Assembly (NCBI RefSeq): GCF_000967915.1
Contig: NC_022549.1
Span: 1,166,366 to 1,230,365 of the forward strand
Direction of reading: 5' to 3'
Source: Paracholeplasma brassicae
GTDB taxonomy: Bacteria; Bacillota_I; Bacilli_A; Acholeplasmatales; UBA5453
Length of the DNA: 64,000 bases
This document shows, in pieces, positions 1-64,000 of the stretch (position 1 is the stretch's first letter; every line of letters begins with the position of its first letter). The notes below the pieces were generated by a model. That model did not search any database. It was not told the origin of the DNA and was given only the letters and a program-made list of their open reading frames with translations. Made by a program: the position numbers and the translations under genes.

Positions 1-310
1 GTCTAATTCTCATACCTTTAATGAAGATTAGGCCTGTTAGGTATTCAATCAAAGTCATTACCAAGGTTAATATTGTAATCGTAGCTAGATTTCCCAATGT
101 GTCATTTACAAAGAAATTACTTTGATTTAGTTTTGTTGTTAATAGATACATAATTGTAAGCCCACTACCGTATAGTGGTAAATACGGTCCAACGAGGAAC
201 CCTGGGTTGATCCATTTTTTCAAAGAAAAATATCGTCTAAAAAACAACTCAAGAAGCCAACCGCCAATTGAACCCATGATAAAAACGAAAACTAACTTAA
301 ATAAAACCAT
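1..310 (-). CDS. CmpB-type (putative ABC-transporter type IV) membrane protein, 3' part cut by window edge
   Basis: This reading frame is open from an ATG at 310 to the left edge, so only the first 103 residues are visible. The visible protein has GSIGGWLLELFFRR near the start, then NPGFLVGPYLPLYGSG and LIEYLTGLIF. That block order is typical of the PF06541 family (CmpB-like predicted membrane proteins, function not established). Hydrophobic segments cover roughly residues 3-22, 40-58 and 75-95. A good ribosome site (AAAGGTGG) lies 9 bases before the ATG. No transported substrate can be inferred from the sequence. Confidence 0.75.
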   Translation of the reverse strand, partial: MVLFKLVFVFIMGSIGGWLLELFFRRYFSLKKWINPGFLVGPYLPLYGSGLTIMYLLTTKLNQSNFFVNDTLGNLATITILTLVMTLIEYLTGLIFIKGMRIR

Positions 311-366
311 TCTTTATCGCCACCTTTATAACCGCCTTTATACAAAATTTTCAAATCGCTTTTTTA

Positions 367-393
367 ATACATTTTCAAAACGCTATTGACACC
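367..393. repeat. 27-base repeat, copy 1
   Basis: These 27 bases are identical to 4504-4530. Both copies end in TTGACACC, and related sequence ending in GGATTTGACACC lies at about 22044-22065. This copy sits in the gap upstream of the CmpB-like gene. It looks like an end fragment of the repeat family found in the two accessory regions. Confidence 0.6.
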
Positions 394-520
394 ACATAAG
401 CAAGAGCCATAATACGTCATCTTACATCATCCTTTTTTATATAGATTATCAATCGGTTTCACTTTAGTTTATACCGAATTAATTAATCTCACTGTAAATA
501 AACAAGCGAAACCTATTTTA

Positions 521-1252
521 TCAAGTATTATAGATTAAATCTAGAATCCTTTGTTTAGGTTCATCGTCACTCATTTCGATCAATCTTAAAACTGCCATTG
601 CTTTGATTGCCTGGGCAAATGCAATTAGTTCGATATCCAACTCTTTTGAAATCATTTTTAAGTACTTATCTGATAATCTAAATGCATACTGTCTTAAAAT
701 CACATACGTTCTTGCGATATCTAAGATAGGGTTTCCTAGTTTCGCATTTGCCCAATCAATAATAAAATAATTGTAGCGATCATACATTATATTCGAAAAA
801 TGTAAATCAAAATGACAAAGATTATTCTTTATATCAACTTCATTAAGTGCATCAATCCCTATTTTTTTTATCGATTCGTCTAGATTTGATTTATTTAAGG
901 TTTCAAAAAACACATCATGTGCTTGTAATAAATCAAGATTTTGATATTCATAGACTTGTTTTTGTAATCCTATCAAATCTTCTAGTCCTTTTTTATACTT
1001 TTCTACTCGAACTCGGTAAGTTAGATCAATACCTTTGATGTAAGGCATTTTTATCTCACTCGAATTATTCACATAATCATAACTCAATATTGGTAGTTTA
1101 GTTTTTGAAACGATTTCATTTTGTATCTTCACTTCATACTTAATCCAACTTAGGGGATAAGCTGTTGGAAAACACTTATATGCAGCACCTTCGATTAAAT
1201 ATACTTTAGATACTTTCCCCTGTCCTATTAGGACTTTTTGATTATTGTTCAT
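521..1252 (-). CDS. Aminoglycoside/choline phosphotransferase-like kinase
   Basis: The protein (243 residues) has the small-molecule kinase fold of the APH/ChoK superfamily. A catalytic loop CHFDLHFSNIM (pattern HxDxxxxN) lies near residue 145 and is followed by FIIDWANAKLGNPILDIAR, where the IDW aspartate would bind magnesium. The glycine-rich start IGQGKVSKVY lies near residue 8. The start at 1252 is chosen because GAAGGAG stands 5 bases before it; a frame extension to 1291 has no such site. It is a single gene with no operon partner in view. The substrate is unknown; it could be a sugar, choline or another small alcohol. Confidence 0.7.
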   Translation of the reverse strand: MNNNQKVLIGQGKVSKVYLIEGAAYKCFPTAYPLSWIKYEVKIQNEIVSKTKLPILSYDYVNNSSEIKMPYIKGIDLTYRVRVEKYKKGLEDLIGLQKQVYEYQNLDLLQAHDVFFETLNKSNLDESIKKIGIDALNEVDIKNNLCHFDLHFSNIMYDRYNYFIIDWANAKLGNPILDIARTYVILRQYAFRLSDKYLKMISKELDIELIAFAQAIKAMAVLRLIEMSDDEPKQRILDLIYNT

Positions 1253-1571
1253 GGATACTCCTTCAAACGCAACGAATTCAATCAATTTCAAATTAAATCC
1301 TTCAGTTTACAAGTTATATTATAGCACTTATCAATAAAGATTTATTGAATTAATCGCAAAACAATCTGAAATACTATTAACGTGTCCTTGTTTTTAGTCG
1401 CTTATTGATTTCTACAAAACGCGCAACTAGTTACTGAATATTTTTGCTTTTTTAGAGTCAGATATTCTTAATTTGTATCCATATTATGTATTACATACTT
1501 TATAGCTTTTTATCAAAAAAAAAGACAAGTTAGATACCCTAGATGGACTCAAATTGTCTTTTTTGATTTAA
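1253..1571. other. Intergenic stretch, mostly featureless
   Basis: About 320 bases without a gene. Apart from the terminator at 1515-1566 and the ribosome site of the kinase gene, I see no RNA structure or repeat here. A promoter for the kinase gene is expected but no clear -35/-10 pair stands out. Confidence 0.5.
1515..1566 (-). terminator. Rho-independent terminator of psuKG
   Basis: AAAAAGACAA and TTGTCTTTTT pair across a 24-base loop. Read on the minus strand the stem ends in a run of T. It lies 6 bases past the psuG stop. Confidence 0.7.
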
Positions 1572-2498
1572 TTATTTTTGAAGTGCCATATAAGCTTTAG
1601 CAAGTAACGCACCAACTTTTGCGTTGTTATACACAAGTGCCAAGTTAGCTTCTAAGCTCTTACCTTGAGTTTCTTCTACAATTTTCTTGAGTAGGTATGG
1701 TGTAACATCTTTACCTTCGATTTGATCTTTGACAGAATCTTTAACAGCTCGATTGATGATGTCATTCATGTAGTCGCCATCAAGTGAGTCTTTTTCAGGA
1801 ATTGGGTTAGCAACAAGTAAGCCACCTTTTAATTTTAATTGATCCTTAGCATGAACAATCTTAGCTAAGTCTTGAACGTTTTCAACATGTAAGTGTAGTT
1901 TAATATCGGATGTTCGAGTATAGAAAGCAGGAAGTACTTCCGTTTGATAACCGACAACTGAAACACCTTTAGTTTCTAGGTATTCCATCGTTCTTGGTAA
2001 GTCAAGAATCGCTTTAGCACCCGCACAGATGACAGTGACATCGGTTTGTCCTAATTCTTCAAGGTCAGCTGATACATCTAGTGTTTGTTCATAGCCTTTA
2101 TGAACCCCACCGATACCACCTGTGACAAAGAATTTGATACCTGCCATTTCTGCGCAAATCATTGTCGATGCTACGGTTGTTGCCCCTAATTGTTTTAATG
2201 CGATGACGGATGCTAAATCGCGTCTTGACACTTTGATTGCGTGCTTAGATTTAGCTAAAGTTTCTAAGTCTTGGTCCGATAACCCAATTTTGATCTTACC
2301 ATCCATGATTGCAATTGTTGCAGGAATCGCACCTTCTTCTCTAATAATTTGTTCTACTTTTTTAGCCATAACGACATTATCAGGGTATGGCATACCGTGA
2401 GAGATAATGGTTGATTCAAGCGCAACCACCGGTTTGTTGTTTTTAAGTGCTTCTTGTACTTCAGGTGTAATTTCTAGAAATTGATTAAATGCTTTCAT
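1572..2498 (-). CDS. psuG: Pseudouridine-5'-phosphate glycosidase
   Basis: PsuG splits pseudouridine 5'-phosphate into uracil and ribose 5-phosphate (the reaction is reversible). The 308-residue length is normal for the family. Family blocks are clear: VVALESTIISHGMPYPDN near residue 25, GAIPATIAIMDGKIKIGL near residue 55, and STMICAEMAGIKFFVTGGIGG near residue 110. The start at 2498 has AAGGAG 8 bases upstream and overlaps the 3' end of psuK by 14 bases, so the two are translationally coupled. With PsuK it forms the two-step pathway for salvaging pseudouridine released from RNA. Confidence 0.95.
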   Translation of the reverse strand: MKAFNQFLEITPEVQEALKNNKPVVALESTIISHGMPYPDNVVMAKKVEQIIREEGAIPATIAIMDGKIKIGLSDQDLETLAKSKHAIKVSRRDLASVIALKQLGATTVASTMICAEMAGIKFFVTGGIGGVHKGYEQTLDVSADLEELGQTDVTVICAGAKAILDLPRTMEYLETKGVSVVGYQTEVLPAFYTRTSDIKLHLHVENVQDLAKIVHAKDQLKLKGGLLVANPIPEKDSLDGDYMNDIINRAVKDSVKDQIEGKDVTPYLLKKIVEETQGKSLEANLALVYNNAKVGALLAKAYMALQK

Positions 2499-3588
2499 GT
2501 TTTTTGATCTCCTTTTTAATTAGATTAATTGATAGTTTTGGATTAACTGAAAATTTACTTTGAATGGTTAGGCTAGAACTTGCTGCCCCGTATTTAATGC
2601 TTTGTTCCAATGATTCATTTGAAACTAATCCATGAATCACAGCACTACTAAATGAATCGCCTGCGCCTGTGACATCAACGATTTTGTCATCAGTGACAAT
2701 AAATGCTTCTTGATGCTTGATTGACTTACCATCAAAGTAGTAAGAACCTTTTTTACCATAGGTCACAACCGCTTGTTTCAAACCTTTCTTTATCCATAAG
2801 TCAACGATGACTTTAGGATCTGTTTCTTCTGTTTTAAAGTAGCTTTGTGATTCATCTAGATTGCATATTATTATTTCAATACCTTCTAGATCATCTGGTA
2901 AGTTCTTCATCTTAGGTCCTGAAACACCAATGATTGCTAATCTTTTGTTTTCATTTTTTGCATATTCAACAAGTGCTTCTAACCCATCTTTTGACACATT
3001 CATATCAGCAACCAGCCATGAACTTGTGTTTAGATGTCTCTTATGCTCTAAGACCCAGTTCCTGTTCATGTGATGATTAATTGACATATCGGCAAAACCA
3101 ACGTTCATATTTCCATCTAATCCGATGACTGAATAATAACCGCCTGTATTTTCGTGTTTGATTTTATCAATCGCGAATACTTCCATTAATTTTTTTGATG
3201 CATGAATAAGTTCTTCACCCGCTCTATCATCACCAACAACAGTCATTAAAGAGACTTTATGGTTTAGTCTTGATAGATTATCAGCGACATTTCGAATCAC
3301 ACCACCATGTGATGTTAGAGAATTGACCGGGTTTGATGTCCCTAAGACCATACCTTCTTCTAATCTAAACGTATAGTCCATATTACATCCACCGATACAA
3401 GTGATGTAGTCCTCTGTTTTAAGGACATAAGGCTTACCTAGGATGTAACCTTTTTCTTGTAGACCTGAAATGAGGTTTGCAACCGCAGGTCTCGATAGGT
3501 CTAATTGATCCGCAATGAACTGTTGACTCACGTAAGGATCTTCTTTCAAGATTGATAGTACTTTTTTTTCATTCTCATTTAACTTCAT
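2485..3588 (-). CDS. psuK: Pseudouridine kinase with N-terminal winged helix (PfkB family)
   Basis: The first 60 residues form a winged helix-turn-helix (SQQFIADQLDLSRPAVANLI). Residues 60-360 are a ribokinase/PfkB kinase with the C-terminal signature DVTGAGDSFSSAV, which holds the catalytic aspartate of GAGD. PsuK phosphorylates pseudouridine, the substrate-forming step for the overlapping downstream psuG. The HTH-kinase fusion is common in Firmicutes sugar and nucleoside kinases and may sense the substrate. The function is taken mainly from the pairing with psuG. The ATG at 3588 follows a weak GGTTGGTG ribosome site. Confidence 0.9.
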   Translation of the reverse strand: MKLNENEKKVLSILKEDPYVSQQFIADQLDLSRPAVANLISGLQEKGYILGKPYVLKTEDYITCIGGCNMDYTFRLEEGMVLGTSNPVNSLTSHGGVIRNVADNLSRLNHKVSLMTVVGDDRAGEELIHASKKLMEVFAIDKIKHENTGGYYSVIGLDGNMNVGFADMSINHHMNRNWVLEHKRHLNTSSWLVADMNVSKDGLEALVEYAKNENKRLAIIGVSGPKMKNLPDDLEGIEIIICNLDESQSYFKTEETDPKVIVDLWIKKGLKQAVVTYGKKGSYYFDGKSIKHQEAFIVTDDKIVDVTGAGDSFSSAVIHGLVSNESLEQSIKYGAASSSLTIQSKFSVNPKLSINLIKKEIKKHESI

Positions 3589-3703
3589 AGTTCACCAACC
3601 TACATTTGTTTTATTTCAAACTTTTGTTTACACTTTTATAATACACCCAATTGCATCGTTTGTAAAGTCTTTTCTATAAAAATAAAACTAATGGATAGGC
3701 TAC

Positions 3704-3780
3704 AATATAGTTATTCAAGAATTTGATCCATTGTGTTTTTGTTAGGCTTTCGTGTTTTTATTGACCTTATGTATTTTTAT
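3704..3780. repeat. TCGTGTTTTT-box repeat, copy 1
   Basis: This stretch is similar over about 77 bases to 6346-6424. Both begin TATAGTTATTCAAG and carry three boxes of the type TCGTGTTTTT separated by GTTAGGCTT and ATTGACCTT. The boxes resemble the TCGTGTAAA boxes at 10612, 20877 and 21926. It marks the left border of the first accessory region, just past the psuK upstream region. Confidence 0.65.
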
Positions 3781-3785
3781 AAAAG

Positions 3786-3821
3786 AAAGAATCCTCCGCA
3801 TGATTGCGGAGGATTCTTTTA
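3786..3821. terminator. Perfect 15-bp hairpin, bidirectional terminator
   Basis: AAAGAATCCTCCGCA pairs perfectly with TGCGGAGGATTCTTT around a TGAT loop, with A and T runs outside. It works as a terminator on either strand. It lies between the repeat at 3704 and the box element at 3843. Confidence 0.8.
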
Positions 3822-3842
3822 GTTTATTAGGTTATTTTTGTA

Positions 3843-3965
3843 GCACTGCCTAAAAAAGGTGTGATGCTATCTATTCTAATACAAATTAGCACCTTTGCAA
3901 ATATAATACCATCCCTATATAAATGACTAAAAAAGAGAAGTGTTGATAATGACTCTTCAATTTGA
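3843..3965. repeat. GCACC-box element, copy 1 (short)
   Basis: GTGTGATGCTATCTATTCTA is followed by ATACAAATTAGCACC, then after a gap GTTGATAATGACTCTTCAAT. The same order is seen at 18421-18550, there with three box copies. This copy keeps one clear box. It stands immediately left of a gene module, as the other copies do. Confidence 0.6.
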
Positions 3966-3982
3966 ACTGTGTTGACCTAGCT

Positions 3983-4042
3983 TTATTCATCATCATCATC
4001 TTCAACTAAATAATCAACATACTGTGGCAAAATGAAAATCAT
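3983..4042 (-). pseudogene. Possible gene remnant (acidic C-terminus)
   Basis: A 19-residue minus-strand frame ends in PQYVDYLVEDDDDE followed by TAA. The acidic tail looks like the C-terminus of a real protein cut off at its start by a stop codon four codons upstream. There is no ribosome site. I cannot name a family. Confidence 0.2.
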
Positions 4043-4071
4043 TGAAAATTCCTATGCATCTAAACACAAAA

Positions 4072-4281
4072 TTACTCGAATAACGAATATTTGGTTAAAT
4101 CAATATCTTCAAAGTTTAATTGTGTTTTACCGTCTAAAATTCGATAACTTTTTCCATTTATTGATTTAATTACGTCACCTATGGTTAACCTTGGTCCTAC
4201 TGGTAAATAGAAGTACTTTACTTCCCAACCAAAAGGATAACTTTCTACCGTCATAATCATATATTTTTCATCGTTTACCAT
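4072..4281 (-). CDS. Small hypothetical protein (69 residues)
   Basis: A short frame with AGGAG 12 bases before the ATG. The protein is soluble and contains an SH3-like looking stretch (LPVGPRLTIGDVIKSINGKSYRIL is split here into LPVGPRLTIGDVI and NGKSYRIL), but no family is recognised. It stands alone between the box element at 3843 and the terminator copy at 4419, as one module of the accessory region. It is probably real because of the ribosome site and a natural codon pattern. Confidence 0.55.
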   Translation of the reverse strand: MVNDEKYMIMTVESYPFGWEVKYFYLPVGPRLTIGDVIKSINGKSYRILDGKTQLNFEDIDLTKYSLFE

Positions 4282-4321
4282 TAGTATTCACGCTCCTACA
4301 AGTAAATTATAGCACATTAAA

Positions 4322-4438
4322 AGTATTGTCTATCGTAATGGTATTCATGATATCTATAATTTTGGCTCAATCGATGGAAGACAAGAATTGCGGATAGGAA
4401 ACATGTATCCATTTCAACAAAAAAGACCTGATACTTGA
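4322..4438 (+). pseudogene. Possible plus-strand coding remnant
   Basis: The frame encodes SIVYRNGIHDIYNFGSIDGR followed by QELRIGNMYPFQQKRPDT and a stop, without a start codon. The composition looks protein-like, but it has no ribosome site and is cut off at the 5' end. It runs into the terminator copy at 4419. It may be the tail of a gene lost during rearrangement. Confidence 0.25.
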
Positions 4439-4475
4439 GGCGATTAGTAAATCGCTTATGTAACAGACCTATTCT
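4419..4475 (-). terminator. Orphan copy of the tRNA-Ser terminator hairpin
   Basis: Read on the minus strand this is AGGTCTGTTACATAAGCGAT, a short loop, ATCGC, CAAGTATCAGG and a T run. It has the nested stem of the terminator that follows tRNA-Ser(CGA) at 10771-10830. No tRNA gene precedes it here. Confidence 0.6.
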
Positions 4476-4503
4476 AGTTAGATGTATTAGGGCGACTATT
4501 TTG

Positions 4504-4530
4504 ATACATTTTCAAAACGCTATTGACACC
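4504..4530. repeat. 27-base repeat, copy 2
   Basis: Identical to 367-393. Its last base is the last base of the stop codon of the minus-strand gene at 4530-5309, so the repeat abuts the gene exactly. Confidence 0.6.
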
Positions 4531-5309
4531 TATATGATATTGATTCTTGAAAAATATTCTTTAATAACCACTTTACTATCCTCAAAAGAACTAGCTTCTA
4601 GCTTAATGCTATTTTTTGAAATAGGTTTGTGTGATATCAAAGTTCTTCCTTCTTGTTCTTTTGTTTTAATTATTTCAAATGGTATTAATTCAAGTGATTT
4701 ATTATTCTGTCTACATTGAAATCCTTCAGTTTCATTTTCAAAAATAAATGACAAGTTTCTATTATCAAAATAAAAGAAAGTCAATTTCATATTTTTAGGT
4801 AAATACTCCAACACAAATAATTTCATTTCTACAAAAACATTATAGTTGGTTGGTTTAAAGAACCTATTTTTATCTTTAGATATTTGCACTTGATGACGAT
4901 AGACTCCCATTCTAAACTCATAAATTGAATGTATTAATCTTAACTCTCCAATATTAAAGATCAAATGCTGATCTGTACCATCACAATACGCTGGATTACC
5001 ATACTTTCTTTGAATTATTTGCTGAATTCTATCAAAACTATTATCAGAATAGTAATTGAACTTATCTTCTTCTAAAGTGATTAAGTTAATATCCTTGAAT
5101 CCAAACAACTTAGCAATCAAATTATAAGGGATTTTTACAACTAATATTTCATTAGAATCAAAAAATTTTGTTTTAAACTTAATATATTTCATTTTAGTCA
5201 CAGTATCTCTGACTATTAGAAAAGGAATCTTCTTTTCTTTAAGTAATATTATATTCCTTCTTACTGAAAATGAAAGTTTTAGTGTATCATTTAAATCGAA
5301 ATTTTTCAT
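4530..5309 (-). CDS. Hypothetical protein next to Fic
   Basis: A 259-residue soluble protein that I do not recognise. It is rich in Phe, Asn, Lys and Ile, has no membrane segment and no signal peptide. It contains one Cys-bearing stretch (GNPAYCDGTDQH) near residue 125. It starts 27 bases after the stop of the Fic gene on the same strand, so both are likely read from the Fic promoter at about 6300. It could be a partner, a target or an unrelated passenger of the Fic module. The frame has an AT-rich codon pattern like its neighbours. Confidence 0.7.
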   Translation of the reverse strand: MKNFDLNDTLKLSFSVRRNIILLKEKKIPFLIVRDTVTKMKYIKFKTKFFDSNEILVVKIPYNLIAKLFGFKDINLITLEEDKFNYYSDNSFDRIQQIIQRKYGNPAYCDGTDQHLIFNIGELRLIHSIYEFRMGVYRHQVQISKDKNRFFKPTNYNVFVEMKLFVLEYLPKNMKLTFFYFDNRNLSFIFENETEGFQCRQNNKSLELIPFEIIKTKEQEGRTLISHKPISKNSIKLEASSFEDSKVVIKEYFSRINII

Positions 5310-5336
5310 TTCAATCCCCCATTTATCCTCTTGATT

Positions 5337-6257
5337 TTACCCTATCAAATAAAGGTAAGAATCTTCTGATTCATTTACCAAATCAACAATCATTCTAATG
5401 AAATCGGTATAATCATTTGTTGTGTGCGCTTTATCAAGTGCATCATAATAATCTGCTCTGTTTTCTGTTTTAATTACAACTGGTGGATAGCCACTTTGAA
5501 TGAGTTCAAAATTTAATAAAAGTCTTGCTGTTCTACCATTACCATCAATAAATGGGTGAATTTTTACAAACTCTCCATGTAAGAAACAAGCCCTTACTAC
5601 AGGGTGTAAATCTTTCCAACTTTGATATTTTTCAATCATTTTCTGCATTTCATATGGAACATTCATGTATATTGGTGGCACATGCTTAGCACCACTGATA
5701 AACACATTTTCATGTCTATATTTACCAGCATTAGTAGAATCAATTTCTTTCAAAATTAAATAATGAACAGATTTAATATCATATTCTGAAAGTTTAACGT
5801 TTTTACTGACTAGATCTTCAATGTATTCAATTGCTTCTTTATGATTAATAATCTCTAAATGATCTTTTAATGGTTTCCCTTTAATTGTTATGCCATTTTC
5901 TAAGACTACTTTTGTTTCTGATAAGGTAAGTGTATTACCTTCAATAGCATTAGAATTATAAGTCCATTCAATTATTAATTTATCTCTTAATTGTCTAGTC
6001 ATGTTTTGAGAGAATGGTCGATGGGAATCAATTATATCCTTTTTTTCATCAATAATATTAAAATCTATTGAATCAAAAAACAAGTCATTAACTTGTCGAT
6101 ATCTTTTATCAATAGGCTTTTGTGCATCTTCTGGAATTAACCAAGTTTTACCAACTTTTTTCACACCATGAATTCTACCTTCTGTGCAAAGTATTCTAAT
6201 TCTTCTTTCTTTAATATTCCATTTAGTAGCAAAATAAGATATATTTTTGTATTCCAT
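5337..6257 (-). CDS. Fic-domain protein with N-terminal DNA-binding domain
   Basis: Residues 1-50 (FATKWNIKERRIRILCTEGR, then KKVGKTWLIPEDA) form an excisionase/MerR-like helix-turn-helix. Residues 85-300 form a Fic fold. The catalytic motif HPFIDGNGRTARLL near residue 230 is complete (HxFxDGNGRxxR), so the protein should transfer AMP or a related group to a target hydroxyl. The inhibitory motif SNAIEGN near residue 100 fits [S/T]xxxE[G/N], which places it in the class with an internal N-terminal inhibitory helix, so no separate antitoxin is needed. Ribosome site AGGAAGGTG precedes the ATG. Two palindromes flank its promoter, which suggests autorepression by its own helix-turn-helix. Confidence 0.92.
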   Translation of the reverse strand: MEYKNISYFATKWNIKERRIRILCTEGRIHGVKKVGKTWLIPEDAQKPIDKRYRQVNDLFFDSIDFNIIDEKKDIIDSHRPFSQNMTRQLRDKLIIEWTYNSNAIEGNTLTLSETKVVLENGITIKGKPLKDHLEIINHKEAIEYIEDLVSKNVKLSEYDIKSVHYLILKEIDSTNAGKYRHENVFISGAKHVPPIYMNVPYEMQKMIEKYQSWKDLHPVVRACFLHGEFVKIHPFIDGNGRTARLLLNFELIQSGYPPVVIKTENRADYYDALDKAHTTNDYTDFIRMIVDLVNESEDSYLYLIG

Positions 6258-6271
6258 TATTTCACCTTCCT

Positions 6272-6348
6272 ATTATGCCGTTATCGGCACAATATTAGTA
6301 TATCATAGTTTATTTACTGAGTCAACATTATGCCGTTATCGGCATAAT
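6272..6348 (-). promoter_or_regulatory. Fic promoter flanked by two palindromic operators
   Basis: On the minus strand TTGACT (6320-6325) and TATACT (6297-6302) are 17 bases apart, a near-ideal sigma-A promoter. A palindrome TTATGCCG-TTAT-CGGCATAA lies directly upstream of the -35 (6327-6348). A second copy with one changed base (6272-6293) covers the transcription start region. A repressor bound to both would block the promoter from each side. Confidence 0.8.
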
Positions 6349-6424
6349 ATAGTTATTCAAGTTTAGTTTAATCAATCGTGTTTTTGTTATGCTTTCGTAT
6401 TTTTATTGACCTTTTGTGTTTTTA
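6346..6424. repeat. TCGTGTTTTT-box repeat, copy 2
   Basis: Similar to 3704-3780 along its length. The three boxes read TCGTGTTTTT, TCGTATTTTT and TTGTGTTTTT. It touches the outer Fic operator, so it forms the right border of the Fic module. Confidence 0.65.
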
Positions 6425-6496
6425 TATTTACATTTTTGATAGGAAGTTTAAACTCTCAAACCTAAGCTTTTAAATCATTGGTATCATAATAAAGAA

Positions 6497-6585
6497 AAAA
6501 GGGATTATCTCCCTATTTTCCTATTCATTAAAGTCGATACTAAGGCGAATAACTCATTCGCTTATGTATCAACACTGCCGTGCTA
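6497..6585 (-). terminator. Terminator-like hairpin plus orphan tRNA-Ser terminator copy
   Basis: On the minus strand AGGGA-GATAA-TCCCT followed by T6 (6497-6520) is a small terminator. Beside it (6528-6585) lies the nested stem GATACATAAGCGAAT / ATTCGCCTTAGTATC, matching the tRNA-Ser(CGA) terminator at 10771-10830. The likeness continues to TATGG at about 6592, the point where a tRNA CCA end would begin, but there is no tRNA. Confidence 0.55.
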
Positions 6586-6597
6586 ATATGGGTTTGT

Positions 6598-6790
6598 AGA
6601 ACTATTTTAATACAATTGCGCACCCCAAGCCTGTTTTTACGCACCCTTATCAAAATCTACGCACCCCTAACCTGTTTTTACGCACCCCTAAAATATGGCT
6701 TAATTTCGCCCTTTTATTCTGGATTTGTTTGAAAGTAGTGATTTCTTTGTATCAAAATAGGTTCTTCAACTATCTACTTATTGTGGGGTG
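6598..6790. repeat. GCACCCC-box element with inverted ends, copy 2
   Basis: The element opens with GAACTATTTTAATACAA and closes with TTGTATCAAAATAGGTTC, which are near-perfect inverted repeats. Four boxes GCACCC(C) follow the left end at a spacing of about 20 bases. The interior (ATGGCTTAATTTCGCCCTTT) matches 21107-21275. It has no coding capacity and could be a non-autonomous element or a fused pair of IS ends. Confidence 0.7.
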
Positions 6791-6812
6791 TTGAGCCAAT
6801 AAAATATTTTTT

Positions 6813-7015
6813 TCAATCATTTGATACCCATTTACCATGAAGTGTAATATCTTCTGCGGGCATAGACCCAAATATATATGGTGTTTTTAAATTGATATCA
6901 CTGTACCAACCACTAAATGTATATCCATCTCGTAATGGTACGTATTCCATAATACTTTGATTGTATATGACTGTATCAGAATGTAATAATTCATAGTGTG
7001 CTTGTGTGATTTCTG
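6813..7015 (-). pseudogene. 3' fragment of an InlB-repeat surface protein
   Basis: The minus-strand frame ends with RDGYTFSGWYSDINLKTPYI and AEDITLHGKWVSND, the InlB B-repeat (Flg_new) pattern GYTFxGWY...LxGKW. Only one repeat remains. Homology stops near 7015, where a fragment of an unrelated plus-strand gene begins. It is a remnant with no start codon or signal peptide of its own. Confidence 0.7.
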
Positions 7016-7254
7016 TTGGGGTAGATTTACTTACAGTTGAAAAGCGAGTTGCAAAAGCAATTTTAGATTTCAAATTAAAACAAATTGTTTTACCAATCTC
7101 TAAAAGAGAGTGGGCAAATGAGCTTGGTATGAGTAGTGAGGCTTTAAGTAGAACCTTAAAAATATTCAAAGATCAAGAGGATATCGAACTTAAGGGACAA
7201 AGAATTATTATCTTATTAGATAGAGAAAACTTAGAAGAAATCTTAAAAAATTAA
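7006..7254 (+). pseudogene. Truncated Crp/Fnr-family regulator (C-terminal HTH only)
   Basis: The 82-residue frame contains LPISKREWANELGMSSEALS and SRTLKIFKDQEDIELKGQRI, the winged helix of Crp/Fnr regulators, and a normal C-terminus. The N-terminal cyclic-nucleotide-binding beta barrel (about 140 residues) is absent, and an in-frame stop lies at 6994. The only possible start is a GTG without a ribosome site. It stands just upstream of the arsR promoter. It is best read as a remnant joined to the InlB fragment at about 7015. Confidence 0.7.
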
Positions 7255-7269
7255 AATTGTTTAAAACTA

Positions 7270-7320
7270 TTGACAACTATAATTTTTTAGAGTATAATAC
7301 ATGAGTAAACAATCATATGA
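7270..7320 (+). promoter_or_regulatory. Promoter and likely ArsR operator of the metal operon
   Basis: TTGACA (7270-7275) and TATAAT (7293-7298) are 17 bases apart, a consensus promoter. Directly after the -10 lies the imperfect inverted repeat CATGAGTAAACAATCATATG, at the position used by CadC/CzrA-type repressors. A metal-released repressor bound here would block transcription. Confidence 0.75.
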
Positions 7321-7334
7321 AGGAGTGTTCATGT

Positions 7335-7649
7335 ATGCAAATCAAATTATTAAACGAAATAGAAAAACAGAAAGTCAGTAATTTATTTAAAGTAATTGCT
7401 GATCCCACAAGAATTGATATCTTATATACACTTAAAGATTCTAGACTTTCTGTTTCAGAAATTAAAGACAAACTAAATATGAGTCAAAGTGCGATAAGTC
7501 ATCAACTTAGAGTATTAAAAGATGTTAATTTAGTTAAGGATGAAAGAGTAGGTAAAAACATATTTTATTCACTTTCAGATAATCACGTATATGACATATT
7601 CAATCAAGCGATTGACCACGTAAGGGAAGAGGAGTGTAATCATGAATAA
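7335..7649 (+). CDS. ArsR/SmtB-family metal-sensing repressor
   Basis: The 104-residue protein has the ArsR winged helix: VIADPTRIDILYTLKD, then LNMSQSAISHQLRVLK as recognition region. The last helix carries D-x-H-(10)-H-x-x-E (DNHVYDIFNQAIDHVREE), the alpha-5 zinc site of CzrA/SmtB. This favours Zn or Co sensing. The ATG at 7335 is preferred over 7317 because AAGGAG stands 9 bases before 7335; the longer frame would swallow that site and add two cysteines (ECSC) of the CadC/CmtR type. Its 3' end overlaps the ATPase gene by 8 bases. Confidence 0.88.
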   Translation: MQIKLLNEIEKQKVSNLFKVIADPTRIDILYTLKDSRLSVSEIKDKLNMSQSAISHQLRVLKDVNLVKDERVGKNIFYSLSDNHVYDIFNQAIDHVREEECNHE

Positions 7650-9594
7650 AGAGAAAAAACACAATCATAATCATAATCATAATCACGGGGAATTAGTAGA
7701 ATTAATCTTATATTTTACAGGATTATTATTATTTATAGTGGCAATATTTTTGCCCAAAAGTATTGCATTTACAGTAGGTAATTTTGAAGTAGTTATTAAA
7801 AACTTGTTTTACTTAATAGCAACTGTAATTTCAGGATACCATGTAATATATGAAGGTTTTGCTGATACAATCAAATCGAGTATTAAACATAAAAGATTTA
7901 AACCCAATATTCACGTCCTTATGGCACTTGCTGCTGTAGGTGCAATTATTATTGCAGAATACTTTGAGGGAGCACTGTTAATACTAATATTTGCAGGAGC
8001 ACATATTTTAGAAGAATATGCCGAAGCTAAAAGTCAAAAAGAAATTAAAAACTTACTTGACTTAAACCCAACTCAAGGTAGAAGAATTAATGCAGATGGC
8101 AGTATCACAATTGTTGATGTAGCCGATTTAGTTATAGGTGATATATTACAAGTGTTAAATGGTGATCAAGTAGCAACTGATGGAATTATCTTAACGGGAA
8201 TTTCAAATATTGATGAATCAAGTATTACTGGTGAAAGTATTCCAAAAGAAAAAACAGTAGGTGATATTGTCTTTGGAAGTACAATTAACGGTAATGGTAC
8301 ATTTACAATGAAAGTTACTAAAGATAGTAAAGACACTGTTTTTGCTAAGATATTACAACTTGTTAGTGAAACTCAAACAAACGTTTCAAAAACAGCAGTA
8401 TTGATTAAAAGAATTGAACCAATCTATGTAACTATAGTGTTAATAATTGCACCATTATTTTATGTGTTAGGAAGATTTGGATTTGGCTGGGATCATTATC
8501 AAAGTTTTTATCGTACTATGGTATTACTAATTGGAGCATCACCTTGTGCACTTGCAGCAACAGATATTCCAGCAACACTATCAGCCATTTCAAACTTAGC
8601 TAAAAATGGAATATTATTTAAAGGTGGTTCATACCTTTCAAACTTTGCAGATGTTAAAGCAATAGCATTTGACAAAACAGGAACACTTACTGAAGGTAAA
8701 CCCGTAGTAACTGATAATTACTTTATCGACACATTATCAGAAGATAAAAAGAATGATTACCTTGCTATTATAGTTGCAATGGAAAAACACTCAAATCATC
8801 CTCTTGCAGATGCCATTATTAACAGATTTACAGAGGTGAAAGAAGTTGAGTTAGATGCAGAAAATATCATTGGTACCGGATTAATTACAAGTTATGGAAG
8901 CAATAAATATAAAATAGGTAAACCTAGTTCATATAAAAATGTATCAAAAGAAATATTTGAAGTAACTGAGAAGTTTGAAGATGAAGGTAAAACAGTTGTA
9001 TATTTCAGTGAGAACGATTTAATAGTTGGATTGATTGCTATTCAAGACATTCCAAAAGAAACATCAATTAACGCAATTAAATATTTCAACGAACAAGGAA
9101 TCCATACTGTAATGATTACGGGAGATGCAATAAAAACAGGAGAAGCAATAGGTAGACAACTTGGCATAACTCAAGTAATAGGTAATGTATTACCAGAAGA
9201 TAAGTCAAATATCATTGCTGATTTAAAAGCTACTTACGGCGCAGTAGCAATGGTTGGTGATGGTGTAAATGATGCACCAGCACTAGCTCAAGCAGACATT
9301 GGAGTTGCAATGGGAAGTGGAACTGATATTGCAATTGATGCAGCAGATGCTGTATTAATGCAAAGTGATTTAGAAAAACTTAATTATACTCATAAAGTAG
9401 CAACCAAGTTAAGAAGAGTAGTCATTACAAACATTATTTTTGCTATGACTATCGTAGTGTTTTTACTAACTATGAACTTTATTGGTAAAATGGATATGCC
9501 AATTGCTGTAGTATTTCATGAAGGAAGTACAATAGTAGTAATATTAAGTGGGTTAAGATTACTTAGAACAATTAAGCCTAAAATTAAAAAGTAA
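7642..9594 (+). CDS. P1B-4-type heavy-metal efflux ATPase
   Basis: The 650-residue membrane pump has all P-type motifs: ITGES phosphatase loop near residue 200, DKTGTLTEG phosphorylation site near residue 345, the SxHPL motif (HSNHPLA) near 390 and GDGVNDAPAL near 540. The metal motif in the sixth membrane helix is SPC (GASPCALAATD), and the last helices carry HEGSTIVVI. SPC plus HEGS defines the P1B-4 group (Co, Fe, Zn, Cd; examples ZosA/PfeT and CtpD). The N-terminus is a His-Asn repeat (HNHNHNHNHG) in place of a ferredoxin-like metal domain. It is translationally coupled to the ArsR repressor. The exact metal cannot be told. Confidence 0.93.
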   Translation: MNKEKKHNHNHNHNHGELVELILYFTGLLLFIVAIFLPKSIAFTVGNFEVVIKNLFYLIATVISGYHVIYEGFADTIKSSIKHKRFKPNIHVLMALAAVGAIIIAEYFEGALLILIFAGAHILEEYAEAKSQKEIKNLLDLNPTQGRRINADGSITIVDVADLVIGDILQVLNGDQVATDGIILTGISNIDESSITGESIPKEKTVGDIVFGSTINGNGTFTMKVTKDSKDTVFAKILQLVSETQTNVSKTAVLIKRIEPIYVTIVLIIAPLFYVLGRFGFGWDHYQSFYRTMVLLIGASPCALAATDIPATLSAISNLAKNGILFKGGSYLSNFADVKAIAFDKTGTLTEGKPVVTDNYFIDTLSEDKKNDYLAIIVAMEKHSNHPLADAIINRFTEVKEVELDAENIIGTGLITSYGSNKYKIGKPSSYKNVSKEIFEVTEKFEDEGKTVVYFSENDLIVGLIAIQDIPKETSINAIKYFNEQGIHTVMITGDAIKTGEAIGRQLGITQVIGNVLPEDKSNIIADLKATYGAVAMVGDGVNDAPALAQADIGVAMGSGTDIAIDAADAVLMQSDLEKLNYTHKVATKLRRVVITNIIFAMTIVVFLLTMNFIGKMDMPIAVVFHEGSTIVVILSGLRLLRTIKPKIKK

Positions 9595-9608
9595 ATATTG
9601 AATATATA

Positions 9609-9694
9609 CAGGAGATATCATAAAATGATTTCTCCTGTTTTAATAAAAAAATGTCTTAAATTATTAAATATAAAACTTTAATAATTTAAGACAT
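9609..9694. terminator. Two consecutive hairpins after the metal operon
   Basis: The first (9609-9642) is CAGGAGA..TCAT-AAA-ATGA..TCTCCTG followed by TTTT, a terminator for the ATPase operon. The second (9651-9694) is a perfect 18-bp stem opening with ATGTCTTAAATTATTAAA around an 8-base loop, flanked by A7 and T-rich sequence, so it could act on either strand. Confidence 0.75.
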
Positions 9695-9710
9695 TAATCT
9701 TTTTAGTTAT

Positions 9711-9790
9711 TTTGTGTGATGCTACCTTTTTTGATACAAATTAGCACCTCATGTTTTTTTTAGCACCTTTAACTGAATTTTAGAACCCAT
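9711..9790. repeat. GCACC-box element, copy 3
   Basis: TGTGTGATGCTACC, then GATACAAATTAGCACC, then two more boxes TTTAGCACCT and TTTAGAACCC at about 20-base spacing. The order matches 3843 and 18421. It lies directly left of the gene module at 9835. Confidence 0.65.
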
Positions 9791-9834
9791 TTATTGTCAA
9801 TATTATTGACTGATATCGTGCTATATTTCCATAT

Positions 9835-10434
9835 TTATTGTTTTGGAACTTGAATCTCATCAACCAATATATATATGTCATCTATGATATCAAAATAAAG
9901 ATGTATTTCATATGTAAGGTCATGATTAGATACTTTAACTATAAGTTCATTTCCGTGGAACTCAGTTTCTATTTGATCAATTATCGATGGATAAAACATT
10001 GAGTTCAATTCAGCAATTGGCTCAACAAATACATCTAATTTAATTTCGTAGACATCATAATAATAGTCCATCGCACTTTGAGTTCTAACTAAAATAATAT
10101 TAGTTCCTTCTACTTTATATGCTTTGCTTGCGAAACCAAAAACAATCCCAAAAAATAGCAATAGTGCAAGACCAATACCAACAACACCAGTGATTAAACC
10201 TGTAACAAATTTTATGATTGGCTTTATATTATAGGTCAAAAGAATAATACCCATTATAATAATATATAAGGCTATGACTGGGTAAATGAACCAATCCACC
10301 GAAAATACATAAGAAAATAAATAGACAAAATCTATATCCTTTAATATAACTAAGACAAAAAACATATACAGTAAAAATATGAAACTCGTTGCAATCATAA
10401 TAATACTATTCTTATTTAATATACTACTTTTCAT
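9835..10434 (-). CDS. Hypothetical membrane protein
   Basis: A 199-residue protein with three to four hydrophobic segments in the first 105 residues (roughly 8-33, 43-67 and 75-102), then a soluble C-terminal half rich in Ile, Asp and Tyr. I do not recognise a family. The ATG at 10434 follows GTGG at a fair distance; a GTG three codons upstream (10443) is possible. It is the sole gene between the box element at 9711 and the TCGTGTAAA boxes at 10612. Confidence 0.6.
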   Translation of the reverse strand: MKSSILNKNSIIMIATSFIFLLYMFFVLVILKDIDFVYLFSYVFSVDWFIYPVIALYIIIMGIILLTYNIKPIIKFVTGLITGVVGIGLALLLFFGIVFGFASKAYKVEGTNIILVRTQSAMDYYYDVYEIKLDVFVEPIAELNSMFYPSIIDQIETEFHGNELIVKVSNHDLTYEIHLYFDIIDDIYILVDEIQVPKQ

Positions 10435-10611
10435 TATTACCACGTGCCCCCTATTTTTTTTATTTCCGTCACAATATCACAACTATAAAAACTAAAAATA
10501 ACTTCTTATATACTTTCATTTGTTTTTAATATTATAACATTTATGTTACAAGTTTTTCTTATAGAATCAAAAATATTTAAACATACTGTGCTGAGAAATG
10601 ATTATGTTTTC

Positions 10612-10672
10612 AGTAATCGTGTAAAATGTTGCGCTATTGTGTAACTTGTTAGGTAATCGTGTATTGCGTTAA
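10612..10672. repeat. TCGTGTAAA-box repeat, copy 3
   Basis: Three boxes, TAATCGTGTAAAA, ATTGTGTAACTT and TAATCGTGTATTG, spaced about 20 bases apart. Related arrays lie at 20877 and 21926. The rest of the gap 10444-10832 shows no gene; it holds this array and the tRNA terminator. Confidence 0.65.
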
Positions 10673-10770
10673 GTAGGATTTTCATATATGTGTAGAAAAT
10701 GTGAGATTATTGACTTATGCGTGAATATCTAAGATATGAAAATTGGGAGAAAATCCCCTTTCTTCATAAA

Positions 10771-10830
10771 AAAAGGTCAGATACTTAGGGCGAATGGTAA
10801 TTCGCTTATGTATCGAACCTATGCTTGTTA
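10771..10830 (-). terminator. Terminator of the tRNA-Ala/tRNA-Ser operon
   Basis: On the minus strand AGGTTCGATAC..GCGAAT-TACC-ATTCGC..GTATCTGACCT is followed by T7. It begins a few bases after the CCA end of tRNA-Ser(CGA). This is the parent form of the orphan hairpins at 4419, 6528 and 21050. Confidence 0.8.
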
Positions 10831-10832
10831 TA

Positions 10833-10926
10833 TGGCGGAAGAAAGGGGATTTGAACCCCTGCGACGCGATTAACGTCCTACTGGTTTTCGAGGCCAGACC
10901 CTTCAGCCGGACTTGGGTATTCTTCC
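10833..10926 (-). tRNA. tRNA-Ser (anticodon CGA)
   Basis: A 94-base class II tRNA with encoded CCA. The acceptor GGAAGAA pairs with TTCTTCC, the T arm is AGGGGTTCAAATCCCCT, and there is a long variable arm. The anticodon CGA (plus-strand 10888-10890) reads UCG. The base pair closing the anticodon loop is C-A rather than a Watson-Crick pair. Confidence 0.93.
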
Positions 10927-10934
10927 GTAACTTT

Positions 10935-11010
<76 letters not shown>

Positions 11011-11046
11011 ACTTTGAAACACGTTTATAATAAAACGTTCTTTTTT

Positions 11047-11075
11047 ATTGTATACCAAAGTTTCATGTTTGACAA
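11047..11075 (-). promoter_or_regulatory. Promoter of the tRNA-Ala/tRNA-Ser operon
   Basis: On the minus strand TTGTCA (11070-11075) and TACAAT (11047-11052) are separated by 17 bases. They stand about 37 bases ahead of tRNA-Ala. Confidence 0.6.
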
Positions 11076-11105
11076 GGGATTTCGTCTATTTTTATGTTAA
11101 CTAAG

Positions 11106-11529
11106 CTAATTCGTATCGATAAATATGTACTTCTTTATACCAGCTTCATACATCTCACTAAACGGCTCAACAGCCTTAAGCCCTAGGTAGTTACCGCCTA
11201 CGCGTTCAAGTATTTTTTGTAAGGCTTTGTTCGATTTTTCACAAGTAATTCGATTTTATTTTGCTAGACTAAACATCAATAAACGAGCATCATATGAAAA
11301 ATGATTTTCCTGGTATACTTTGTCAATTTCATAGCTAATGTTACCACATATGAAGGTTTTTCTTTTATGTCCGATTCTTAAATCACACCGACCTATGACT
11401 TCTTCACTAGGAAGCATGATGACAAACTTTCAGGCATCCACCCACTTTTTGGATTCCTCTTTTTTCGCTAAAAGAAACGACGTTAAGTTTGATTCGCTCA
11501 TTTGATAACCATGTGACTTTTTGTTCCAT
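11106..11529 (-). pseudogene. Decayed GNAT-family acetyltransferase
   Basis: Three minus-strand frames must be joined. First MEQKVTWLSNERIKLNVVSF near the start, then VIGRCDLRIGHKRKTFICGN and ISYEIDKVYQENHFSYDARL, then ITCEKSNKALQKILERVGGN and a tail ending KKYIFIDTN. The order fits a GNAT acetyltransferase (acetyl-CoA loop region, then ITCEKxNxASxKILERVGG). There is at least one frameshift near 11410 and a stop after MFSLAK near 11262. The gene is therefore dead, or the assembly has several errors. Confidence 0.75.
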
Positions 11530-11579
11530 TCTCTAGAAAATAAAATAGTCTTATTGTGCATAAAACTATTTCAGTACGA

Positions 11580-12929
11580 TTAGTTGTATTTCTTTTTTAC
11601 TCGAATACTTTGGATCCGATTGCCTCTAAGTGATTCCACAGTTAACAGGTGTGTGTGGGTGTCGATAACTGCTTTATCTTCTTTTCTAGGTATGTAGCCT
11701 AATTGCTCGATGAAGTAGCCTGCTAAGGTATCATAATCCTCGGAATCAAGTGATGTCTCAAATAGATGATTAAACGTCTCTAAACTCATTAAACCTTTAA
11801 CAACCACTGTATTTGAGTCAATCGTATGGTAATGCTTGGTCGTTTCATCGTATTCATCATCGATTTCACCAACGATTTCTTCAATTAAATCTTCGAGTGT
11901 CACAAGACCAGCAACACCACCAAATTCATCAATAATAATGGCTAACAGTTGTTTTGACTCTTTGAATTGCAGTAACAAATCATCAACCCTGGTTGATTCT
12001 AAGATAAAAAGTGGGTCTCTTTTTAGATCCATTAAGGTGATTTCACCTTTTTTTAATTTATCTAAATTTAATAGCACGTCTTTTATTGTAACAACCCCGC
12101 GTAGGTTGTCTTTTTCATTTTCATAAAGCGGAATTCTCGAATAGGATTGATCGATGATCTTATCAAGTGCTTCTTTGATTGGTTCATTAATATCGATCAT
12201 AAACGCATCTACTCTTGGAACCATTATCTCGGTAACTGCTTTTGAATCAAGGGATAACACACCACGCATCATGTTAAATTCATCGGCGTCAATCACACCA
12301 TCGTTTCGGCTATTTTTGATTAAAGCCTTCATTTCTGCTCTTGTAATCTTTTCTTCTTTTTGTTCAAATTTGATGGGTGTGATTCGTTTTACTAACCCGG
12401 TCGAAACGGTTAATAACCAAATAAACGGTTTGAAAATATTTTTCAGTAACGTGATACTTGAGGCTGACATTAATGCGTATCTTTCTGGTATTTGAAGTGC
12501 CAGCTGTTTTGGGTATAACTCACCAAGGACCAAGGTGACGTAGGATAAAATCAAAGTCACGATGATTGTCGCAACCACATCGCCACCGGGAATGGCATTT
12601 AGATATGGCGATAAACGGTAAACGAACGCTTGTGAGGCAGCTGCAGAGTTAAAGAAACCTGCAAATGTAATCCCTACTTGAATTGCGGATAAAAATGCAT
12701 CCGAATTATCTAATAATTCTAGTACCTTAATGGCTTTTTTATTTCCATCTTCGGCTAGACTTTTGATTTTATTTGGATTAAGTGAAACAAATGCCATTTC
12801 TGCACCTGCTAAAAACGCATTAATAACTGTCAAAATCACAATCATAATTAATGAAACTACTAAGTTTTGACTGCTAGGGTCATCCATTTTTTTATTATTT
12901 TCTCCTTTATTTGAATATTTTGATACCAT
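11580..12929 (-). CDS. CorC/HlyC-type CNNM-family membrane protein
   Basis: The 449-residue protein has the usual order: a DUF21/CNNM membrane domain (residues 20-200, with FLAGAEMAFVSLNPNKI), two CBS domains (about 215-340, with VPRVDAFMIDI and YSRIPLYENEKDNLRGVV), and a C-terminal CorC_HlyC domain (355-440, with DSEDYDTLAGYFIEQLGYIP). Relatives act in magnesium or cobalt balance and are often mislabelled haemolysins. The start at 12929 has AAAGGA 10 bases before the ATG; the frame continues to a TTG at 12956 without a ribosome site. Transcribed alone. Confidence 0.9.
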   Translation of the reverse strand: MVSKYSNKGENNKKMDDPSSQNLVVSLIMIVILTVINAFLAGAEMAFVSLNPNKIKSLAEDGNKKAIKVLELLDNSDAFLSAIQVGITFAGFFNSAAASQAFVYRLSPYLNAIPGGDVVATIIVTLILSYVTLVLGELYPKQLALQIPERYALMSASSITLLKNIFKPFIWLLTVSTGLVKRITPIKFEQKEEKITRAEMKALIKNSRNDGVIDADEFNMMRGVLSLDSKAVTEIMVPRVDAFMIDINEPIKEALDKIIDQSYSRIPLYENEKDNLRGVVTIKDVLLNLDKLKKGEITLMDLKRDPLFILESTRVDDLLLQFKESKQLLAIIIDEFGGVAGLVTLEDLIEEIVGEIDDEYDETTKHYHTIDSNTVVVKGLMSLETFNHLFETSLDSEDYDTLAGYFIEQLGYIPRKEDKAVIDTHTHLLTVESLRGNRIQSIRVKKKYN

Positions 12930-13053
12930 TATAACAAATCCTTTTGAGACATTCAATGTCTTAAGAATTGCGATTACCTCTGTTTAGAGCGCTGATTTAA
13001 CACTTATAGTCGATTCATTATATCTAACTTATGATATTTAAATAATACGAGTA

Positions 13054-14193
13054 TTACTGTTTAAGGTAATATTTAAATCGCTTGATTGCCTCAATAAACA
13101 CGTCATCTTCGACACTTATGGATTGTGTTTCTTGAACGTAATTTAATATTTTTAATTCGTCATTTAAGCGGTGCTTGGCAAACTCAATTCGACCAATAAA
13201 CTGGTCTTTATAAAGAACAGGCAGGACATAATACCCGTATAGGCGTTTGTTCTTAGGTGTATAGACTTCCCAGCGGTATTTAAAGTCAAAGAGCATTTCA
13301 ATAAAATCCCTATCCCAAATTAGATTGTCTAGAGGTGCGATAAATGCGATTTTATCGACGATTTGATTGGTTAACTGTGTTGCCTCTTTAGGCACATAAA
13401 AACGATCACTCAGTCCTTCAATTTCAATTTCTTCAATCAATCCATCTGACACTAATTGGATTAAATACTCGCTTCTAATGTGTTTATCACTGATATAAGG
13501 ACCGCTTAAGTGAACACCATTTTTATCTCTGCAAATACCAAGTGATTTAATACGTCTTAATAAATAATATTTAATAAATTCAGCCCTGGTTTTAAATGGT
13601 GATTTTTGGTCAGAGTTGTCGATTAAGTTCTCAATTAAGTCATATTGTTTTAATGTATTTTTCTTGTTTCTAACGCCGATATCGCCTCTAAAAAATAAAT
13701 AATCTAGTGTTGCACTTGATGTCTTTGTTTGTCCCCATCCACTTTTTGATCTACCACCTAATTCGATTTCACTGGCATATTTCGGTTTTTCTTTTAAGCT
13801 GTTTTTAACCTCATTAATGTAATCAAGGGCTTCTGTCTGATTTCTGTATACTAGGGTATTATAATGCATCGCTGCCGTGTGCTTCCTGACCTCTTCTAGT
13901 AAAGGAAAATCTTTAGTTAAATAAATCGACATCATTTTATCAAACCCATCAATTAACGCTCGCTTTTCATAAAGTAGCTTCTTTAAATCATCTTTTTTGT
14001 AGTCATTCACCCTACTTTGCATGACAAGACAGGTGTTTATACCGACCACATTTAGAGGGTCGTATTGAATTGATTGTAGGCGTTTTATAACATCAAGTAT
14101 GCCTCTTTCACCCTCAAGCAAGTCCGAGGTATTAATCATATGGTAGCGAACTAATACATTTCTCGCCTCATTTTTTGTCCATGTTTTTTTCAC
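13054..14193 (-). CDS. AlkZ/YcaQ-like DNA glycosylase
   Basis: This 379-residue protein belongs to the winged-helix HTH_42 family (PF06224), whose studied members AlkZ and YcaQ remove bulky alkylated bases and open interstrand cross-links. The catalytic QxQ motif is visible as RLQSIQYDPLNV near residue 40. Further family blocks are ALIDGFDKMMSIYLTKDFPL near residue 95 and RLYGYYVLPVLYKDQFIGRI near residue 320. The length is normal. It starts at an ATG with a weak ribosome site and has no operon partner. The lesion specificity cannot be told from sequence. Confidence 0.85.
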   Translation of the reverse strand: MKKTWTKNEARNVLVRYHMINTSDLLEGERGILDVIKRLQSIQYDPLNVVGINTCLVMQSRVNDYKKDDLKKLLYEKRALIDGFDKMMSIYLTKDFPLLEEVRKHTAAMHYNTLVYRNQTEALDYINEVKNSLKEKPKYASEIELGGRSKSGWGQTKTSSATLDYLFFRGDIGVRNKKNTLKQYDLIENLIDNSDQKSPFKTRAEFIKYYLLRRIKSLGICRDKNGVHLSGPYISDKHIRSEYLIQLVSDGLIEEIEIEGLSDRFYVPKEATQLTNQIVDKIAFIAPLDNLIWDRDFIEMLFDFKYRWEVYTPKNKRLYGYYVLPVLYKDQFIGRIEFAKHRLNDELKILNYVQETQSISVEDDVFIEAIKRFKYYLKQ

Positions 14194-14241
14194 TTAGTCA
14201 CCTGATTACTTATCTTTCTTTGTCTATTTTGATGCGTTAGC

Positions 14242-14361
14242 TTACTCATGTGTCTCCATTGTTTGATTTAGTTCTAAGCCTAATCTATGGGCAAATATTT
14301 CATTTTTCAATCTTAAACCAGCAAAGAAGTTTGACTCAATCGACCTTACTCTAGTCAATAA
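14242..14361 (-). pseudogene. Possible C-terminal gene remnant
   Basis: A start-less minus-strand frame reads LLTRVRSIESNFFAGLRLKN, then EIFAHRLGLELNQTMETHE and a stop. The composition is protein-like and it begins directly after the stop of the gene at 14362. I cannot name a family. It may also be chance. Confidence 0.22.
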
Positions 14362-14808
14362 CTACTTCTTTATCTTAAACCCTTTTTGGATCAAGTAATC
14401 ACAGAACGCTTGTGACGCAAAAAGAACGTTGATCCGTTTTCTACGGTCAACCCCCTCTTTTAAGAACAAGGTGATTCTTGCACCTCTTAAGGTTCTTGTG
14501 TATTTAATTGAACTCTGAAATAGTAGTAACGAATACGTTTGATTGATGAAAAAACTTTTAAACTTCATTGTTTTTTGATCCACATAGACTCGGTACGTGA
14601 TCAAATGCACAAACAATATTAATAACATACATAGCCCAATCAAAATCAAAATAACTTCAACTTGATAATATTTCTTTTCAATCATCTGATAAAAAATCAC
14701 AACAGATAAAACGAATAAAATCAAAGACATGACGTAAAGCAGACTTCTTCCAAAGCGGTCATACTCAAAATGCTTGAATACGTAATTTCTATGACTAGGA
14801 TTTTTCAA
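14362..14808 (-). CDS. Hypothetical protein with two membrane segments
   Basis: A 148-residue protein with a paired membrane hairpin at about residues 25-45 and 50-72, followed by a basic cytoplasmic tail (GARITLFLKEGVDRRKRINV). It starts at TTG with GAGGTGA five bases upstream. It is the last gene of a run with the SHOCT protein and the reductase upstream, spaced by 44 bases. The architecture resembles a PH-like membrane protein, but the family is not certain. Confidence 0.6.
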   Translation of the reverse strand: MKNPSHRNYVFKHFEYDRFGRSLLYVMSLILFVLSVVIFYQMIEKKYYQVEVILILIGLCMLLILFVHLITYRVYVDQKTMKFKSFFINQTYSLLLFQSSIKYTRTLRGARITLFLKEGVDRRKRINVLFASQAFCDYLIQKGFKIKK

Positions 14809-14852
14809 TTAAATCACCTCTAATTCAGATCACTAAATTTTTTACACTACAA

Positions 14853-15308
14853 CTAAATACCTAATATTTTATTTCTTAATGCTTGGTATTCTTCGTTTGT
14901 AATAAGGGCTTGATCGAACAAGCGCTTGGCTTCTTTTAATTGTTCTTCTAATGAAAGTTGGTTGGTTGTCCCTAATTCATTTATTGCCGTTTTAATTGAT
15001 GGCGTGACTGCTTTTATCATCACATCCGTCGTTTTTGAGACCGATTCATTCAAATCGTCTTTTGCATGTTCTACGGTTTCTGTTTGTACTTTTGCAGAAA
15101 GGCGGGTAAGTTGTGGTGAAAAACCCATAACCAAGATTGGAAAAGAAAAAAACACACAAAGCACACCAGGGATCAATAACCGTTCGTTTGGTTGATTACT
15201 AAACGGACCAAACGAGTCACTATATATTGTTGTCGATAAGACAATGAGTGTTACACCAAGTACCGCCAGTGTCACACCCCATAATTTTAACTTCGTAGTT
15301 GTTTTCAT
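14853..15308 (-). CDS. SHOCT-domain membrane protein
   Basis: A 151-residue protein with two membrane helices (about 10-28 and 45-65) and a soluble tail. The last 33 residues (LEEQLKEAKRLFDQALITNE, then YQALRNKIL) form the SHOCT short C-terminal domain, found at the end of many unrelated proteins and thought to mediate oligomer contacts. It starts 3 bases after the stop of the reductase gene, with AAAGAGG as ribosome site inside that gene, so the two are co-transcribed. Confidence 0.75.
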   Translation of the reverse strand: MKTTTKLKLWGVTLAVLGVTLIVLSTTIYSDSFGPFSNQPNERLLIPGVLCVFFSFPILVMGFSPQLTRLSAKVQTETVEHAKDDLNESVSKTTDVMIKAVTPSIKTAINELGTTNQLSLEEQLKEAKRLFDQALITNEEYQALRNKILGI

Positions 15309-15311
15309 TTC

Positions 15312-15848
15312 TTATACCTCTTTCTTAAGATAAATTATTTCTGTGATACCATTATATGTAATTACTTGTTTAAGTGATAATTTAGTTTGACCTTCTGTGG
15401 GTAAAAAAAGTTTAATTCCATTACCTAAAATAACCGGAATAATTGCAATTCGAAATTCATCAATGACACCGAGGTCGTAGCAATATTTTACGATTTCTGC
15501 CCCACCACATAAAAAAACGTCTTTACCCTTTTGTGTCTTTAACTGATTGAAAAAATCAATTGAAGGCGTATTAATGAATTTAACATTTGTACCGTCAGTG
15601 AGGTTTTTATGAGTTAAAACATACGTGAGTTGTTTCTCGTATGGCCAAACGTTTGGTGATAGTTCAGTTTGAACTTGATGATACGTGCGATACCCCATGA
15701 TAATGGTATCGATTTTCTCTATAAACGCTGGATAAGTCCCTGTATCGTTAGGCGTACTACCATCGCCTTCTAAAAACGACACCCCATAATTAGCATCTGC
15801 AAGATAACCATCCAAACTCATGCTTATATATAAGATTAGTTTTCTCAA
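15312..15848 (-). CDS. Dihydrofolate reductase-family protein (RibD C-terminal type)
   Basis: The 178-residue protein starts RKLILYISMSLDGYLADAN and ends with VIDEFRIAIIPVILGNGIKL, both typical of RibD_C/YyaP-type reductases that use NADPH. FLCGGAEIVKYCYDLG near residue 120 is the nucleotide-binding glycine loop. The substrate is not known; these standalone proteins are not confirmed folate or riboflavin enzymes. The TTG at 15848 with GAGGG eight bases upstream is preferred over the GTG at 15857, which would overlap the ribosome site. It leads a short operon with the two genes downstream. Confidence 0.83.
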   Translation of the reverse strand: MRKLILYISMSLDGYLADANYGVSFLEGDGSTPNDTGTYPAFIEKIDTIIMGYRTYHQVQTELSPNVWPYEKQLTYVLTHKNLTDGTNVKFINTPSIDFFNQLKTQKGKDVFLCGGAEIVKYCYDLGVIDEFRIAIIPVILGNGIKLFLPTEGQTKLSLKQVITYNGITEIIYLKKEV

Positions 15849-15868
15849 AAATAACACCCTCTTTATTC

Positions 15869-16621
15869 CTATTTTTTAAAGACGACAAATAAATCAAAAG
15901 AAATGATTGATATCATCATAATCAAAACAGATAATTGAATCATCGGGTAAGTTTGATCTAGATTTTCTTTTCTAAAATGCCTTAGTAGAATACCCAAATA
16001 TGCCCATAAAATAACAAAGGAAAACACGTATTCTTTTTCTTTATAGGTCCATAAAAGTGTGATTAGTCCTCCGATAAAAATCATTATAATCGTTAAACTA
16101 ACCGCGATGTTTCCTAAATTAGGTGTGCCAATTTTAACCAATAATATCGTAAAATTAGCAATTAGTGCCACACTAATCCATCCCAAATACAGCGAAACGA
16201 CTGAACGTATAAACAACACGTCTTTATCAATTATTTTAAACGTCACAATCAAAGTTATTAAAAGACCAACCATAACAATCGTTGATAATGCGATTCGGTC
16301 ATAGTGCCATAAAAACAGCCAACACATATTTAAAATAGCAATTAACGAGAATAGCAAATTAATGTTAATAAACAGTCGTTTGCTTGTTATCTCATCCAAC
16401 TGCTTTAACTGAGCACCTTGATAAAGGATGAAAACAAATAGTCCAAGATAAATCAAACCCCATATGGCAAACGTCACGCCAGCTGGTTGAAATAAATTGG
16501 GGTATTTATAAGAAACATCACCCGTTGTTATGCCATTTAAAGGCATTTGATTTGCAAGACCATTAACAAAAATCATTAAAACATAGGTTAAGATTAAAAA
16601 CACAAATGATGCCAAAACCAT
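15869..16621 (-). CDS. TspO/tryptophan-rich sensory protein-like membrane protein
   Basis: A 250-residue protein with seven or eight membrane helices. The stretch LFQPAGVTFAIWGLIYLGLF near residue 50 is the best family marker: the PxxxFxxAxxxFxIWxxIY pattern is shared by TspO-related proteins annotated as tryptophan-rich sensory proteins. TspO relatives bind porphyrins or other hydrophobic ligands; the role of this longer branch is unknown. The start at 16621 follows GGGAGTG by 6 bases; a longer frame to 16672 lacks a site. It stands 20 bases before the reductase gene and may share its transcript. Confidence 0.65.
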   Translation of the reverse strand: MVLASFVFLILTYVLMIFVNGLANQMPLNGITTGDVSYKYPNLFQPAGVTFAIWGLIYLGLFVFILYQGAQLKQLDEITSKRLFININLLFSLIAILNMCWLFLWHYDRIALSTIVMVGLLITLIVTFKIIDKDVLFIRSVVSLYLGWISVALIANFTILLVKIGTPNLGNIAVSLTIIMIFIGGLITLLWTYKEKEYVFSFVILWAYLGILLRHFRKENLDQTYPMIQLSVLIMMISIISFDLFVVFKK

Positions 16622-16763
16622 CTGAATCACTCCCTTATTACACCTATTATAAATATATTTAAAGATGATCATTCGTTCTAAATGAAACCATCAATCCATT
16701 CAATTTATAAGCTAAAAGAATCGTCTACAAAACTAATCATGCTGCTAGATTTTCAATAAGCAT

Positions 16764-17972
16764 TTAATCAATCACTACATCGACGATTTGTTTTAATAAT
16801 TCTGCAGTTTCAATCGATATACCTTCAGGTGTGTACTTTGATTCTACTGCCTGATTTCCAGTAATGGTTTTATAATGTACTAAGGCAGATAGGTAAGCCC
16901 CATACAAACTCGGATGATTCAAGTCATTATAAAGATTGATTTCTTTATGGTTCAAAAAGACATACATGAACACATCACCTACCCTTGAAATCATTGAATC
17001 AAACGCCTCAGAAACGTCCAAGTAACCATTTGAAATCACTTCTTGCATAGCAACTCTTTCTTCTATCTCATTGTAATTATACGCCCATGTTTGATACAAT
17101 ACCATTTTTGCGCCATTGGTGTGAATTAGGTTATTGTATTTTTTAACAGAATTATAGAAACGATTATAGTCCGTGAGCAATCCGTCACTTTTTTCTTGTA
17201 AAATTACATGAGTATAATTGAACTCAGTTAATCGTTTTTCTACAATATCCTCGTGTTGGTCTAAGTATTGATAACTCGTGCTATAGCTAATATAAACAAT
17301 GCTACCATCTAATATCATCATGTTTTTAACCATATCGGGTATATCATACGTGTATTTTGTTAAGCTATTGCCAACAAACAATAAATCATAAACATCGGAA
17401 TCTTCTTTATATAAAACATCGACTTCTAACTTGGTTTGAATGTTCCAATCGTCTTCTAAATAAAGAAAGATGTTTGATTTGCCTGCCCTGATGAAGGTGA
17501 TTGTTTTTTCTTTTTCATCAATTAGTACGTTCGGATCAGACTTTTGAAACTGCACTTGCTTATTCATGCTATCGGCTGGATCGTAATGCACCTCATATGA
17601 ATAGGTAACCCCAGCGTATATGACCCCATCCGATTTCAACTCTAATTGGATTTTATCGACAAAAACAACTGGTGTTACTTGAATTATTACCTCTATTTTT
17701 TTGCCGGTTGAGGCTTTAACTGTAATAATTGCTTCTCCCACGCTAACACCAGTGATTAGGCCGTTTGTACTAACACTAACAATCGTATCATCACTTGATT
17801 CGTAGAGATATATCTCATCACTTTTTGAATCTACGATATTAATTTGTTTACTCTCGTTTACGAAAATCGTCTCATCGATTTCAATACTGAAGTCTACCTC
17901 GTCCGTTGACTTACATCCAAAAAATAAAAAGACTGAAATTAAAAGTAACAACAAACTCATTAATTTTCTCAT
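16764..17972 (-). CDS. Lipoprotein with two Ig-like domains and an SGNH-like domain
   Basis: The signal peptide ends in the lipobox FLFFGC (Cys at about residue 20), so the protein is lipid-anchored outside the membrane. Residues 30-100 form a BIG2 Ig-like domain (SVSTNGLITGVSVGEAIITV), and 105-190 form a second Ig-like domain. Residues 195-400 look like an SGNH hydrolase: LLFVGNSLTKYTYDIP supplies a GNSL block I serine, and NDLNHPSLYGAYLSALVHY near residue 355 supplies the D-x-x-H block V. It may be an esterase acting on surface or environmental glycans. It stands alone, 100 bases past the TspO-like gene. Confidence 0.72.
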   Translation of the reverse strand: MRKLMSLLLLLISVFLFFGCKSTDEVDFSIEIDETIFVNESKQINIVDSKSDEIYLYESSDDTIVSVSTNGLITGVSVGEAIITVKASTGKKIEVIIQVTPVVFVDKIQLELKSDGVIYAGVTYSYEVHYDPADSMNKQVQFQKSDPNVLIDEKEKTITFIRAGKSNIFLYLEDDWNIQTKLEVDVLYKEDSDVYDLLFVGNSLTKYTYDIPDMVKNMMILDGSIVYISYSTSYQYLDQHEDIVEKRLTEFNYTHVILQEKSDGLLTDYNRFYNSVKKYNNLIHTNGAKMVLYQTWAYNYNEIEERVAMQEVISNGYLDVSEAFDSMISRVGDVFMYVFLNHKEINLYNDLNHPSLYGAYLSALVHYKTITGNQAVESKYTPEGISIETAELLKQIVDVVID

Positions 17973-18297
17973 ATACTATCTCCTGATCCATAATAATTCA
18001 CACCACTTATTTCTAATGACTCAGAGTCGTCATTAATGTCAAGCTAAAACTGCTATAAAATAGACTAATCCAAAAATTTTTGTAATGAAATCATCAAAAA
18101 TTTATGAACTTTGATATTTAATTAAATTATAACACTTATACACAATAATACAATTATGAGTTTTGTGTCTTAAAACTATTCTATATGAAAAATTAGGCTT
18201 GCTTACTTGAAAATATATTCGATTGATGACAAAAAAATACGAGCAATGACTAGTGTAACATCAGCCACTGCACTAATATAGCTCTACTTACAATGAT

Positions 18298-18330
18298 AAA
18301 AAAAGCTCAAAATTATGAGCTTTTATTTTT
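18298..18330 (-). terminator. Rho-independent terminator
   Basis: AAAAGCTCA and TGAGCTTTT pair around a short AT loop. On the minus strand the stem ends in T7. It lies about 240 bases beyond the last gene of the accessory module at 18568. Confidence 0.6.
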
Positions 18331-18420
18331 ATTCACTATTGTGCAAAAAGGTTCTTGTAATTAAAACAGCCTCATGAGGGTATTATTTTATACTCTGATG
18401 TGTGCTAAAACTGTATCTAT

Positions 18421-18550
18421 TTGATGTGTGATGCTACCTATTTTAATACAAATTAGCACCCCATCATAAATTTTAGCACCCTTAACTCATTTTTAGCACC
18501 CCTATAAAAACGGCTTAACAAGGGGATTTGTTAATAATGACTGTTTAATT
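18421..18550. repeat. GCACCCC-box element, copy 4
   Basis: GTGTGATGCTACCTATTTTA and ATACAAATTAGCACCCC are followed by boxes TTTTAGCACCC and TTTTTAGCACCCC, then ACGGCTTAAC and GGGGATTTGTTAATAATGAC. It is the fullest copy of the 3843 type and stops 18 bases before the stop codon of the gene at 18568. The rest of 17973-18420 shows only the terminator at 18298. Confidence 0.7.
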
Positions 18551-18567
18551 TAACCTATACATCCAAT

Positions 18568-19329
18568 TCACTTGGATCCATTTTGCTTATTGTGATATTC
18601 TTTAAAAAGCTCGATTGAGTCAAAATCCTGTTTTATTACCCTGTTATGATAGTAATTAAATGCTTCGATTATAAATTCATATAAATCGACTTTACTCGAG
18701 AAATTCCTATACTCCAAATATCCATCAGGACTATATTTATTTTCTGGAACGAAACCATCAAACAATAACATTAATCCTTCTTCACTAAATATACACTGAA
18801 ACCAAGTGTTTTTATATTCTCCTTCGTAATGTATTTCGATACCCTTTTTAAAATTTCGATAAAATCTATGTTTCATGAATACAGGCAAACGATTCAATAA
18901 GGCAGATTCAATAGAGCCATATATTGCATCCTTTAATATTTCAGAAAACATTGATTGATTGATTTTGAAATACTCTTCAGCTTGTTCTTCAAACTTTTTT
19001 TGTTTTGGTTTATAACGTTTATTAATTTTTTCACCATAAATGCTTCCAGTCTGCATTAATAAGTGAATGTAATCAGGTACATCAGTCTGATAAATACTAT
19101 TTAAATTAACTTCTATTTTTTGATCAATTTCTTCACTATCAATAACATCATATCCTAGATTTCTAATCTGGGTGTCTATATTATAATAGTGCTTCTTATC
19201 TTTTGACATTGCAGAATAATGATATGATCCACGATCTTTTATTACTATGAAATACCAGTCAGTATTGTCGTATATAGATACTGTATTGCCAAAAGATTTT
19301 TTATCTAAGAAATATCTAATCCTCTTCAT
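18568..19329 (-). CDS. Hypothetical protein, accessory region 2
   Basis: A 253-residue soluble protein that I do not recognise. It is rich in Tyr, Lys and Asp, has no membrane segment, and contains one possible aromatic cluster (NTDWYFIVIKDRGSYHYSAM) near residue 25. GGAGGATTTCAC stands before the ATG, a strong ribosome site. Its size, its place among small unknown genes of the same strand and its position in a repeat-bordered module recall immunity-protein gene clusters, but no toxin gene is nearby. That comparison is inference only. Confidence 0.6.
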   Translation of the reverse strand: MKRIRYFLDKKSFGNTVSIYDNTDWYFIVIKDRGSYHYSAMSKDKKHYYNIDTQIRNLGYDVIDSEEIDQKIEVNLNSIYQTDVPDYIHLLMQTGSIYGEKINKRYKPKQKKFEEQAEEYFKINQSMFSEILKDAIYGSIESALLNRLPVFMKHRFYRNFKKGIEIHYEGEYKNTWFQCIFSEEGLMLLFDGFVPENKYSPDGYLEYRNFSSKVDLYEFIIEAFNYYHNRVIKQDFDSIELFKEYHNKQNGSK

Positions 19330-19454
19330 GTGAAATCCTCCATTACAATGTATATGCTACAGTGGTTAAAACTAATTTAAGCACCGCTATAACCAAATCG
19401 TTTTAATTGTTAACACAATATTCTTTTCGCTCTAACTTGTCAGATGATAATAAC

Positions 19455-20123
19455 CTAATTCTTCAATGTGATACCATATACTTCATTGTAAATATTAATT
19501 TCTTTGTATATGCATTGACCAATAAGTGATATATAATTTCTATTTGATGAAATATCCTTGATGTCATATTTGCTAAAAGATTTTAAAGCTAGAAATCCAT
19601 CTGAAAAATATCGCCCACCACGAATTTCAGACTGAACTGTAGAATATTTGTCTGTGATGTAAACATCCCAATCTCCTCTTTGAACTAATAATATAAAATT
19701 GATACAACTGTAATCATTGTAGAAACTTGCGCAATAAACCGGTCCATAATAAAAGAATTTGTTATTCTCATCAACCGCATTTTTAAATTCAGTATAATTG
19801 AAACTAAAATCGTAATCTACTAGCAAAAATCTAAAAGACTCTTGAAATAAAGTTTTATAGTCCCCCGTCCAACTAATATATCTTCTATGTTTTTCAATGC
19901 ATTTGCTTTTTAACTCATCGTTTAAAATAAATATTTCTTCAGTTCCCTTTTGATATTTGGTAGCAAATACATATACAGTATTTTCGTGTAAAACTTTGTA
20001 AATAGTCATTTTCTTAATCTTTTGTATGAAGTATAACATCCAGAAATTTTTCTTGAGTTCAATCCATACTTCACTATTTATAATTTTGCAGAGTTCCTTT
20101 TCTGCTTTACATAATTTGCTCAT
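19455..20123 (-). CDS. Hypothetical protein, accessory region 2
   Basis: A 222-residue soluble protein, unrecognised, rich in Tyr, Phe and Asn. The ATG at 20123 is preferred because AAAGGA lies 10 bases upstream; a TTG two codons earlier is possible. C-terminal stretch NYISLIGQCIYKEINIYNEV is helical. It is separated by 125 bases from the next gene at 18568 and reads in the same direction. No catalytic motif is visible. Confidence 0.55.
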   Translation of the reverse strand: MSKLCKAEKELCKIINSEVWIELKKNFWMLYFIQKIKKMTIYKVLHENTVYVFATKYQKGTEEIFILNDELKSKCIEKHRRYISWTGDYKTLFQESFRFLLVDYDFSFNYTEFKNAVDENNKFFYYGPVYCASFYNDYSCINFILLVQRGDWDVYITDKYSTVQSEIRGGRYFSDGFLALKSFSKYDIKDISSNRNYISLIGQCIYKEINIYNEVYGITLKN

Positions 20124-20301
20124 TAACAAAAATTCCTTTCTTTGAGATTGCTAGATTTTTACACTTTCTCCACAATCATTTGCTTAAAACATACATAAAA
20201 ATAATACATAAGTTTCTTACTCTGAATCAACTTTCAATATTACAAAACTAGTGATTATCAATCTCTATAGACATAGACTAATGAATCGCCTATATATTTA
20301 T

Positions 20302-20713
20302 TTATCTCACCCTCCATTTTAGAGACTTAGCTTTTATCCATGTTAACCAGTTTGAGTTTTTATCTAGTTCATCAATTTTTATATCTGGTGAGTTAGCAAA
20401 ATAAATCTGATTATCTATTCTTCAAAAGCAACCCACTTATGATAGAGTCATATTCTTCATTTGCTGGAACAAGATTAAAACGTTCTACTCCATCAAATAA
20501 AAATTCTATAACAGAGTGTTCTTTGTTTTGCTTTTGAATAATCATATATACTTGTCTAAGGTCATCAATTGGCTTCATCCTTGAATCATCACCTACATAA
20601 GATCCACTAATGTATTTTACCTCTTTAATGCAAGCATCATAAAAATACCCAAAAAGAGTTGAAACATATTCGATATCCTTTTCGTTGTTTATGCTGTTCC
20701 ATTGTTGTTCCAT
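20302..20713 (-). pseudogene. Frameshifted small protein gene (immunity-like)
   Basis: The first frame (20411-20713) gives 100 residues starting MEQQWNSINNEKDIEYVSTL and including FGYFYDACIKEVKYISGSYV. It stops at 20411, but a +1 frame continues IDNQIYFANSPDIKIDELDK and then NWLTWIKAKSLKWRVR before TAA at 20302. The WNSIN..FGxFxDxCIKE start and the W-x-AKxLxWR end belong together in one domain of about 138 residues, so one base has been gained or two lost near 20420. Ribosome site and ATG are intact. Function unknown; small proteins of this type occur among immunity-like genes. Confidence 0.65.
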
Positions 20714-20876
20714 GTTAGATTTCTCCCAATTATAAAGCCTATTAAGTTAATTCAAATTTGATCTATGCGAAATGTTTATTATTATTATAACATTTCTATT
20801 GATAAATTCCATCACGACTGGAGATATCAGTATACATACGTATTGCATTTATATCGTAATTCATATAAAGTTTTGG

Positions 20877-20935
20877 TAATCGTGTAAAAATTTTAGCACT
20901 CCCCCTCTCAAATCGTGTAAAAAGTTTAGCAGAGG
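20877..20935. repeat. TCGTGTAAA-box repeat, copy 4
   Basis: Two boxes, AATCGTGTAAAAATTTTAGC and AATCGTGTAAAAAGTTTAGC, lie 38 bases apart. Here the box is fused to TTTAGCA, linking this family to the TTAGCACC boxes of the other repeat type. Confidence 0.65.
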
Positions 20936-21049
20936 CCAATACTAACCTCTTAAATTTCAGATTGATACATCAGACTATAAATAGATAAAATATCAAAAAT
21001 CGACTAAAAAGTGGCATACTATGTCTATTTTCGGTAAATTTAGGCACAA

Positions 21050-21086
21050 AAAAAGGCTCGATACTTTTGTATCAAACCTATGCATT
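21050..21086 (-). terminator. Short orphan copy of the tRNA-Ser terminator
   Basis: Minus strand: AGGTTTGATAC-AAAA-GTATCGAGCCT followed by T7. It keeps the outer stem of the terminators at 10771 and 22121 but lacks the inner arm. No RNA gene precedes it. Confidence 0.6.
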
Positions 21087-21106
21087 CAATATGTGTTGCA
21101 TGACCT

Positions 21107-21275
21107 ATTTTAATACAATTACGCACCCTTCGCAGAATTTATGCACCCCTATCAAAATTTACGCACCCCTAAATTATGCCTTAGTTTAGCCTTTTAATTT
21201 TACAATATTTTTTAGCAGTAATTTGTATGTATCAAAATAGGTTATTCCACTATCTACATATTGTTGGGTATCGAA
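21107..21275. repeat. GCACCCC-box element with inverted ends, copy 5
   Basis: It opens GACCTATTTTAATACAATTA and closes near 21246 with TGTATCAAAATAGGTTA, an inverted pair. Three boxes ACGCACCC, ATGCACCCC and ACGCACCCC follow the left end. The interior matches 6598-6790. Beyond the right end GGGTATCGAACCC recalls a tRNA T arm. It directly precedes the XRE module. Confidence 0.7.
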
Positions 21276-21359
21276 CCCATCTACAACTCTTTATTAATTG
21301 AGATTTTCATTGAACATTATTTGTATAAAAAGTGTTTCTGCAAATGTGGATTGTAGGAT

Positions 21360-21563
21360 CTATTTTATTTCATCATCAAGTTGGAATATTTCGTCAACAT
21401 GTTTATCGAATAATCTGCTTAATTTTATAGCGAGTTCAAGTGTAGGGTTATATTTATTATTTTCAATTGCAATTATTGTTTGACGTGTGACGTCTACTTT
21501 TTCAGCTACATCCTCCTGTCTTAAACCCATTTTTCTTCTTAGAAATTTAATATTATTTTTCAT
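21360..21563 (-). CDS. XRE-family transcriptional regulator
   Basis: A 67-residue protein that is almost entirely one HTH_3 domain: LRRKMGLRQEDVAEKVDVTR then QTIIAIENNKYNPTLELAIK. Such short YgzD/YozG-type regulators are usually encoded with a small membrane protein and control their own operon. Here the partner gene lies directly upstream with an 11-base overlap. The last gene of the second accessory region on this strand before the repeat at 21107. Confidence 0.9.
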   Translation of the reverse strand: MKNNIKFLRRKMGLRQEDVAEKVDVTRQTIIAIENNKYNPTLELAIKLSRLFDKHVDEIFQLDDEIK

Positions 21564-21783
21564 TTTTTTCTCGAGTCATTTTCCTTGTTAAATACGCCTT
21601 ACTTCCAAAAAAAATAGCATTTTGCAAACAGATAATAGATAATTGAATATATGGAAAATCAGAACTTCGGACAAAATCAACTATTATCCAAACTAATAGA
21701 GATATTACCACAAAAAAGTATGCTAATCTTGATGACTTAATATTGATTTGCATTTCCATTTCATCAGCCTTCTTAATTTTCAT
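21553..21783 (-). CDS. Small membrane protein paired with XRE regulator
   Basis: A 76-residue protein with two membrane helices (about 17-37 and 43-63) and a basic C-terminus. TAGGAGG stands before the ATG. Its overlap with the XRE gene and its size fit the small membrane partners often encoded with YgzD-type regulators (DUF6773/DUF2178-like). The function of such pairs is unknown. Confidence 0.75.
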   Translation of the reverse strand: MKIKKADEMEMQINIKSSRLAYFFVVISLLVWIIVDFVRSSDFPYIQLSIICLQNAIFFGSKAYLTRKMTREKNEK

Positions 21784-21925
21784 TGTATTCCTCCTAATAA
21801 TGTAAATTCTTCTTTACATTTCAATCATATCAAAGAGTCGAATAAATGTCAAATCCTTTTAACATTTTATCAAAAAAAACATCGTACTAATCTGCTATTT
21901 TATATGTCGAACGTATGATGTCTTC

Positions 21926-22015
21926 GGTAATCGATAATTTGAAATACTCAGCAATTCAACTATAATCGTGTAAAATCATTTCAAATCGTGTATTTTCAAA
22001 TGTAATCGTGTAAAG
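21926..22015. repeat. TCGTGTAAA-box repeat, copy 5
   Basis: Three exact boxes AATCGTGTAAA, AATCGTGTATT and GTAATCGTGTAAA, plus a degenerate one (GGTAATCGATAA). Spacing is about 19 bases. The array is followed by GGGGATTTGACACC (about 22051-22064), related to the 27-base repeat and similar to the T arm of the tRNA-Ser gene next door. Confidence 0.68.
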
Positions 22016-22120
22016 GTTTCTTAATTTCTACTAAAATTGTATCAAAACAGGGGATTTGACACCTATGGAGTTACCTATTATAACACAATAAAAATATATA
22101 GAAATGGCTAAACAAAGACA

Positions 22121-22152
22121 AAAAAAAGGGTTGATACCGAATGTATCAGACC
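22121..22152 (-). terminator. Terminator of tRNA-Ser(GGA)
   Basis: Minus strand: AGGTCTGATAC-ATTCG-GTATCAACCCT followed by T8. It starts 14 bases after the CCA end of the tRNA. Confidence 0.75.
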
Positions 22153-22165
22153 TATTTTACTCTTA

Positions 22166-22256
22166 TGGCGGAGAAAAGGGGATTCGAACCCCTGCGACGC
22201 TTTCACGCCCTACTAGCTTTCCAAGCCAGCCCCTTCAGCCACTTGGGTATTTCTCC
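22166..22256 (-). tRNA. tRNA-Ser (anticodon GGA)
   Basis: A 91-base class II tRNA with encoded CCA. The acceptor GGAGAAA pairs with TTTCTCC, the anticodon stem CTGGC/GCTAG encloses TTGGAAA, and a long variable arm is present. It closes the second accessory region on the right. Confidence 0.95.
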
Positions 22257-22265
22257 AACTTTTAT

Positions 22266-22309
22266 ATTATAGGCGATTATCACATAAATATCAAGTGATA
22301 ATCGCCTAT
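22266..22309 (-). promoter_or_regulatory. tRNA-Ser promoter overlapping a 15-bp perfect palindrome
   Basis: On the minus strand TTGATA (22289-22294) and TATAAT (22266-22271) are 17 bases apart, ending about 8 bases before the tRNA. A perfect 15-bp inverted repeat (ATAGGCGATTATCAC, 22269-22283, with its complement at 22295-22309) spans the promoter. It may end the transcript of the PTS gene upstream, or serve as an operator. Confidence 0.7.
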
Positions 22310-22322
22310 ATCGATTAAATTA

Positions 22323-23339
22323 TCATATGGTTAAATCCCCAGGTTTAATGAGTTGATACTTTCTAAAGAAATAATCCGTAACATAGATTAGTACCAGTGG
22401 TAAGATTATATGAAGTAAAACAACTTGTGTAACAACTAAAACGCTATACCCCATGACGTCAAAGGTGACGAGCTGTCCAACCAAACCGGATGTTCCCATC
22501 CCTGCCCCAGTCGGACCAGTTTCAATCTTGAATAAGACCGTTGAGATTGGTCCTAAAATAGCTGAAACTAGAATTGTAGGTAACCAAATTATCGGTTTTT
22601 TTAAGATGTTTTTAAACTGCAACATGGAAGTACCTATGAAAACAGAGATGACCGAACCTATATTGTTATCCTTTCTCGACATAACAGCAAAGCCAACCAT
22701 TTGAACACTACAACCGACCACCGCTGCACCGCCAGCAATGCCTCCAAGACTAATCGCAATTGCGATAGCAGCACTTGATATCGGTGCAGTTAGTGCCATG
22801 CCCATCACAACCGAAATCACAATCCCCATAAAGAATGGTTGTAACGTCGTTGCTTGATCAATGAATGTACCAAAAGCTTTCATGGATTCGCTGATAGGTG
22901 AACCTATCAAATAGGCAACAAGAAAACCTATCATCAGCCCAGAAAAAGGAATGAGTAAGATATCGATTGGTGTTTTTTTTGAGATCGCGTATCTTAAGAA
23001 AAAATACACCAATGATACAGTTATATATATGACCATCGGGTCATTGTAAAGTCTTGAAGCAACCCCACCAGCAACCGAGGTTGCTACTAACTTTAGTCCG
23101 TCTAATTTTAAACTAACTGCCATACCCACACCAATACCGATGCCCATAAAACTTTTTAAAATGGTTGAAAGATTTAAAAGCTCTTCTGAGATTTTACTTA
23201 AGGATGAAACCTCACCCACTAAATTGCCTAATTGTCCGATAATAACACCTACGATTAAGGTTGAAAATAAACCAAGCGCCATCCCATTAAAACTCGTTAT
23301 AAAATAATCCAGTGCTATTTTACGTTTTGATTTTTCCAT
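22323..23339 (-). CDS. PTS sugar transporter subunit IIC (PTS_EIIC_2 type)
   Basis: A 338-residue, very hydrophobic protein with eight to ten membrane segments. Glycine-rich blocks GIGIGVGMAVSLKLDGLKLV and ALTAPISSAAIAIAISLGGI match the PF13303 EIIC-like family. The start at 23339 follows GGAGGGG by 7 bases. No IIA or IIB gene is near, as is usual for this family, so a phosphotransfer role is not certain and it could be a secondary sugar transporter. Confidence 0.8.
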   Translation of the reverse strand: MEKSKRKIALDYFITSFNGMALGLFSTLIVGVIIGQLGNLVGEVSSLSKISEELLNLSTILKSFMGIGIGVGMAVSLKLDGLKLVATSVAGGVASRLYNDPMVIYITVSLVYFFLRYAISKKTPIDILLIPFSGLMIGFLVAYLIGSPISESMKAFGTFIDQATTLQPFFMGIVISVVMGMALTAPISSAAIAIAISLGGIAGGAAVVGCSVQMVGFAVMSRKDNNIGSVISVFIGTSMLQFKNILKKPIIWLPTILVSAILGPISTVLFKIETGPTGAGMGTSGLVGQLVTFDVMGYSVLVVTQVVLLHIILPLVLIYVTDYFFRKYQLIKPGDLTI

Positions 23340-23365
23340 AGTAATTCCCCTCCAATGATAAAAAA

Positions 23366-23411
23366 ATAAATAGTGATACCAATGACACACAATCATTCTA
23401 TCACTATTTTT
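23366..23411 (-). terminator. Terminator of the alpha/beta hydrolase gene
   Basis: AAATAGTGAT and ATCACTATTT pair, with T-rich sequence on both outer sides. It ends just before the hydrolase stop codon region at 23413. Confidence 0.6.
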
Positions 23412-23412
23412 T

Positions 23413-24201
23413 TTAAAGTGTTTTTAAAAACGTTATCACGCGTTCAGAGAACAGACGTTGTTGATCCAAATGAACTACTGTTTTAGCGCGCTGGAATCCC
23501 TCTAAAAGCGCTTTCGGTACTTTTTGTTCGAACTGAATACAAGCATCTTTTATGACCTCTAATTCGTATTCGCCACAAATGACATAAACTGGGTATGCTT
23601 TCTTTTGCTTACCAAGCTTGTAGAACCGACTAATGCCCCTTTTTGATAATAAGCCCTTTCGTTTAAAGTTCTTTTGTGAGATTTCAAATTTCTTTTTTGC
23701 ATCATCTTTAATGCATGCATTGTTCAAATAATACGCTTTATAGGCATTAAAGAGAAATGCCCATTTGAAGGCACGTAAAAACTTGGTTTTTAATAACTCA
23801 TTGTTAATGGCTTTGAAAGAATCATGAAAGATTGAGAACCCACCAATCGAAATTAATGACTTGATTTTTTCAGGATAGACTTGGCCGAACGCTTGAGCAA
23901 CAAGCGAGCCAATCTCAATACCTAAAAAATGCGCATCTTCAATTGAAAGTAAATCAAGAATTACCTTAATTATTTCTGGCATGTCTTTGATTGATACGTT
24001 ACGAGATACACCACTTCTTCCATGACCCGGCAAGTCAACTAGTAACAACTGATAATCTTTCTTCAAAGCGATAATTTGATTATCAAACACCGAAATACTC
24101 GAAGTATACGGGTGTAATAAAACCAAGGTTTCCTTATTTTTATTTTCATAAAGCATGTAGTAAATCCCCACATCTTTAAATCGAACTGTTTGATCATGCA
24201 T
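23413..24201 (-). CDS. Alpha/beta hydrolase-fold protein lacking the nucleophile serine
   Basis: The 262-residue protein has the fold's landmarks: LVLLHPYTSSISVFDNQI (HP oxyanion region), LLLVDLPGHGRSGVSR near residue 60, and a late histidine in TVVHLDQQRLFSERV. At the nucleophile elbow, where GxSxG is expected, it reads HFLGIEIGSLVAQ, so the serine is a glutamate. Glu at this place recalls non-hydrolytic members; the usual chemistry should be lost or altered. The ATG at 24201 follows GGGAGTG by 6 bases. The gene follows the Imm-5-like gene by 57 bases. Confidence 0.8.
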   Translation of the reverse strand: MHDQTVRFKDVGIYYMLYENKNKETLVLLHPYTSSISVFDNQIIALKKDYQLLLVDLPGHGRSGVSRNVSIKDMPEIIKVILDLLSIEDAHFLGIEIGSLVAQAFGQVYPEKIKSLISIGGFSIFHDSFKAINNELLKTKFLRAFKWAFLFNAYKAYYLNNACIKDDAKKKFEISQKNFKRKGLLSKRGISRFYKLGKQKKAYPVYVICGEYELEVIKDACIQFEQKVPKALLEGFQRAKTVVHLDQQRLFSERVITFLKTL

Positions 24202-24258
24202 ATAAATCACTCCCTATATCAAGTATATCATTTTACGTCTTTATTAAATCATTCAATT

Positions 24259-24780
24259 TCATCTTTTTATGAAACTTGCCCATTGTAAATGTTCTGTGTC
24301 GTAATTCATGTAGTTATTGACTTGCTTGTAATACCAATTTAATCGTGTTTTTACTTCAAGCTGATATTCTTTATCTAAAGAAATAACAATGGCGGTTAGT
24401 TCGTAAATCATTAGCCCTAATTGGTGAGTCCTTGTGTGAACGACAGACAAACCTTGTGCAATTGCGTGATAATAGGCTTTTTTTACGTGATCGTTTGTTT
24501 CTTTTGCCATTTGATGAATAGCGATAATCTCTTTTTTTGCCTCTGACATCTTTAACTTCCCACAAGCCCACATGATGACCGTTTCATGTGCATGAATCAG
24601 CTTCTCATCTTCTAGAAACAAAATTAAGCGCTTAACTTCAGAAAGACTAAACAAAATGACTTGTCTTCTTGAAAGTCGATTCATTAAGGCATTTAGTTCG
24701 TCTAATTCCATCACGTTCTTATCGACAAGAATCTGTCTTTTTTTAATGAGGTTTTGTTTGATGTTTTCCTCAATCGTCAT
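24259..24780 (-). CDS. Imm-5-like putative immunity protein
   Basis: A 173-residue, all-helical soluble protein. The blocks FLEDEKLIHAHETVIMWACG and AYYHAIAQGLSVVHTRTHQL fit the Imm-5-like family named from toxin-immunity loci, but many members occur alone and their role is unproven. No toxin gene lies nearby. It reads into the hydrolase gene 57 bases downstream, and the ATG has GGGAAGC as a fair ribosome site. Confidence 0.6.
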   Translation of the reverse strand: MTIEENIKQNLIKKRQILVDKNVMELDELNALMNRLSRRQVILFSLSEVKRLILFLEDEKLIHAHETVIMWACGKLKMSEAKKEIIAIHQMAKETNDHVKKAYYHAIAQGLSVVHTRTHQLGLMIYELTAIVISLDKEYQLEVKTRLNWYYKQVNNYMNYDTEHLQWASFIKR

Positions 24781-24860
24781 CGCATTGCTTCCCTTCTGAT
24801 AAAAGTGAACTTAATCTCAGTTGATTCAAAGATCACATCTCTTATTATAGGTCAATATGG

Positions 24861-24893
24861 CAAAAAAAGAAAGGACACCAAATTGGTGTCCAA
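24861..24893 (-). terminator. Terminator of the ABC-2 operon
   Basis: GGACACCAA pairs with TTGGTGTCC; on the minus strand TTTCTTTTTTT follows. It lies 5 bases past the last stop codon. Confidence 0.85.
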
Positions 24894-24897
24894 ACGA

Positions 24898-25689
24898 TTA
24901 ACTGCCTGCGCTTTCGTAGCGTTTTAACCCTTGATTCCAAATAAATAAAGATAGCATTAACATTCCTATTGAGGCAAGCATCACATACAGTGTCTGAAGG
25001 TAGAGATTACCACCAAAAAGTAACGCACGTATCGGAAAGAAAATGACCACCGAAAATGGCAGTAAATAAGTCAATGTAAACCGAATTGCGCCACTAAAGA
25101 TTTCAATCGGATATTTAGCAAAGTTTGAGAAATCATAAATGGTCGTCATCACTTCAATGCTTCTTTTAGTCCAAAAAGACATCGAACCGAAAATGAGTTT
25201 GATTGCAAAAAAGAACCATACGGCAAAAAATACACACAAAACAAGCAAAATGATTTGTATTGCACTAAAACTAACCCCCAATTTGGGTGTAAAAACAAAC
25301 AAAAATAATATGCCAAGGATTAATTCCCCAAACCCTTCTAGTTGGATCATTTCAGCGACTAACTGAAATAACGGGTTAATGGGTTTGATTAAGTACTTAT
25401 CTAAAATGCCTCTTGTGATTCCGCCATTTGCTAGTTGCCAAATTTGATCCGAAAAAATGTGATCGATTGCTTTTGGAATTAAGTAGTAGCCATATAAAAA
25501 ACCCATGGTATTAATATCCCAACCATTTAAGGATGGAATCGCACTAATAGTCAAATACAGTGTTGAGAAAACGATGGCATTTTCAAGTAAGAAACCAAAG
25601 ATACCAATCACCGCATCAAAGCGGTAAGCGAGTCTCGCCTTAATACTTCTTGAGACGTAATAAGGGTATAATTTGATGTACTTTTTCAT
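24898..25689 (-). CDS. ABC-2 exporter permease, second subunit
   Basis: A 263-residue protein with six membrane helices of the ABC2_membrane_6 (DUF990-like) type. MGFLYGYYLIPKAIDHIFSD and GGITRGILDKYLIKPINPLF are the family blocks. It pairs with the permease encoded just upstream to form a heterodimer driven by the ATPase encoded first in the operon. The ATG at 25689 comes 1 base after the upstream stop, with GGAGGG inside the last codons of that gene. Substrate unknown. Confidence 0.85.
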   Translation of the reverse strand: MKKYIKLYPYYVSRSIKARLAYRFDAVIGIFGFLLENAIVFSTLYLTISAIPSLNGWDINTMGFLYGYYLIPKAIDHIFSDQIWQLANGGITRGILDKYLIKPINPLFQLVAEMIQLEGFGELILGILFLFVFTPKLGVSFSAIQIILLVLCVFFAVWFFFAIKLIFGSMSFWTKRSIEVMTTIYDFSNFAKYPIEIFSGAIRFTLTYLLPFSVVIFFPIRALLFGGNLYLQTLYVMLASIGMLMLSLFIWNQGLKRYESAGS

Positions 25690-25690
25690 T

Positions 25691-26515
25691 TTACCCTCCC
25701 ACACTGACGACGCGTTTCTTAATCAAACTAAAGGTAAAGCTACAAAAAAGGTTTAAGACAATTACCCAGACCAATTGAATGACTAAAGTTTCGATAATTT
25801 CACTGGTTGTTAACCGCCCCATTAAAATAAGGATTGGCTTTTCTACCATACTTTTAAATGGTAGGAATCTAAGTACGTTATTTAGCCATGAAGGAAAAAA
25901 TGAAGATGGCAGCAAACTACCTGAAAAAAACGACATGCTAATGTTTTTTATGATCATTAAACCAAACAACGCGTTTGTAAAAAGTGAGACCTCACCAATC
26001 AAAAAGTTGAGTGCGTCTGCAATCACAAAAGAAAATAAACAACTAATGATAAAAACGACCAATAAAAAAATATTAGGTAATGCCACACCCAGTGATACTT
26101 TTAAAAGTATGATTGAGATGCTCATTAGGGGAATAAACATCAAGATGGCTGCAGACAAGAAATTACCAAAGCTTGAAAACATTAAGCGGTAGCGATAACT
26201 CATTGGCCGAATTAGATTAATTGCGATGTTTCCTTGATAGATGTCTTCACCAAGTATCCAAAACGAACTTGAGGCAAACACAAGGGTTGTTGTAACTCTT
26301 GCAAAAATCAAGTAGGTGATCATTTCCTTAAATGTCATCCCATTAATTAAGGTCGTAGGTGAATTTTGAAATATGGCGAACCATAAATAATTCAAAATTA
26401 ATAGAGAAATTGCATCTCCTAAAAGCCACCCTATGGCACTAAACTTATAGGCAAATCCATCCAAAATCCCAGCTTTTGTGAACGCAAGGTACTTATGATA
26501 TTTGTTTGGTCTCAT
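25691..26515 (-). CDS. ABC-2 exporter permease, first subunit
   Basis: A 274-residue protein with six membrane helices, of the same family as its neighbour. Blocks ARVTTTLVFASSSFWILGED and QGNIAINLIRPMSYRYRLMF are typical. Its start overlaps the 3' end of the ATPase gene by 23 bases, so it is translationally coupled. Only a weak ribosome site is seen, in line with coupling. Confidence 0.85.
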   Translation of the reverse strand: MRPNKYHKYLAFTKAGILDGFAYKFSAIGWLLGDAISLLILNYLWFAIFQNSPTTLINGMTFKEMITYLIFARVTTTLVFASSSFWILGEDIYQGNIAINLIRPMSYRYRLMFSSFGNFLSAAILMFIPLMSISIILLKVSLGVALPNIFLLVVFIISCLFSFVIADALNFLIGEVSLFTNALFGLMIIKNISMSFFSGSLLPSSFFPSWLNNVLRFLPFKSMVEKPILILMGRLTTSEIIETLVIQLVWVIVLNLFCSFTFSLIKKRVVSVGG

Positions 26516-27500
26516 AGATCTTTTTAACGATGCTTTCTAGTGTGTCTTCACTGATTTTTATGTCGTCGACTTTATAATTATCGAGTATTTGTTTTAAAAC
26601 CTGATTGACTGAGGTATACGCCATATTAAGGGTGATTTTGATGTAACCATCGTCCTTAGAAACTTGAATGCCCTTGCCAAGTTCTTCTTGAAGAGAAACT
26701 AAGTCAATTAGTTCTTTTGTTAAAAAACTGACGTGTCTATATTCACCAAATGATTTCTTAATCGCTTGTATTGGACCATCATACAAGATTTGACCTTCAT
26801 CTAGGATGATCACTCGTTTACATAAGTCGGTGATGTCATCCATGTTGTGAGTCGTTAAAACGATGGTGGTGTTGTAAACACGATGAATTTCTTTGATTGC
26901 TTTAATCATTCGGTCTTTGACAAGGACATCAAGTCCGATGGTTGGCTCGTCTAGAAATAGAATCTTAGGGTTGTGAATCAGTGAGGCAGCTAAGTCTGCT
27001 CGCATTCGTTGTCCTAAAGATAGTGTTCGAACGGGTTGGTTTAAAAACGGGTCAAGCTCTAAAACTTTCGTTAAAAACTCAAATCGTTCTTGATAATCCG
27101 CTGCACTAACGTCATAGATTGCTTTTAAAATATGAAGTGATTCAATCAAAGGCAGATCCCACCAAAGTTGTGTCCTTTGTCCAAAGACAACACCAATTTC
27201 TTTTAAGACTTCTTTTCGCTGTTTTGGGTGGTATGGTAAGTAACCATCCACCATTATCTCACCACTTGATGGTGTCAAAATACCACACATCATTTTAATT
27301 GTGGTTGATTTTCCTGCGCCATTGGCCCCGATGTAACCGACAATTTCTCCTCTTTCTAATGAGAAGGAAACGTCTTTAACTGCGTTCGTGATGGTATATT
27401 TTGTACTAAATAGTGTTTTCATCATTCCGACAATACCGGGTTTTCTTATTGGCTTTTTAAAATCCTTAGCTACGTGTTTAACTTCAATCATTGCCATCAT
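26493..27500 (-). CDS. ABC-2 exporter ATPase
   Basis: The 335-residue ATPase has Walker A (GYIGANGAGKSTTIKMMCG) near residue 55, signature RTLSLGQRMRADLAASLIHN near residue 150 and Walker B KILFLDEPTIGLDVLVKD just after. The signature SLGQR, not SGGQ, is usual for this branch (NatA/DrrA relatives that serve ABC2_membrane_6 permeases). It is the first gene of the three-gene operon; ribosome site AGAGG precedes the ATG. A cre-like sequence lies at 27556-27569 upstream. Exported substrate unknown. Confidence 0.9.
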   Translation of the reverse strand: MMAMIEVKHVAKDFKKPIRKPGIVGMMKTLFSTKYTITNAVKDVSFSLERGEIVGYIGANGAGKSTTIKMMCGILTPSSGEIMVDGYLPYHPKQRKEVLKEIGVVFGQRTQLWWDLPLIESLHILKAIYDVSAADYQERFEFLTKVLELDPFLNQPVRTLSLGQRMRADLAASLIHNPKILFLDEPTIGLDVLVKDRMIKAIKEIHRVYNTTIVLTTHNMDDITDLCKRVIILDEGQILYDGPIQAIKKSFGEYRHVSFLTKELIDLVSLQEELGKGIQVSKDDGYIKITLNMAYTSVNQVLKQILDNYKVDDIKISEDTLESIVKKIYETKQIS

Positions 27501-27555
27501 ATCTACCTCTTTTTCTCACTTAAATTATATCATTTCTCTAATTATCCGAATACTG

Positions 27556-27569
27556 TGAAAACGATTACA
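27556..27569 (-). promoter_or_regulatory. cre-like operator upstream of the ABC-2 operon
   Basis: TGTAATCGTTTTCA on the minus strand differs from the CcpA consensus TGWAARCGYTWNCA at one position. It stands about 56 bases before the ATG, above a TATAAT (27526-27531 region). Whether the organism has CcpA cannot be seen here. Confidence 0.35.
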
Positions 27570-27678
27570 TTTTTTTGTAATTTTAACATTTGTTTTTTTG
27601 TCGACTGTCAATTCGTTTAATAATTATTAACCTACGGATAACTCTCATTCAAATCGTGATCTTGAATCGAATTTATCG

Positions 27679-27706
27679 AAAAAAAGAACCCAAATCAGGT
27701 TCTTCT
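27679..27706 (-). terminator. Terminator of the Nudix gene
   Basis: AAGAACC and GGTTCTT pair around a 7-base loop; on the minus strand T5 follows. It overlaps the zone right after the Nudix stop. Confidence 0.75.
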
Positions 27707-27711
27707 AAGAT

Positions 27712-28203
27712 TTATTTAGTTGATTTTAATACCTGCATCAAGAGTTTTTTCGTCAAATTACCTCTTAACGTTGATTCATCAATCTTGGTACCCTTATTTA
27801 CGAAAAATACTGATTTAACCTCATCGTTTTCAATAAAGACATCTCGATCAATTTGCCCTTCATAAATCACCCAGATTAAACGATGTGACTCACTGGCATA
27901 AACATCAAGCAGTTTAATCTCATGCAGAGTCATTCCAGTTTCTTCAAAAAACTCTCTTCTTGCGGCTTCTTCAAGTGGTTCGTTGTGATTTCGATAGCCA
28001 CCTGGGAAGGTCACCTTGTCTTCTTCTTGGCCTTTTAACTTAACCATTAAGAACTCTCTTTGTTGATTGTATGCCACAACGACACAGCTAACAAACGTGT
28101 GGTTATTCCAATCGATAAAACCACAGGAATCGCATTTCTCGACTTTTGTTTGATCGACAATTGCTTCATTCAGTTTTGTGCCGCAAATAGGACAATAATT
28201 CAT
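27712..28203 (-). CDS. Nudix hydrolase with N-terminal zinc ribbon
   Basis: Residues 1-30 hold two CxxC pairs (YCPICGTKL and CDSCGFIDW), a zinc ribbon. Residues 35-160 form a Nudix domain whose box is complete (GGYRNHNEPLEEAARREFFE then ETGM, pattern Gx5Ex7REUxEExGU). Such proteins hydrolyse nucleoside diphosphates linked to another group. The zinc ribbon recalls NudC, which removes NAD, but this one is much shorter (163 residues). Single gene between the ABC-2 operon and tRNA-Leu. Confidence 0.88.
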   Translation of the reverse strand: MNYCPICGTKLNEAIVDQTKVEKCDSCGFIDWNNHTFVSCVVVAYNQQREFLMVKLKGQEEDKVTFPGGYRNHNEPLEEAARREFFEETGMTLHEIKLLDVYASESHRLIWVIYEGQIDRDVFIENDEVKSVFFVNKGTKIDESTLRGNLTKKLLMQVLKSTK

Positions 28204-28378
28204 CGAATCACCTCAATAGTGTAGAAGATAACTACATTTATAGCTAAATATTTTATGTACCTAATTGAACCAATCAATACTTCGATTAAAAATGATATCT
28301 TCGTTTATTTTTATTATACACCAAAGTTGCAAAATTTGTTTTGCAATATATTTGCAATTATATAAAATCTTAAATAAA

Positions 28379-28404
28379 AAACGGCTTAATAAAGCCGCTT
28401 GTTT
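28379..28404 (-). terminator. Terminator after tRNA-Leu
   Basis: Minus strand: CGGCTT-TATT-AAGCCG followed by TTTTTTATT. It begins 6 bases after the CCA end of tRNA-Leu and ends the argS operon. Confidence 0.8.
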
Positions 28405-28409
28405 TTTAA

Positions 28410-28494
28410 TGGTGCCCAAGGCCGGACTCGAACCGGCATAGGTCTCCCTACTGGATTTTGAGTCCAGCGCGTCTACCGATTTCACCACTTGGGC
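28410..28494 (-). tRNA. tRNA-Leu (anticodon CAA)
   Basis: An 85-base class II tRNA with encoded CCA. The acceptor GCCCAAG pairs with CTTGGGC, the anticodon stem CTGGA/TCCAG encloses CTCAAAA, and the variable arm is TAGGGAGACCTA. It lies 10 bases past the glycosyltransferase stop with no separate promoter seen, so it may be cut out of the operon mRNA. Confidence 0.95.
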
Positions 28495-28504
28495 AACTAA
28501 GGCA

Positions 28505-29680
28505 TCAAGCCTTATTTTTCTTGATTGCCTCTTCATAAAGAGACAAAGCACTATTAGTGTAACATTCTTGTGAATATTTTTCAATAGATTTTCTTGCATT
28601 TTCTTTTAATTTGTTTTTTACATCAGGAAACTGAATCATCATATTGAGCATAACTGGTAATTCTTTGTTATTTCTAAAGAATAAGCCGTTGTCATTTTCT
28701 TTGACGACATCTTCTAGACATTGATCGTATTTAACCAATAGTGGCAGGCTTGCTGCTAGGGCTTCGATATAAGTTAGTCCTTGTGTTTCAGTCACTGATG
28801 CATTTAAGAACACATCACCTAATTGATAATAAAGACCAATTTTTTCCCAATCCACCATACCCGTAAAATAGCATTTATCCTGTATTTTAAGCGTTTTTGC
28901 TTTCTCTTCAAGTGTGTGTCTATGCGGGCCGTCTCCAACTAATAAAAAGACAGCATTCTCGTGATTGATTTTAGAAAAACCGTCAAGTAAAACGTCAATG
29001 GATTTTTCCGCACTCATTCTGCCGATGAATAAACAAACGAATTTATCTTTTGGTATACCAATAGATGCTTTCAAGTCATCCACTTGTTCTTTAGTGTATT
29101 TGTCACTTTCAAATTTAGAAAGATTAATGCCCGTTGGTACGATGTGATAATCGCCATCGATTTTATATGATTTCATAAGATCAAGTACTTTTTGTGTTGG
29201 TGCAATCGTAATCTCAGCGCGTTTGATGAATCGTGTCATGAGTTTTTTCAAGTAGTGCATCAATGGTCTTCTAAAAAACTTGTTCAAAAATGAACTCACA
29301 TAATGTAGGTACTCTTCATACATGGTATGAACCGTAAATACCATCGGCAAGTTGTGTTTGTCTTTTAAGTGAACTGCCACCGATCCAATTGAGAATTCGG
29401 TATGCACATGCATAATGTCCAAATCAAGTGCTTCAATTCGTTTGATGTGTGCAGCAGTAAAAGGCACAAGTCGAAACGCTTGTAGTCCTTTTTTAGGAAT
29501 AATCATCCCTTTTAACCGAATCACATAAGGATCATCTATGTCTTTCTTACTTGATACAGAGGTTGTGATAATATAGACCTCATGGCCTTTACTTCTTAAC
29601 CCTTGAACAAGCATATAGATCGACGTCGTTACCCCACTTACGTGTGGTAAATACGCATCTGTAAAAATACCTATACGCAT
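28505..29680 (-). CDS. GT4 glycosyltransferase, alMGS/alDGS-like glycolipid synthase
   Basis: The 391-residue enzyme starts RIGIFTDAYLPHVSGVTTSI, as do GT4 diacylglycerol glucosyltransferases, and carries HTEFSIGSVAVHLKD near residue 100, the donor block FIGRMSAEKSIDVLLDGF near residue 215 and the E-x7-E motif TETQGLTYIEALAASLP near residue 305. Members such as alMGS of Acholeplasma make monoglucosyl-diacylglycerol at the inner membrane face. The start at 29680 follows GAGGG by 7 bases and lies 1 base past the upstream stop. The flippase-like partner upstream supports a glycolipid role; mono- versus diglucosyl activity is not decided. Confidence 0.85.
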   Translation of the reverse strand: MRIGIFTDAYLPHVSGVTTSIYMLVQGLRSKGHEVYIITTSVSSKKDIDDPYVIRLKGMIIPKKGLQAFRLVPFTAAHIKRIEALDLDIMHVHTEFSIGSVAVHLKDKHNLPMVFTVHTMYEEYLHYVSSFLNKFFRRPLMHYLKKLMTRFIKRAEITIAPTQKVLDLMKSYKIDGDYHIVPTGINLSKFESDKYTKEQVDDLKASIGIPKDKFVCLFIGRMSAEKSIDVLLDGFSKINHENAVFLLVGDGPHRHTLEEKAKTLKIQDKCYFTGMVDWEKIGLYYQLGDVFLNASVTETQGLTYIEALAASLPLLVKYDQCLEDVVKENDNGLFFRNNKELPVMLNMMIQFPDVKNKLKENARKSIEKYSQECYTNSALSLYEEAIKKNKA

Positions 29681-29681
29681 A

Positions 29682-30719
29682 TTAATTCCCTCTCTTTTGT
29701 ACAATTAAATAACAAATAAATCCATAAAGCATACCAAAATAATAGGTGATAAAACGCCAAACAAGCATTGAGGCAACGAGCATTGGATGACCAAGGCCTC
29801 TTAACAATGAAACGAAAATCACTGTAAATGCCCACTCAGTTCCGCCGGACGCCCCTGGGGTTGGCACCCACATCATGAAGGTTGTAGAAAATGCACTCAC
29901 AGAAATAACAAATGCTAAATCTGACGGTCCCAAATCAAATCCAAATCCCAAGAAAACGACGTATGGAATACTATTTAATAATAAGATACCTACTACCCTA
30001 AGCATGGTTGCACCAATAAAGACTCGCTTACGTTTAAACAGTAAACCCATCCCATGTTGGAAGTCTTTAACAAACGAAAATGTCTTTTCTTCTAAAGACT
30101 TCATTCTCTTAGTCAAAAACTTGATTTTACCTAAAAGTCTAAAAATACCTTCAAATAATTTATGCATTTTTGGTAAAACAGAAACAAGTACTAAAACGAC
30201 TAGGATAAGTAAGTTAATGGTATATCCAATCATGATTAAAAACATATATTGATTTAATATGTCTTTTACTTCTCTATAGAATAAAAGCAAGCCAACGGTT
30301 GAAACAACTGTCATTACCGTTTGATAAACAATGAAATTAGTCATAAGAATCGATATCGTTTGATCCCCTGAAACGCCTTTTTTATGCAATAAATAGCCTT
30401 GGATGGGTTGTCCACCTGAGGCAAATGGTGTAATTGCGTTAAAAAAGTATTCCGATCCTGCAATTGTTAGGCTATCTTTCTTCTTCAGCCGCACACCTAG
30501 CCCTGAGGCGATAAAGTGAAGCGTGAACGATGAGACCACCATATGTAACAACGAAATCACTAGACCAATGATAATGTATAATGGGTCAGCTTTTGTTAAT
30601 GCTTGTTTGATTTCATTGATGTCATTTAAACTAAAGACTATGACTAATAATCCAATCAGTGTGATTAAAACAAAAAATAGATTACCCGCTATTTTTCGTT
30701 TAGACGTTTCTTTCTTCAT
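29682..30719 (-). CDS. UPF0104/LPG-synthase-type transmembrane protein
   Basis: A 345-residue protein with about eight membrane helices. It contains the family blocks ASGGQPIQGYLLHKKG near residue 100 and PTPGASGGTEWAFTV near residue 285. This is the flippase-like domain of lysyl-phosphatidylglycerol synthase, here without the catalytic domain, so it is thought to move or flip a lipid. Its place between argS and the glycosyltransferase, with 1-base junctions, suggests it works with the glycolipid enzyme. Confidence 0.85.
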   Translation of the reverse strand: MKKETSKRKIAGNLFFVLITLIGLLVIVFSLNDINEIKQALTKADPLYIIIGLVISLLHMVVSSFTLHFIASGLGVRLKKKDSLTIAGSEYFFNAITPFASGGQPIQGYLLHKKGVSGDQTISILMTNFIVYQTVMTVVSTVGLLLFYREVKDILNQYMFLIMIGYTINLLILVVLVLVSVLPKMHKLFEGIFRLLGKIKFLTKRMKSLEEKTFSFVKDFQHGMGLLFKRKRVFIGATMLRVVGILLLNSIPYVVFLGFGFDLGPSDLAFVISVSAFSTTFMMWVPTPGASGGTEWAFTVIFVSLLRGLGHPMLVASMLVWRFITYYFGMLYGFICYLIVQKRGN

Positions 30720-32239
30720 TACATTTCTTCGAGTGCTGTCATCCCAAGTAAGCGCATGCCTTCATTTAGTACGTATCGAATGGCACGAATTAAATTAAGA
30801 TTGGCTTGTTTAGTGACTTCATCTTCGACAATGATTTTGTGTTGTCCGTAAAATTGATTAAAGTTTGATGACAATTGTAATAAGTATCTAGAGACAACGT
30901 GCGGTCCATTTTGTTCTGCCGCTTTCGTTAATACTTGATTAAACTGGGCTAAGTCTTTAATCAACTGAAAGTAAAGATCCCCTTCGTAAATCGATGAATC
31001 AAATGAATCTAAGACCGTTTGATTCTTTAAAATTGAAGCGATACGAACACTTGAATATTGTAAGTAAGGGCCAGTTTGTCCTTCAAACGCAAGCATTTGA
31101 GACAAATTGAAGTCGACTTCTAAATTGCGGTCGTTTTTCAAATCATTAAAGATGATCGCACCAATACCAACCGCTTTAGCAACCGATTCTTGGTTTTCGA
31201 GGTTTGGATTTTTAGCAAGTATTTGATTTTTCGCTTCTTTGATGGCTTCTTGAATCACATCATATAGTTTGACGACTTTGCCTTGTCTTGTCGACATTTT
31301 CTTACCGTCTTGTAAAACCAAACCGAAATTAACGTGTTTAATGTCAAAGTCATAACCCATCAAGTTAGTAACGGCTTTAAGTTGTTCAAAATGTAGTTTT
31401 TGTTCGTTTCCAACCACATATAATACTTGATCGAAATCATACGTTTTTTTACGGTAAAATAACGCTGCTAAGTCTCTTGTAATGTAGAGGGTTGCACCAT
31501 CTCTACGCTTGATTAATGCCGGTGGTAGTGGATCAAGTCGGACAATCATTGCCCCATCGTCTTCCACTAAAAGATTCTTTTCTTCAATCATTTGCACAAT
31601 GGGTTCCATCTTGTCGTTGAAGAATGCTTCACCATCATATGAATCAAACGAGACATTTAACAGTTCATACATCATCATAAACTCTTTTAGTGACTCTTCT
31701 CTAAAATACTTCCATAAGCTTAAAACGTCTTCGTCGTTATCTTCTAAAGACTTAAACACCGCTCTTGCGTCGTCTTCCAGGCTAGGGTTTTGTTCTGATT
31801 CTTCGTGAAACTTCACATATAGTTTTTGAAGTTCTGTGATTGGATTTTGTTCTACCAACTCTTTGTTTCCCCATAAACGATAAGCCACAATCATTTTTCC
31901 AAATTGAGTGCCCCAGTCACCTAAGTGATTGATCCCAACCACGTTGTAACCAAGTTTACGGTAGATATTTTTTAACGCGTTTCCGATCATTGTTGATCTT
32001 AAATGACCAACCGAGAAACTTTTTGCGATGTTAGGTGCGGAGTAATCAATACAAATGGTTTTGCCTTTTGATGCTTCTTGAGCGTAGGTTTCTTTTTCCT
32101 TATTAATCGTCTTGATGACTTCATTAGCAAACATGGCTCTATTTAAGTCAATGTTTAAAAAACCATTCATAAAGGTTGCGCTTTTGATCATTGATATGCC
32201 TTTTAATGCGTCTTTGATTTCCTCTGTTAATTCTGGCAT
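30719..32239 (-). CDS. argS: Arginyl-tRNA synthetase, main part
   Basis: The 506 residues cover the catalytic and anticodon-binding domains: FSVGHLRSTMIGNALK (HIGH region) near residue 75, the KMSTRQGKVV loop near residue 305, and a DALR domain ending RLLGMTALEEM. The normal enzyme is about 550 residues; the missing N-terminal part is encoded just upstream in another frame (32244-32384). If translation began here at ATG 32239 there would be no ribosome site, only a run of A. See the finding on the split. Its stop overlaps the flippase start (TAATG). Confidence 0.88.
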   Translation of the reverse strand: MPELTEEIKDALKGISMIKSATFMNGFLNIDLNRAMFANEVIKTINKEKETYAQEASKGKTICIDYSAPNIAKSFSVGHLRSTMIGNALKNIYRKLGYNVVGINHLGDWGTQFGKMIVAYRLWGNKELVEQNPITELQKLYVKFHEESEQNPSLEDDARAVFKSLEDNDEDVLSLWKYFREESLKEFMMMYELLNVSFDSYDGEAFFNDKMEPIVQMIEEKNLLVEDDGAMIVRLDPLPPALIKRRDGATLYITRDLAALFYRKKTYDFDQVLYVVGNEQKLHFEQLKAVTNLMGYDFDIKHVNFGLVLQDGKKMSTRQGKVVKLYDVIQEAIKEAKNQILAKNPNLENQESVAKAVGIGAIIFNDLKNDRNLEVDFNLSQMLAFEGQTGPYLQYSSVRIASILKNQTVLDSFDSSIYEGDLYFQLIKDLAQFNQVLTKAAEQNGPHVVSRYLLQLSSNFNQFYGQHKIIVEDEVTKQANLNLIRAIRYVLNEGMRLLGMTALEEM

Positions 32240-32243
32240 TTTT

Positions 32244-32384
32244 TTATTTTAATGTCTTTGCAATTGCAAAAAGTGGCACTGCGATGTCCGCATTCCCACG
32301 TTTTGGTTCTTCTACCACGACATTATCTAAGTGATACAATTCTTCGATTATTTGTTTAATCTCTAGTTTTAATTTTAAAATCAT
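32244..32384 (-). CDS. argS: Arginyl-tRNA synthetase, N-terminal part (frameshifted)
   Basis: A 46-residue frame starts with ATG after GGTGA and ends in TAA within an A-rich run. It reads VVVEEPKRGNADIAVPLFAI and AKTLK, which is the start of the ArgRS additional domain (VExPKxxxxGDxAxPLAxxLAKxLK). Removing one A from the AAAA before TAA joins it in frame to MPELTEEI of the main part. This is therefore the missing start of argS, separated by one frameshift. Confidence 0.8.
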   Translation of the reverse strand: MILKLKLEIKQIIEELYHLDNVVVEEPKRGNADIAVPLFAIAKTLK

Positions 32385-32411
32385 AACGTCACCGTTCTTT
32401 CTATTTCATAC

Positions 32412-32434
32412 AAAAAAAGCACGCGAGTGCTTTT
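32412..32434 (-). terminator. Terminator of the thioredoxin-like gene
   Basis: AAAAGCAC-GCGA-GTGCTTTT with T-rich ends. It lies 7 bases past the stop at 32441. Confidence 0.8.
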
Positions 32435-32440
32435 CATTTT

Positions 32441-32974
32441 TTATTCAACGTCAATCTTTGAAAAGAATGCTCTAATTTGTGCAGCGGTTGAACCAGAATT
32501 TTCTGATGCTCTATCAGATACTTTTGCACCTTCGTTAAAGAAATAAACTTTAGGTGTTGCGTTTAGTTCAATGCTGTATTTGGTTTGTAACTTTGTAATG
32601 TTTGAGTCTGAGACTTTTGTTGCCTCTAAATAATAAATGTACTTCAGTGAATCTTGTAACCCTGCATTTTTGAATTCAAGGTCATAATACCCGATTTCGG
32701 ACACACAGTAAGCACAGCCGGTATAACCAAAATAAAATACCACTGGTTCTTTACTGTCGATTTTTTTGATTAAATCGTTAACTGAAATGGTTTTAAAGAC
32801 GTGATCTTCAACCAAGTTCGTTGATCCTGCGGATGAATATGCTTTGTAGATTTTCTTTTGATCATTTGGTTGTAATAAAATGATTAATGCCACAAAAATG
32901 GTAATGACTAAACCCACAATAATTAAATTAAGTGGTTTCACTGTAACTTTTGGATTTTTATATGATTTTTTCAT
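32441..32974 (-). CDS. Membrane-anchored thioredoxin-like protein
   Basis: The 177-residue protein has a signal anchor (residues 15-35) and an extracytoplasmic thioredoxin fold. The active site is FGYTGCAYCVSEI (CxxC) near residue 80, and the cis-proline is in ATPKVYFF near residue 140. It likely oxidises, reduces or isomerises disulfides in surface proteins. The start at 32974 follows AAAGGAG by 8 bases; the frame continues to 33016 without a site. Transcribed divergently from glgA. Confidence 0.83.
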   Translation of the reverse strand: MKKSYKNPKVTVKPLNLIIVGLVITIFVALIILLQPNDQKKIYKAYSSAGSTNLVEDHVFKTISVNDLIKKIDSKEPVVFYFGYTGCAYCVSEIGYYDLEFKNAGLQDSLKYIYYLEATKVSDSNITKLQTKYSIELNATPKVYFFNEGAKVSDRASENSGSTAAQIRAFFSKIDVE

Positions 32975-33078
32975 GTATATTTCTCCTTTAAAATCGCTAA
33001 ACTTATTATAACACAACCAAAAGGTTATATCAATTTAAATTCTTGAATTTGTGACTGATTTTAGAATCGCTTTCTAAC

Positions 33079-33107
33079 TTGTGTAAACCGTTACATTATA
33101 TTATAAT
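33079..33107 (+). promoter_or_regulatory. glgAC promoter with a cre-like palindrome
   Basis: TTGTGT (33079-33084) and TATAAT (33102-33107) are 17 bases apart. TGTAAACCGTTACA lies between them and overlaps the -35. It is an inverted repeat (TGTAA/TTACA) close to LacI-family operators, differing from the CcpA consensus in two central bases. Confidence 0.6.
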
Positions 33108-33188
33108 TAAGATAGATGTTTAAAAAATCGACTTAGGAGAAACCTGATCAATCAAACATCGCTCATTGATTTTGGTTAAAAACGACCT

Positions 33189-34607
33189 ATGAATCTACTT
33201 TTTTGCGCAAGTGAAGCCGTTCCATTCTCAAAAACGGGTGGATTAGCGGACGTTGCGGGTGCACTTCCAAAACAAATTGTAAAATTAGGGCATCAAGTCA
33301 TTGTATTAACCCCGATGTACGAATCAATCTACAAAAATATCGATGATTTCACACATTTAGGTCAAAAAGAAGTTTACATTCAAAACGAAACCTACTTGGC
33401 CAACTACTATCAAACCATTGTTGATGGCGTTACTTATGTCTTTATTGAAAACGATTTGTTATTCAAACGAAAAGGCTATTATGGCTATTACGATGATGAA
33501 AAGCGTTTTATCTTTTTCTCATATGCTATTTTAGAGTTTGTTACACTAACGAATCGCGTTGATTTAATTCATTTAAACGATTGGCAAACAGCCTTGATTC
33601 CTTACTTGCTCGATGAGTTATATCGTCACAAAAAAGGCTATGAGCATTTAAAAACCTTGTTAAGTATTCATAACTTGGAGTATCAAGGGTCATTCAACAA
33701 AGACTTCTATCCCATGATTGGTACGCCATTTTCGTACGCCTATATTCATTTTGATCGAATCAATTTCTTAAAAGCTGGCATCATGAGAGCCGATTACATT
33801 AACACCGTTAGTCAAACTTATAGTAACGAAATTAAAACACAGTACTACGGTTTTACATTAGACGGTGCACTCAACTCGAGGGCTTCTAATTTTAGAGGCA
33901 TCTTGAATGGGATTGACTATGATATTTACAACCCAGAAACCGATGCGTTTATTGATTACCCATTCAATCAAAAGAATTTTATTACTCAAAAAAGAAAAAA
34001 TAAACTGGAACTCCTTAAATCTTTAGGCCTTGATCAGTCAAGTGACATTGCACTCGTTTGTTATATTGGTAGACTCGCCAAACAAAAAGGCGTTGATTTA
34101 TTCATGACGACACTTGAAGAAACCATATGCAAATCAAACGCCAATTATATTTTTATTGGCAGCGGCGATGAAATTTATGAGAATTTCTTAAGAGATTTAA
34201 GCTACAAATACCCTTCTAAATTTTACGCCTATATCGGATTTAATAATAGTCTTGCCCATCAAGTTTACGCTAGTTCGGATATTCTTGTGATGCCAAGTCA
34301 ATTTGAACCTTGTGGTCTTTCTCAAATGATTGCCATGCGCTATGCCACATTACCAGTTGTCAGAGAAACCGGCGGTCTAAAAGATACCGTCATTCCATAT
34401 AATAAATACACCAAGGAAGGCAATGGCTTTAGTTTTGCAAACTACAACGCTCACGAACTTCGAGACGTACTTCTTTCAGCGATTTCGTTACACAATAACG
34501 ACAAAAAGTCATGGCGAATTTTACAACGTCACGCATTAAATGAAGATTTCAGTCTCAATAAAATGGGTATCGCTTATCTAGAGCTATACCAAGAGATCAT
34601 TAAATAG
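33189..34607 (+). CDS. glgA: Glycogen synthase (ADP-glucose)
   Basis: The 472-residue GT5 enzyme begins NLLFCASEAVPFSKTGGLAD, with the KTGGL ADP-glucose motif, and has IGRLAKQKGVDLFM near residue 300 and PSQFEPCGLSQMIAMRYATL near residue 375 with the catalytic glutamates. It adds glucose from ADP-glucose to the growing glucan. It is followed after 12 bases by glgC, which makes its substrate. The ribosome site before ATG 33189 is weak. Branching and phosphorylase genes are not in the window. Confidence 0.95.
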   Translation: MNLLFCASEAVPFSKTGGLADVAGALPKQIVKLGHQVIVLTPMYESIYKNIDDFTHLGQKEVYIQNETYLANYYQTIVDGVTYVFIENDLLFKRKGYYGYYDDEKRFIFFSYAILEFVTLTNRVDLIHLNDWQTALIPYLLDELYRHKKGYEHLKTLLSIHNLEYQGSFNKDFYPMIGTPFSYAYIHFDRINFLKAGIMRADYINTVSQTYSNEIKTQYYGFTLDGALNSRASNFRGILNGIDYDIYNPETDAFIDYPFNQKNFITQKRKNKLELLKSLGLDQSSDIALVCYIGRLAKQKGVDLFMTTLEETICKSNANYIFIGSGDEIYENFLRDLSYKYPSKFYAYIGFNNSLAHQVYASSDILVMPSQFEPCGLSQMIAMRYATLPVVRETGGLKDTVIPYNKYTKEGNGFSFANYNAHELRDVLLSAISLHNNDKKSWRILQRHALNEDFSLNKMGIAYLELYQEIIK

Positions 34608-34619
34608 GAGGATAATCAC

Positions 34620-35852
34620 ATGGAAACATTAGCACTCATCTTAGCTGGAGGCAAAGGCTCAAGGCTGGATATCTTATCAGAAAAACGTAGCAAACCTGCG
34701 GTTCCATTCGCTGGGAAGTTTCGAATCATCGACTTTTCATTATCAAATTGTACAAACTCAGGTATCTATGACATAGCAATATTAACTCAATACCTCCCAC
34801 TATCATTAAACGAACACATCGGTAGTGGAAAACCTTGGGATTTGGATAGAAGAGATTCCCAAGTCACACTGCTTCAACCACATAACTATTGGTATTTAGG
34901 TACCGCCGATGCGGTCTTAAAAAACATCGAATTTATACAACGAAGAAACCCAAAATATGTCCTTATTCTATCTGGCGATCACATTTATAAAATGAATTAT
35001 AAAAAGATGATTGAGTCTCACATTAAAAATGGGGCTAACCTAACCATTGCGACTCAAAAGGTCCCAATGAATGAAGCCAATCGATTTGGCATCATCGAAC
35101 CAGATGAGAATCTTAAAGTCATTGGGTTTGAGGAAAAACCGACAAATCCAAAATCCAACCAAGCCTCAATGGGGATTTATGTTTTTGATGCTGAGACATT
35201 ATATACCGCGTTAAACAACATTACCGATCCAAACCTTGATTTTGGAAAACACATCATCCCGACATTAATTAAAGATAGCAATATCAATGTCTATGCCTAT
35301 GAGTTTGAAGGCTACTGGAAAGACGTAGGTACTTATGATTCTTACCTTGAAACAAGCATTGATTTATTAAATACAAAAGCCAAAGTTAAGCTCGATTTAT
35401 ACGAAGAAGACTGGCGTATCTACACTAGAAGTGAAGAAATGCCACCTGTAAAAGTAGGAGAGAACGCCAATATCGTTAACTCGCTTATATCTAATGGTTG
35501 TGTGATTGAAGGCACCGTCATCAATAGTGTCTTAAGTCCTGGGGTTTATGTTGGACCAGGCGCTGTAGTTAAAAACTGCGTTGTTTTTACAAATGCTACC
35601 ATTAAAGAAAATGCACATATTGAGAAATCCATTTTGGATAAAAAAGTCGTTGTCGGAAAAAACGCCATTATTGGTGCGTCAAATGACTACACGCCTAATA
35701 AAGAAAAACCAAGTATACTCAATTCTGGAATCAATGTGATTGCGAAGCATGCCGTCATACCTGATAACATTACGATTAGACGTAATTGTCGTATTTTTAG
35801 ACACGCTAAGTTTGATACAAACATCGTCGAAAGTGGTTCAACCATCAAATAG
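34620..35852 (+). CDS. glgC: Glucose-1-phosphate adenylyltransferase
   Basis: The 410-residue enzyme has LILAGGKGSRLDILSEKRSK and VPFAGKFRIIDFSLSNCTNS at the start, the GDHIYKMNY substrate site near residue 120, and a C-terminal left-handed beta helix of hexapeptide repeats (residues 285-400). It makes ADP-glucose from ATP and glucose 1-phosphate and is the controlled step of glycogen synthesis. AGGAGG stands 8 bases before the ATG. Operon with glgA. Confidence 0.95.
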   Translation: METLALILAGGKGSRLDILSEKRSKPAVPFAGKFRIIDFSLSNCTNSGIYDIAILTQYLPLSLNEHIGSGKPWDLDRRDSQVTLLQPHNYWYLGTADAVLKNIEFIQRRNPKYVLILSGDHIYKMNYKKMIESHIKNGANLTIATQKVPMNEANRFGIIEPDENLKVIGFEEKPTNPKSNQASMGIYVFDAETLYTALNNITDPNLDFGKHIIPTLIKDSNINVYAYEFEGYWKDVGTYDSYLETSIDLLNTKAKVKLDLYEEDWRIYTRSEEMPPVKVGENANIVNSLISNGCVIEGTVINSVLSPGVYVGPGAVVKNCVVFTNATIKENAHIEKSILDKKVVVGKNAIIGASNDYTPNKEKPSILNSGINVIAKHAVIPDNITIRRNCRIFRHAKFDTNIVESGSTIK

Positions 35853-35854
35853 TA

Positions 35855-35893
35855 AAAAAATAACGCTTTGAGCCATGCTCGAAGCGTTTTTAA
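35855..35893. terminator. Bidirectional terminator between glgC and degV
   Basis: AACGCTT-GAGC and GCTC-AAGCGTT pair with one mismatch around CAT, with A7 before and T5 after. It serves the converging glgC and degV genes. Confidence 0.85.
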
Positions 35894-35898
35894 TTTAG

Positions 35899-36771
35899 TT
35901 ATCTACTCGTAGCTAAAAAGAATAATGCAATCGTCCCTGGTCCACTGTGTGCACCAATGACTGGTCCGACAAAATTAACAATTTCTACGGTCGCGTCTAA
36001 CTCTTTTTCAATCATTTCTTTTAAATGTAGTGCTTGTTCAAGGTCATCCCCATGAGAAATAAATACGGTTTTTGATAAGCTTGGATCGTAGGTTTCTTTC
36101 ATTTTATGGAACAGTGACATAACCGCTTTTTTGCGTCCTACCACTTTCATTCTTGAAATCAATCTGCCTTCGTTATCCACATGAAGTACTGGGTTTATAT
36201 TAATTGCTTTTGCGACAAACGCTGCAACGCCACTAATACGACCACCACGTTTTAAGTGTGAAATATCATTGACTGTAAACCAGTGAGCAACGTTCAATTT
36301 AATAGTCTCAACGTATTTAAAGACTTCCTCTAAGGATTTGCCCTTACTTGCTTCTTGAGCTGCTAAATAAACGATTAACCCTTCACCTAGTGAAGCCGCT
36401 TTGGTATCTACAAGGGCAATCTTACGCTTCGGATATTTCTTTTCAAGCTCTTCTTTGGCAATACGTGCTGAATTATAAGTCCCAGAAAGTGCACTTGAAA
36501 ATGCTAAGATTAAAACGTCTTTACCTGATTCTAAAATTGGACTTAGTGCTTCCTCATAATCACTCACATTAATCTGTGAGGTGGTTGGAAGTTCACCTTG
36601 TCTTATGCGATCGTAAAACGCTTTAGGCTCCATGCTTCTATTATCTAAATAGTTCGGAAAAACGTCTTCTCCGAAAATAAATTTAAGTGGTAGTACTTCT
36701 AAGTTTAATGACACAGCAACATCATTTGGTAAATCAGTGGATGAATCTGTAACTATAACAAACTTGTTCAT
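35899..36771 (-). CDS. DegV-family fatty-acid-binding protein
   Basis: The 290-residue protein starts KFVIVTDSSTDLPNDVAVSL and has LPTTSQINVSDYEEAL near residue 80 and GPVIGAHSGPGTIALFF at the end. These are the DegV (FakB-like) landmarks, including the lipid-contacting serine regions. Members bind one fatty acid; the FakB branch presents it to the kinase FakA. No FakA gene is next to it. AAGGGAGG stands before the ATG. Confidence 0.93.
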   Translation of the reverse strand: MNKFVIVTDSSTDLPNDVAVSLNLEVLPLKFIFGEDVFPNYLDNRSMEPKAFYDRIRQGELPTTSQINVSDYEEALSPILESGKDVLILAFSSALSGTYNSARIAKEELEKKYPKRKIALVDTKAASLGEGLIVYLAAQEASKGKSLEEVFKYVETIKLNVAHWFTVNDISHLKRGGRISGVAAFVAKAININPVLHVDNEGRLISRMKVVGRKKAVMSLFHKMKETYDPSLSKTVFISHGDDLEQALHLKEMIEKELDATVEIVNFVGPVIGAHSGPGTIALFFLATSR

Positions 36772-36820
36772 ATAATTAACCTCCCTTTTTAACCATTATA
36801 CATTAAAGTATCGATTATTA

Positions 36821-37708
36821 CTAACTGTTTTTAATCTCTTCAATTAAGTTCGGATTAAACGTTTGATTTTTGATCATTTGAATTTCAAATAAATAAGGTG
36901 CTTTTTCTTCAACATAAGGGGTTTCTAAAATTTTAGGAATGTTCTTAAAATCCTCACTATAAACGACTTTTAGCAAACTATCAAAACCAATTTGGCCAAA
37001 CCCAAAGTTTTCATGACGATCTTTTGCTGCACCTTGAGGGTTTTTAGAATCATTGATGTGAAACACACTGATGTAGGATTTGCCTACAATTCGATCGAAT
37101 TCCGCTATTACACCTTCAAAATCATCTTTAATTGAATAACCTGCGTCTGAGGTATGACACGTATCAAAACAAACCGATACACGTGATTTGTCCTTAATTT
37201 GGGCAATCATGTCTCTAATTTCTTCAAATGTCTTACCCATTTCATTGCCTTTACCCGCCATGGTCTCAAGTGCGATTCTGACGTTTAAATCCTTCGTGTT
37301 TTCAATTACTTGATTAATGCCTTCACAAATCCAATTTAACGCTGCTGTTCTATCTTTACCAACGGCTGAACCTGGGTGTAAGACAATTTGATCAACGTGC
37401 ATTTTTGACGTACGAATGACTTCTTTGGTTAAAAACTCAACAGCAAACGCACGTTTTTCTGGATCTGGATTAGCCAAGTTGATGATGTATGGTGCGTGAA
37501 CCACCACATTTTTAAAATCAAGATTGGCTTCTTTCATGAGTTTCTCTGCTTCTTCTATTTTTAAATCTTCAATTTTTTTTCTAATTGTATTTTGAGGTGC
37601 GCCCGTATAGATCATAAAGGCCGTTGCCCCATAACTGATTGCTTCTTTTACCGCACCTTCGTACATGTCTGGTGCGCTCATTTTAACGTGTGAACCTAAT
37701 TTTAACAT
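36821..37708 (-). CDS. nfo: Endonuclease IV (AP endonuclease)
   Basis: The 295-residue enzyme carries all metal-site blocks of Nfo: VVHAPYIINLANPDPEKR, IVLHPGSAVG, IALETMAGKGNEMG, VCFDTCHTSDAGYS, VFHINDSKNPQGAAKDRHEN and GFGQIG. It cuts DNA at abasic sites in base-excision repair using three zinc ions. Its first base is the last base of the helicase gene stop (37708), so the two are read as one unit. Confidence 0.96.
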   Translation of the reverse strand: MLKLGSHVKMSAPDMYEGAVKEAISYGATAFMIYTGAPQNTIRKKIEDLKIEEAEKLMKEANLDFKNVVVHAPYIINLANPDPEKRAFAVEFLTKEVIRTSKMHVDQIVLHPGSAVGKDRTAALNWICEGINQVIENTKDLNVRIALETMAGKGNEMGKTFEEIRDMIAQIKDKSRVSVCFDTCHTSDAGYSIKDDFEGVIAEFDRIVGKSYISVFHINDSKNPQGAAKDRHENFGFGQIGFDSLLKVVYSEDFKNIPKILETPYVEEKAPYLFEIQMIKNQTFNPNLIEEIKNS

Positions 37709-38952
37709 TATTTTCCTCCGTATCTAACGATGTTTCTCGCTTTTTTGATTTTTTCTTTATTTTTCTTTTTATAATTTGGTGTTACTTTGGTTGGTTTTTT
37801 GATCTTACGAATTTCTTTTAATTCGTCTTCAGAAATCCCGTTTTTTATTTTACGTTCGGTTTTAATCAACTCGTTATTTCGGATGTTGTATTTCGTAAAC
37901 GTAATGTTCTTTTTCTTTAACGTGTCAATTTTTCGGCTGTTTTCTTTTGTTACTAAAGAATAAACAACACCTGTTTTTCCCATACGACCGGTTCTACCAC
38001 TTCGGTGGATATAAAAATCCAGTTCAAATGGCAAGTCGTAGTTAATGATGTGGCTGATGCCATCAATATCGATGCCTCTTGCGGCAATATCACTTGAGAC
38101 GACGTATTGATATTTAAGTGCTTTAATCTCTTCAATTAAACTCTTTCGTTGTCTTAAAGGCACTTTTGAGGAGATCATCGTTACTTTTAAGCCTTCGTCT
38201 TGTAAGACGTTAAATACCGCTTCGATGTCATCATTTCTTGAAACAAAGACCAAACATAGGTAAGGATTAATTGATTTAACTAACTCTTTTAAAACCGTGT
38301 TTCTTGTTTCGTGTTGTGTCTGAATCAACGCATGTTCAATTTGAAGTTTTGACGGGTCTTTCAAATCAATGATGAACGCATTACCGAAATATTTTCTCAC
38401 CCATGAATTTAGACCTTCTGGGAGTGTGGCAGAAAACATCAAGATTTTACTTGATGGGATGGCTTGAAATACTGGATCTAAGGTCGTGATGAAGTCTAGA
38501 TCAAACATCATATCAGCCTCATCTAGGATAATGGCTTTTGTCGTGTAGATTTTAAGCGCATTTTCTTTAATGGCGTAATCTTGAAGCTTACCTGGTGTGG
38601 CAATCACTAATTGTGGTTGTCTTTTTCTTAATGACTCTAAATCTTTGTTTCGGTCTTTACCTTGATAGTACGCCTTGACGTCGATATCAAGTTCTAAATC
38701 CTTGACCATCTTTTCGACTTGAATGACTAAATCGTTTGTCGGTACACAAATCACACCTTGTACTTCTTTTAGTTCTTTGTTGATTTGATTAACCATTGGA
38801 AGTAAATACGCGTGGGTTTTGCCAGTGCCGGTTGGTGCTAGACCAATGATCCGGTTGTATTTGTCAAACGCATCAAAGATTGCGATTTGTATTTCTGTAT
38901 ATTCTTTAAAACCTAAGGCTTGAATCTTTAACTCTATTTCTTTATTAAACAT
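37708..38952 (-). CDS. DEAD-box RNA helicase (CshB-like)
   Basis: The 414-residue protein has a Q motif (FKEYTEIQIAIFDA), motif I LAPTGTGKTHAYLLP, motif II IILDEADMMFD, motif III SAT, and motif VI YIHRSGRTGRMGKTG. The last 50 residues are strongly basic, an RNA-binding tail. CshB-type helicases help unwind RNA in the cold and in ribosome or mRNA handling. The nfo linkage is common in Firmicutes. The ATG at 38952 has a weak ribosome site. Confidence 0.93.
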   Translation of the reverse strand: MFNKEIELKIQALGFKEYTEIQIAIFDAFDKYNRIIGLAPTGTGKTHAYLLPMVNQINKELKEVQGVICVPTNDLVIQVEKMVKDLELDIDVKAYYQGKDRNKDLESLRKRQPQLVIATPGKLQDYAIKENALKIYTTKAIILDEADMMFDLDFITTLDPVFQAIPSSKILMFSATLPEGLNSWVRKYFGNAFIIDLKDPSKLQIEHALIQTQHETRNTVLKELVKSINPYLCLVFVSRNDDIEAVFNVLQDEGLKVTMISSKVPLRQRKSLIEEIKALKYQYVVSSDIAARGIDIDGISHIINYDLPFELDFYIHRSGRTGRMGKTGVVYSLVTKENSRKIDTLKKKNITFTKYNIRNNELIKTERKIKNGISEDELKEIRKIKKPTKVTPNYKKKNKEKIKKARNIVRYGGK

Positions 38953-39069
38953 ATAAAATCACCACACTTATTATAACTGATTGTGCAAAAATTTCCTAAT
39001 CATTAGGATTTATTTTTTTGATAAGGTATAATCTAATTTGAAGAATTAATCGATTGGAGTGTTTTAACT

Positions 39070-40008
39070 ATGAGCTTAGAGGTTAAAGATTTAAGACCAA
39101 GGGGTTATTGTCACGGCGTCGTGCGTGCCCTACAAATTGTAAAAAAAGTCATAAAGGATGATACTTACCCAAGACCCATCTATATTTTAGGGTTAATTGT
39201 CCATAATAAAAAAATAACGGAGGCGTTTAAGCATTACGGGGTTATTAGCTTAGAAGATAGTAATAAAACCAGACTTGAACTACTAGATGAAATTAATGAA
39301 GGCACGGTCATATTTACCGCTCATGGCGTCTCTGAACAAGTCATTGATAAGGCAAAACATAAGAATCTCACCTACTTAAATGCGACTTGTAAAGACGTTG
39401 ATAAAGTCCACGTCGCCGTCAAAGAAAAGCTAGGTGAAGGTTATGAAGTTACCTACATTGGACACAAAAATCACCCTGAACCCGAAGGCGTTCTTGGTAT
39501 TTCAAATGAAATCACTTTTTTAGAGACCAAACTCGATGCGCTAAACTTCGTGATGAAAGACCCAAATAAACCGTTGTTTGTAACGAATCAAACGACCCTT
39601 TCGAGATACGACATCAATGAAGTTTTAAATGTCTTATTGGTTAAGTACCCAAACCTTCTTTTTGATGATGATATTTGTGATGCAACCACACTTAGACAAA
39701 AAGCTGTAATAGATCAAGAAGACAGTGATTTGTTAATTGTTGTTGGTGACCAATTATCATCAAATTCAAACAAACTCGCGTTTGTCTCACAACACAGTAG
39801 AAACATTAAATCAATTCGAATTGAATCGGTTGAAGACATTGATATTGATTGGTTAAAAGACATTAAAAAAATATCGGTGACCGCTGGTGCTTCTACCCCA
39901 ACAAAAGTAACTCAAGAAGTGATCAACTTTCTAAAACAGTTCGATAAAACCAATCCAGACACATGGAATACATCATCGAAGCTAACTTATCTTGATATAT
40001 TGAGCTAA
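39070..40008 (+). CDS. ispH: 4-hydroxy-3-methylbut-2-enyl diphosphate reductase
   Basis: The 312-residue enzyme is the last step of the MEP isoprenoid route, giving IPP and DMAPP. The three cluster-binding cysteines are in PRGYCHGVVRA near residue 14, LNATCKDVDKVH near residue 107 and DDICDATTLRQKAV near residue 201. FTAHGVSEQV and IGHKNHPEPEG are substrate-binding blocks. Ribosome site TGGAGTG precedes the ATG. Together with dxs at 48372 it shows that the cell uses the MEP pathway. Confidence 0.95.
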   Translation: MSLEVKDLRPRGYCHGVVRALQIVKKVIKDDTYPRPIYILGLIVHNKKITEAFKHYGVISLEDSNKTRLELLDEINEGTVIFTAHGVSEQVIDKAKHKNLTYLNATCKDVDKVHVAVKEKLGEGYEVTYIGHKNHPEPEGVLGISNEITFLETKLDALNFVMKDPNKPLFVTNQTTLSRYDINEVLNVLLVKYPNLLFDDDICDATTLRQKAVIDQEDSDLLIVVGDQLSSNSNKLAFVSQHSRNIKSIRIESVEDIDIDWLKDIKKISVTAGASTPTKVTQEVINFLKQFDKTNPDTWNTSSKLTYLDILS

Positions 40009-40014
40009 AAAAAC

Positions 40015-40055
40015 AAGACAACCAACCCTTTTAATTGTGGGTTGGTTGTCTTTTT
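40015..40055. terminator. Bidirectional terminator between ispH and the ABC exporter
   Basis: A 14-bp perfect stem AAGACAACCAACCC / GGGTTGGTTGTCTT around a 10-base loop, with A and T runs outside. It serves both converging genes. Confidence 0.9.
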
Positions 40056-40067
40056 ATGTTTCAAAAA

Positions 40068-42299
40068 TTACGCGTCGTAACTACTCATTAGTTGCGATGG
40101 TGTTTTTCTTAAAATCATGATAATTGGTAATAGTCCGAATAGAATATTCGTTGCTAAAACGATGAGTATCGTAAAAATCGTACTAAGGAAGGTGACCCTA
40201 ACAATCCCTTGTTCAATCAAAATTGGATTGAAGTTTGTGATGTAATAGATACCTAGGAAAAATCCAATCATTGAAGTTACCCCAGTAATGACCAAGACTT
40301 CAATCAAATAGGTCTTATATAAGTCTTTTTTTCTGACCCCTAAGGCTCTAAACACAGATAATTCACCCATGCGGTCTAAGACCGACGTACGCATCACAAA
40401 GAATAAGCTCACCCACGTTACGGAGAGAATAATCAAACTAAAGATGGATAAGGAGATAAAAAGCGTTTGCCTTTCATCCATAAAATTATCTCTTTCAATG
40501 GTTGTCAGGTCTTCAATACCTTCAAACGACGTGTTTAATTTTAAGTACGCTATTGTCTGTTTTACATCGGTTGAATGGACGAAGAACTCCCTTGAATTAC
40601 CAAACTCTTCATTGATGTATCCTTCGACCGTGTCGTATTTCGGTTGTTCTTCAAAAACCGTCCAGTACTTGGTTTGATAATAGGTCAGTTGGTCCATAGT
40701 GAATGTGCCATATTGTCTTTCAGTAAATCCGACAATTGTGAACTCTTTACCATAAAATATCATCGTTCTACCGGTAATCTCTTTCATCGAATTGATGCCT
40801 AACATCTTGTATATCGATGAAGAGTACTCGTGATTTATTTGTTTTAGTAAGGACACATCGAGTAACACTTCATTGGTATTTTCAATATTTCTACCATAAA
40901 TAATCGATGTGCCAACGTTTTCTAAATCAAAGTGTGGGTATAAATAAATTCGATCATCTTTACCATAGTTCAAATTAAACTGATCGAAATAGGGAACGGA
41001 TATTTGAATTTGATGTTGCTCAGGTCTTGGGACCATATAGGTAAGACCCGTTGCCCCATCAATTTGGCTATAAGTTGCACGGTAACCGTCTTTTACTGTG
41101 ACAAGCACCATATTGACCGGCCTAGACATGTAATTTTCTTCAGCCGCATCAAATGCCGCATAAAGTGAAGCGGAGATAAACGATAATATCAGCCCACTAA
41201 TTAAAAAGCCAATAAACAAGAGACGCTTACGTTTGGTTTGGTTGATGATTTTTGAAAACGCCAAACGAAAACTGTGTTTTAGTGAAATGACTGGTTGGTT
41301 CTTCTTTTTCTTGGTTTCATCAATAATGGATTCGTAATCAAACGAATGTACCTCTTGTGCTTCTTGTTCGTCTTCGTAATGGGCATCAATGAGTTTGACC
41401 TCATTATTTTGATCGAACAATTGTATTTTTTTGAACTTTTGATTTCCAAAGTCGATGTAGAGTGTGCCATTGTTTAACACTAACTTTAGATTTAATGCCT
41501 GAATGTCTTCTTGATCACTGTACAAGTCGACGTTTAATAACCCATCATTTAATTCATGTCTGTGTAAGTCTTTTAGATAGATGTCGGTGTCTTGTCTGAC
41601 GCGGTAAAGATTACCTAAGCCGGATGAGGCACTATCGTCAACAATTTTACCATCTTGAAGTTCAATGATCCTCGTCGCATAGGCCGTTGCTAATTCTCTT
41701 TCGTGTGTGACTAATAAGACCAGTTTGGTCTCTGCGATTTTTTTGATGATGTTCATGACCTCAATCGTGTTTTTCGAATCGAGGTTTCCGGTTGGTTCAT
41801 CCGCAATAATGACCTGCGGGTTTTTCGCAAGGGCTCTTGCGATAGCCACACGTTGTTGTTGCCCACCAGAAAGCATCCCTGCTTTACGTTTTTTGTAGTT
41901 TTTGAGTCCAACGGCTTCTAATAGGTAGGTGATACGCTTATCAATTTCATCTTTATCGGTAATGCCTACCATGTTTAGTGTCAATCTGATATTCTCATAA
42001 ACGGATAATTGTTCAAGTAGCAAGTAGTTTTGAAAGATATAGCCGATGTGCTGATTTCTGATTTCATCCCACTTAGAGACTTTGTATTTATCGATTTTTA
42101 TGTCGTTAAACATAATCTCGCCTTTAACTTTATCTAGACCACCTAAGACGTTTAAAAGTGTGGTCTTCCCAGAACCTGAAGGTCCTAATAAAACGACTAA
42201 ACCCTTATCTGGTAAGCTGACTTCGATATCATTGATGACGTGAATCTCATTTTTTCGATTTTTATTAAAATACTTATTTAATTTGCCTGTTTTTATCAT
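40068..42299 (-). CDS. Fused ABC ATPase-FtsX permease (MacB-like), second copy
   Basis: Residues 1-225 are an ABC ATPase: [34 protein letters not shown] and ADEPTGNLDSKN. The rest is a permease with a first membrane helix near 365, a large outer domain and three C-terminal helices (about 620-740) of the FtsX type. The architecture is that of MacB/BceAB-like exporters that handle peptides or envelope stress. The ATG at 42299 is preferred, six bases after AGGTG; earlier in-frame starts at 42305 and 42308 lie on the ribosome site. It directly follows a related gene, so the two may pair as a heterodimer. Confidence 0.85.
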   Translation of the reverse strand: MIKTGKLNKYFNKNRKNEIHVINDIEVSLPDKGLVVLLGPSGSGKTTLLNVLGGLDKVKGEIMFNDIKIDKYKVSKWDEIRNQHIGYIFQNYLLLEQLSVYENIRLTLNMVGITDKDEIDKRITYLLEAVGLKNYKKRKAGMLSGGQQQRVAIARALAKNPQVIIADEPTGNLDSKNTIEVMNIIKKIAETKLVLLVTHERELATAYATRIIELQDGKIVDDSASSGLGNLYRVRQDTDIYLKDLHRHELNDGLLNVDLYSDQEDIQALNLKLVLNNGTLYIDFGNQKFKKIQLFDQNNEVKLIDAHYEDEQEAQEVHSFDYESIIDETKKKKNQPVISLKHSFRLAFSKIINQTKRKRLLFIGFLISGLILSFISASLYAAFDAAEENYMSRPVNMVLVTVKDGYRATYSQIDGATGLTYMVPRPEQHQIQISVPYFDQFNLNYGKDDRIYLYPHFDLENVGTSIIYGRNIENTNEVLLDVSLLKQINHEYSSSIYKMLGINSMKEITGRTMIFYGKEFTIVGFTERQYGTFTMDQLTYYQTKYWTVFEEQPKYDTVEGYINEEFGNSREFFVHSTDVKQTIAYLKLNTSFEGIEDLTTIERDNFMDERQTLFISLSIFSLIILSVTWVSLFFVMRTSVLDRMGELSVFRALGVRKKDLYKTYLIEVLVITGVTSMIGFFLGIYYITNFNPILIEQGIVRVTFLSTIFTILIVLATNILFGLLPIIMILRKTPSQLMSSYDA

Positions 42300-42308
42300 G
42301 TCCATCAC

Positions 42309-44501
42309 CTAGTTTTCCGATTTAAGCGTTGTAATGACGCTCTTACCAAAGAGTTTAACAGAGAATTTTCTTGCCATCATTAGCCCGATACCCACAAAGA
42401 TTACAATAAACCAAAAATGCATTTGTGGGATTATGTATTTAAATATAACGACATTTTTAAATTGCAATTGAATTAAGAAGCCAGCAACATAAGAGAATAT
42501 AAACCCGAATAGCACATAAAAGACTTGTTCGATGTATAAAATACTGACTAAATCTCTTCTGCTTGCACCAATCGATCTAAAAATGATGAAGTCTTTTTTC
42601 CTTGAGTTGATGACATTTTTTTGTACAAGGTTTAATGCAATATAGACAAAGCCTAAAACAATCAACATGATGAACAACAACCCAATGGTTAAGACGTTAG
42701 CAAAACTTGACTCTGAAGCACCTGCTGGATAGACAACATAGTAATCACTTGATATTGAGTCTAACACCAATGTTGCATCAAATTTATCTTCTGTGTTTAA
42801 CGTGATTTGATAAGGTGCTTGATAAAACAGAGCCTGTGCGGTATCAAGACTCATTTCGATTAATTCGAAACTAGAACTTGACAAAGTTGTTTCTTTAAAC
42901 GTCACATTGTTAATCGTGCCATCTTCGTATGGCAAGATTGAAGTGACACTCAACCCAGTTAAGCTCTCAAAAGGTGAAAATACGTCTAAACCTAGTTGAC
43001 TTGCTATGTATTGAGCTAAATCAATTTGCATTCTTATCTCATTAAATGGTACTTGACTGTTTAAATAATAATAGGATTTAAATATCACATTGTCTTTTGC
43101 GTTATTTTCTTGGTGAACTGTGATTTGATTGGTCATCATAAAAAGTGTCATAATTCTCGGCATTTGACTTAAATCATCTTTCGGTCCATTAAAGAAGTCC
43201 TCATGGAAAAATCCAATTTCCCCGGAACCACCATATAGATACAAATCATCCCTGTAGTAACCAACCACCGTTAATTTATAGCCATCAACCGATGTGTTTT
43301 TTCCATCCAAATAAAGTTCAAAATCAATACCGAGACCACTACCGTCCCAATCTCTTAAAAGAACCTCATTTTCATTTTGTGGTAACCGTCCTCTAACGAG
43401 CCAAGCATCATCAAAGTAAACTAAGCTTCTTGGGTTGATTTGTCTACCATAGTCTTCATTAAACAATGAAATTGATAAATCGTTAACCAAGTCATAATTT
43501 GAGACACTAAGGACTCGGTTCATCGATTCAAAACGATTTATCTCACTAAGTGTAAAGGGTGTTTCGTCTCGTTTTTTAACAACTAATCTTCCTGGATGCA
43601 AGTTCGTAAAGACACTATTGTAACCATAATACGTGTTTTCACTATTTGATCGTTGATAGTTAGAATAGACTAAAAACACCGATAAAATCGAGACCATCGT
43701 AAATAGTAACAAGATCATGGATTTTTTTGGTATACGATACATATTTTTCAACGAAAATCTCAGTAAATCAATGATATTCATCTGATAATGTGCAATCGGT
43801 GCACGTTCTTCTTTTATCTCAACTGACTTTAGCTCTTTGTCTTCAACGATTTCACCATCGTACATGCGAATCTTTCTTGTGGCATAAGGCGCAACTTGCT
43901 CGTAGTTGTGTGTCACAACAACCACCAGTTTTTCTTTCGCAATTTCTTTTAATAACGCCATAATCATTTCGCCAGATTGTTGATCTAGATTCCCTGTGGG
44001 TTCGTCAGCAACAATGATTGGACAATCTTTAGCAAGTGCTCTTGCGATAACCGCACGTTGCTTTTGTCCGCCTGATAATTTAGAGGACCGGTGATTAACG
44101 TGTGAACTAAGCCCAACTTTATCAATCAACTCAAGTGCTCTTGATTTTCTTTTTTCTTTTGGATAGCCTTGCAGGGCTAAGGCAATCATAACGTTTTCTA
44201 ATACTGTATAAGAATCAATGATGTTATAGTTTTGAAACACAAAACCGATGTATAGTTTTCGGTACTGTTCTAATTCATCGGTTGAGTAATAAGACGTTTC
44301 TTCACCTAAAACATACATTTCCCCATCGTCGTATTTATCAAGGCCAGAAATAACGTTTAATAGCGTTGATTTCCCACTGCCTGATTCCCCAGTGATTGCA
44401 ACAAACTCACCAATCTTGAGCTCTAAGTTCACTTTTCTTAGACCCATAACTACATTTGCGTCCGTGGTATAGTATTTTGAAATACCTTCTAATCGAATCA
44501 T
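42309..44501 (-). CDS. Fused ABC ATPase-FtsX permease (MacB-like), first copy
   Basis: A 730-residue protein built like its downstream neighbour: Walker A TGESGSGKSTLLNVISGL near residue 40, SKLSGGQKQRAVIARALAKD near residue 140, ADEPTGNLDQQSG, then a helix near residue 265, an outer domain and three FtsX helices near the end. The start at 44501 follows AAGGA by 9 bases; a TTG at 44522 has no site. No two-component regulator lies nearby, unlike in Bce systems. Substrate unknown. Confidence 0.85.
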   Translation of the reverse strand: MIRLEGISKYYTTDANVVMGLRKVNLELKIGEFVAITGESGSGKSTLLNVISGLDKYDDGEMYVLGEETSYYSTDELEQYRKLYIGFVFQNYNIIDSYTVLENVMIALALQGYPKEKRKSRALELIDKVGLSSHVNHRSSKLSGGQKQRAVIARALAKDCPIIVADEPTGNLDQQSGEMIMALLKEIAKEKLVVVVTHNYEQVAPYATRKIRMYDGEIVEDKELKSVEIKEERAPIAHYQMNIIDLLRFSLKNMYRIPKKSMILLLFTMVSILSVFLVYSNYQRSNSENTYYGYNSVFTNLHPGRLVVKKRDETPFTLSEINRFESMNRVLSVSNYDLVNDLSISLFNEDYGRQINPRSLVYFDDAWLVRGRLPQNENEVLLRDWDGSGLGIDFELYLDGKNTSVDGYKLTVVGYYRDDLYLYGGSGEIGFFHEDFFNGPKDDLSQMPRIMTLFMMTNQITVHQENNAKDNVIFKSYYYLNSQVPFNEIRMQIDLAQYIASQLGLDVFSPFESLTGLSVTSILPYEDGTINNVTFKETTLSSSSFELIEMSLDTAQALFYQAPYQITLNTEDKFDATLVLDSISSDYYVVYPAGASESSFANVLTIGLLFIMLIVLGFVYIALNLVQKNVINSRKKDFIIFRSIGASRRDLVSILYIEQVFYVLFGFIFSYVAGFLIQLQFKNVVIFKYIIPQMHFWFIVIFVGIGLMMARKFSVKLFGKSVITTLKSEN

Positions 44502-44608
44502 ATTACCCCATCCTTTTTTCAACTTGATTTCATTATAACATGTCTAGCTCTTGTTTTATATCTATAAATTGTAAAATTCTAAACTTTATAAATTTCATTT
44601 TAAACTAT

Positions 44609-44658
44609 GAAAAAAAACACCTTAAATACGTCTTAAACTACGTATTTTCAAGGTGTTC
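44609..44658 (-). terminator. Terminator overlapping the dinB stop codon
   Basis: AACACCTT..AAATACG and CGTATTT..AAGGTGTT pair; on the minus strand T8 follows. The stem includes the last codons of dinB (44638), so the terminator and the coding end overlap. Confidence 0.75.
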
Positions 44659-45750
44659 ATGATAGTTAAACAAATTAATGTCTTGTTTATAGTCACTTTT
44701 TTGAATGACGTTATTAAACGATACACCTATCAAACGGATGGGTTGGTCGTTATAAAAAAAATCAAAGAGATCATTGATTTCTTGAGAAAGAATCTCAATC
44801 TGATCTGTATAGTCGACTAATGTCTTCGCTTTTGACATGGTTCTAAAGTCAGAATGTCTTAAGCGTATGCCTACGGTTCTAGTCATCAACCCTTCTTTGA
44901 TTAAACGCTCGTAATTCTCTTTTAAAAGGTTATTTAACCACTCTCTTAAGGTATCTATGTTATCAACGTCGTAAGGTAGTGTCGTTTCATTTGAAACGCT
45001 TTTTGGTATGGCGTATTTGTCTGGATCAACCGTTTGATTTGAATACCCTGTAATTTCATCGATGTGGCTTTCATAAGATGCTTGACTCATGATTTCAAGT
45101 ATTTTTTCTTTATTCATTGGATCTGCAAAGTCACCAATCGTCTTGATGCCAATACGGTGTAGACGCGGCGCTGTCTTTTTACCGATACCATACATATCAT
45201 CAATTTCTAGTGGAAATAGCTTTTCTTTAACATCTCTTCTTCTAATCACAGTAATTCCCATTGGTTTTTTCATATCTGACGCCATTTTGGCTAAAAAGAG
45301 TGTTGGTGCAATGCCAATGGAACAAGGCAATTGGTATTTTTTCAATAGCGTGTCTTGGATGTCTTTAGCAAGTTTTAACGGGTGGATGTGTTTCGATTGT
45401 TCGGTTACATCCAAATATGCTTCATCAATACTCGCTTGATAAACCACATCGGTATAAGTTCTTAAATGTTCAATGAATAACTTTGAATACTTTATGTACT
45501 TATCCCTACGATTGGGTACCACAATGAGTTTAGGATAAAGATTCATCGCTTCTGCGACTGACATCCCGCTTCGTATGCCGTATTTTCGTGCTTTATATGA
45601 AGCGGTTGTTAACATTCCCCCACGATTAAATGATAAGCCACCACCAACAGCGAAAACTTTATTTTTAAGAAAAGGGGACTCAATTGCCTCAACAGAAGCG
45701 AAAAAAGCATTCAAATCTATGTGAAAAATAATATTTACAGGCAATTTCAT
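44638..45750 (-). CDS. dinB: DNA polymerase IV (Y family)
   Basis: The 370-residue enzyme has IIFHIDLNAFFASVEAIESP at the start and VYQASIDEAYLDVTEQ near residue 105, giving the catalytic Asp-Asp-Glu set. MYGIGKKTAPRLHRIGIKTI near residue 190 is the helix-hairpin-helix. It copies past damaged bases with low fidelity. The start at 45750 follows AAAGGGAG by 5 bases; a longer frame to 45861 is not supported. Divergent from the small gene at 45823. No clear SOS box was seen. Confidence 0.93.
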   Translation of the reverse strand: MKLPVNIIFHIDLNAFFASVEAIESPFLKNKVFAVGGGLSFNRGGMLTTASYKARKYGIRSGMSVAEAMNLYPKLIVVPNRRDKYIKYSKLFIEHLRTYTDVVYQASIDEAYLDVTEQSKHIHPLKLAKDIQDTLLKKYQLPCSIGIAPTLFLAKMASDMKKPMGITVIRRRDVKEKLFPLEIDDMYGIGKKTAPRLHRIGIKTIGDFADPMNKEKILEIMSQASYESHIDEITGYSNQTVDPDKYAIPKSVSNETTLPYDVDNIDTLREWLNNLLKENYERLIKEGLMTRTVGIRLRHSDFRTMSKAKTLVDYTDQIEILSQEINDLFDFFYNDQPIRLIGVSFNNVIQKSDYKQDINLFNYHEHLENT

Positions 45751-45822
45751 CGTTCTCCCTTTCTTTTTATCAATAATTATATTATAATAACAGTTGTAAA
45801 AAAATACATTTGAGGTGATACC

Positions 45823-45999
45823 ATGGCACAAACAAAAGACAAAAAGTCTAAAAATGTTCAATCACAAGCTTATCAAGTACCAGTAATTAAAGATCCTTCC
45901 AAAACACTTTGGGGTAGAATCGTTGTTTATGTACTTGTGGCTGCAATGATCGTTTTACCGGTTGTTGCACTAATAATCGCAATCGCAACCAAAAAATAA
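45823..45999 (+). CDS. Small single-helix membrane protein (58 residues)
   Basis: TGAGGTGATACC precedes the ATG. The protein has a charged, polar start (AQTKDKKSKNVQSQAYQVPV), then one membrane helix from about residue 33 to 56 (IVVYVLVAAMIVLPVVALII) and ends ATKK. A short terminator follows at 46001. Ribosome site, helix and terminator support a real gene. It resembles small DUF4044-like proteins in build only; I do not claim the family. Confidence 0.75.
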   Translation: MAQTKDKKSKNVQSQAYQVPVIKDPSKTLWGRIVVYVLVAAMIVLPVVALIIAIATKK

Positions 46000-46000
46000 A

Positions 46001-46024
46001 GAAAGGCAAAAGCCTTTTTTTTAT
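46001..46024 (+). terminator. Terminator of the 58-residue gene
   Basis: AAAGGC-AAAA-GCCTTT followed by T-rich sequence. It also borders the recN stop on the other strand. Confidence 0.75.
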
Positions 46025-47676
46025 TTTTCAAGTAAGGCTTTTGCGTGTTCAATGGCGTAAGATGAGATGCGTTCACCAGATAACATCTCGGCAATCGCAC
46101 GCACTCTAGATTCAGTTTCTAAGTTAGATACTTCGGTAAAGGTTCTACCTTCTTTTACTACTTTAGTGATGCTGTAGTGATTATTGGCAATTGCAGCCAC
46201 TTGGGCTAAGTGTGTAATCGAAAGTACTTGAATATCTTTGGATAGTTCTTTCATACGATGTGCGACTTTTGAGGCTGCCACTCCACTGATGCCCATATCA
46301 ATTTCATCAAACACCACCAAATTAATACGTTGATGTCTTGAAAAAACAATCTTTAAGGCAAGCATGAATCTTGAAAGTTCACCACCTGAGGCCGTTTTAT
46401 AAAGCGCCCTTAAGGGTTCACCTTCATTTAAAGATATTAAGAACGTGACTAGGTCAATGCCATCTTCAAAAAAGTTATCCATTTGCTCATCAAAAGCAAT
46501 TTGAAATCGTACTTTTTCCAAATCAAGCAGTTTTAACTCCGTGATGATTTCATGTTCAAGACGTTTGGATAATTTTTCCCGTTTTTCTCTTAATTTGATA
46601 CCAAGGTCTAAGGTTTCTTTAAACAATCGATCTTGGTCTTTTTTTAAATTTAAAACGTAGCCATCATAGTCTTCAATCATCAAGACTTCTTCTTTAATCG
46701 ATTTTAAATAGACAATCAATTCATTAATGGTTTTATTGTAATTTTTCTCTAAATTTTTGAGAAAAAAATCTCTTTCTTGAAGTTCATTTAAATACTCACT
46801 GCTGTGAAATGAAAAGACTTCAAGCGATTGACTTAACTCGTCTCTTAGTGCTTCTAATTCGTAATGACTATTTAAAATGGTATCGACTGCTTTTTCATAG
46901 ATTACATCATAATCTTTGACTTTTTTTAAACTCATTGCTGCGTCATATAAGGATTGTTTTTGATACATATCTTCCAAGATTTCGTAGGCGTTTGAAACGC
47001 TTGAAACAATTTTTTCTTGGTTCTCTAATTTTTCAATGGTTTCATTAAGCGTTGTTAATTCCTCAGCATCGAGTTTTGCTTTTTCAAGTTCATCGATCTC
47101 TTCTTTAAGTGCTTTAATTTCCTTTTCTTTTACGGCTTTTTTCTCTAAGGCTTGTGTATACTTCTTTTTGGCTGATAAATAACTTTCTTTAGCGATGACA
47201 AAGTCATTAATCAATGGTTCAACTTCTAATCGATCGATTTGATCAATTAAGGAGAGTTGTAGGTTTTGATCCAGTAGCTTTGATACATCATGTTGCTCAT
47301 GAATATCACCTAGATAAAAAGCAATTTTTCGTAAGTCCTGTAGTGTAATCGTGGTTTGATTGATTTGTATCTGATTTTTATTGTCACGACTCATGATTCT
47401 TTTGATGACTAATTCCTCGGATTTGATTTGATAATTCTCAAGGATTTGTTTCAGTTTTGTACCTAAATTCGTAAAAACACCGACAATGGTGGCTTGACTT
47501 TTTTGAAATCGGATTAAATCTTGGTCTGCTCTTGCACCAAAAAGCAGCTTTAATGAGTCAATCAGCAAGGATTTCCCTGCACCTGTTTGCCCGGTTAAAG
47601 CCGTCATACCTGGTTCAAATTCAAGATTAAGGTCTTCGATAATGGCTAAATTTTCAATCTTTAACGTTTTAAGCAT
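46021..47676 (-). CDS. recN: DNA repair protein RecN
   Basis: The 551-residue SMC-like ATPase has Walker A ALTGQTGAGKSLLIDSLKLL near residue 30, a long coiled coil (about 160-370), the signature TASGGELSRFMLALKI near residue 425 and Walker B LVVFDEIDMGISG. It binds DNA ends early in double-strand break repair. It is the last gene of the nusB-to-recN operon, two bases past tlyA. The usual argR/ahrC gene between tlyA and recN is absent. Confidence 0.96.
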   Translation of the reverse strand: MLKTLKIENLAIIEDLNLEFEPGMTALTGQTGAGKSLLIDSLKLLFGARADQDLIRFQKSQATIVGVFTNLGTKLKQILENYQIKSEELVIKRIMSRDNKNQIQINQTTITLQDLRKIAFYLGDIHEQHDVSKLLDQNLQLSLIDQIDRLEVEPLINDFVIAKESYLSAKKKYTQALEKKAVKEKEIKALKEEIDELEKAKLDAEELTTLNETIEKLENQEKIVSSVSNAYEILEDMYQKQSLYDAAMSLKKVKDYDVIYEKAVDTILNSHYELEALRDELSQSLEVFSFHSSEYLNELQERDFFLKNLEKNYNKTINELIVYLKSIKEEVLMIEDYDGYVLNLKKDQDRLFKETLDLGIKLREKREKLSKRLEHEIITELKLLDLEKVRFQIAFDEQMDNFFEDGIDLVTFLISLNEGEPLRALYKTASGGELSRFMLALKIVFSRHQRINLVVFDEIDMGISGVAASKVAHRMKELSKDIQVLSITHLAQVAAIANNHYSITKVVKEGRTFTEVSNLETESRVRAIAEMLSGERISSYAIEHAKALLEK

Positions 47677-47677
47677 C

Positions 47678-48382
47678 TTATTCCCCTTTTTTCATGACAA
47701 GTAAGTACTCTTGGTTTCCTTTTTTACCCAATAAATCTGATTTTTTATGACCGATGTAAGTAAAACCCAAGTAGTTCATGTAACTTATCATACCAAGCAC
47801 CACATCGGTTTGCTTTTTTTCATCTTTAACAATTCCATTTTTAACTTCTTTTTTGCCCACTTCAAACTGAGGTTTGACTAACACAATAAAGGTCGCTTGA
47901 ATGTCTTTCAAATGGTTTAAAATGGGTTTTACTGATGTGAATGACACATCAATCGATACGTAGTCACAAGACACAGGCATCAAGACATCTAAAATGTTTG
48001 TGTTTTCATGCAGTTCGATTTCTTTTTTGCTTCTTAAGCTTTCGTGAAGTTGATCACTTCCAACGTCATAAGCGTAGACTTTTTTTGCCCCATGTTTGAG
48101 TGCACAATCCGTAAATCCACCCGTTGATGAGCCCACATCAAGAAGCACTTTGTCCTTAAACTCAAGGTGATAAAAATTGATGGCATCTTCTAATTTGTTA
48201 CCACCTCTTGAGACATATTCTAATTGTTTTATGATTTCAACTTGATCGTTTGGCTTTACGTCGTAGCTCTGTTTACTTGAAAGTTGACCGTTGACCATCA
48301 CTTGATTGGTTTTAATTAGATCGAGTGCTTTTGATCTCGATTCAAGATTGAATTCTTTGACTAAGTATAGATCAAGTCTCAT
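47678..48382 (-). CDS. tlyA: TlyA-family rRNA 2'-O-methyltransferase
   Basis: The 234-residue protein has an S4 RNA-binding domain (residues 1-60, RSKALDLIKTNQVMVNGQLS) and a FtsJ-type methyltransferase domain with LLDVGSSTGGFTDCALKHGA near residue 80 as SAM site and FIVLVKPQFEVGKKEV near residue 165. Relatives methylate cytidines of 16S and/or 23S rRNA; short forms act mainly on 23S. It overlaps dxs by 11 bases. Confidence 0.93.
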   Translation of the reverse strand: MRLDLYLVKEFNLESRSKALDLIKTNQVMVNGQLSSKQSYDVKPNDQVEIIKQLEYVSRGGNKLEDAINFYHLEFKDKVLLDVGSSTGGFTDCALKHGAKKVYAYDVGSDQLHESLRSKKEIELHENTNILDVLMPVSCDYVSIDVSFTSVKPILNHLKDIQATFIVLVKPQFEVGKKEVKNGIVKDEKKQTDVVLGMISYMNYLGFTYIGHKKSDLLGKKGNQEYLLVMKKGE

Positions 48383-50225
48383 TCTTAAATGCCTTCAATC
48401 GGTGAATTAAATCGCTATAGGAGACCCCAGCGTCTTTTTTATTGTCTGATATTGAACCGTGAGAAATGATTTTATTCGTGTAAGTTAAAGAACCAATCTT
48501 GCCTTTGTAGTTATTCTCAATTAAGTATCTTAACACTTGAGCGTATAACGAACCACTACTTTCGACGTCTTCGTAGATGAAAACCGGTCGATTGGTTTTA
48601 ATGATTTGATCCAAGTAATGGCTGTCAATTGGTTTAATAAAACGGGCATTGGTGATTGTGTAATCAAGTCCTAAGGCATCGTTTGCCTCTAACAATAAGT
48701 TTAGATTTTCACCATAACCAATTAAAAATCCGTTTTTGCCCTGTTGTAAGTCGTACCAAGTTTGGCCATTCATTTGATTAAACGACGGTAACTGATTTGT
48801 ATCAAAGTGTGTTGTTCCCCTTGGGTAACGTATCACAAACGGGTGTGGTTGACTAAAACCGTAAGCGATTAAATCAAACGCTTCTTGCGCATTAAATGGC
48901 ATTGAAATGACGACATTTGGCATGGTGTAGAACATCGACACATCAAAAATGCCTTGATGGGTTGACCCGTCATCACCGACAAAACCAGCTCGGTCAATGG
49001 CAATCACCACGTTTAAATCCGCTCTTGCGACGTCATTTAGTAATTGATCGTAAGCGCGTTGTGAGAAAGTGGAGTACAGTGGTAAGAATACGTTTACCCC
49101 TTTTAACGCCATTGCTGCTGCCATTGAAGCCGCGTGTTCTTCTGCGATGCCGACGTCAATCATTCGGTCCTTAAACGTATCATAGAATTTTTGAAATTTC
49201 GTTCCAATAATCATTGCAGGCATAATGACAAAGGTTTTTTTAATTGATTGATACTCATATAGCGCAGTTGAAATGACTTCACTCCAAGATTTTTTTAACT
49301 GATCGTTTTCTTTAATCATTTTTCCGGTTGCTACATCAAAAGCAGACACCCCATGGTAATCACCAAAGTCATCTTGTTCAGCTGCCATATAGCCTTTTCC
49401 TTTTTCAGTTACAGCGTGAATGACGACACTTTTTTTCATCTTTTTCGCTTGGTTTAATGCATAAATCACTGTTTTAAGGTCGTTTCCATTGATTGGTCCG
49501 ATGTAGACAAATCCAAGTTCTTCGAAGACGTTTCCTGATTGAAATAACGCCTTAATCATTCGTTTAAATCGTCGATAAACCTTAAAAACAAACCCTGGCA
49601 AGAGTTTTTCAAAGATCTTTCTGGTTTTATAAATGAAACGGTTGCCTCTAAGGGTAGTTAGTATTTTTGATAAGGAGCCCACATTTTTTGAGATACTCAT
49701 ATTGTTATCATTAAGGATAATAATCCCTTTTTTAGAGGCGTCAGAGCCAAGCAAGTTGAGTGCTTCAAAGCTCATCCCTGAGGTGATCGAGGCATCCCCA
49801 ACTAAGCTAATGACTTCGCCTTTTTTTTCTTGAAACTGATTAGCTGCTAAAAAACCCATCATTGCTGAGATTGAGCTACCTGCGTGACCAGATTCCCATA
49901 AATCATGGATGGATTCCTTATAAGAAATATAACCTGACAAGCCTTTGTATTTTCTAAGTGTTGGAAACTCTTTAGCTCGTCCTGTTAAAATTTTGTGTGT
50001 ATAGGCTTGATGCCCAACGTCAAATATGAATTGATCTATTGGGCTATCAAACACATAGTGCATCGCAATCGATAATTCGACAACACCGAGATTTGATGCC
50101 AAATGCCCGCCTGTTTTTGAAATGTTTTCAATCAAAAAAGCCCTGATTTCTTTGGATAGTTCGATCAGTTCTTTAGTGGATAAAGACTTTAAGAACGAGG
50201 GGTCTTTAATGTCATATAAATTCAT
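48372..50225 (-). CDS. dxs: 1-deoxy-D-xylulose-5-phosphate synthase
   Basis: The 617-residue thiamine-diphosphate enzyme makes DXP from pyruvate and glyceraldehyde 3-phosphate, the entry step of the MEP route. HLASNLGVVELSIAMHYVFD near residue 40 and VGDASITSGMSFEALN near residue 140 are the cofactor sites; DVGIAEEHAASMAAAMALKG near residue 355 and RAGFVGDDGSTHQG near residue 410 lie in the transketolase-like middle domain. ispA, usually next to it in this cluster, is missing. Confidence 0.96.
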   Translation of the reverse strand: MNLYDIKDPSFLKSLSTKELIELSKEIRAFLIENISKTGGHLASNLGVVELSIAMHYVFDSPIDQFIFDVGHQAYTHKILTGRAKEFPTLRKYKGLSGYISYKESIHDLWESGHAGSSISAMMGFLAANQFQEKKGEVISLVGDASITSGMSFEALNLLGSDASKKGIIILNDNNMSISKNVGSLSKILTTLRGNRFIYKTRKIFEKLLPGFVFKVYRRFKRMIKALFQSGNVFEELGFVYIGPINGNDLKTVIYALNQAKKMKKSVVIHAVTEKGKGYMAAEQDDFGDYHGVSAFDVATGKMIKENDQLKKSWSEVISTALYEYQSIKKTFVIMPAMIIGTKFQKFYDTFKDRMIDVGIAEEHAASMAAAMALKGVNVFLPLYSTFSQRAYDQLLNDVARADLNVVIAIDRAGFVGDDGSTHQGIFDVSMFYTMPNVVISMPFNAQEAFDLIAYGFSQPHPFVIRYPRGTTHFDTNQLPSFNQMNGQTWYDLQQGKNGFLIGYGENLNLLLEANDALGLDYTITNARFIKPIDSHYLDQIIKTNRPVFIYEDVESSGSLYAQVLRYLIENNYKGKIGSLTYTNKIISHGSISDNKKDAGVSYSDLIHRLKAFKNET

Positions 50226-50234
50226 ACTAACCCT

Positions 50235-50447
50235 CTATTCTACGTCAAATTCCTTTAAGCCTTGGTCTGTCATTTGTTTAACGACCATCGCTTCGCTTTT
50301 CTTGATTAGTTCGTAACAAAGCTTTGATAGCTCTAAGCCTTCATTATACATTTTAACGGCTTCGTCTAATGAAATGTCTTTATTTTCTAACGCTTTTACG
50401 GTTTTTTCTAATTGTTCTAAGGCTTGTTCAAAGGTTAATTTAGTCAT
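50235..50447 (-). CDS. xseB: Exodeoxyribonuclease VII small subunit
   Basis: A 70-residue protein with the XseB pattern TFEQALEQLEKTVKALENKD and LDEAVKMYNEGLELSKLCYE. Several small subunits bind one XseA to form the single-strand-specific nuclease. The ATG at 50447 follows AAGGAG by 7 bases; its start overlaps the xseA end by 8 bases. Confidence 0.94.
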   Translation of the reverse strand: MTKLTFEQALEQLEKTVKALENKDISLDEAVKMYNEGLELSKLCYELIKKSEAMVVKQMTDQGLKEFDVE

Positions 50448-51786
50448 GGTTCTTCTCCTTTTTTTGTACAACAGAATAGACTTTTCCATCCGTTAAGATG
50501 GTTTCTAACGTGTCATTGATTTCTACGTCATCCACGCTCGCAATCTTTTTATCATTAATTAAACTAATTGAATACCCTTTGTCCATATAAGACAGTGGAT
50601 TTAAGTGCTTGAGCTGTTCTTTCAAGATAATAAATTGTTGAGCTTTGGATTCTAATACGTAGTTTATTTGTTGTTTTAGTCTATCATCGAGTTGCCGATG
50701 TGTTTTTTCTTTTTGTTTGATTAATTCAGTAAGATTAAAGGATCCTAGTCGTTTGTCTAAATAGGAAGATACATCTTTCTTATACTCAATTAATAATTTA
50801 TAATTTCGATTTAACAAGTAGCTAAGTTCTTGTTGTTTTTCTTTTTGTTTATTGATTCTTTCAATCGGGCTTTTCGCCATCAAATGTTCTTCAACATGCA
50901 TTAGCCTGACTTTCTTTTCATCGAGCCTTCCATTAAAGTTTCGATATAAACTCAGTTTGATTTCGTTCATTCGACTAAGCAGTTCGTCTTTGTTTGGTGT
51001 AGCAAGTTCGGCGGCTGCGGTTGGCGTAGGCGCTCTTAAATCAGAAACAAAATCACTTATCGTAAAATCCGTTTCATGGCCAATACCAGTGATGATTGGT
51101 AATCTTGATTTAAAGATGGCTTCAATAACAATGAGTTCATTAAACGCCCATAAGTCCTCAATCGAGCCACCCCCTCGACCCACAATCAGTGTGTCGACTA
51201 AATCATCTTGATTGGCTTTTTCAATGCAATTCTTGATGCTTATTTTACTGTCATTTCCTTGAACAATGGCCGGGTATAAGATAACCTCAGCAAGCGGATA
51301 TCGTCTTTCGATTGTGTGAATAATGTCTTTAATTGCCGCACCAGTTGGTGAGGTAACCACGCCAATTCTTGCGGGGTACTTTGAAATTGGTTTTTTATAT
51401 TTTTGATCGAAATAACCTTTTTCTTGAAGTTCTTTTTTTAGTTTTTCATAAGCCAAATAAAGATCGCCTATGCCATCTGGCTCCATCGTGTAAATGTTTA
51501 AACTGTAAGAGCCACCCGCTTCATAAACGCTAATTTGACCCAAAACAAGTACTTTATCGCCATCTTTTGGGCTGAAATTCACTTTTGAAGCGTAGTTTTG
51601 AAACATGACACAACGAATTTGTGACTGTTCATCTTTTAATGTGAAATAAAAATGACCACGCGAATGTTTGGTCAGATTTGAGATTTCACCCTTTAGATAA
51701 ATCTTTTGCAGATGTTGGTTATTTTCTAAAATGTGTTTGATGTATTTAGTTATTGCTGATACCGTCAAATACTTGATATCATTCAT
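50440..51786 (-). CDS. xseA: Exodeoxyribonuclease VII large subunit
   Basis: The 448-residue protein starts with an OB fold (IYLKGEISNLTKHSRGHFYF) and has the catalytic region RIGVVTSPTGAAIKDIIHTI near residue 140 and GRGGGSIEDLWAFNE near residue 195 plus GHETDFTISDFVSDLRAPTP near residue 240. A coiled-coil region follows, where the small subunits bind. It degrades single-stranded DNA in repair. It lies 4 bases after nusB. Confidence 0.95.
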   Translation of the reverse strand: MNDIKYLTVSAITKYIKHILENNQHLQKIYLKGEISNLTKHSRGHFYFTLKDEQSQIRCVMFQNYASKVNFSPKDGDKVLVLGQISVYEAGGSYSLNIYTMEPDGIGDLYLAYEKLKKELQEKGYFDQKYKKPISKYPARIGVVTSPTGAAIKDIIHTIERRYPLAEVILYPAIVQGNDSKISIKNCIEKANQDDLVDTLIVGRGGGSIEDLWAFNELIVIEAIFKSRLPIITGIGHETDFTISDFVSDLRAPTPTAAAELATPNKDELLSRMNEIKLSLYRNFNGRLDEKKVRLMHVEEHLMAKSPIERINKQKEKQQELSYLLNRNYKLLIEYKKDVSSYLDKRLGSFNLTELIKQKEKTHRQLDDRLKQQINYVLESKAQQFIILKEQLKHLNPLSYMDKGYSISLINDKKIASVDDVEINDTLETILTDGKVYSVVQKKEKNHD

Positions 51787-51790
51787 ACAA

Positions 51791-52159
51791 TCACCCTAGG
51801 TTCTTTTTGATGTTATCTAATAAACGATTGGTAAATGCGCTTTGTTTCTCATCATCAAGATTACAAAATGTTTTTGTTAAAATGATGGCTTCATTAATTA
51901 CGACTGGTTTTGGTGTTTCTGTGAACATCATTTCATAGACCGCTAAACGTATGATCGCACGGTCAACAAACGATAAACGTTCAATGGTATAGTTAGTTAA
52001 GTTACGTTTGATAACGTAGTCTACATCTTCTTTTTTGGCTTGAATCGCTAAAAAAGTGTCGATGACTTCCTCATCTAACGACAAAGGCATTTCAGGATTT
52101 AAATCTTGTTGGTACAAAAGTGTCATTAAACTGACTCTTTTTTCATGTTCTGTTTTCAT
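51791..52159 (-). CDS. nusB: Transcription antitermination factor NusB
   Basis: A 122-residue all-helical protein with KRVSLMTLLYQQDLNPEMPL at the start, LSFVDRAIIRLAVYEMMFTE near residue 75 and PKPVVINEAIILTKTFCNLD near residue 95, all typical of NusB. With NusE (S10) it binds boxA RNA in rRNA operons. The start at 52159 follows AAGGAG by 12 bases, rather far; the frame extends to 52258 without a better site. First gene of the cluster. Confidence 0.93.
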   Translation of the reverse strand: MKTEHEKRVSLMTLLYQQDLNPEMPLSLDEEVIDTFLAIQAKKEDVDYVIKRNLTNYTIERLSFVDRAIIRLAVYEMMFTETPKPVVINEAIILTKTFCNLDDEKQSAFTNRLLDNIKKNLG

Positions 52160-52239
52160 ATAATTAAGCACTCCTTGACTCTTTACTATTCTATCATAAA
52201 ATGTTTGTTTTTTTAAACGAAATCTCTTTATTATTACTA

Positions 52240-52275
52240 AAAAAAGAATACGACCCAAAGAACGGGTCGTATACG
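52240..52275 (-). terminator. Terminator of the pot operon
   Basis: ATACGACCC and GGGTCGTAT pair around a 7-base loop; on the minus strand TCTTTTTTT follows. It lies 20 bases past the potD stop. Confidence 0.88.
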
Positions 52276-52293
52276 CTTGTTTTGTTGTCTAAA

Positions 52294-53370
52294 TTAAGAA
52301 ATACGTATTCTTGCCCAAGCATCACTTGTGAAGTTTTTAACCTCAGGCAAATATGCAAATACTTCATCGTGTTCGTTAATGATGACTTCATACGCATCAA
52401 TGTAGTCATAGAACTCACCATCTTCTAAAATCACGTCTTCATAAACATCTTTTCTAGGTGTTGAATAATAGACGTATTCTGTATTTAGTAACGCTTGATC
52501 ATAAGAAGAAACAAAGTTAATAAAGTCGTAGGCTAAGTCTTTGTTTTTTGCATTCTTTGGAATGACCATTGCATCTACCCAAACGTTTGTTCCTACCGTA
52601 GGAACAAAGAAGCCAAGTTTGTCTTGTTCACTCATTAAATAGATGGCATCCCCAGAATAAGCAAGCGCTAAATCGTATTTTAATTCTGGCATATCATCTA
52701 AGATTTCATCGGTTAAGAAAGTTACATTAGATTTTCCAGCAATCTCTTTTAACCAGTCTTCTGCCTCCGTTAATTCTGCCGTATTTGAGGTATTCATTGA
52801 ATAGCCTAATTGTTTTAATGCAACCATAAAGCCATCTCTTGCAGAGTCATAGAACGCAATGTCGTAAGATTCTTTAAAAATATTCCATTGTTTTTCTTGA
52901 AGTTCTGCTAAAGTCACTTCATCTTTGTTATAAACAATACCGACGTTACCCCAGAAATAAGGCACACCGTAATTAAGTAAATTAAACGGTACGCTTTCTA
53001 AGATTGAGCTGAGTCCATCAGCTAACCCCGTTGTTTTGTCTAGGTTATCGATTCTTGACCAATCAATCACTTCTAATAGGTCTTCACCTACCATTTGTTC
53101 AATGGCATAATCGCTTGGCATGATGACATCAAAGCTTTCTGTCTTCATTTTTGTTATGGCAGATTCATTTGAATCGAACGTCACTAATTTCACACAAACA
53201 TCGTGTTCTTTTTCAAAATTTTTGATGATTGCTGGGTCCATATACTCACCCCAGTTAAATACTTTAACACTATCTTTTCCTATGCATGAGATTGTATCAA
53301 CGATACCACAACCCGCAAGTAGGAATAAACTACTCATTAGTATACTACTTAATAAAATAAATTTTTTCAT
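52294..53370 (-). CDS. potD: Spermidine/putrescine-binding lipoprotein
   Basis: The 358-residue protein has a lipoprotein signal (LLAGC, Cys near residue 21) and a periplasmic-binding fold of the polyamine type. VKVFNWGEYMDPAIIKNFEK near residue 36 and FDVIMPSDYAIEQMVGEDLL near residue 80 are typical of PotD. It captures polyamines outside the membrane and hands them to PotB/PotC. Its ATG overlaps the potC stop (ATGA). Last gene of the operon. Putrescine or spermidine preference cannot be told. Confidence 0.95.
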   Translation of the reverse strand: MKKFILLSSILMSSLFLLAGCGIVDTISCIGKDSVKVFNWGEYMDPAIIKNFEKEHDVCVKLVTFDSNESAITKMKTESFDVIMPSDYAIEQMVGEDLLEVIDWSRIDNLDKTTGLADGLSSILESVPFNLLNYGVPYFWGNVGIVYNKDEVTLAELQEKQWNIFKESYDIAFYDSARDGFMVALKQLGYSMNTSNTAELTEAEDWLKEIAGKSNVTFLTDEILDDMPELKYDLALAYSGDAIYLMSEQDKLGFFVPTVGTNVWVDAMVIPKNAKNKDLAYDFINFVSSYDQALLNTEYVYYSTPRKDVYEDVILEDGEFYDYIDAYEVIINEHDEVFAYLPEVKNFTSDAWARIRIS

Positions 53371-54152
53371 TCTTCACTCTCCTGTTGTATTTTTTTTGTT
53401 TTCATAAAATTTCTGGTTACTATTAAACCGATAACGACAATAATAATGGTTGATAAGGCATTAATCGTAGGTTCTATGCCTCGTTTTAAGGTATAAAGAT
53501 AAATCGAAATATTGGTTGCAGATCCTGCCGTAAAGTAGGAAATCACAAAATCATCGAAACTCATTGTAAAGGCAATCGCAGCCCCTGCAATGACCGCTAC
53601 TTTTATCTCAGGAAACACGACCAATCGTAGCGCTTGAAGTGGGGTTGCTCCTAAGTCTTTGGCCGCCTCAGCTAGATTAGGATCAAGACTTCTCACTTTA
53701 GGATAAACCGTGATAATCACGTATGGGATACTAAAGGCAATGTGTGCCAACAGCATCGTCAAATAGCCTCTTGGTAGTTGAAACGACACAAAGAGCAACA
53801 GTAAGCCTACCGCAGTGACAATCTCTGGGTTGACGATTGGCACGTTGTTCGCCGTTAGAATGATATCTTTAACTAATTTCTTGCTTTTTGATAATGAAAG
53901 TGCTGCAAAGGTACCAATAATCGTTGAAATCAGTGTCGACACCACGGCAATCAATATGGTCATGGTAACCGCACCCATAATCTCTTGGGAATCAAATAAT
54001 TTTTCATACCACTGGAATGAAAAACCACCCCATCGTGTCAAACTCTTATTTTCATTAAAACTGAAAATAACCATCGATAAAATCGGTGCATAAATGAATA
54101 ACAACACCAAGGCCATAAAAATCTTCGAGGCATGTTTACGTAGTTTAGTCAT
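53367..54152 (-). CDS. potC: Polyamine ABC transporter permease
   Basis: A 261-residue protein with six membrane helices and the EAA loop LAEAAKDLGATPLQALRLVV near residue 160 that contacts PotA. FSFNENKSLTRWGGFSFQWY near residue 30 is the usual PotC mark. GGAGGTGGATC precedes the ATG, which overlaps the potB end by 8 bases. The stop is TGA, evidence that TGA is not a Trp codon here. Confidence 0.95.
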   Translation of the reverse strand: MTKLRKHASKIFMALVLLFIYAPILSMVIFSFNENKSLTRWGGFSFQWYEKLFDSQEIMGAVTMTILIAVVSTLISTIIGTFAALSLSKSKKLVKDIILTANNVPIVNPEIVTAVGLLLLFVSFQLPRGYLTMLLAHIAFSIPYVIITVYPKVRSLDPNLAEAAKDLGATPLQALRLVVFPEIKVAVIAGAAIAFTMSFDDFVISYFTAGSATNISIYLYTLKRGIEPTINALSTIIIVVIGLIVTRNFMKTKKIQQESEE

Positions 54153-54990
54153 GATCCACCTCCGGGTTTTTATCGAGTTTCTTTGTTAAATAAACCATGA
54201 TCATGATAATGACAGATAAGATAATGGCAATGGCAGAACCATAGCCCCAGTTTCCGTTTTTTAAGAAACGGTCTTCAATCAAATTACCGATCAAGTAACG
54301 ACCACCACCTAAATATTTAGGTATCACTAGCGTGGTTGCCGCTGGTAGTAACACCATTGTGATACCTGATAAAACACCCGTGATTGATAGTGGTAAAGTG
54401 ACTCTCATAAACGTTTCAAAGCGGTTTGCGCCTAAATCATGAGCTGCCTCGTATAATTTAGGGTCTATTTTTGATAAGACCGTGTAAATTGGCAACACCA
54501 TGAACGGTAAGAACACGTATACCATGCCCGTCACAATTGAGAAATTACCCCCAAGCAAATTTGGTAAGAACATTTCAAACAACTGTTTTAATGCCATGGT
54601 TCTTAGTAACATATTGACCCACATCGGGGCAGTTAGAATTAAAATCATTAGCGCTTGCGTTCGAGCTTTTTTCTTTGAAATAATAAACGCGGTTGGATAA
54701 CCAATCATTAAAGCTACAATCGTAGTAACAATGGCTAAATAAATTGAGTCAACCATTGCCTTAATAAATAGCGGTTCTTGTGCGAACTGAACAAAATATT
54801 TCAATGAAAATGTTAAGAACATATCATTAACACGTTCAGTTAGCGCATATAATAAGATTAACCCCAAAGGAATTACGATTAAGAAGGTTAAAATCACGTA
54901 ATATGGGATCCCTAGTAAGACGACGGAATCCATTTTGGTCTTTTTGATTGACTGTTTGGGTTCTCTTCGTTTAAGCGGTTCTCTAAACAT
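54145..54990 (-). CDS. potB: Polyamine ABC transporter permease
   Basis: A 281-residue protein with six membrane helices and the EAA loop LYEAAHDLGANRFETFMRVT near residue 180. LLIPKYLGGGRYLIGNLIED-type sequence near residue 225 (VIPKYLGGGRYLIGNL) is typical of PotB. The ATG at 54990 overlaps the potA stop in TAATG and follows GGAG by 8 bases; the upstream in-frame ATG at 54996 is too close to that site. Confidence 0.95.
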   Translation of the reverse strand: MFREPLKRREPKQSIKKTKMDSVVLLGIPYYVILTFLIVIPLGLILLYALTERVNDMFLTFSLKYFVQFAQEPLFIKAMVDSIYLAIVTTIVALMIGYPTAFIISKKKARTQALMILILTAPMWVNMLLRTMALKQLFEMFLPNLLGGNFSIVTGMVYVFLPFMVLPIYTVLSKIDPKLYEAAHDLGANRFETFMRVTLPLSITGVLSGITMVLLPAATTLVIPKYLGGGRYLIGNLIEDRFLKNGNWGYGSAIAIILSVIIMIMVYLTKKLDKNPEVDHD

Positions 54991-56051
54991 TACCATTTCT
55001 CCATAACATGGATGTCTTCTGGTGTAAATATAATGGATACTTCTTTACCTTCTTCATGGAAATCCGTCGTGTGGATTGTATAGGTACGGTGGCTAGTTTT
55101 AACATCGATTTCATAGTGAACACCTTTAAAGACCACACTATCAACAACCCCATTAATAAAACCTTCCTCAGGTGATACGATATCTAAATCCTCAGGTCTT
55201 AAAACCACGTCAACGACTTCATTTTTCTTAAACCCTTTATCGACACAAACATAGTCTTTGTCGTCAAAATGGATTAAGTAATCGTCTTTCATCACGCCTT
55301 CAATCAAGTTGGATTCACCAATGAAGGATGCCACAAACTGATTGATTGGCTCATTATAAATGTCGACAGGCGTTCCGATTTGTTGGATTTCGCCATCATT
55401 CATCACGACAATCTTATCACTCATTGTTAAAGCTTCTTCTTGGTCGTGTGTGACAAAGATGAATGTGATTCCGGCATTTCTTTGAATTTCTTTTAACTCG
55501 TATTGCATTTCTTGTCTCAGTTTCAAATCGAGTGCCGCTAGCGGTTCATCAAGTAATAGCACTTGTGGCTCGTTAATTAATGCACGTGCAATCGCCACGC
55601 GTTGTTGTTGACCACCACTCAATTTATGAATGTTCCTATTTTCAAAGCCTTTTAAGCCCACCATATTTAAATATTTGGTTACTTTATCGACAATGTCTTG
55701 TTCTTTTTCTTTTTTTGATCGCTTATCGTTTGAATCTTTTTTTAAACGAAGTCCAAACGCAACATTTTCAAACACATCAAGGTGTGGAAATAATGCGTAT
55801 CTTTGAAACACTGTGTTTGTAGGTCTTTTGTGTGGCGGCACATTTTTCATGTCAACGCCATTAAAAAGCACCTCACCTTGCGATGGGTCTACAAACCCAC
55901 CAATGATTCTAAGCGTGGTTGTTTTCCCACAACCAGATGGCCCAAGTAGTGTCACAAATTCATTTTCAAAAATATCAAGGTCAATACCTCTTAGGACAAT
56001 TTGTCCACCAAACTCTTTTGTAATCCCTTTAAGCTCAATTATTTTCTTCAT
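54990..56051 (-). CDS. potA: Polyamine ABC transporter ATPase
   Basis: A 353-residue ATPase with Walker [20 protein letters not shown] near residue 35, signature [20 protein letters not shown] near residue 140, Walker [16 protein letters not shown], and a C-terminal TOBE domain (residues 270-350). It powers polyamine uptake with PotB, PotC and PotD. The start at 56051 follows AGGGGG by about 7 bases; a longer frame to 56081 lacks a site. First gene of the operon. Confidence 0.95.
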
Positions 56052-56071
56052 TTTTTGCCCCCTAGGTCTAT

Positions 56072-56088
56072 GTTTACGCACAGTAAAC
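56072..56088. promoter_or_regulatory. Inverted repeat upstream of potA
   Basis: GTTTAC-GCACA-GTAAAC, a perfect 6-bp inverted repeat 21 bases before the potA ATG. A second, longer pair (AGTTTA..TAAACT) lies about 55 bases farther up. They may be operator sites; no regulator gene is adjacent. Confidence 0.3.
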
Positions 56089-56231
56089 TTATTGTTTTTC
56101 TATGGCTTATGAACCCTTTGAAACTTTTTCTAGTTTAGTATAAGTAAACTGTAAGTTAAGCAACAATAAACCAAATTCAATACTATTATATAGTAATTAA
56201 ACCAGATGTCAACAATAATAATTGAAATCGA

Positions 56232-56260
56232 TTGTAAAAGGGGATTCTTTGATATATAAT
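56232..56260 (+). promoter_or_regulatory. tmRNA promoter
   Basis: TTGTAA (56232-56237) and TATAAT (56255-56260) are 17 bases apart, 8 bases before the tmRNA 5' end. Confidence 0.75.
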
Positions 56261-56268
56261 AACTACGC

Positions 56269-56616
56269 GGGGATGTTACGGATTCGTCACGGTTTTAAAG
56301 GTAACATAAGCATGTCTTGGTGGTGCAAGTAAAAACACACGAGGTTCTAAATAACCGGAAACCAAAATTTACAATTCGCTGCTTAAGAAAAAGTGCGAGC
56401 CAACTCTAAGTTTTCTTACGACCTAGACTACGGCCCAATTTAGTAAGATATATTTAGTTGTTGCCACCTTAAGCAACTAGATGAATTAATAGGGTTAGTC
56501 TAATAGAAATATGTCGTTCTATGTCTATTAGATGAATATAACTGAGCGACTAAACATGTAGAAAGTGTTACAGTTTAGGATCTTGCACAGGGGTTCAAAT
56601 CCCCTCATCTCCACCA
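56269..56616 (+). ncRNA. ssrA: Transfer-messenger RNA (tmRNA)
   Basis: The 348-base RNA frees stalled ribosomes and tags the broken protein. The 5' GGGGATG pairs with CATCTCC before the encoded ACCA end. The start GGGGATGTTACGGATTCG and the T arm AGGGGTTCAAATCCCCT are typical. The tag frame is 56357-56386: resume codon GGA, then AAC CAA AAT TTA CAA TTC GCT GCT TAA. With the alanine carried by tmRNA, the tag is (A)GNQNLQFAA. The FAA end replaces the common LAA end. Confidence 0.93.
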
Positions 56617-56628
56617 AATTTGACTATG

Positions 56629-56658
56629 AAAGACTTGATTAAATTCAAGTCTTTTTTT
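56629..56658 (+). terminator. tmRNA terminator
   Basis: AAAGACTTGA-TTAAA-TTCAAGTCTTT followed by TTTT. It lies 12 bases past the CCA end. Confidence 0.85.
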
Positions 56659-56875
56659 GTTATATGTATATAGAAAAATAACCAAATAACGTCGTATTAA
56701 GACTTCACTTGGCTTTAGTTATGAAATTTTAACAACACAATCAAGAAGTCCCCTTCCTCTACAGGTAGCGAGATGAATTGATTCTTTTCATTTTTGAGAT
56801 TGATTATTACATATAAATATGATATAATATAAATATATTATACACTTGGTATGTAATATGAAAGAAGGCCTTATT

Positions 56876-57292
56876 ATGATAAAATTAGACACGAATTCAC
56901 ATTCAGTCTTTATGTTATGCTATCACTTGATTTTAGTCACCAAATATAGACGTCGAGTCTTCAATGATGAAGTCTCTAATCGCGCTAAAGATATTTTTGA
57001 ATATATCGCTTCTAACTATCATATTACACTTATTGAGTGGAATCACGATTCTGATCATGTTCATATTCTATTTAGAAGTCATCCTAAAACAGAATTATCC
57101 AAATTCATCAATGCTTACAAATCCGCTTCATCTCGATTAATCAAACAAGAATTTGAATCCGTTCGTAAACAACTATGGAAGTCTTACTTTTGGAGTCAAA
57201 GTTTTTGTTTGTTAACTTCGGGTGGTGCACCGACTGAAGTAATCAAACAGTATATCGAAAGTCAGGGTGAACCGGATGAACAAAGCCTTTAA
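56876..57292 (+). CDS. tnpA: IS200/IS605 transposase TnpA (Y1 HUH)
   Basis: The 138-residue single-strand transposase has the HUH pair in DSDHVHILFRSHP near residue 60 and the catalytic tyrosine in EVIKQYIESQG near residue 125. YHLILVTKYRRRVFND near residue 15 is the family start. The ATG at 56876 follows GAAGG by 7 bases. Its 3' end overlaps tnpB by 17 bases. All catalytic residues are present, so it may be active. Confidence 0.93.
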   Translation: MIKLDTNSHSVFMLCYHLILVTKYRRRVFNDEVSNRAKDIFEYIASNYHITLIEWNHDSDHVHILFRSHPKTELSKFINAYKSASSRLIKQEFESVRKQLWKSYFWSQSFCLLTSGGAPTEVIKQYIESQGEPDEQSL

Positions 57293-58376
57293 GTTTCGTA
57301 TCTATCCCAATGAATCTCAAAAGATTTTGATTCATATGACCTTAGGCCATAATCGCTTTTTATGGAATAAGATGTTAGAAGATAAACAGAGACATTATGA
57401 ACTCACGAAAAATAGCCTTCATCTTACACCAGCTCAGTATAAGAATGACTATCCCTTTTTAAAAGATGTCGATTCGTTATCTTTAGCTAATACACAACTC
57501 AATCAAGAAAAAGCCTTTAAACGGTTCTTCAATCATAAACAAGAACGACCAAAGTTTCGTTCTAAGAAACAAGACTATGGGTATACAACCAATCGAGTGA
57601 ATAATAATATCGTTCTATTAAAAGGCTATATCAAGTTACCTAAACTGGGTGAAGTGAAGATTAAACAACACAGAACCATACCGAGTGAGATGATTCTCAA
57701 AAGCGTAACTGTATCAAAGAGTAGTACAGGTAAGTATTATGTCTCTATTCTATATGAATACCAAAAAGAGATTCAGAAACAAGTAGTCAAAGATGCCATA
57801 GGACTAGATTTCTCAATGACTCATTTTTATGTCGATAGTGAAGGATTTAAGATGGACTATCCTAAAGACATACAAACAGACTTTAACAAACTTAGAGTCC
57901 TTCAAAGAAGTTTATCTAGAAGAGTCAAAGGGTCTAGTAACTATGATAAGAAGGCATTAGAAATCGCCTTGTTATATGAAAGAATCAAACATAAAAGAGA
58001 TGACTTCCTACATAAACTATCTAACGCGATAGCCAAGCGTTATGATTTGGTGAGTGTAGAAGGTTTGAATCTGATAGATATGTCTCAAACAAGTCCATAT
58101 TACGCCAAACAGATATCTAGATTTGGTTGGACTAGATTTGTATCCTTCTTAAAGTACAAGTTAGAAACACAGGGTAAAAGCCTAATGATGATGGATCAGT
58201 GGTATCCATCATCTAAGAGATGTAGTTGTTGTGGGGACATCAAAACAGATTTGAAGTTATCTGAGAGAGTCTATGATTGTCCAAATTGTGAGTTACACCT
58301 AGATCGAGATCACAACGCAGCGATCAATATCAACAGAGAAGGATTAAGACAATATAAGTTAGCATTTCAGTTATAA
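57276..58376 (+). CDS. tnpB: RNA-guided nuclease TnpB (OrfB)
   Basis: The 366-residue protein has an N-terminal HTH_OrfB part (KAFKFRIYPNESQKILIHMT), a RuvC-like nuclease with AIGLDFSMTHFYVDSEG near residue 180 and VSVEGLNLIDMSQT near residue 260, and a zinc finger between RCSCCG and YDCPNCELHLDRDHNAAINI, which holds the last catalytic aspartate. TnpB is a guide-RNA-directed DNA cutter that helps the IS persist. All catalytic positions seem intact. ATG 57276 follows AGGGTG by 6 bases. Confidence 0.93.
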   Translation: MNKAFKFRIYPNESQKILIHMTLGHNRFLWNKMLEDKQRHYELTKNSLHLTPAQYKNDYPFLKDVDSLSLANTQLNQEKAFKRFFNHKQERPKFRSKKQDYGYTTNRVNNNIVLLKGYIKLPKLGEVKIKQHRTIPSEMILKSVTVSKSSTGKYYVSILYEYQKEIQKQVVKDAIGLDFSMTHFYVDSEGFKMDYPKDIQTDFNKLRVLQRSLSRRVKGSSNYDKKALEIALLYERIKHKRDDFLHKLSNAIAKRYDLVSVEGLNLIDMSQTSPYYAKQISRFGWTRFVSFLKYKLETQGKSLMMMDQWYPSSKRCSCCGDIKTDLKLSERVYDCPNCELHLDRDHNAAININREGLRQYKLAFQL

Positions 58377-58482
58377 AAGGATTCAGAACCGTAGGGACTA
58401 CGGGGATAGCCTATTGAGTCACTGGCGGGTACGCTGGTTTGGATAGGAAGCCCCCACTTCGATTAAGTGGTGGGTAGTTCAC
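58330..58482 (+). ncRNA. Likely omega RNA (TnpB guide scaffold) over the IS right end
   Basis: In this family the guide RNA starts inside the 3' end of tnpB, runs through the right end and takes its guide from the flanking DNA. The stretch GGACTACGGGGATAGCC, GGCGGGTACGCTGG and the end hairpin form the expected structured region. If so, the guide would begin at 58483 in the glycerophosphodiesterase gene. Start position is a guess. Confidence 0.4.
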
Positions 58483-59208
58483 TGAATCTGTCGTTATATA
58501 ATCAACACCGATCTCTTCTAGTTCTTTAAGAAGTGCTGTATCATCAACTACCCAGCAGTTAACTTCTAATCCGTTCTCATGGAACCTCTTGATATTATCG
58601 ATGAATTCTTCTTTATTCTCAAGGTAAATACTCTTAGAGATATCTAAGTCGATTTGATATTTTATACAATCATCTAAATAGTTTCTATAATCAGTTTTTG
58701 CGACAAACTGTAACTTGATGTCTTGATTAATTTTTCTAATCTCAATTAGTATTGAAATACTAGCCAAATTGGCAATGATAATGATTTGATTTTTATCTAT
58801 CCCTGATGACTCAATGATTTCAAACATTTGATGAACGTAAAAGGTACTAAAGGTTTCTTTCATTTCAATGAATGCTCTACACTGAGTGTTTTTGATTAAA
58901 TTTAAAAAATCTTTAAACAACATGATATGACCATGATATGTTTGTTGATCGACTTCTACTTTTGTAAGTAGTACTGTCTTTAAGTAGTCCCACTCACAAT
59001 CAATGATATTCATATCTACATTAGCTAATCTTTTTATATTTAGATCATGAAAAACAACCAGTCTACCATCTTTTGTTGGTTGTATGTCTAACTCAATACC
59101 ATAATAACCTAGATTAATTGCCCCTTGAAAAGCTTCTTTGGTGTTTTCAAGACCAATATATTTACCACCACGATGAGCGATGAGTTTATTCATTAATCCA
59201 TGTTTCAT
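58411..59208 (-). CDS. Glycerophosphodiester phosphodiesterase, tail replaced by IS sequence
   Basis: The enzyme releases glycerol 3-phosphate from glycerophosphodiesters. KLIAHRGGKYIGLENTKEAF at the start and GIELDIQPTKDGRLVVFHDL near residue 35 hold the metal and catalytic residues; HENGLEVNCWVVDD near residue 215 is the last family block. Residues 244-265 (NYPPLNRSGG...) are encoded by the right end of the IS. The original end, rebuilt across the IS, is ...TTDSVKS. Only two native residues are lost, so activity may be kept. AAGGAG stands 8 bases before the ATG; it follows the dipeptidase gene by 34 bases. Confidence 0.88.
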   Translation of the reverse strand: MKHGLMNKLIAHRGGKYIGLENTKEAFQGAINLGYYGIELDIQPTKDGRLVVFHDLNIKRLANVDMNIIDCEWDYLKTVLLTKVEVDQQTYHGHIMLFKDFLNLIKNTQCRAFIEMKETFSTFYVHQMFEIIESSGIDKNQIIIIANLASISILIEIRKINQDIKLQFVAKTDYRNYLDDCIKYQIDLDISKSIYLENKEEFIDNIKRFHENGLEVNCWVVDDTALLKELEEIGVDYITTDSVNYPPLNRSGGFLSKPAYPPVTQ

Positions 59209-59242
59209 TTAAAATACTCCTTCATGACACTTAAATATATTT

Positions 59243-60136
59243 CTACTGATTTGATTGTTTATAGATATGTCGACTAAAACGATTATAAATATTATAGTAA
59301 GTCAGTTTTTCAATATCTTCTTTACTATAACCATTTTCTGCTAGTTTCTTTAATAATGCACCAACTTCAGAAGCATTTTTTAGTTCTTCTAAATTCATTG
59401 TTTTGGTTGGACCAAAGTAATCCATAAAGTCAAAACCAAAACCAACATTATCGATCCCCATGATTTTGATTGCTTCTTCTAAATGTTTCATCCATGTATC
59501 AAGGTTCTTATCGCTTTCATCAATAGCGATAAAATTACCGATTGCTGTTAAACATAATAAACCATTAGCCTCTTTTAGTTTTTTTAGTTGATCATCCGTT
59601 AGATTTCTTTTATGATCCATTAACTTTGCTAGATTACTATGAGATACTAAAATATTTTTACTTGTGTAGTTTAATACATCATAAAAAGACTTTTCATTTA
59701 AGTGTGATAAATCGATAATCATATCGTTTTCAATCATAAAATCTAGTACTTCATAGCCATGTTGTGTGAGTCCTTGATCTTTTGGACCATTGACACCTGT
59801 TGCATATTGATTTGCTTCATTCCAAGTTAGCATCGCGTGTCGATACCCCAGTTGATAAATTCTTTCTAATTCAAAAACATCTTTTAAGTTTCTAAGCCCT
59901 TCAATACCTAATATGACTTCAAACCGATCTAAATCAACCAATGATTTACTCACCTCTAATGCTTCAAATAAGTTAAACTCATCCGGTGAATAAACAGTCC
60001 AAATACCACCAGTCATATGATGATTTAACTGGTTATAATGATAATCATTAAACCTATTTATATCACCTTTTAAACTGCTTTGATAACAATCATATAAGAT
60101 GTCGGTATGCGCATCAAACACTTTGATTTTTTTCAT
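59243..60136 (-). CDS. Membrane dipeptidase-type peptidase (M19)
   Basis: The 297-residue protein has the M19 zinc ligands: VFDAHTDILYDC (HxD) near residue 8, LGIEGLRNL (Glu) near residue 97, and MIIDLSHLNEKSFYDVL and LVSHSNLAKLMDHKRNLTDD further on. GVNGPKDQGLTQHGYEVLDF is a standard family block. It hydrolyses dipeptides, perhaps including D-residues. It has no signal peptide, so it acts in the cytoplasm. It leads a two-gene unit with the phosphodiesterase. Confidence 0.92.
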   Translation of the reverse strand: MKKIKVFDAHTDILYDCYQSSLKGDINRFNDYHYNQLNHHMTGGIWTVYSPDEFNLFEALEVSKSLVDLDRFEVILGIEGLRNLKDVFELERIYQLGYRHAMLTWNEANQYATGVNGPKDQGLTQHGYEVLDFMIENDMIIDLSHLNEKSFYDVLNYTSKNILVSHSNLAKLMDHKRNLTDDQLKKLKEANGLLCLTAIGNFIAIDESDKNLDTWMKHLEEAIKIMGIDNVGFGFDFMDYFGPTKTMNLEELKNASEVGALLKKLAENGYSKEDIEKLTYYNIYNRFSRHIYKQSNQ

Positions 60137-60367
60137 TCATATCAGCTCTTTTCTATACTTAGTATAACATAATAAAACTGCTGATTATCTCTTATTTACT
60201 ACTTTGAAGACTTAAATATCACGCTTGATACCTTTTAAAATAATATATTCTTTAACAACTAACTTATTAGGTCTTTGTACGGCGATTTCTCCTATAACCA
60301 AACGTTCTAGGTTTGATTTTCTTTGATTCTATTGCATCTCATGGTATGATTGACGTGGAGTGATCAT

Positions 60368-61399
60368 ATGACAACAGAAAAACCAAAACGTAGAGAACGC
60401 TATAAAGGCACCTACCCAAAAACATTTAATCAAAAATACAAAGAACAAAACCCAGAAAAATACCAAGAAACTATCTTAAAAGTCATCGAAAAAGGCAATA
60501 CCCCAGCAGGGATGCATCGCCCCATTATGACAACAGAAATTCTTGATTTTTTTGATATTAAAGAAGGGCAAATCGGACTAGACTTAACCTTAGGTTATGG
60601 TGGTCATACAAGTCAGATGCTAAACGTGTTAAACCACAAAGGTCACTTGCACGCGACCGATCAAGACCCAATCGAACTACCAAAAACCAAAGAACGATTG
60701 GAAAGCCAAGGTTTTACTTCATCCGATTTCACCTTGCACCACCTGAATTTCAAAGACCTTGATTTAATTGGTCAAACATTTGATTTTATCCTAGCCGATT
60801 TAGGTGTTTCATCAATGCAAATTGATGATCCAAAACGTGGTTTCACCTTTAAACAAGACGGCCCACTCGACTTAAGAATGAACCCTTCAGAGGGCGTTCC
60901 TGCTAGCATCCGACTTCAAGAGTTAACAACTGATGAAATCGAGGGTATGTTAATCGAGAATGCCGATGAAGTTTATGCACACCAAATCGCCTTAGAGATT
61001 ACAAAGGAGAAACACAGTGGTAATCCAATTGACACCACCAAAGCACTTTATCAAATCATAAAGAACGCACTTGCGTTTTTACCTAAAAACGATCGAGATG
61101 ATGCCACTAAAAAAGCTGCAACAAGAACATTTCAAGCACTTCGAATTGACGTTAATAGCGAATACGAAGTATTATTTGAACTCTTAGACAAACTACCTAA
61201 TTTCCTAAACCCTGGTGGGAAGGTTGCTATACTCTCCTTTCACTCAGGGGAAGATCGTTTAGTCAAAAAAGCCTTCAAACATTTTTACAATGAAGGGATT
61301 TACAAACAAATTGATGGTCCAATAAGCCCATCTAATGACGAGATTTATCAAAATCCTAGGTCTAGATCAGCAAAATTAAGAACTGCCATCAAAACCTAA
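60368..61399 (+). CDS. rsmH: 16S rRNA m4C1402 methyltransferase with N-terminal extension
   Basis: RsmH methylates N4 of C1402 in 16S rRNA. The catalytic domain starts at about residue 48 (MHRPIMTTEILDFFDIKEGQ), with the SAM site GLDLTLGYGGHTSQML near residue 72, DFILADLGVSSMQIDDPKRG near residue 138, and GGKVAILSFHSGEDRLVKKA near residue 285. The first 47 residues are a basic extension (KPKRRERYKGTYPKTFNQKY) not found in the usual form. The ATG at 60368 follows GGAG by 5 bases. It is not in a division or cell-wall cluster here. Confidence 0.9.
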   Translation: MTTEKPKRRERYKGTYPKTFNQKYKEQNPEKYQETILKVIEKGNTPAGMHRPIMTTEILDFFDIKEGQIGLDLTLGYGGHTSQMLNVLNHKGHLHATDQDPIELPKTKERLESQGFTSSDFTLHHLNFKDLDLIGQTFDFILADLGVSSMQIDDPKRGFTFKQDGPLDLRMNPSEGVPASIRLQELTTDEIEGMLIENADEVYAHQIALEITKEKHSGNPIDTTKALYQIIKNALAFLPKNDRDDATKKAATRTFQALRIDVNSEYEVLFELLDKLPNFLNPGGKVAILSFHSGEDRLVKKAFKHFYNEGIYKQIDGPISPSNDEIYQNPRSRSAKLRTAIKT

Positions 61400-61403
61400 C
61401 AAC

Positions 61404-61446
61404 AAAGACCAACCCTAAGTTTAATTAAAGGTTGGTCTTTTTTTTC
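61404..61446. terminator. Bidirectional terminator after rsmH
   Basis: AAAGACCAACC and GGTTGGTCTTT pair around a 17-base loop, followed by T-rich sequence. It serves rsmH and the converging gene at 61454. Confidence 0.85.
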
Positions 61447-61453
61447 TATTCGC

Positions 61454-62155
61454 TTAAAATGTAAGCATTTTATTGTTTAATCTTAACTGGTTTTTTTGGT
61501 AATACCTTAAATCTGCTTTATGATTCATATTTAAGGTTTTATAATAAACATCACCGATCAGTCGTCTTTTTTTAAGCATATAGACTATTTTTCCGCTGAA
61601 TAAATCCACTAAATAGTCCATCACATCCTTGACATAGAGAAAGGTATGCCTAACGAGACCTTTATTTTCATGGATAACAATCACAGAAAATGTCATTTCA
61701 TCCTTAAATTCTTGAAATACTTGGACGTACAACTGGCTTGATCGAAATGCCAACACATCAATTTCATGTTGATGAAAATAATCATCTACATCAAACGAGT
61801 CATACTTTAAGAATGTCCGCTCAGGTCGATGGGAAAAGAAATAATCTAAGTAACTCAAATCGGTTTGTAAAGTCCCTGTGTTCTTTATGTAATAGAGCTT
61901 AGCGATAACGCGGTAAAACGACTCCACGTCATGAAACAAAAATGGATAAAATACTTCAAGGTCATACATTTTTTGAGGCGTCATCTCAAAGAAGACGTCG
62001 TATTGTTCGTTATAGGTTATTTGAACTTCAAATGCCCTTTCTAGTGACTGATTATCAATACGCTCATCTAAGATTTGATAGGTAGATTCTAGTTTTAGAC
62101 TTGTCATAAATTTCTTAAAGGTGTCTAATGAGAGTTCATTGATCACTAAATTCAT
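61454..62155 (-). CDS. Hypothetical protein
   Basis: A 233-residue soluble protein rich in Tyr, Phe, Leu and Asp. I do not recognise it. AAAGGAG stands 8 bases before the ATG, and the start overlaps the 3' end of the upstream membrane protein gene by 20 bases, so the two are translated together and may work together. No catalytic motif is visible; the N-terminal half alternates charged and aromatic residues as in beta-rich domains. Confidence 0.7.
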   Translation of the reverse strand: MNLVINELSLDTFKKFMTSLKLESTYQILDERIDNQSLERAFEVQITYNEQYDVFFEMTPQKMYDLEVFYPFLFHDVESFYRVIAKLYYIKNTGTLQTDLSYLDYFFSHRPERTFLKYDSFDVDDYFHQHEIDVLAFRSSQLYVQVFQEFKDEMTFSVIVIHENKGLVRHTFLYVKDVMDYLVDLFSGKIVYMLKKRRLIGDVYYKTLNMNHKADLRYYQKNQLRLNNKMLTF

Positions 62156-64000
62156 TATTCTTTCTCCTTTCTAATAAATGTTCATCCACCAGATCAAGTG
62201 TTACAATATACACTCTTTTTTCAAATGGATGACGATAAATTTTTACTGTTAATTCGATTGCTTTATTTGTTTGTCTTATCAAGCCAGTTTCAGATAAGAC
62301 CTGTTGATTAAGTGATGTTATCATCACCATTTTAAATAGGCCACAGCTTAATGGTTTTTTAATGATATAATGGGGCTGTTTTTTAATTTCTATTTTCTTA
62401 AGTGGCCGATTCTTATTAATTAATCGTTTTACTAGAACGTCCTTTTGATTCTCGTAATAGTTGTGCACATATTCATTATTTAACACCCGTATTAAAAACG
62501 ATTGATTCAGTGAGTTTAGCTTTACTAACAAATAGGCTTGTTTATGGTTTGACACAAACAAATCTTCTTTTTTATTTACTTCAAGTCCTTTATTGTAATA
62601 GCTCAAGCTTTCAGATAAACACCAACTATTTGTTATTTCCTTAGGAAAGTCCACACCAGATTCCATGAATTCGATTTGTTTCTTTAAAAGTTTTTTAAAC
62701 TTTAGAGTTTCGATCTTGCTTGGCTGTATAATGATTCTTTGTGTAATCACGACCTCTGTGTTTTTGATGGCATAAGTCACGTCATAAGTGCCATATAAAC
62801 ACTTTTTGATTTTACCTGAATTCGTGATAACTTGATTAGTAGTGAATTTTAAAGAAAGTATATCACTTAAGTATTGTCGTAAATTAGCACCTTTGCGCAA
62901 ATAGATCTCGCGCTGATTTTTTAGTTTTTCTATTCGATTCTTATTGATAACAAATACGCTTACACGTTCGCTTACTTTGTGTTGTTCTTTCTTAATCGTG
63001 ATAAGGACATCCGTTTTGTTACGGTAGGGGCGAATATAGAATTTTCCTTGTTCAATCCAATCACCTTTTTTAGTTGGTTCATAATACGTTTCATAGTTAC
63101 CACTAGGCAAGTCAAAGCCGTCTAGTTTCTGTTTTTGTATTTCTCGCTTGATTTCCTCTTTTTCATAAAGCAAAAGAGCATTTGTACTTTGTGTGTGATT
63201 CAATTCATATCGTTTCATTTGTCCTTGATAAGAAATTCGAATATGAATTGTGGCTGCTTCTTTATCAAAAACATAGGTATTGGTGTGGTTAATTTCATAA
63301 GCGCTTGAGAGAATCTCAATTGTCACCGGTGCATTTTGAAACGTAAACGAACGTATGTATGCAACCTCTTTTAACTCATTATTAATAATCAGGTGTTCAA
63401 ATAAGAAATTAGATTTCGCATCTAGTGGCAACCTAATTCGCCTGACAATGAGATATAAATATCCAAATAAACTTAAAGGCATTAACCCTATAAAAAAGAC
63501 AGGCAAAAAAATGACACTAAGTATTCTAAAGACAAACGATTCAATCATTAATCGCTCATATGCATAACCATTTTTAAAAAGCGCGTCGATTTCTATTTCT
63601 TTGATGACTGATCTCAAACTTTGATAGAAAAGTTGACTTGGTAGATAGCTGTGTTTATACTTAATCAGCTCATAGACATTTGATACACCAATACCTGCAA
63701 TCGATTGACAAGCTATATATAAGATCCTAACGATTGATTTAATGCCATATAGCAAACATAAGGCTAAGAATATCAGTAATAACACTGGTGAAAACAAGAT
63801 GATCATTGTGTAATTAAAATAGTCATTCGAATAGTCGTATATGAAATTTTTAACTGCACTAAATAAACGTCTAAATTGATAACCGATTGGCTCAAAAATA
63901 TGAAGAATAAATACAATAAAGTCAGACAAGTAGGCTAAGCTTAATTCAAGAACCTTCAATAATTTATTCAATAATATACTAAGTCCTTGAAAGACTAACT
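62136..64000 (-). CDS. Hypothetical large membrane protein, 5' end beyond window
   Basis: The frame is open to the right edge. A TTG at 63971 could be a start but has no convincing ribosome site, so the true start may lie outside. The visible part has a membrane pair (about residues 55-80 and 85-105 of the 611 counted from that TTG) and another near 145-175 (LSVIFLPVFFIGLMPLSLFG), then a long soluble part with extended, Ig-like looking segments. No family recognised. Coupled to the gene at 61454 by a 20-base overlap. Confidence 0.65.
   Translation of the reverse strand, partial: LVFQGLSILLNKLLKVLELSLAYLSDFIVFILHIFEPIGYQFRRLFSAVKNFIYDYSNDYFNYTMIILFSPVLLLIFLALCLLYGIKSIVRILYIACQSIAGIGVSNVYELIKYKHSYLPSQLFYQSLRSVIKEIEIDALFKNGYAYERLMIESFVFRILSVIFLPVFFIGLMPLSLFGYLYLIVRRIRLPLDAKSNFLFEHLIINNELKEVAYIRSFTFQNAPVTIEILSSAYEINHTNTYVFDKEAATIHIRISYQGQMKRYELNHTQSTNALLLYEKEEIKREIQKQKLDGFDLPSGNYETYYEPTKKGDWIEQGKFYIRPYRNKTDVLITIKKEQHKVSERVSVFVINKNRIEKLKNQREIYLRKGANLRQYLSDILSLKFTTNQVITNSGKIKKCLYGTYDVTYAIKNTEVVITQRIIIQPSKIETLKFKKLLKKQIEFMESGVDFPKEITNSWCLSESLSYYNKGLEVNKKEDLFVSNHKQAYLLVKLNSLNQSFLIRVLNNEYVHNYYENQKDVLVKRLINKNRPLKKIEIKKQPHYIIKKPLSCGLFKMVMITSLNQQVLSETGLIRQTNKAIELTVKIYRHPFEKRVYIVTLDLVDEHLLERRKNNEFSDQ

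Follow-up and report, generated by a model that had tools for sequence, protein, structure and literature searches.

One surplus base in the published sequence most likely accounts for the split argS gene of Paracholeplasma brassicae

How can argS, an essential gene, appear as two separate reading frames in the chromosome of Paracholeplasma brassicae? In the window (the whole stretch of 64,000 nucleotides analysed here), the open reading frame listing placed argS on the minus strand as 46 codons followed by 506 codons, in agreement with the initial annotation. The first part (32384-32244) starts with an ATG at 32384, ends with a TAA at 32246-32244 and matches residues 1-48 of the intact arginyl-tRNA synthetase (ArgRS) of relatives. 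The remainder (32239-30719), with an ATG at 32239, encodes the rest of the N-terminal domain, the catalytic domain and the DALR anticodon-binding domain. Profile searches with the 506-residue part returned the catalytic domain PF00750 (3e-92), the anticodon-binding domain PF05746 (2e-25) and the argS equivalog TIGR00456 (437 bits, cut-off 261.65). Since the two parts follow on from each other within a single ArgRS, the split is not due to chance. The ribosome-binding site that had been noted for the first part is that of the ordinary argS start; no Shine-Dalgarno-like sequence was found before the 506-codon frame. Between argS and the upstream gene (32441-33016, minus strand) lies a terminator-like hairpin at 32415-32434, which the scan lists on the plus strand as a consensus match only; when read on the minus strand, the palindrome likewise has a run of T after it (GCTTTTTTTG). 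The next gene after argS encodes a 345-residue protein of the LPG_synthase_TM family (29682-30719, minus strand), and its ATG overlaps the argS stop codon as TAATG, which suggests translational coupling. A literature search found nothing on this argS.

The two frames meet at TTAAAATAAAAAAATG, read as the codons ACA TTA AAA TAA AAAAATG. The break itself, AAAATAAAAAAA (A4-T-A7; 32239-32250, minus strand), consists of an A4 run (32250-32247), a single T (32246) and an A7 run (32245-32239), so that four bases separate the TAA of the first part from the ATG of the second. Direct fusion of the frames is possible in only three ways: by loss of one base from A4, which joins them as ...AKTLNKKMPELTEEI..., by loss of the T, which joins them as ...LKKKMPEL..., or by ribosomes shifting +1 at AAA-UAA to the same effect. 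The surplus base had been placed at about 32247-32250, and this position held up: it most likely lies in A4, where one base fewer fuses the frames, and the nearest relative (L003) has AAACAAAAAAA at this site. Reading through the joint restored a match to PF03485, the N-terminal domain, over residues 5-80 (40.5 bits against a cut-off of 21.5), which was absent from profile searches with either piece alone. Because this domain straddles the joint, the break divides it in two. By its domains the protein is a class I arginyl-tRNA synthetase (ArgS), with PF00750 and PF05746 both found and PF03485 recovered in the read-through only. After read-through it agrees with an ordinary bacterial ArgRS (TIGR00456) in domains, length, domain order and gap-free alignment, but the record has one base too many.

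Comparison with relatives pointed the same way. The 12 other family genomes tested all had an argS open over its full length (553-567 codons), including the closest relative, L003 (74% identical). Aligned with the intact relatives, the read-through ArgRS showed no gap where the parts meet (AKTLNKKMPELTEEI versus VKQLNKKMPELVEEI in L003). At the nucleotide level, L003 has TTAAACAAAAAAATG where the window has TTAAAATAAAAAAATG (AAA-C-A7 versus AAA(A)-T-A7), and the window is thus longer by exactly one base. The putative start codon of the 506-codon part corresponds to an internal methionine codon that is conserved in 6/6 congeners. These observations bear on the proposal, also made in the initial annotation, that the enzyme consists of two chains, with the 46-residue peptide complementing the 506-residue chain. 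Both pieces are open and bear no sign of decay, as this proposal would have it. The cut, however, falls inside a small domain and would halve it, none of the 12 family relatives shares the arrangement, and the second chain would have no ribosome-binding site and would begin at what is otherwise an ordinary conserved internal methionine codon. We therefore regard a two-chain ArgRS as scarcely credible.

A second argS elsewhere in the genome had been offered as a further way out. A search of the complete chromosome (1,877,792 bases in one contig, estimated 99% complete) yielded a single PF00750 match, which is the split gene itself, and a compensating copy was rejected. The first 46 codons are under protein-level constraint similar to that in the intact relatives (pN/pS of 0.36-0.62 versus 0.28-0.52), and no decay of this part was seen in this comparison. 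Such constraint excludes an old loss of the reading frame, but is compatible with a very recent mutation. The culture that was sequenced might have gained the extra base through a genuine, recent insertion and tolerate it, as some enzyme would continue to be made, either by re-initiation or by spontaneous frameshifting at a low level. Re-initiation would use the ATG that lies four bases past the stop and would yield an ArgRS lacking the first 48 residues; it is possible in principle, as this stop-to-ATG spacing permits it, and the 506-residue piece holds all catalytic and anticodon-binding parts. Runs of A are, in addition, prone to mutate; among the real mutations of A+T-rich genomes, indels in such runs are also the most frequent kind, which counts against reading the base as an error. 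On the other side stand the lack of decay in the first 46 codons, the missing ribosome-binding site ahead of the second ATG and the cost that such a mutation would carry in a single-copy argS, as well as breaks in the same context elsewhere in the genome (see below), which indicate a shared technical cause. On balance, a recent insertion appears unlikely, but it is the chief alternative to a sequencing error.

If the surplus base were a real feature of the gene, the cell would depend for its only ArgRS on a +1 frameshift at AAA-UAA or else on re-initiation that leaves out half of the N-terminal domain, and we consider this general possibility highly improbable. One form of it is programmed +1 frameshifting like that of the release factor RF2 gene (prfB), in which ribosomes stalled at a slow stop codon would advance by one base and go on translating in the frame of the 506 codons. 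The split argS shares with prfB a short first reading frame, a stop codon at the shift point and a main frame in the +1 position, so that the direction of the shift would be the same, and read-through would give a perfect ArgRS. In prfB, however, the shift occurs at a conserved CUU-U (PMC5009743), as opposed to AAA-U here. Neither CUU-U nor an upstream Shine-Dalgarno-like stimulator is found in GCAAAGACATTAAAATAA at the argS break, there is no significant RNA fold downstream of it (z = +1.8), and the two-frame arrangement occurs in 0/12 family relatives. Moreover, we know of no reason for ArgRS to sense a release factor. Programmed frameshifting of this kind would thus be extremely improbable.

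Transcriptional slippage in the A-rich run could likewise be imagined to repair the frame in some of the mRNA, as A-runs promote slippage of RNA polymerase (PMC5574713). For the A7 run this is ruled out by geometry: the UAA is formed by the T together with two A from the start of A7, so it stays in place at every run length, and slippage there is unable to fuse the frames. It would have to occur in A4, which is a short run, and its probability is close to negligible. Slippage at AAAATAAAAAAA, raised in the initial annotation, thus breaks down on the geometry of A7, and no element that is conserved or stimulatory was found for it.

Frame breaks elsewhere in the genome were surveyed by tblastn in both directions between 440 kb of this genome and about 1.46 Mb of a congener (G004), with a homologue at ≥40% identity required, which gave about 198 conserved loci here and about 194 in the congener. 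Three genuine breaks were found among the former: argS, a MetN-like ABC ATPase gene with a NIL domain (C1:1062170-1063133, outside the window; break at A6-C-A7) and a CpsB/CapC-type PHP phosphatase gene (C1:1378699-1379408, outside the window; break at A4-G-A7), the latter two likewise in two frames. All three sit at an A(4-6)-X-A(7) site. Counted over both strands, the 440 kb contain only 14 such sites (about 0.04% of the bases), a figure that is illustrative, since the motif was defined after the cases had been seen. No true frame break was detected among the roughly 194 loci of the congener in the reverse comparison. Three further flags were judged spurious upon sequence inspection: two in the congener, one being a copA/copZ gene-fusion difference and the other an open reading frame overlapping a tRNA, and a third in this genome, where 21 and 26 residues of a single open reading frame matched weakly. 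The recurrence of breaks in the same context argues for a common technical cause.

Several further features were seen in the course of these comparisons. One 886-residue open reading frame (C1:1007889-1010546, outside the window) encodes a P-ATPase of the copper type that carries an additional HMA domain, CopZ-like, at its C terminus; as the two are separate frames in the congener, either the genes have fused or this locus holds a further indel. A 215-residue open reading frame (C1:1377958-1378602, outside the window), which lies directly downstream of the split phosphatase gene, has repeated EEQGCGCGGHHHHHDE-like units that are rich in Cys and His and perhaps bind metal. Among 80 further argS loci of a genome collection, one, in the draft record L181 ('Ca. 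Phytoplasma pruni' CX), had a frame break around positions 965-1030, in an A-rich stretch of the N-terminal domain. It lies at nearly the same place as the break studied here, but is of opposite sense, and L177 and L183, its sister records, have an open frame there; it thus lends no support to a shared mechanism.

What, then, could have added a base at this site? The genome of Acholeplasma brassicae O502 was sequenced by a combination of Sanger and 454 pyrosequencing (PMC4221730). Carry-forward errors of the 454 method insert the base of an upcoming homopolymer, with at most two bases in between (Huse et al. 2007, PMC2323236), and the argS junction has just this form: an extra A, then one T, then A7, compared with AAA-C-A7 in L003. 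As in the known errors, there is one surplus base, it is the letter of the coming homopolymer and one base away from it, and the method is the same. The present case differs in that the base persisted in a finished genome for which Sanger data were available too. Further points speak against an error: Sanger coverage of the genome should have mended some homopolymer errors, and the run to which the surplus base belongs has just 4 letters, which makes it easier to call than A7. Nevertheless, a sequencing error, one of the options listed in the initial annotation, is the best supported among these, given the single copy of argS, the intact gene in relatives, the sequence of L003 that is shorter by one base, a read-through that is free of gaps and restores PF03485, and further breaks in the same context. 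We infer that this particular A is most likely such an error. The A would have been miscalled beside A7 by 454 pyrosequencing as a carry-forward type insertion and left uncorrected in the finished genome, and the living cell would make one continuous ArgRS of 554 residues.

Altogether, argS of this organism is very probably an ordinary single-copy gene, whose published sequence holds one surplus A from 454 base calling. Were the base real, a single-copy essential synthetase would rely on recoding or re-initiation. As it is, the split is probably a matter not of biology but of the record, where a reference genome has an essential gene that appears broken and at least two more genes in 440 kb bear the same mark. 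Extrapolated from the 3 breaks in about 198 loci, false splits may affect a few tens of the genes in this reference.
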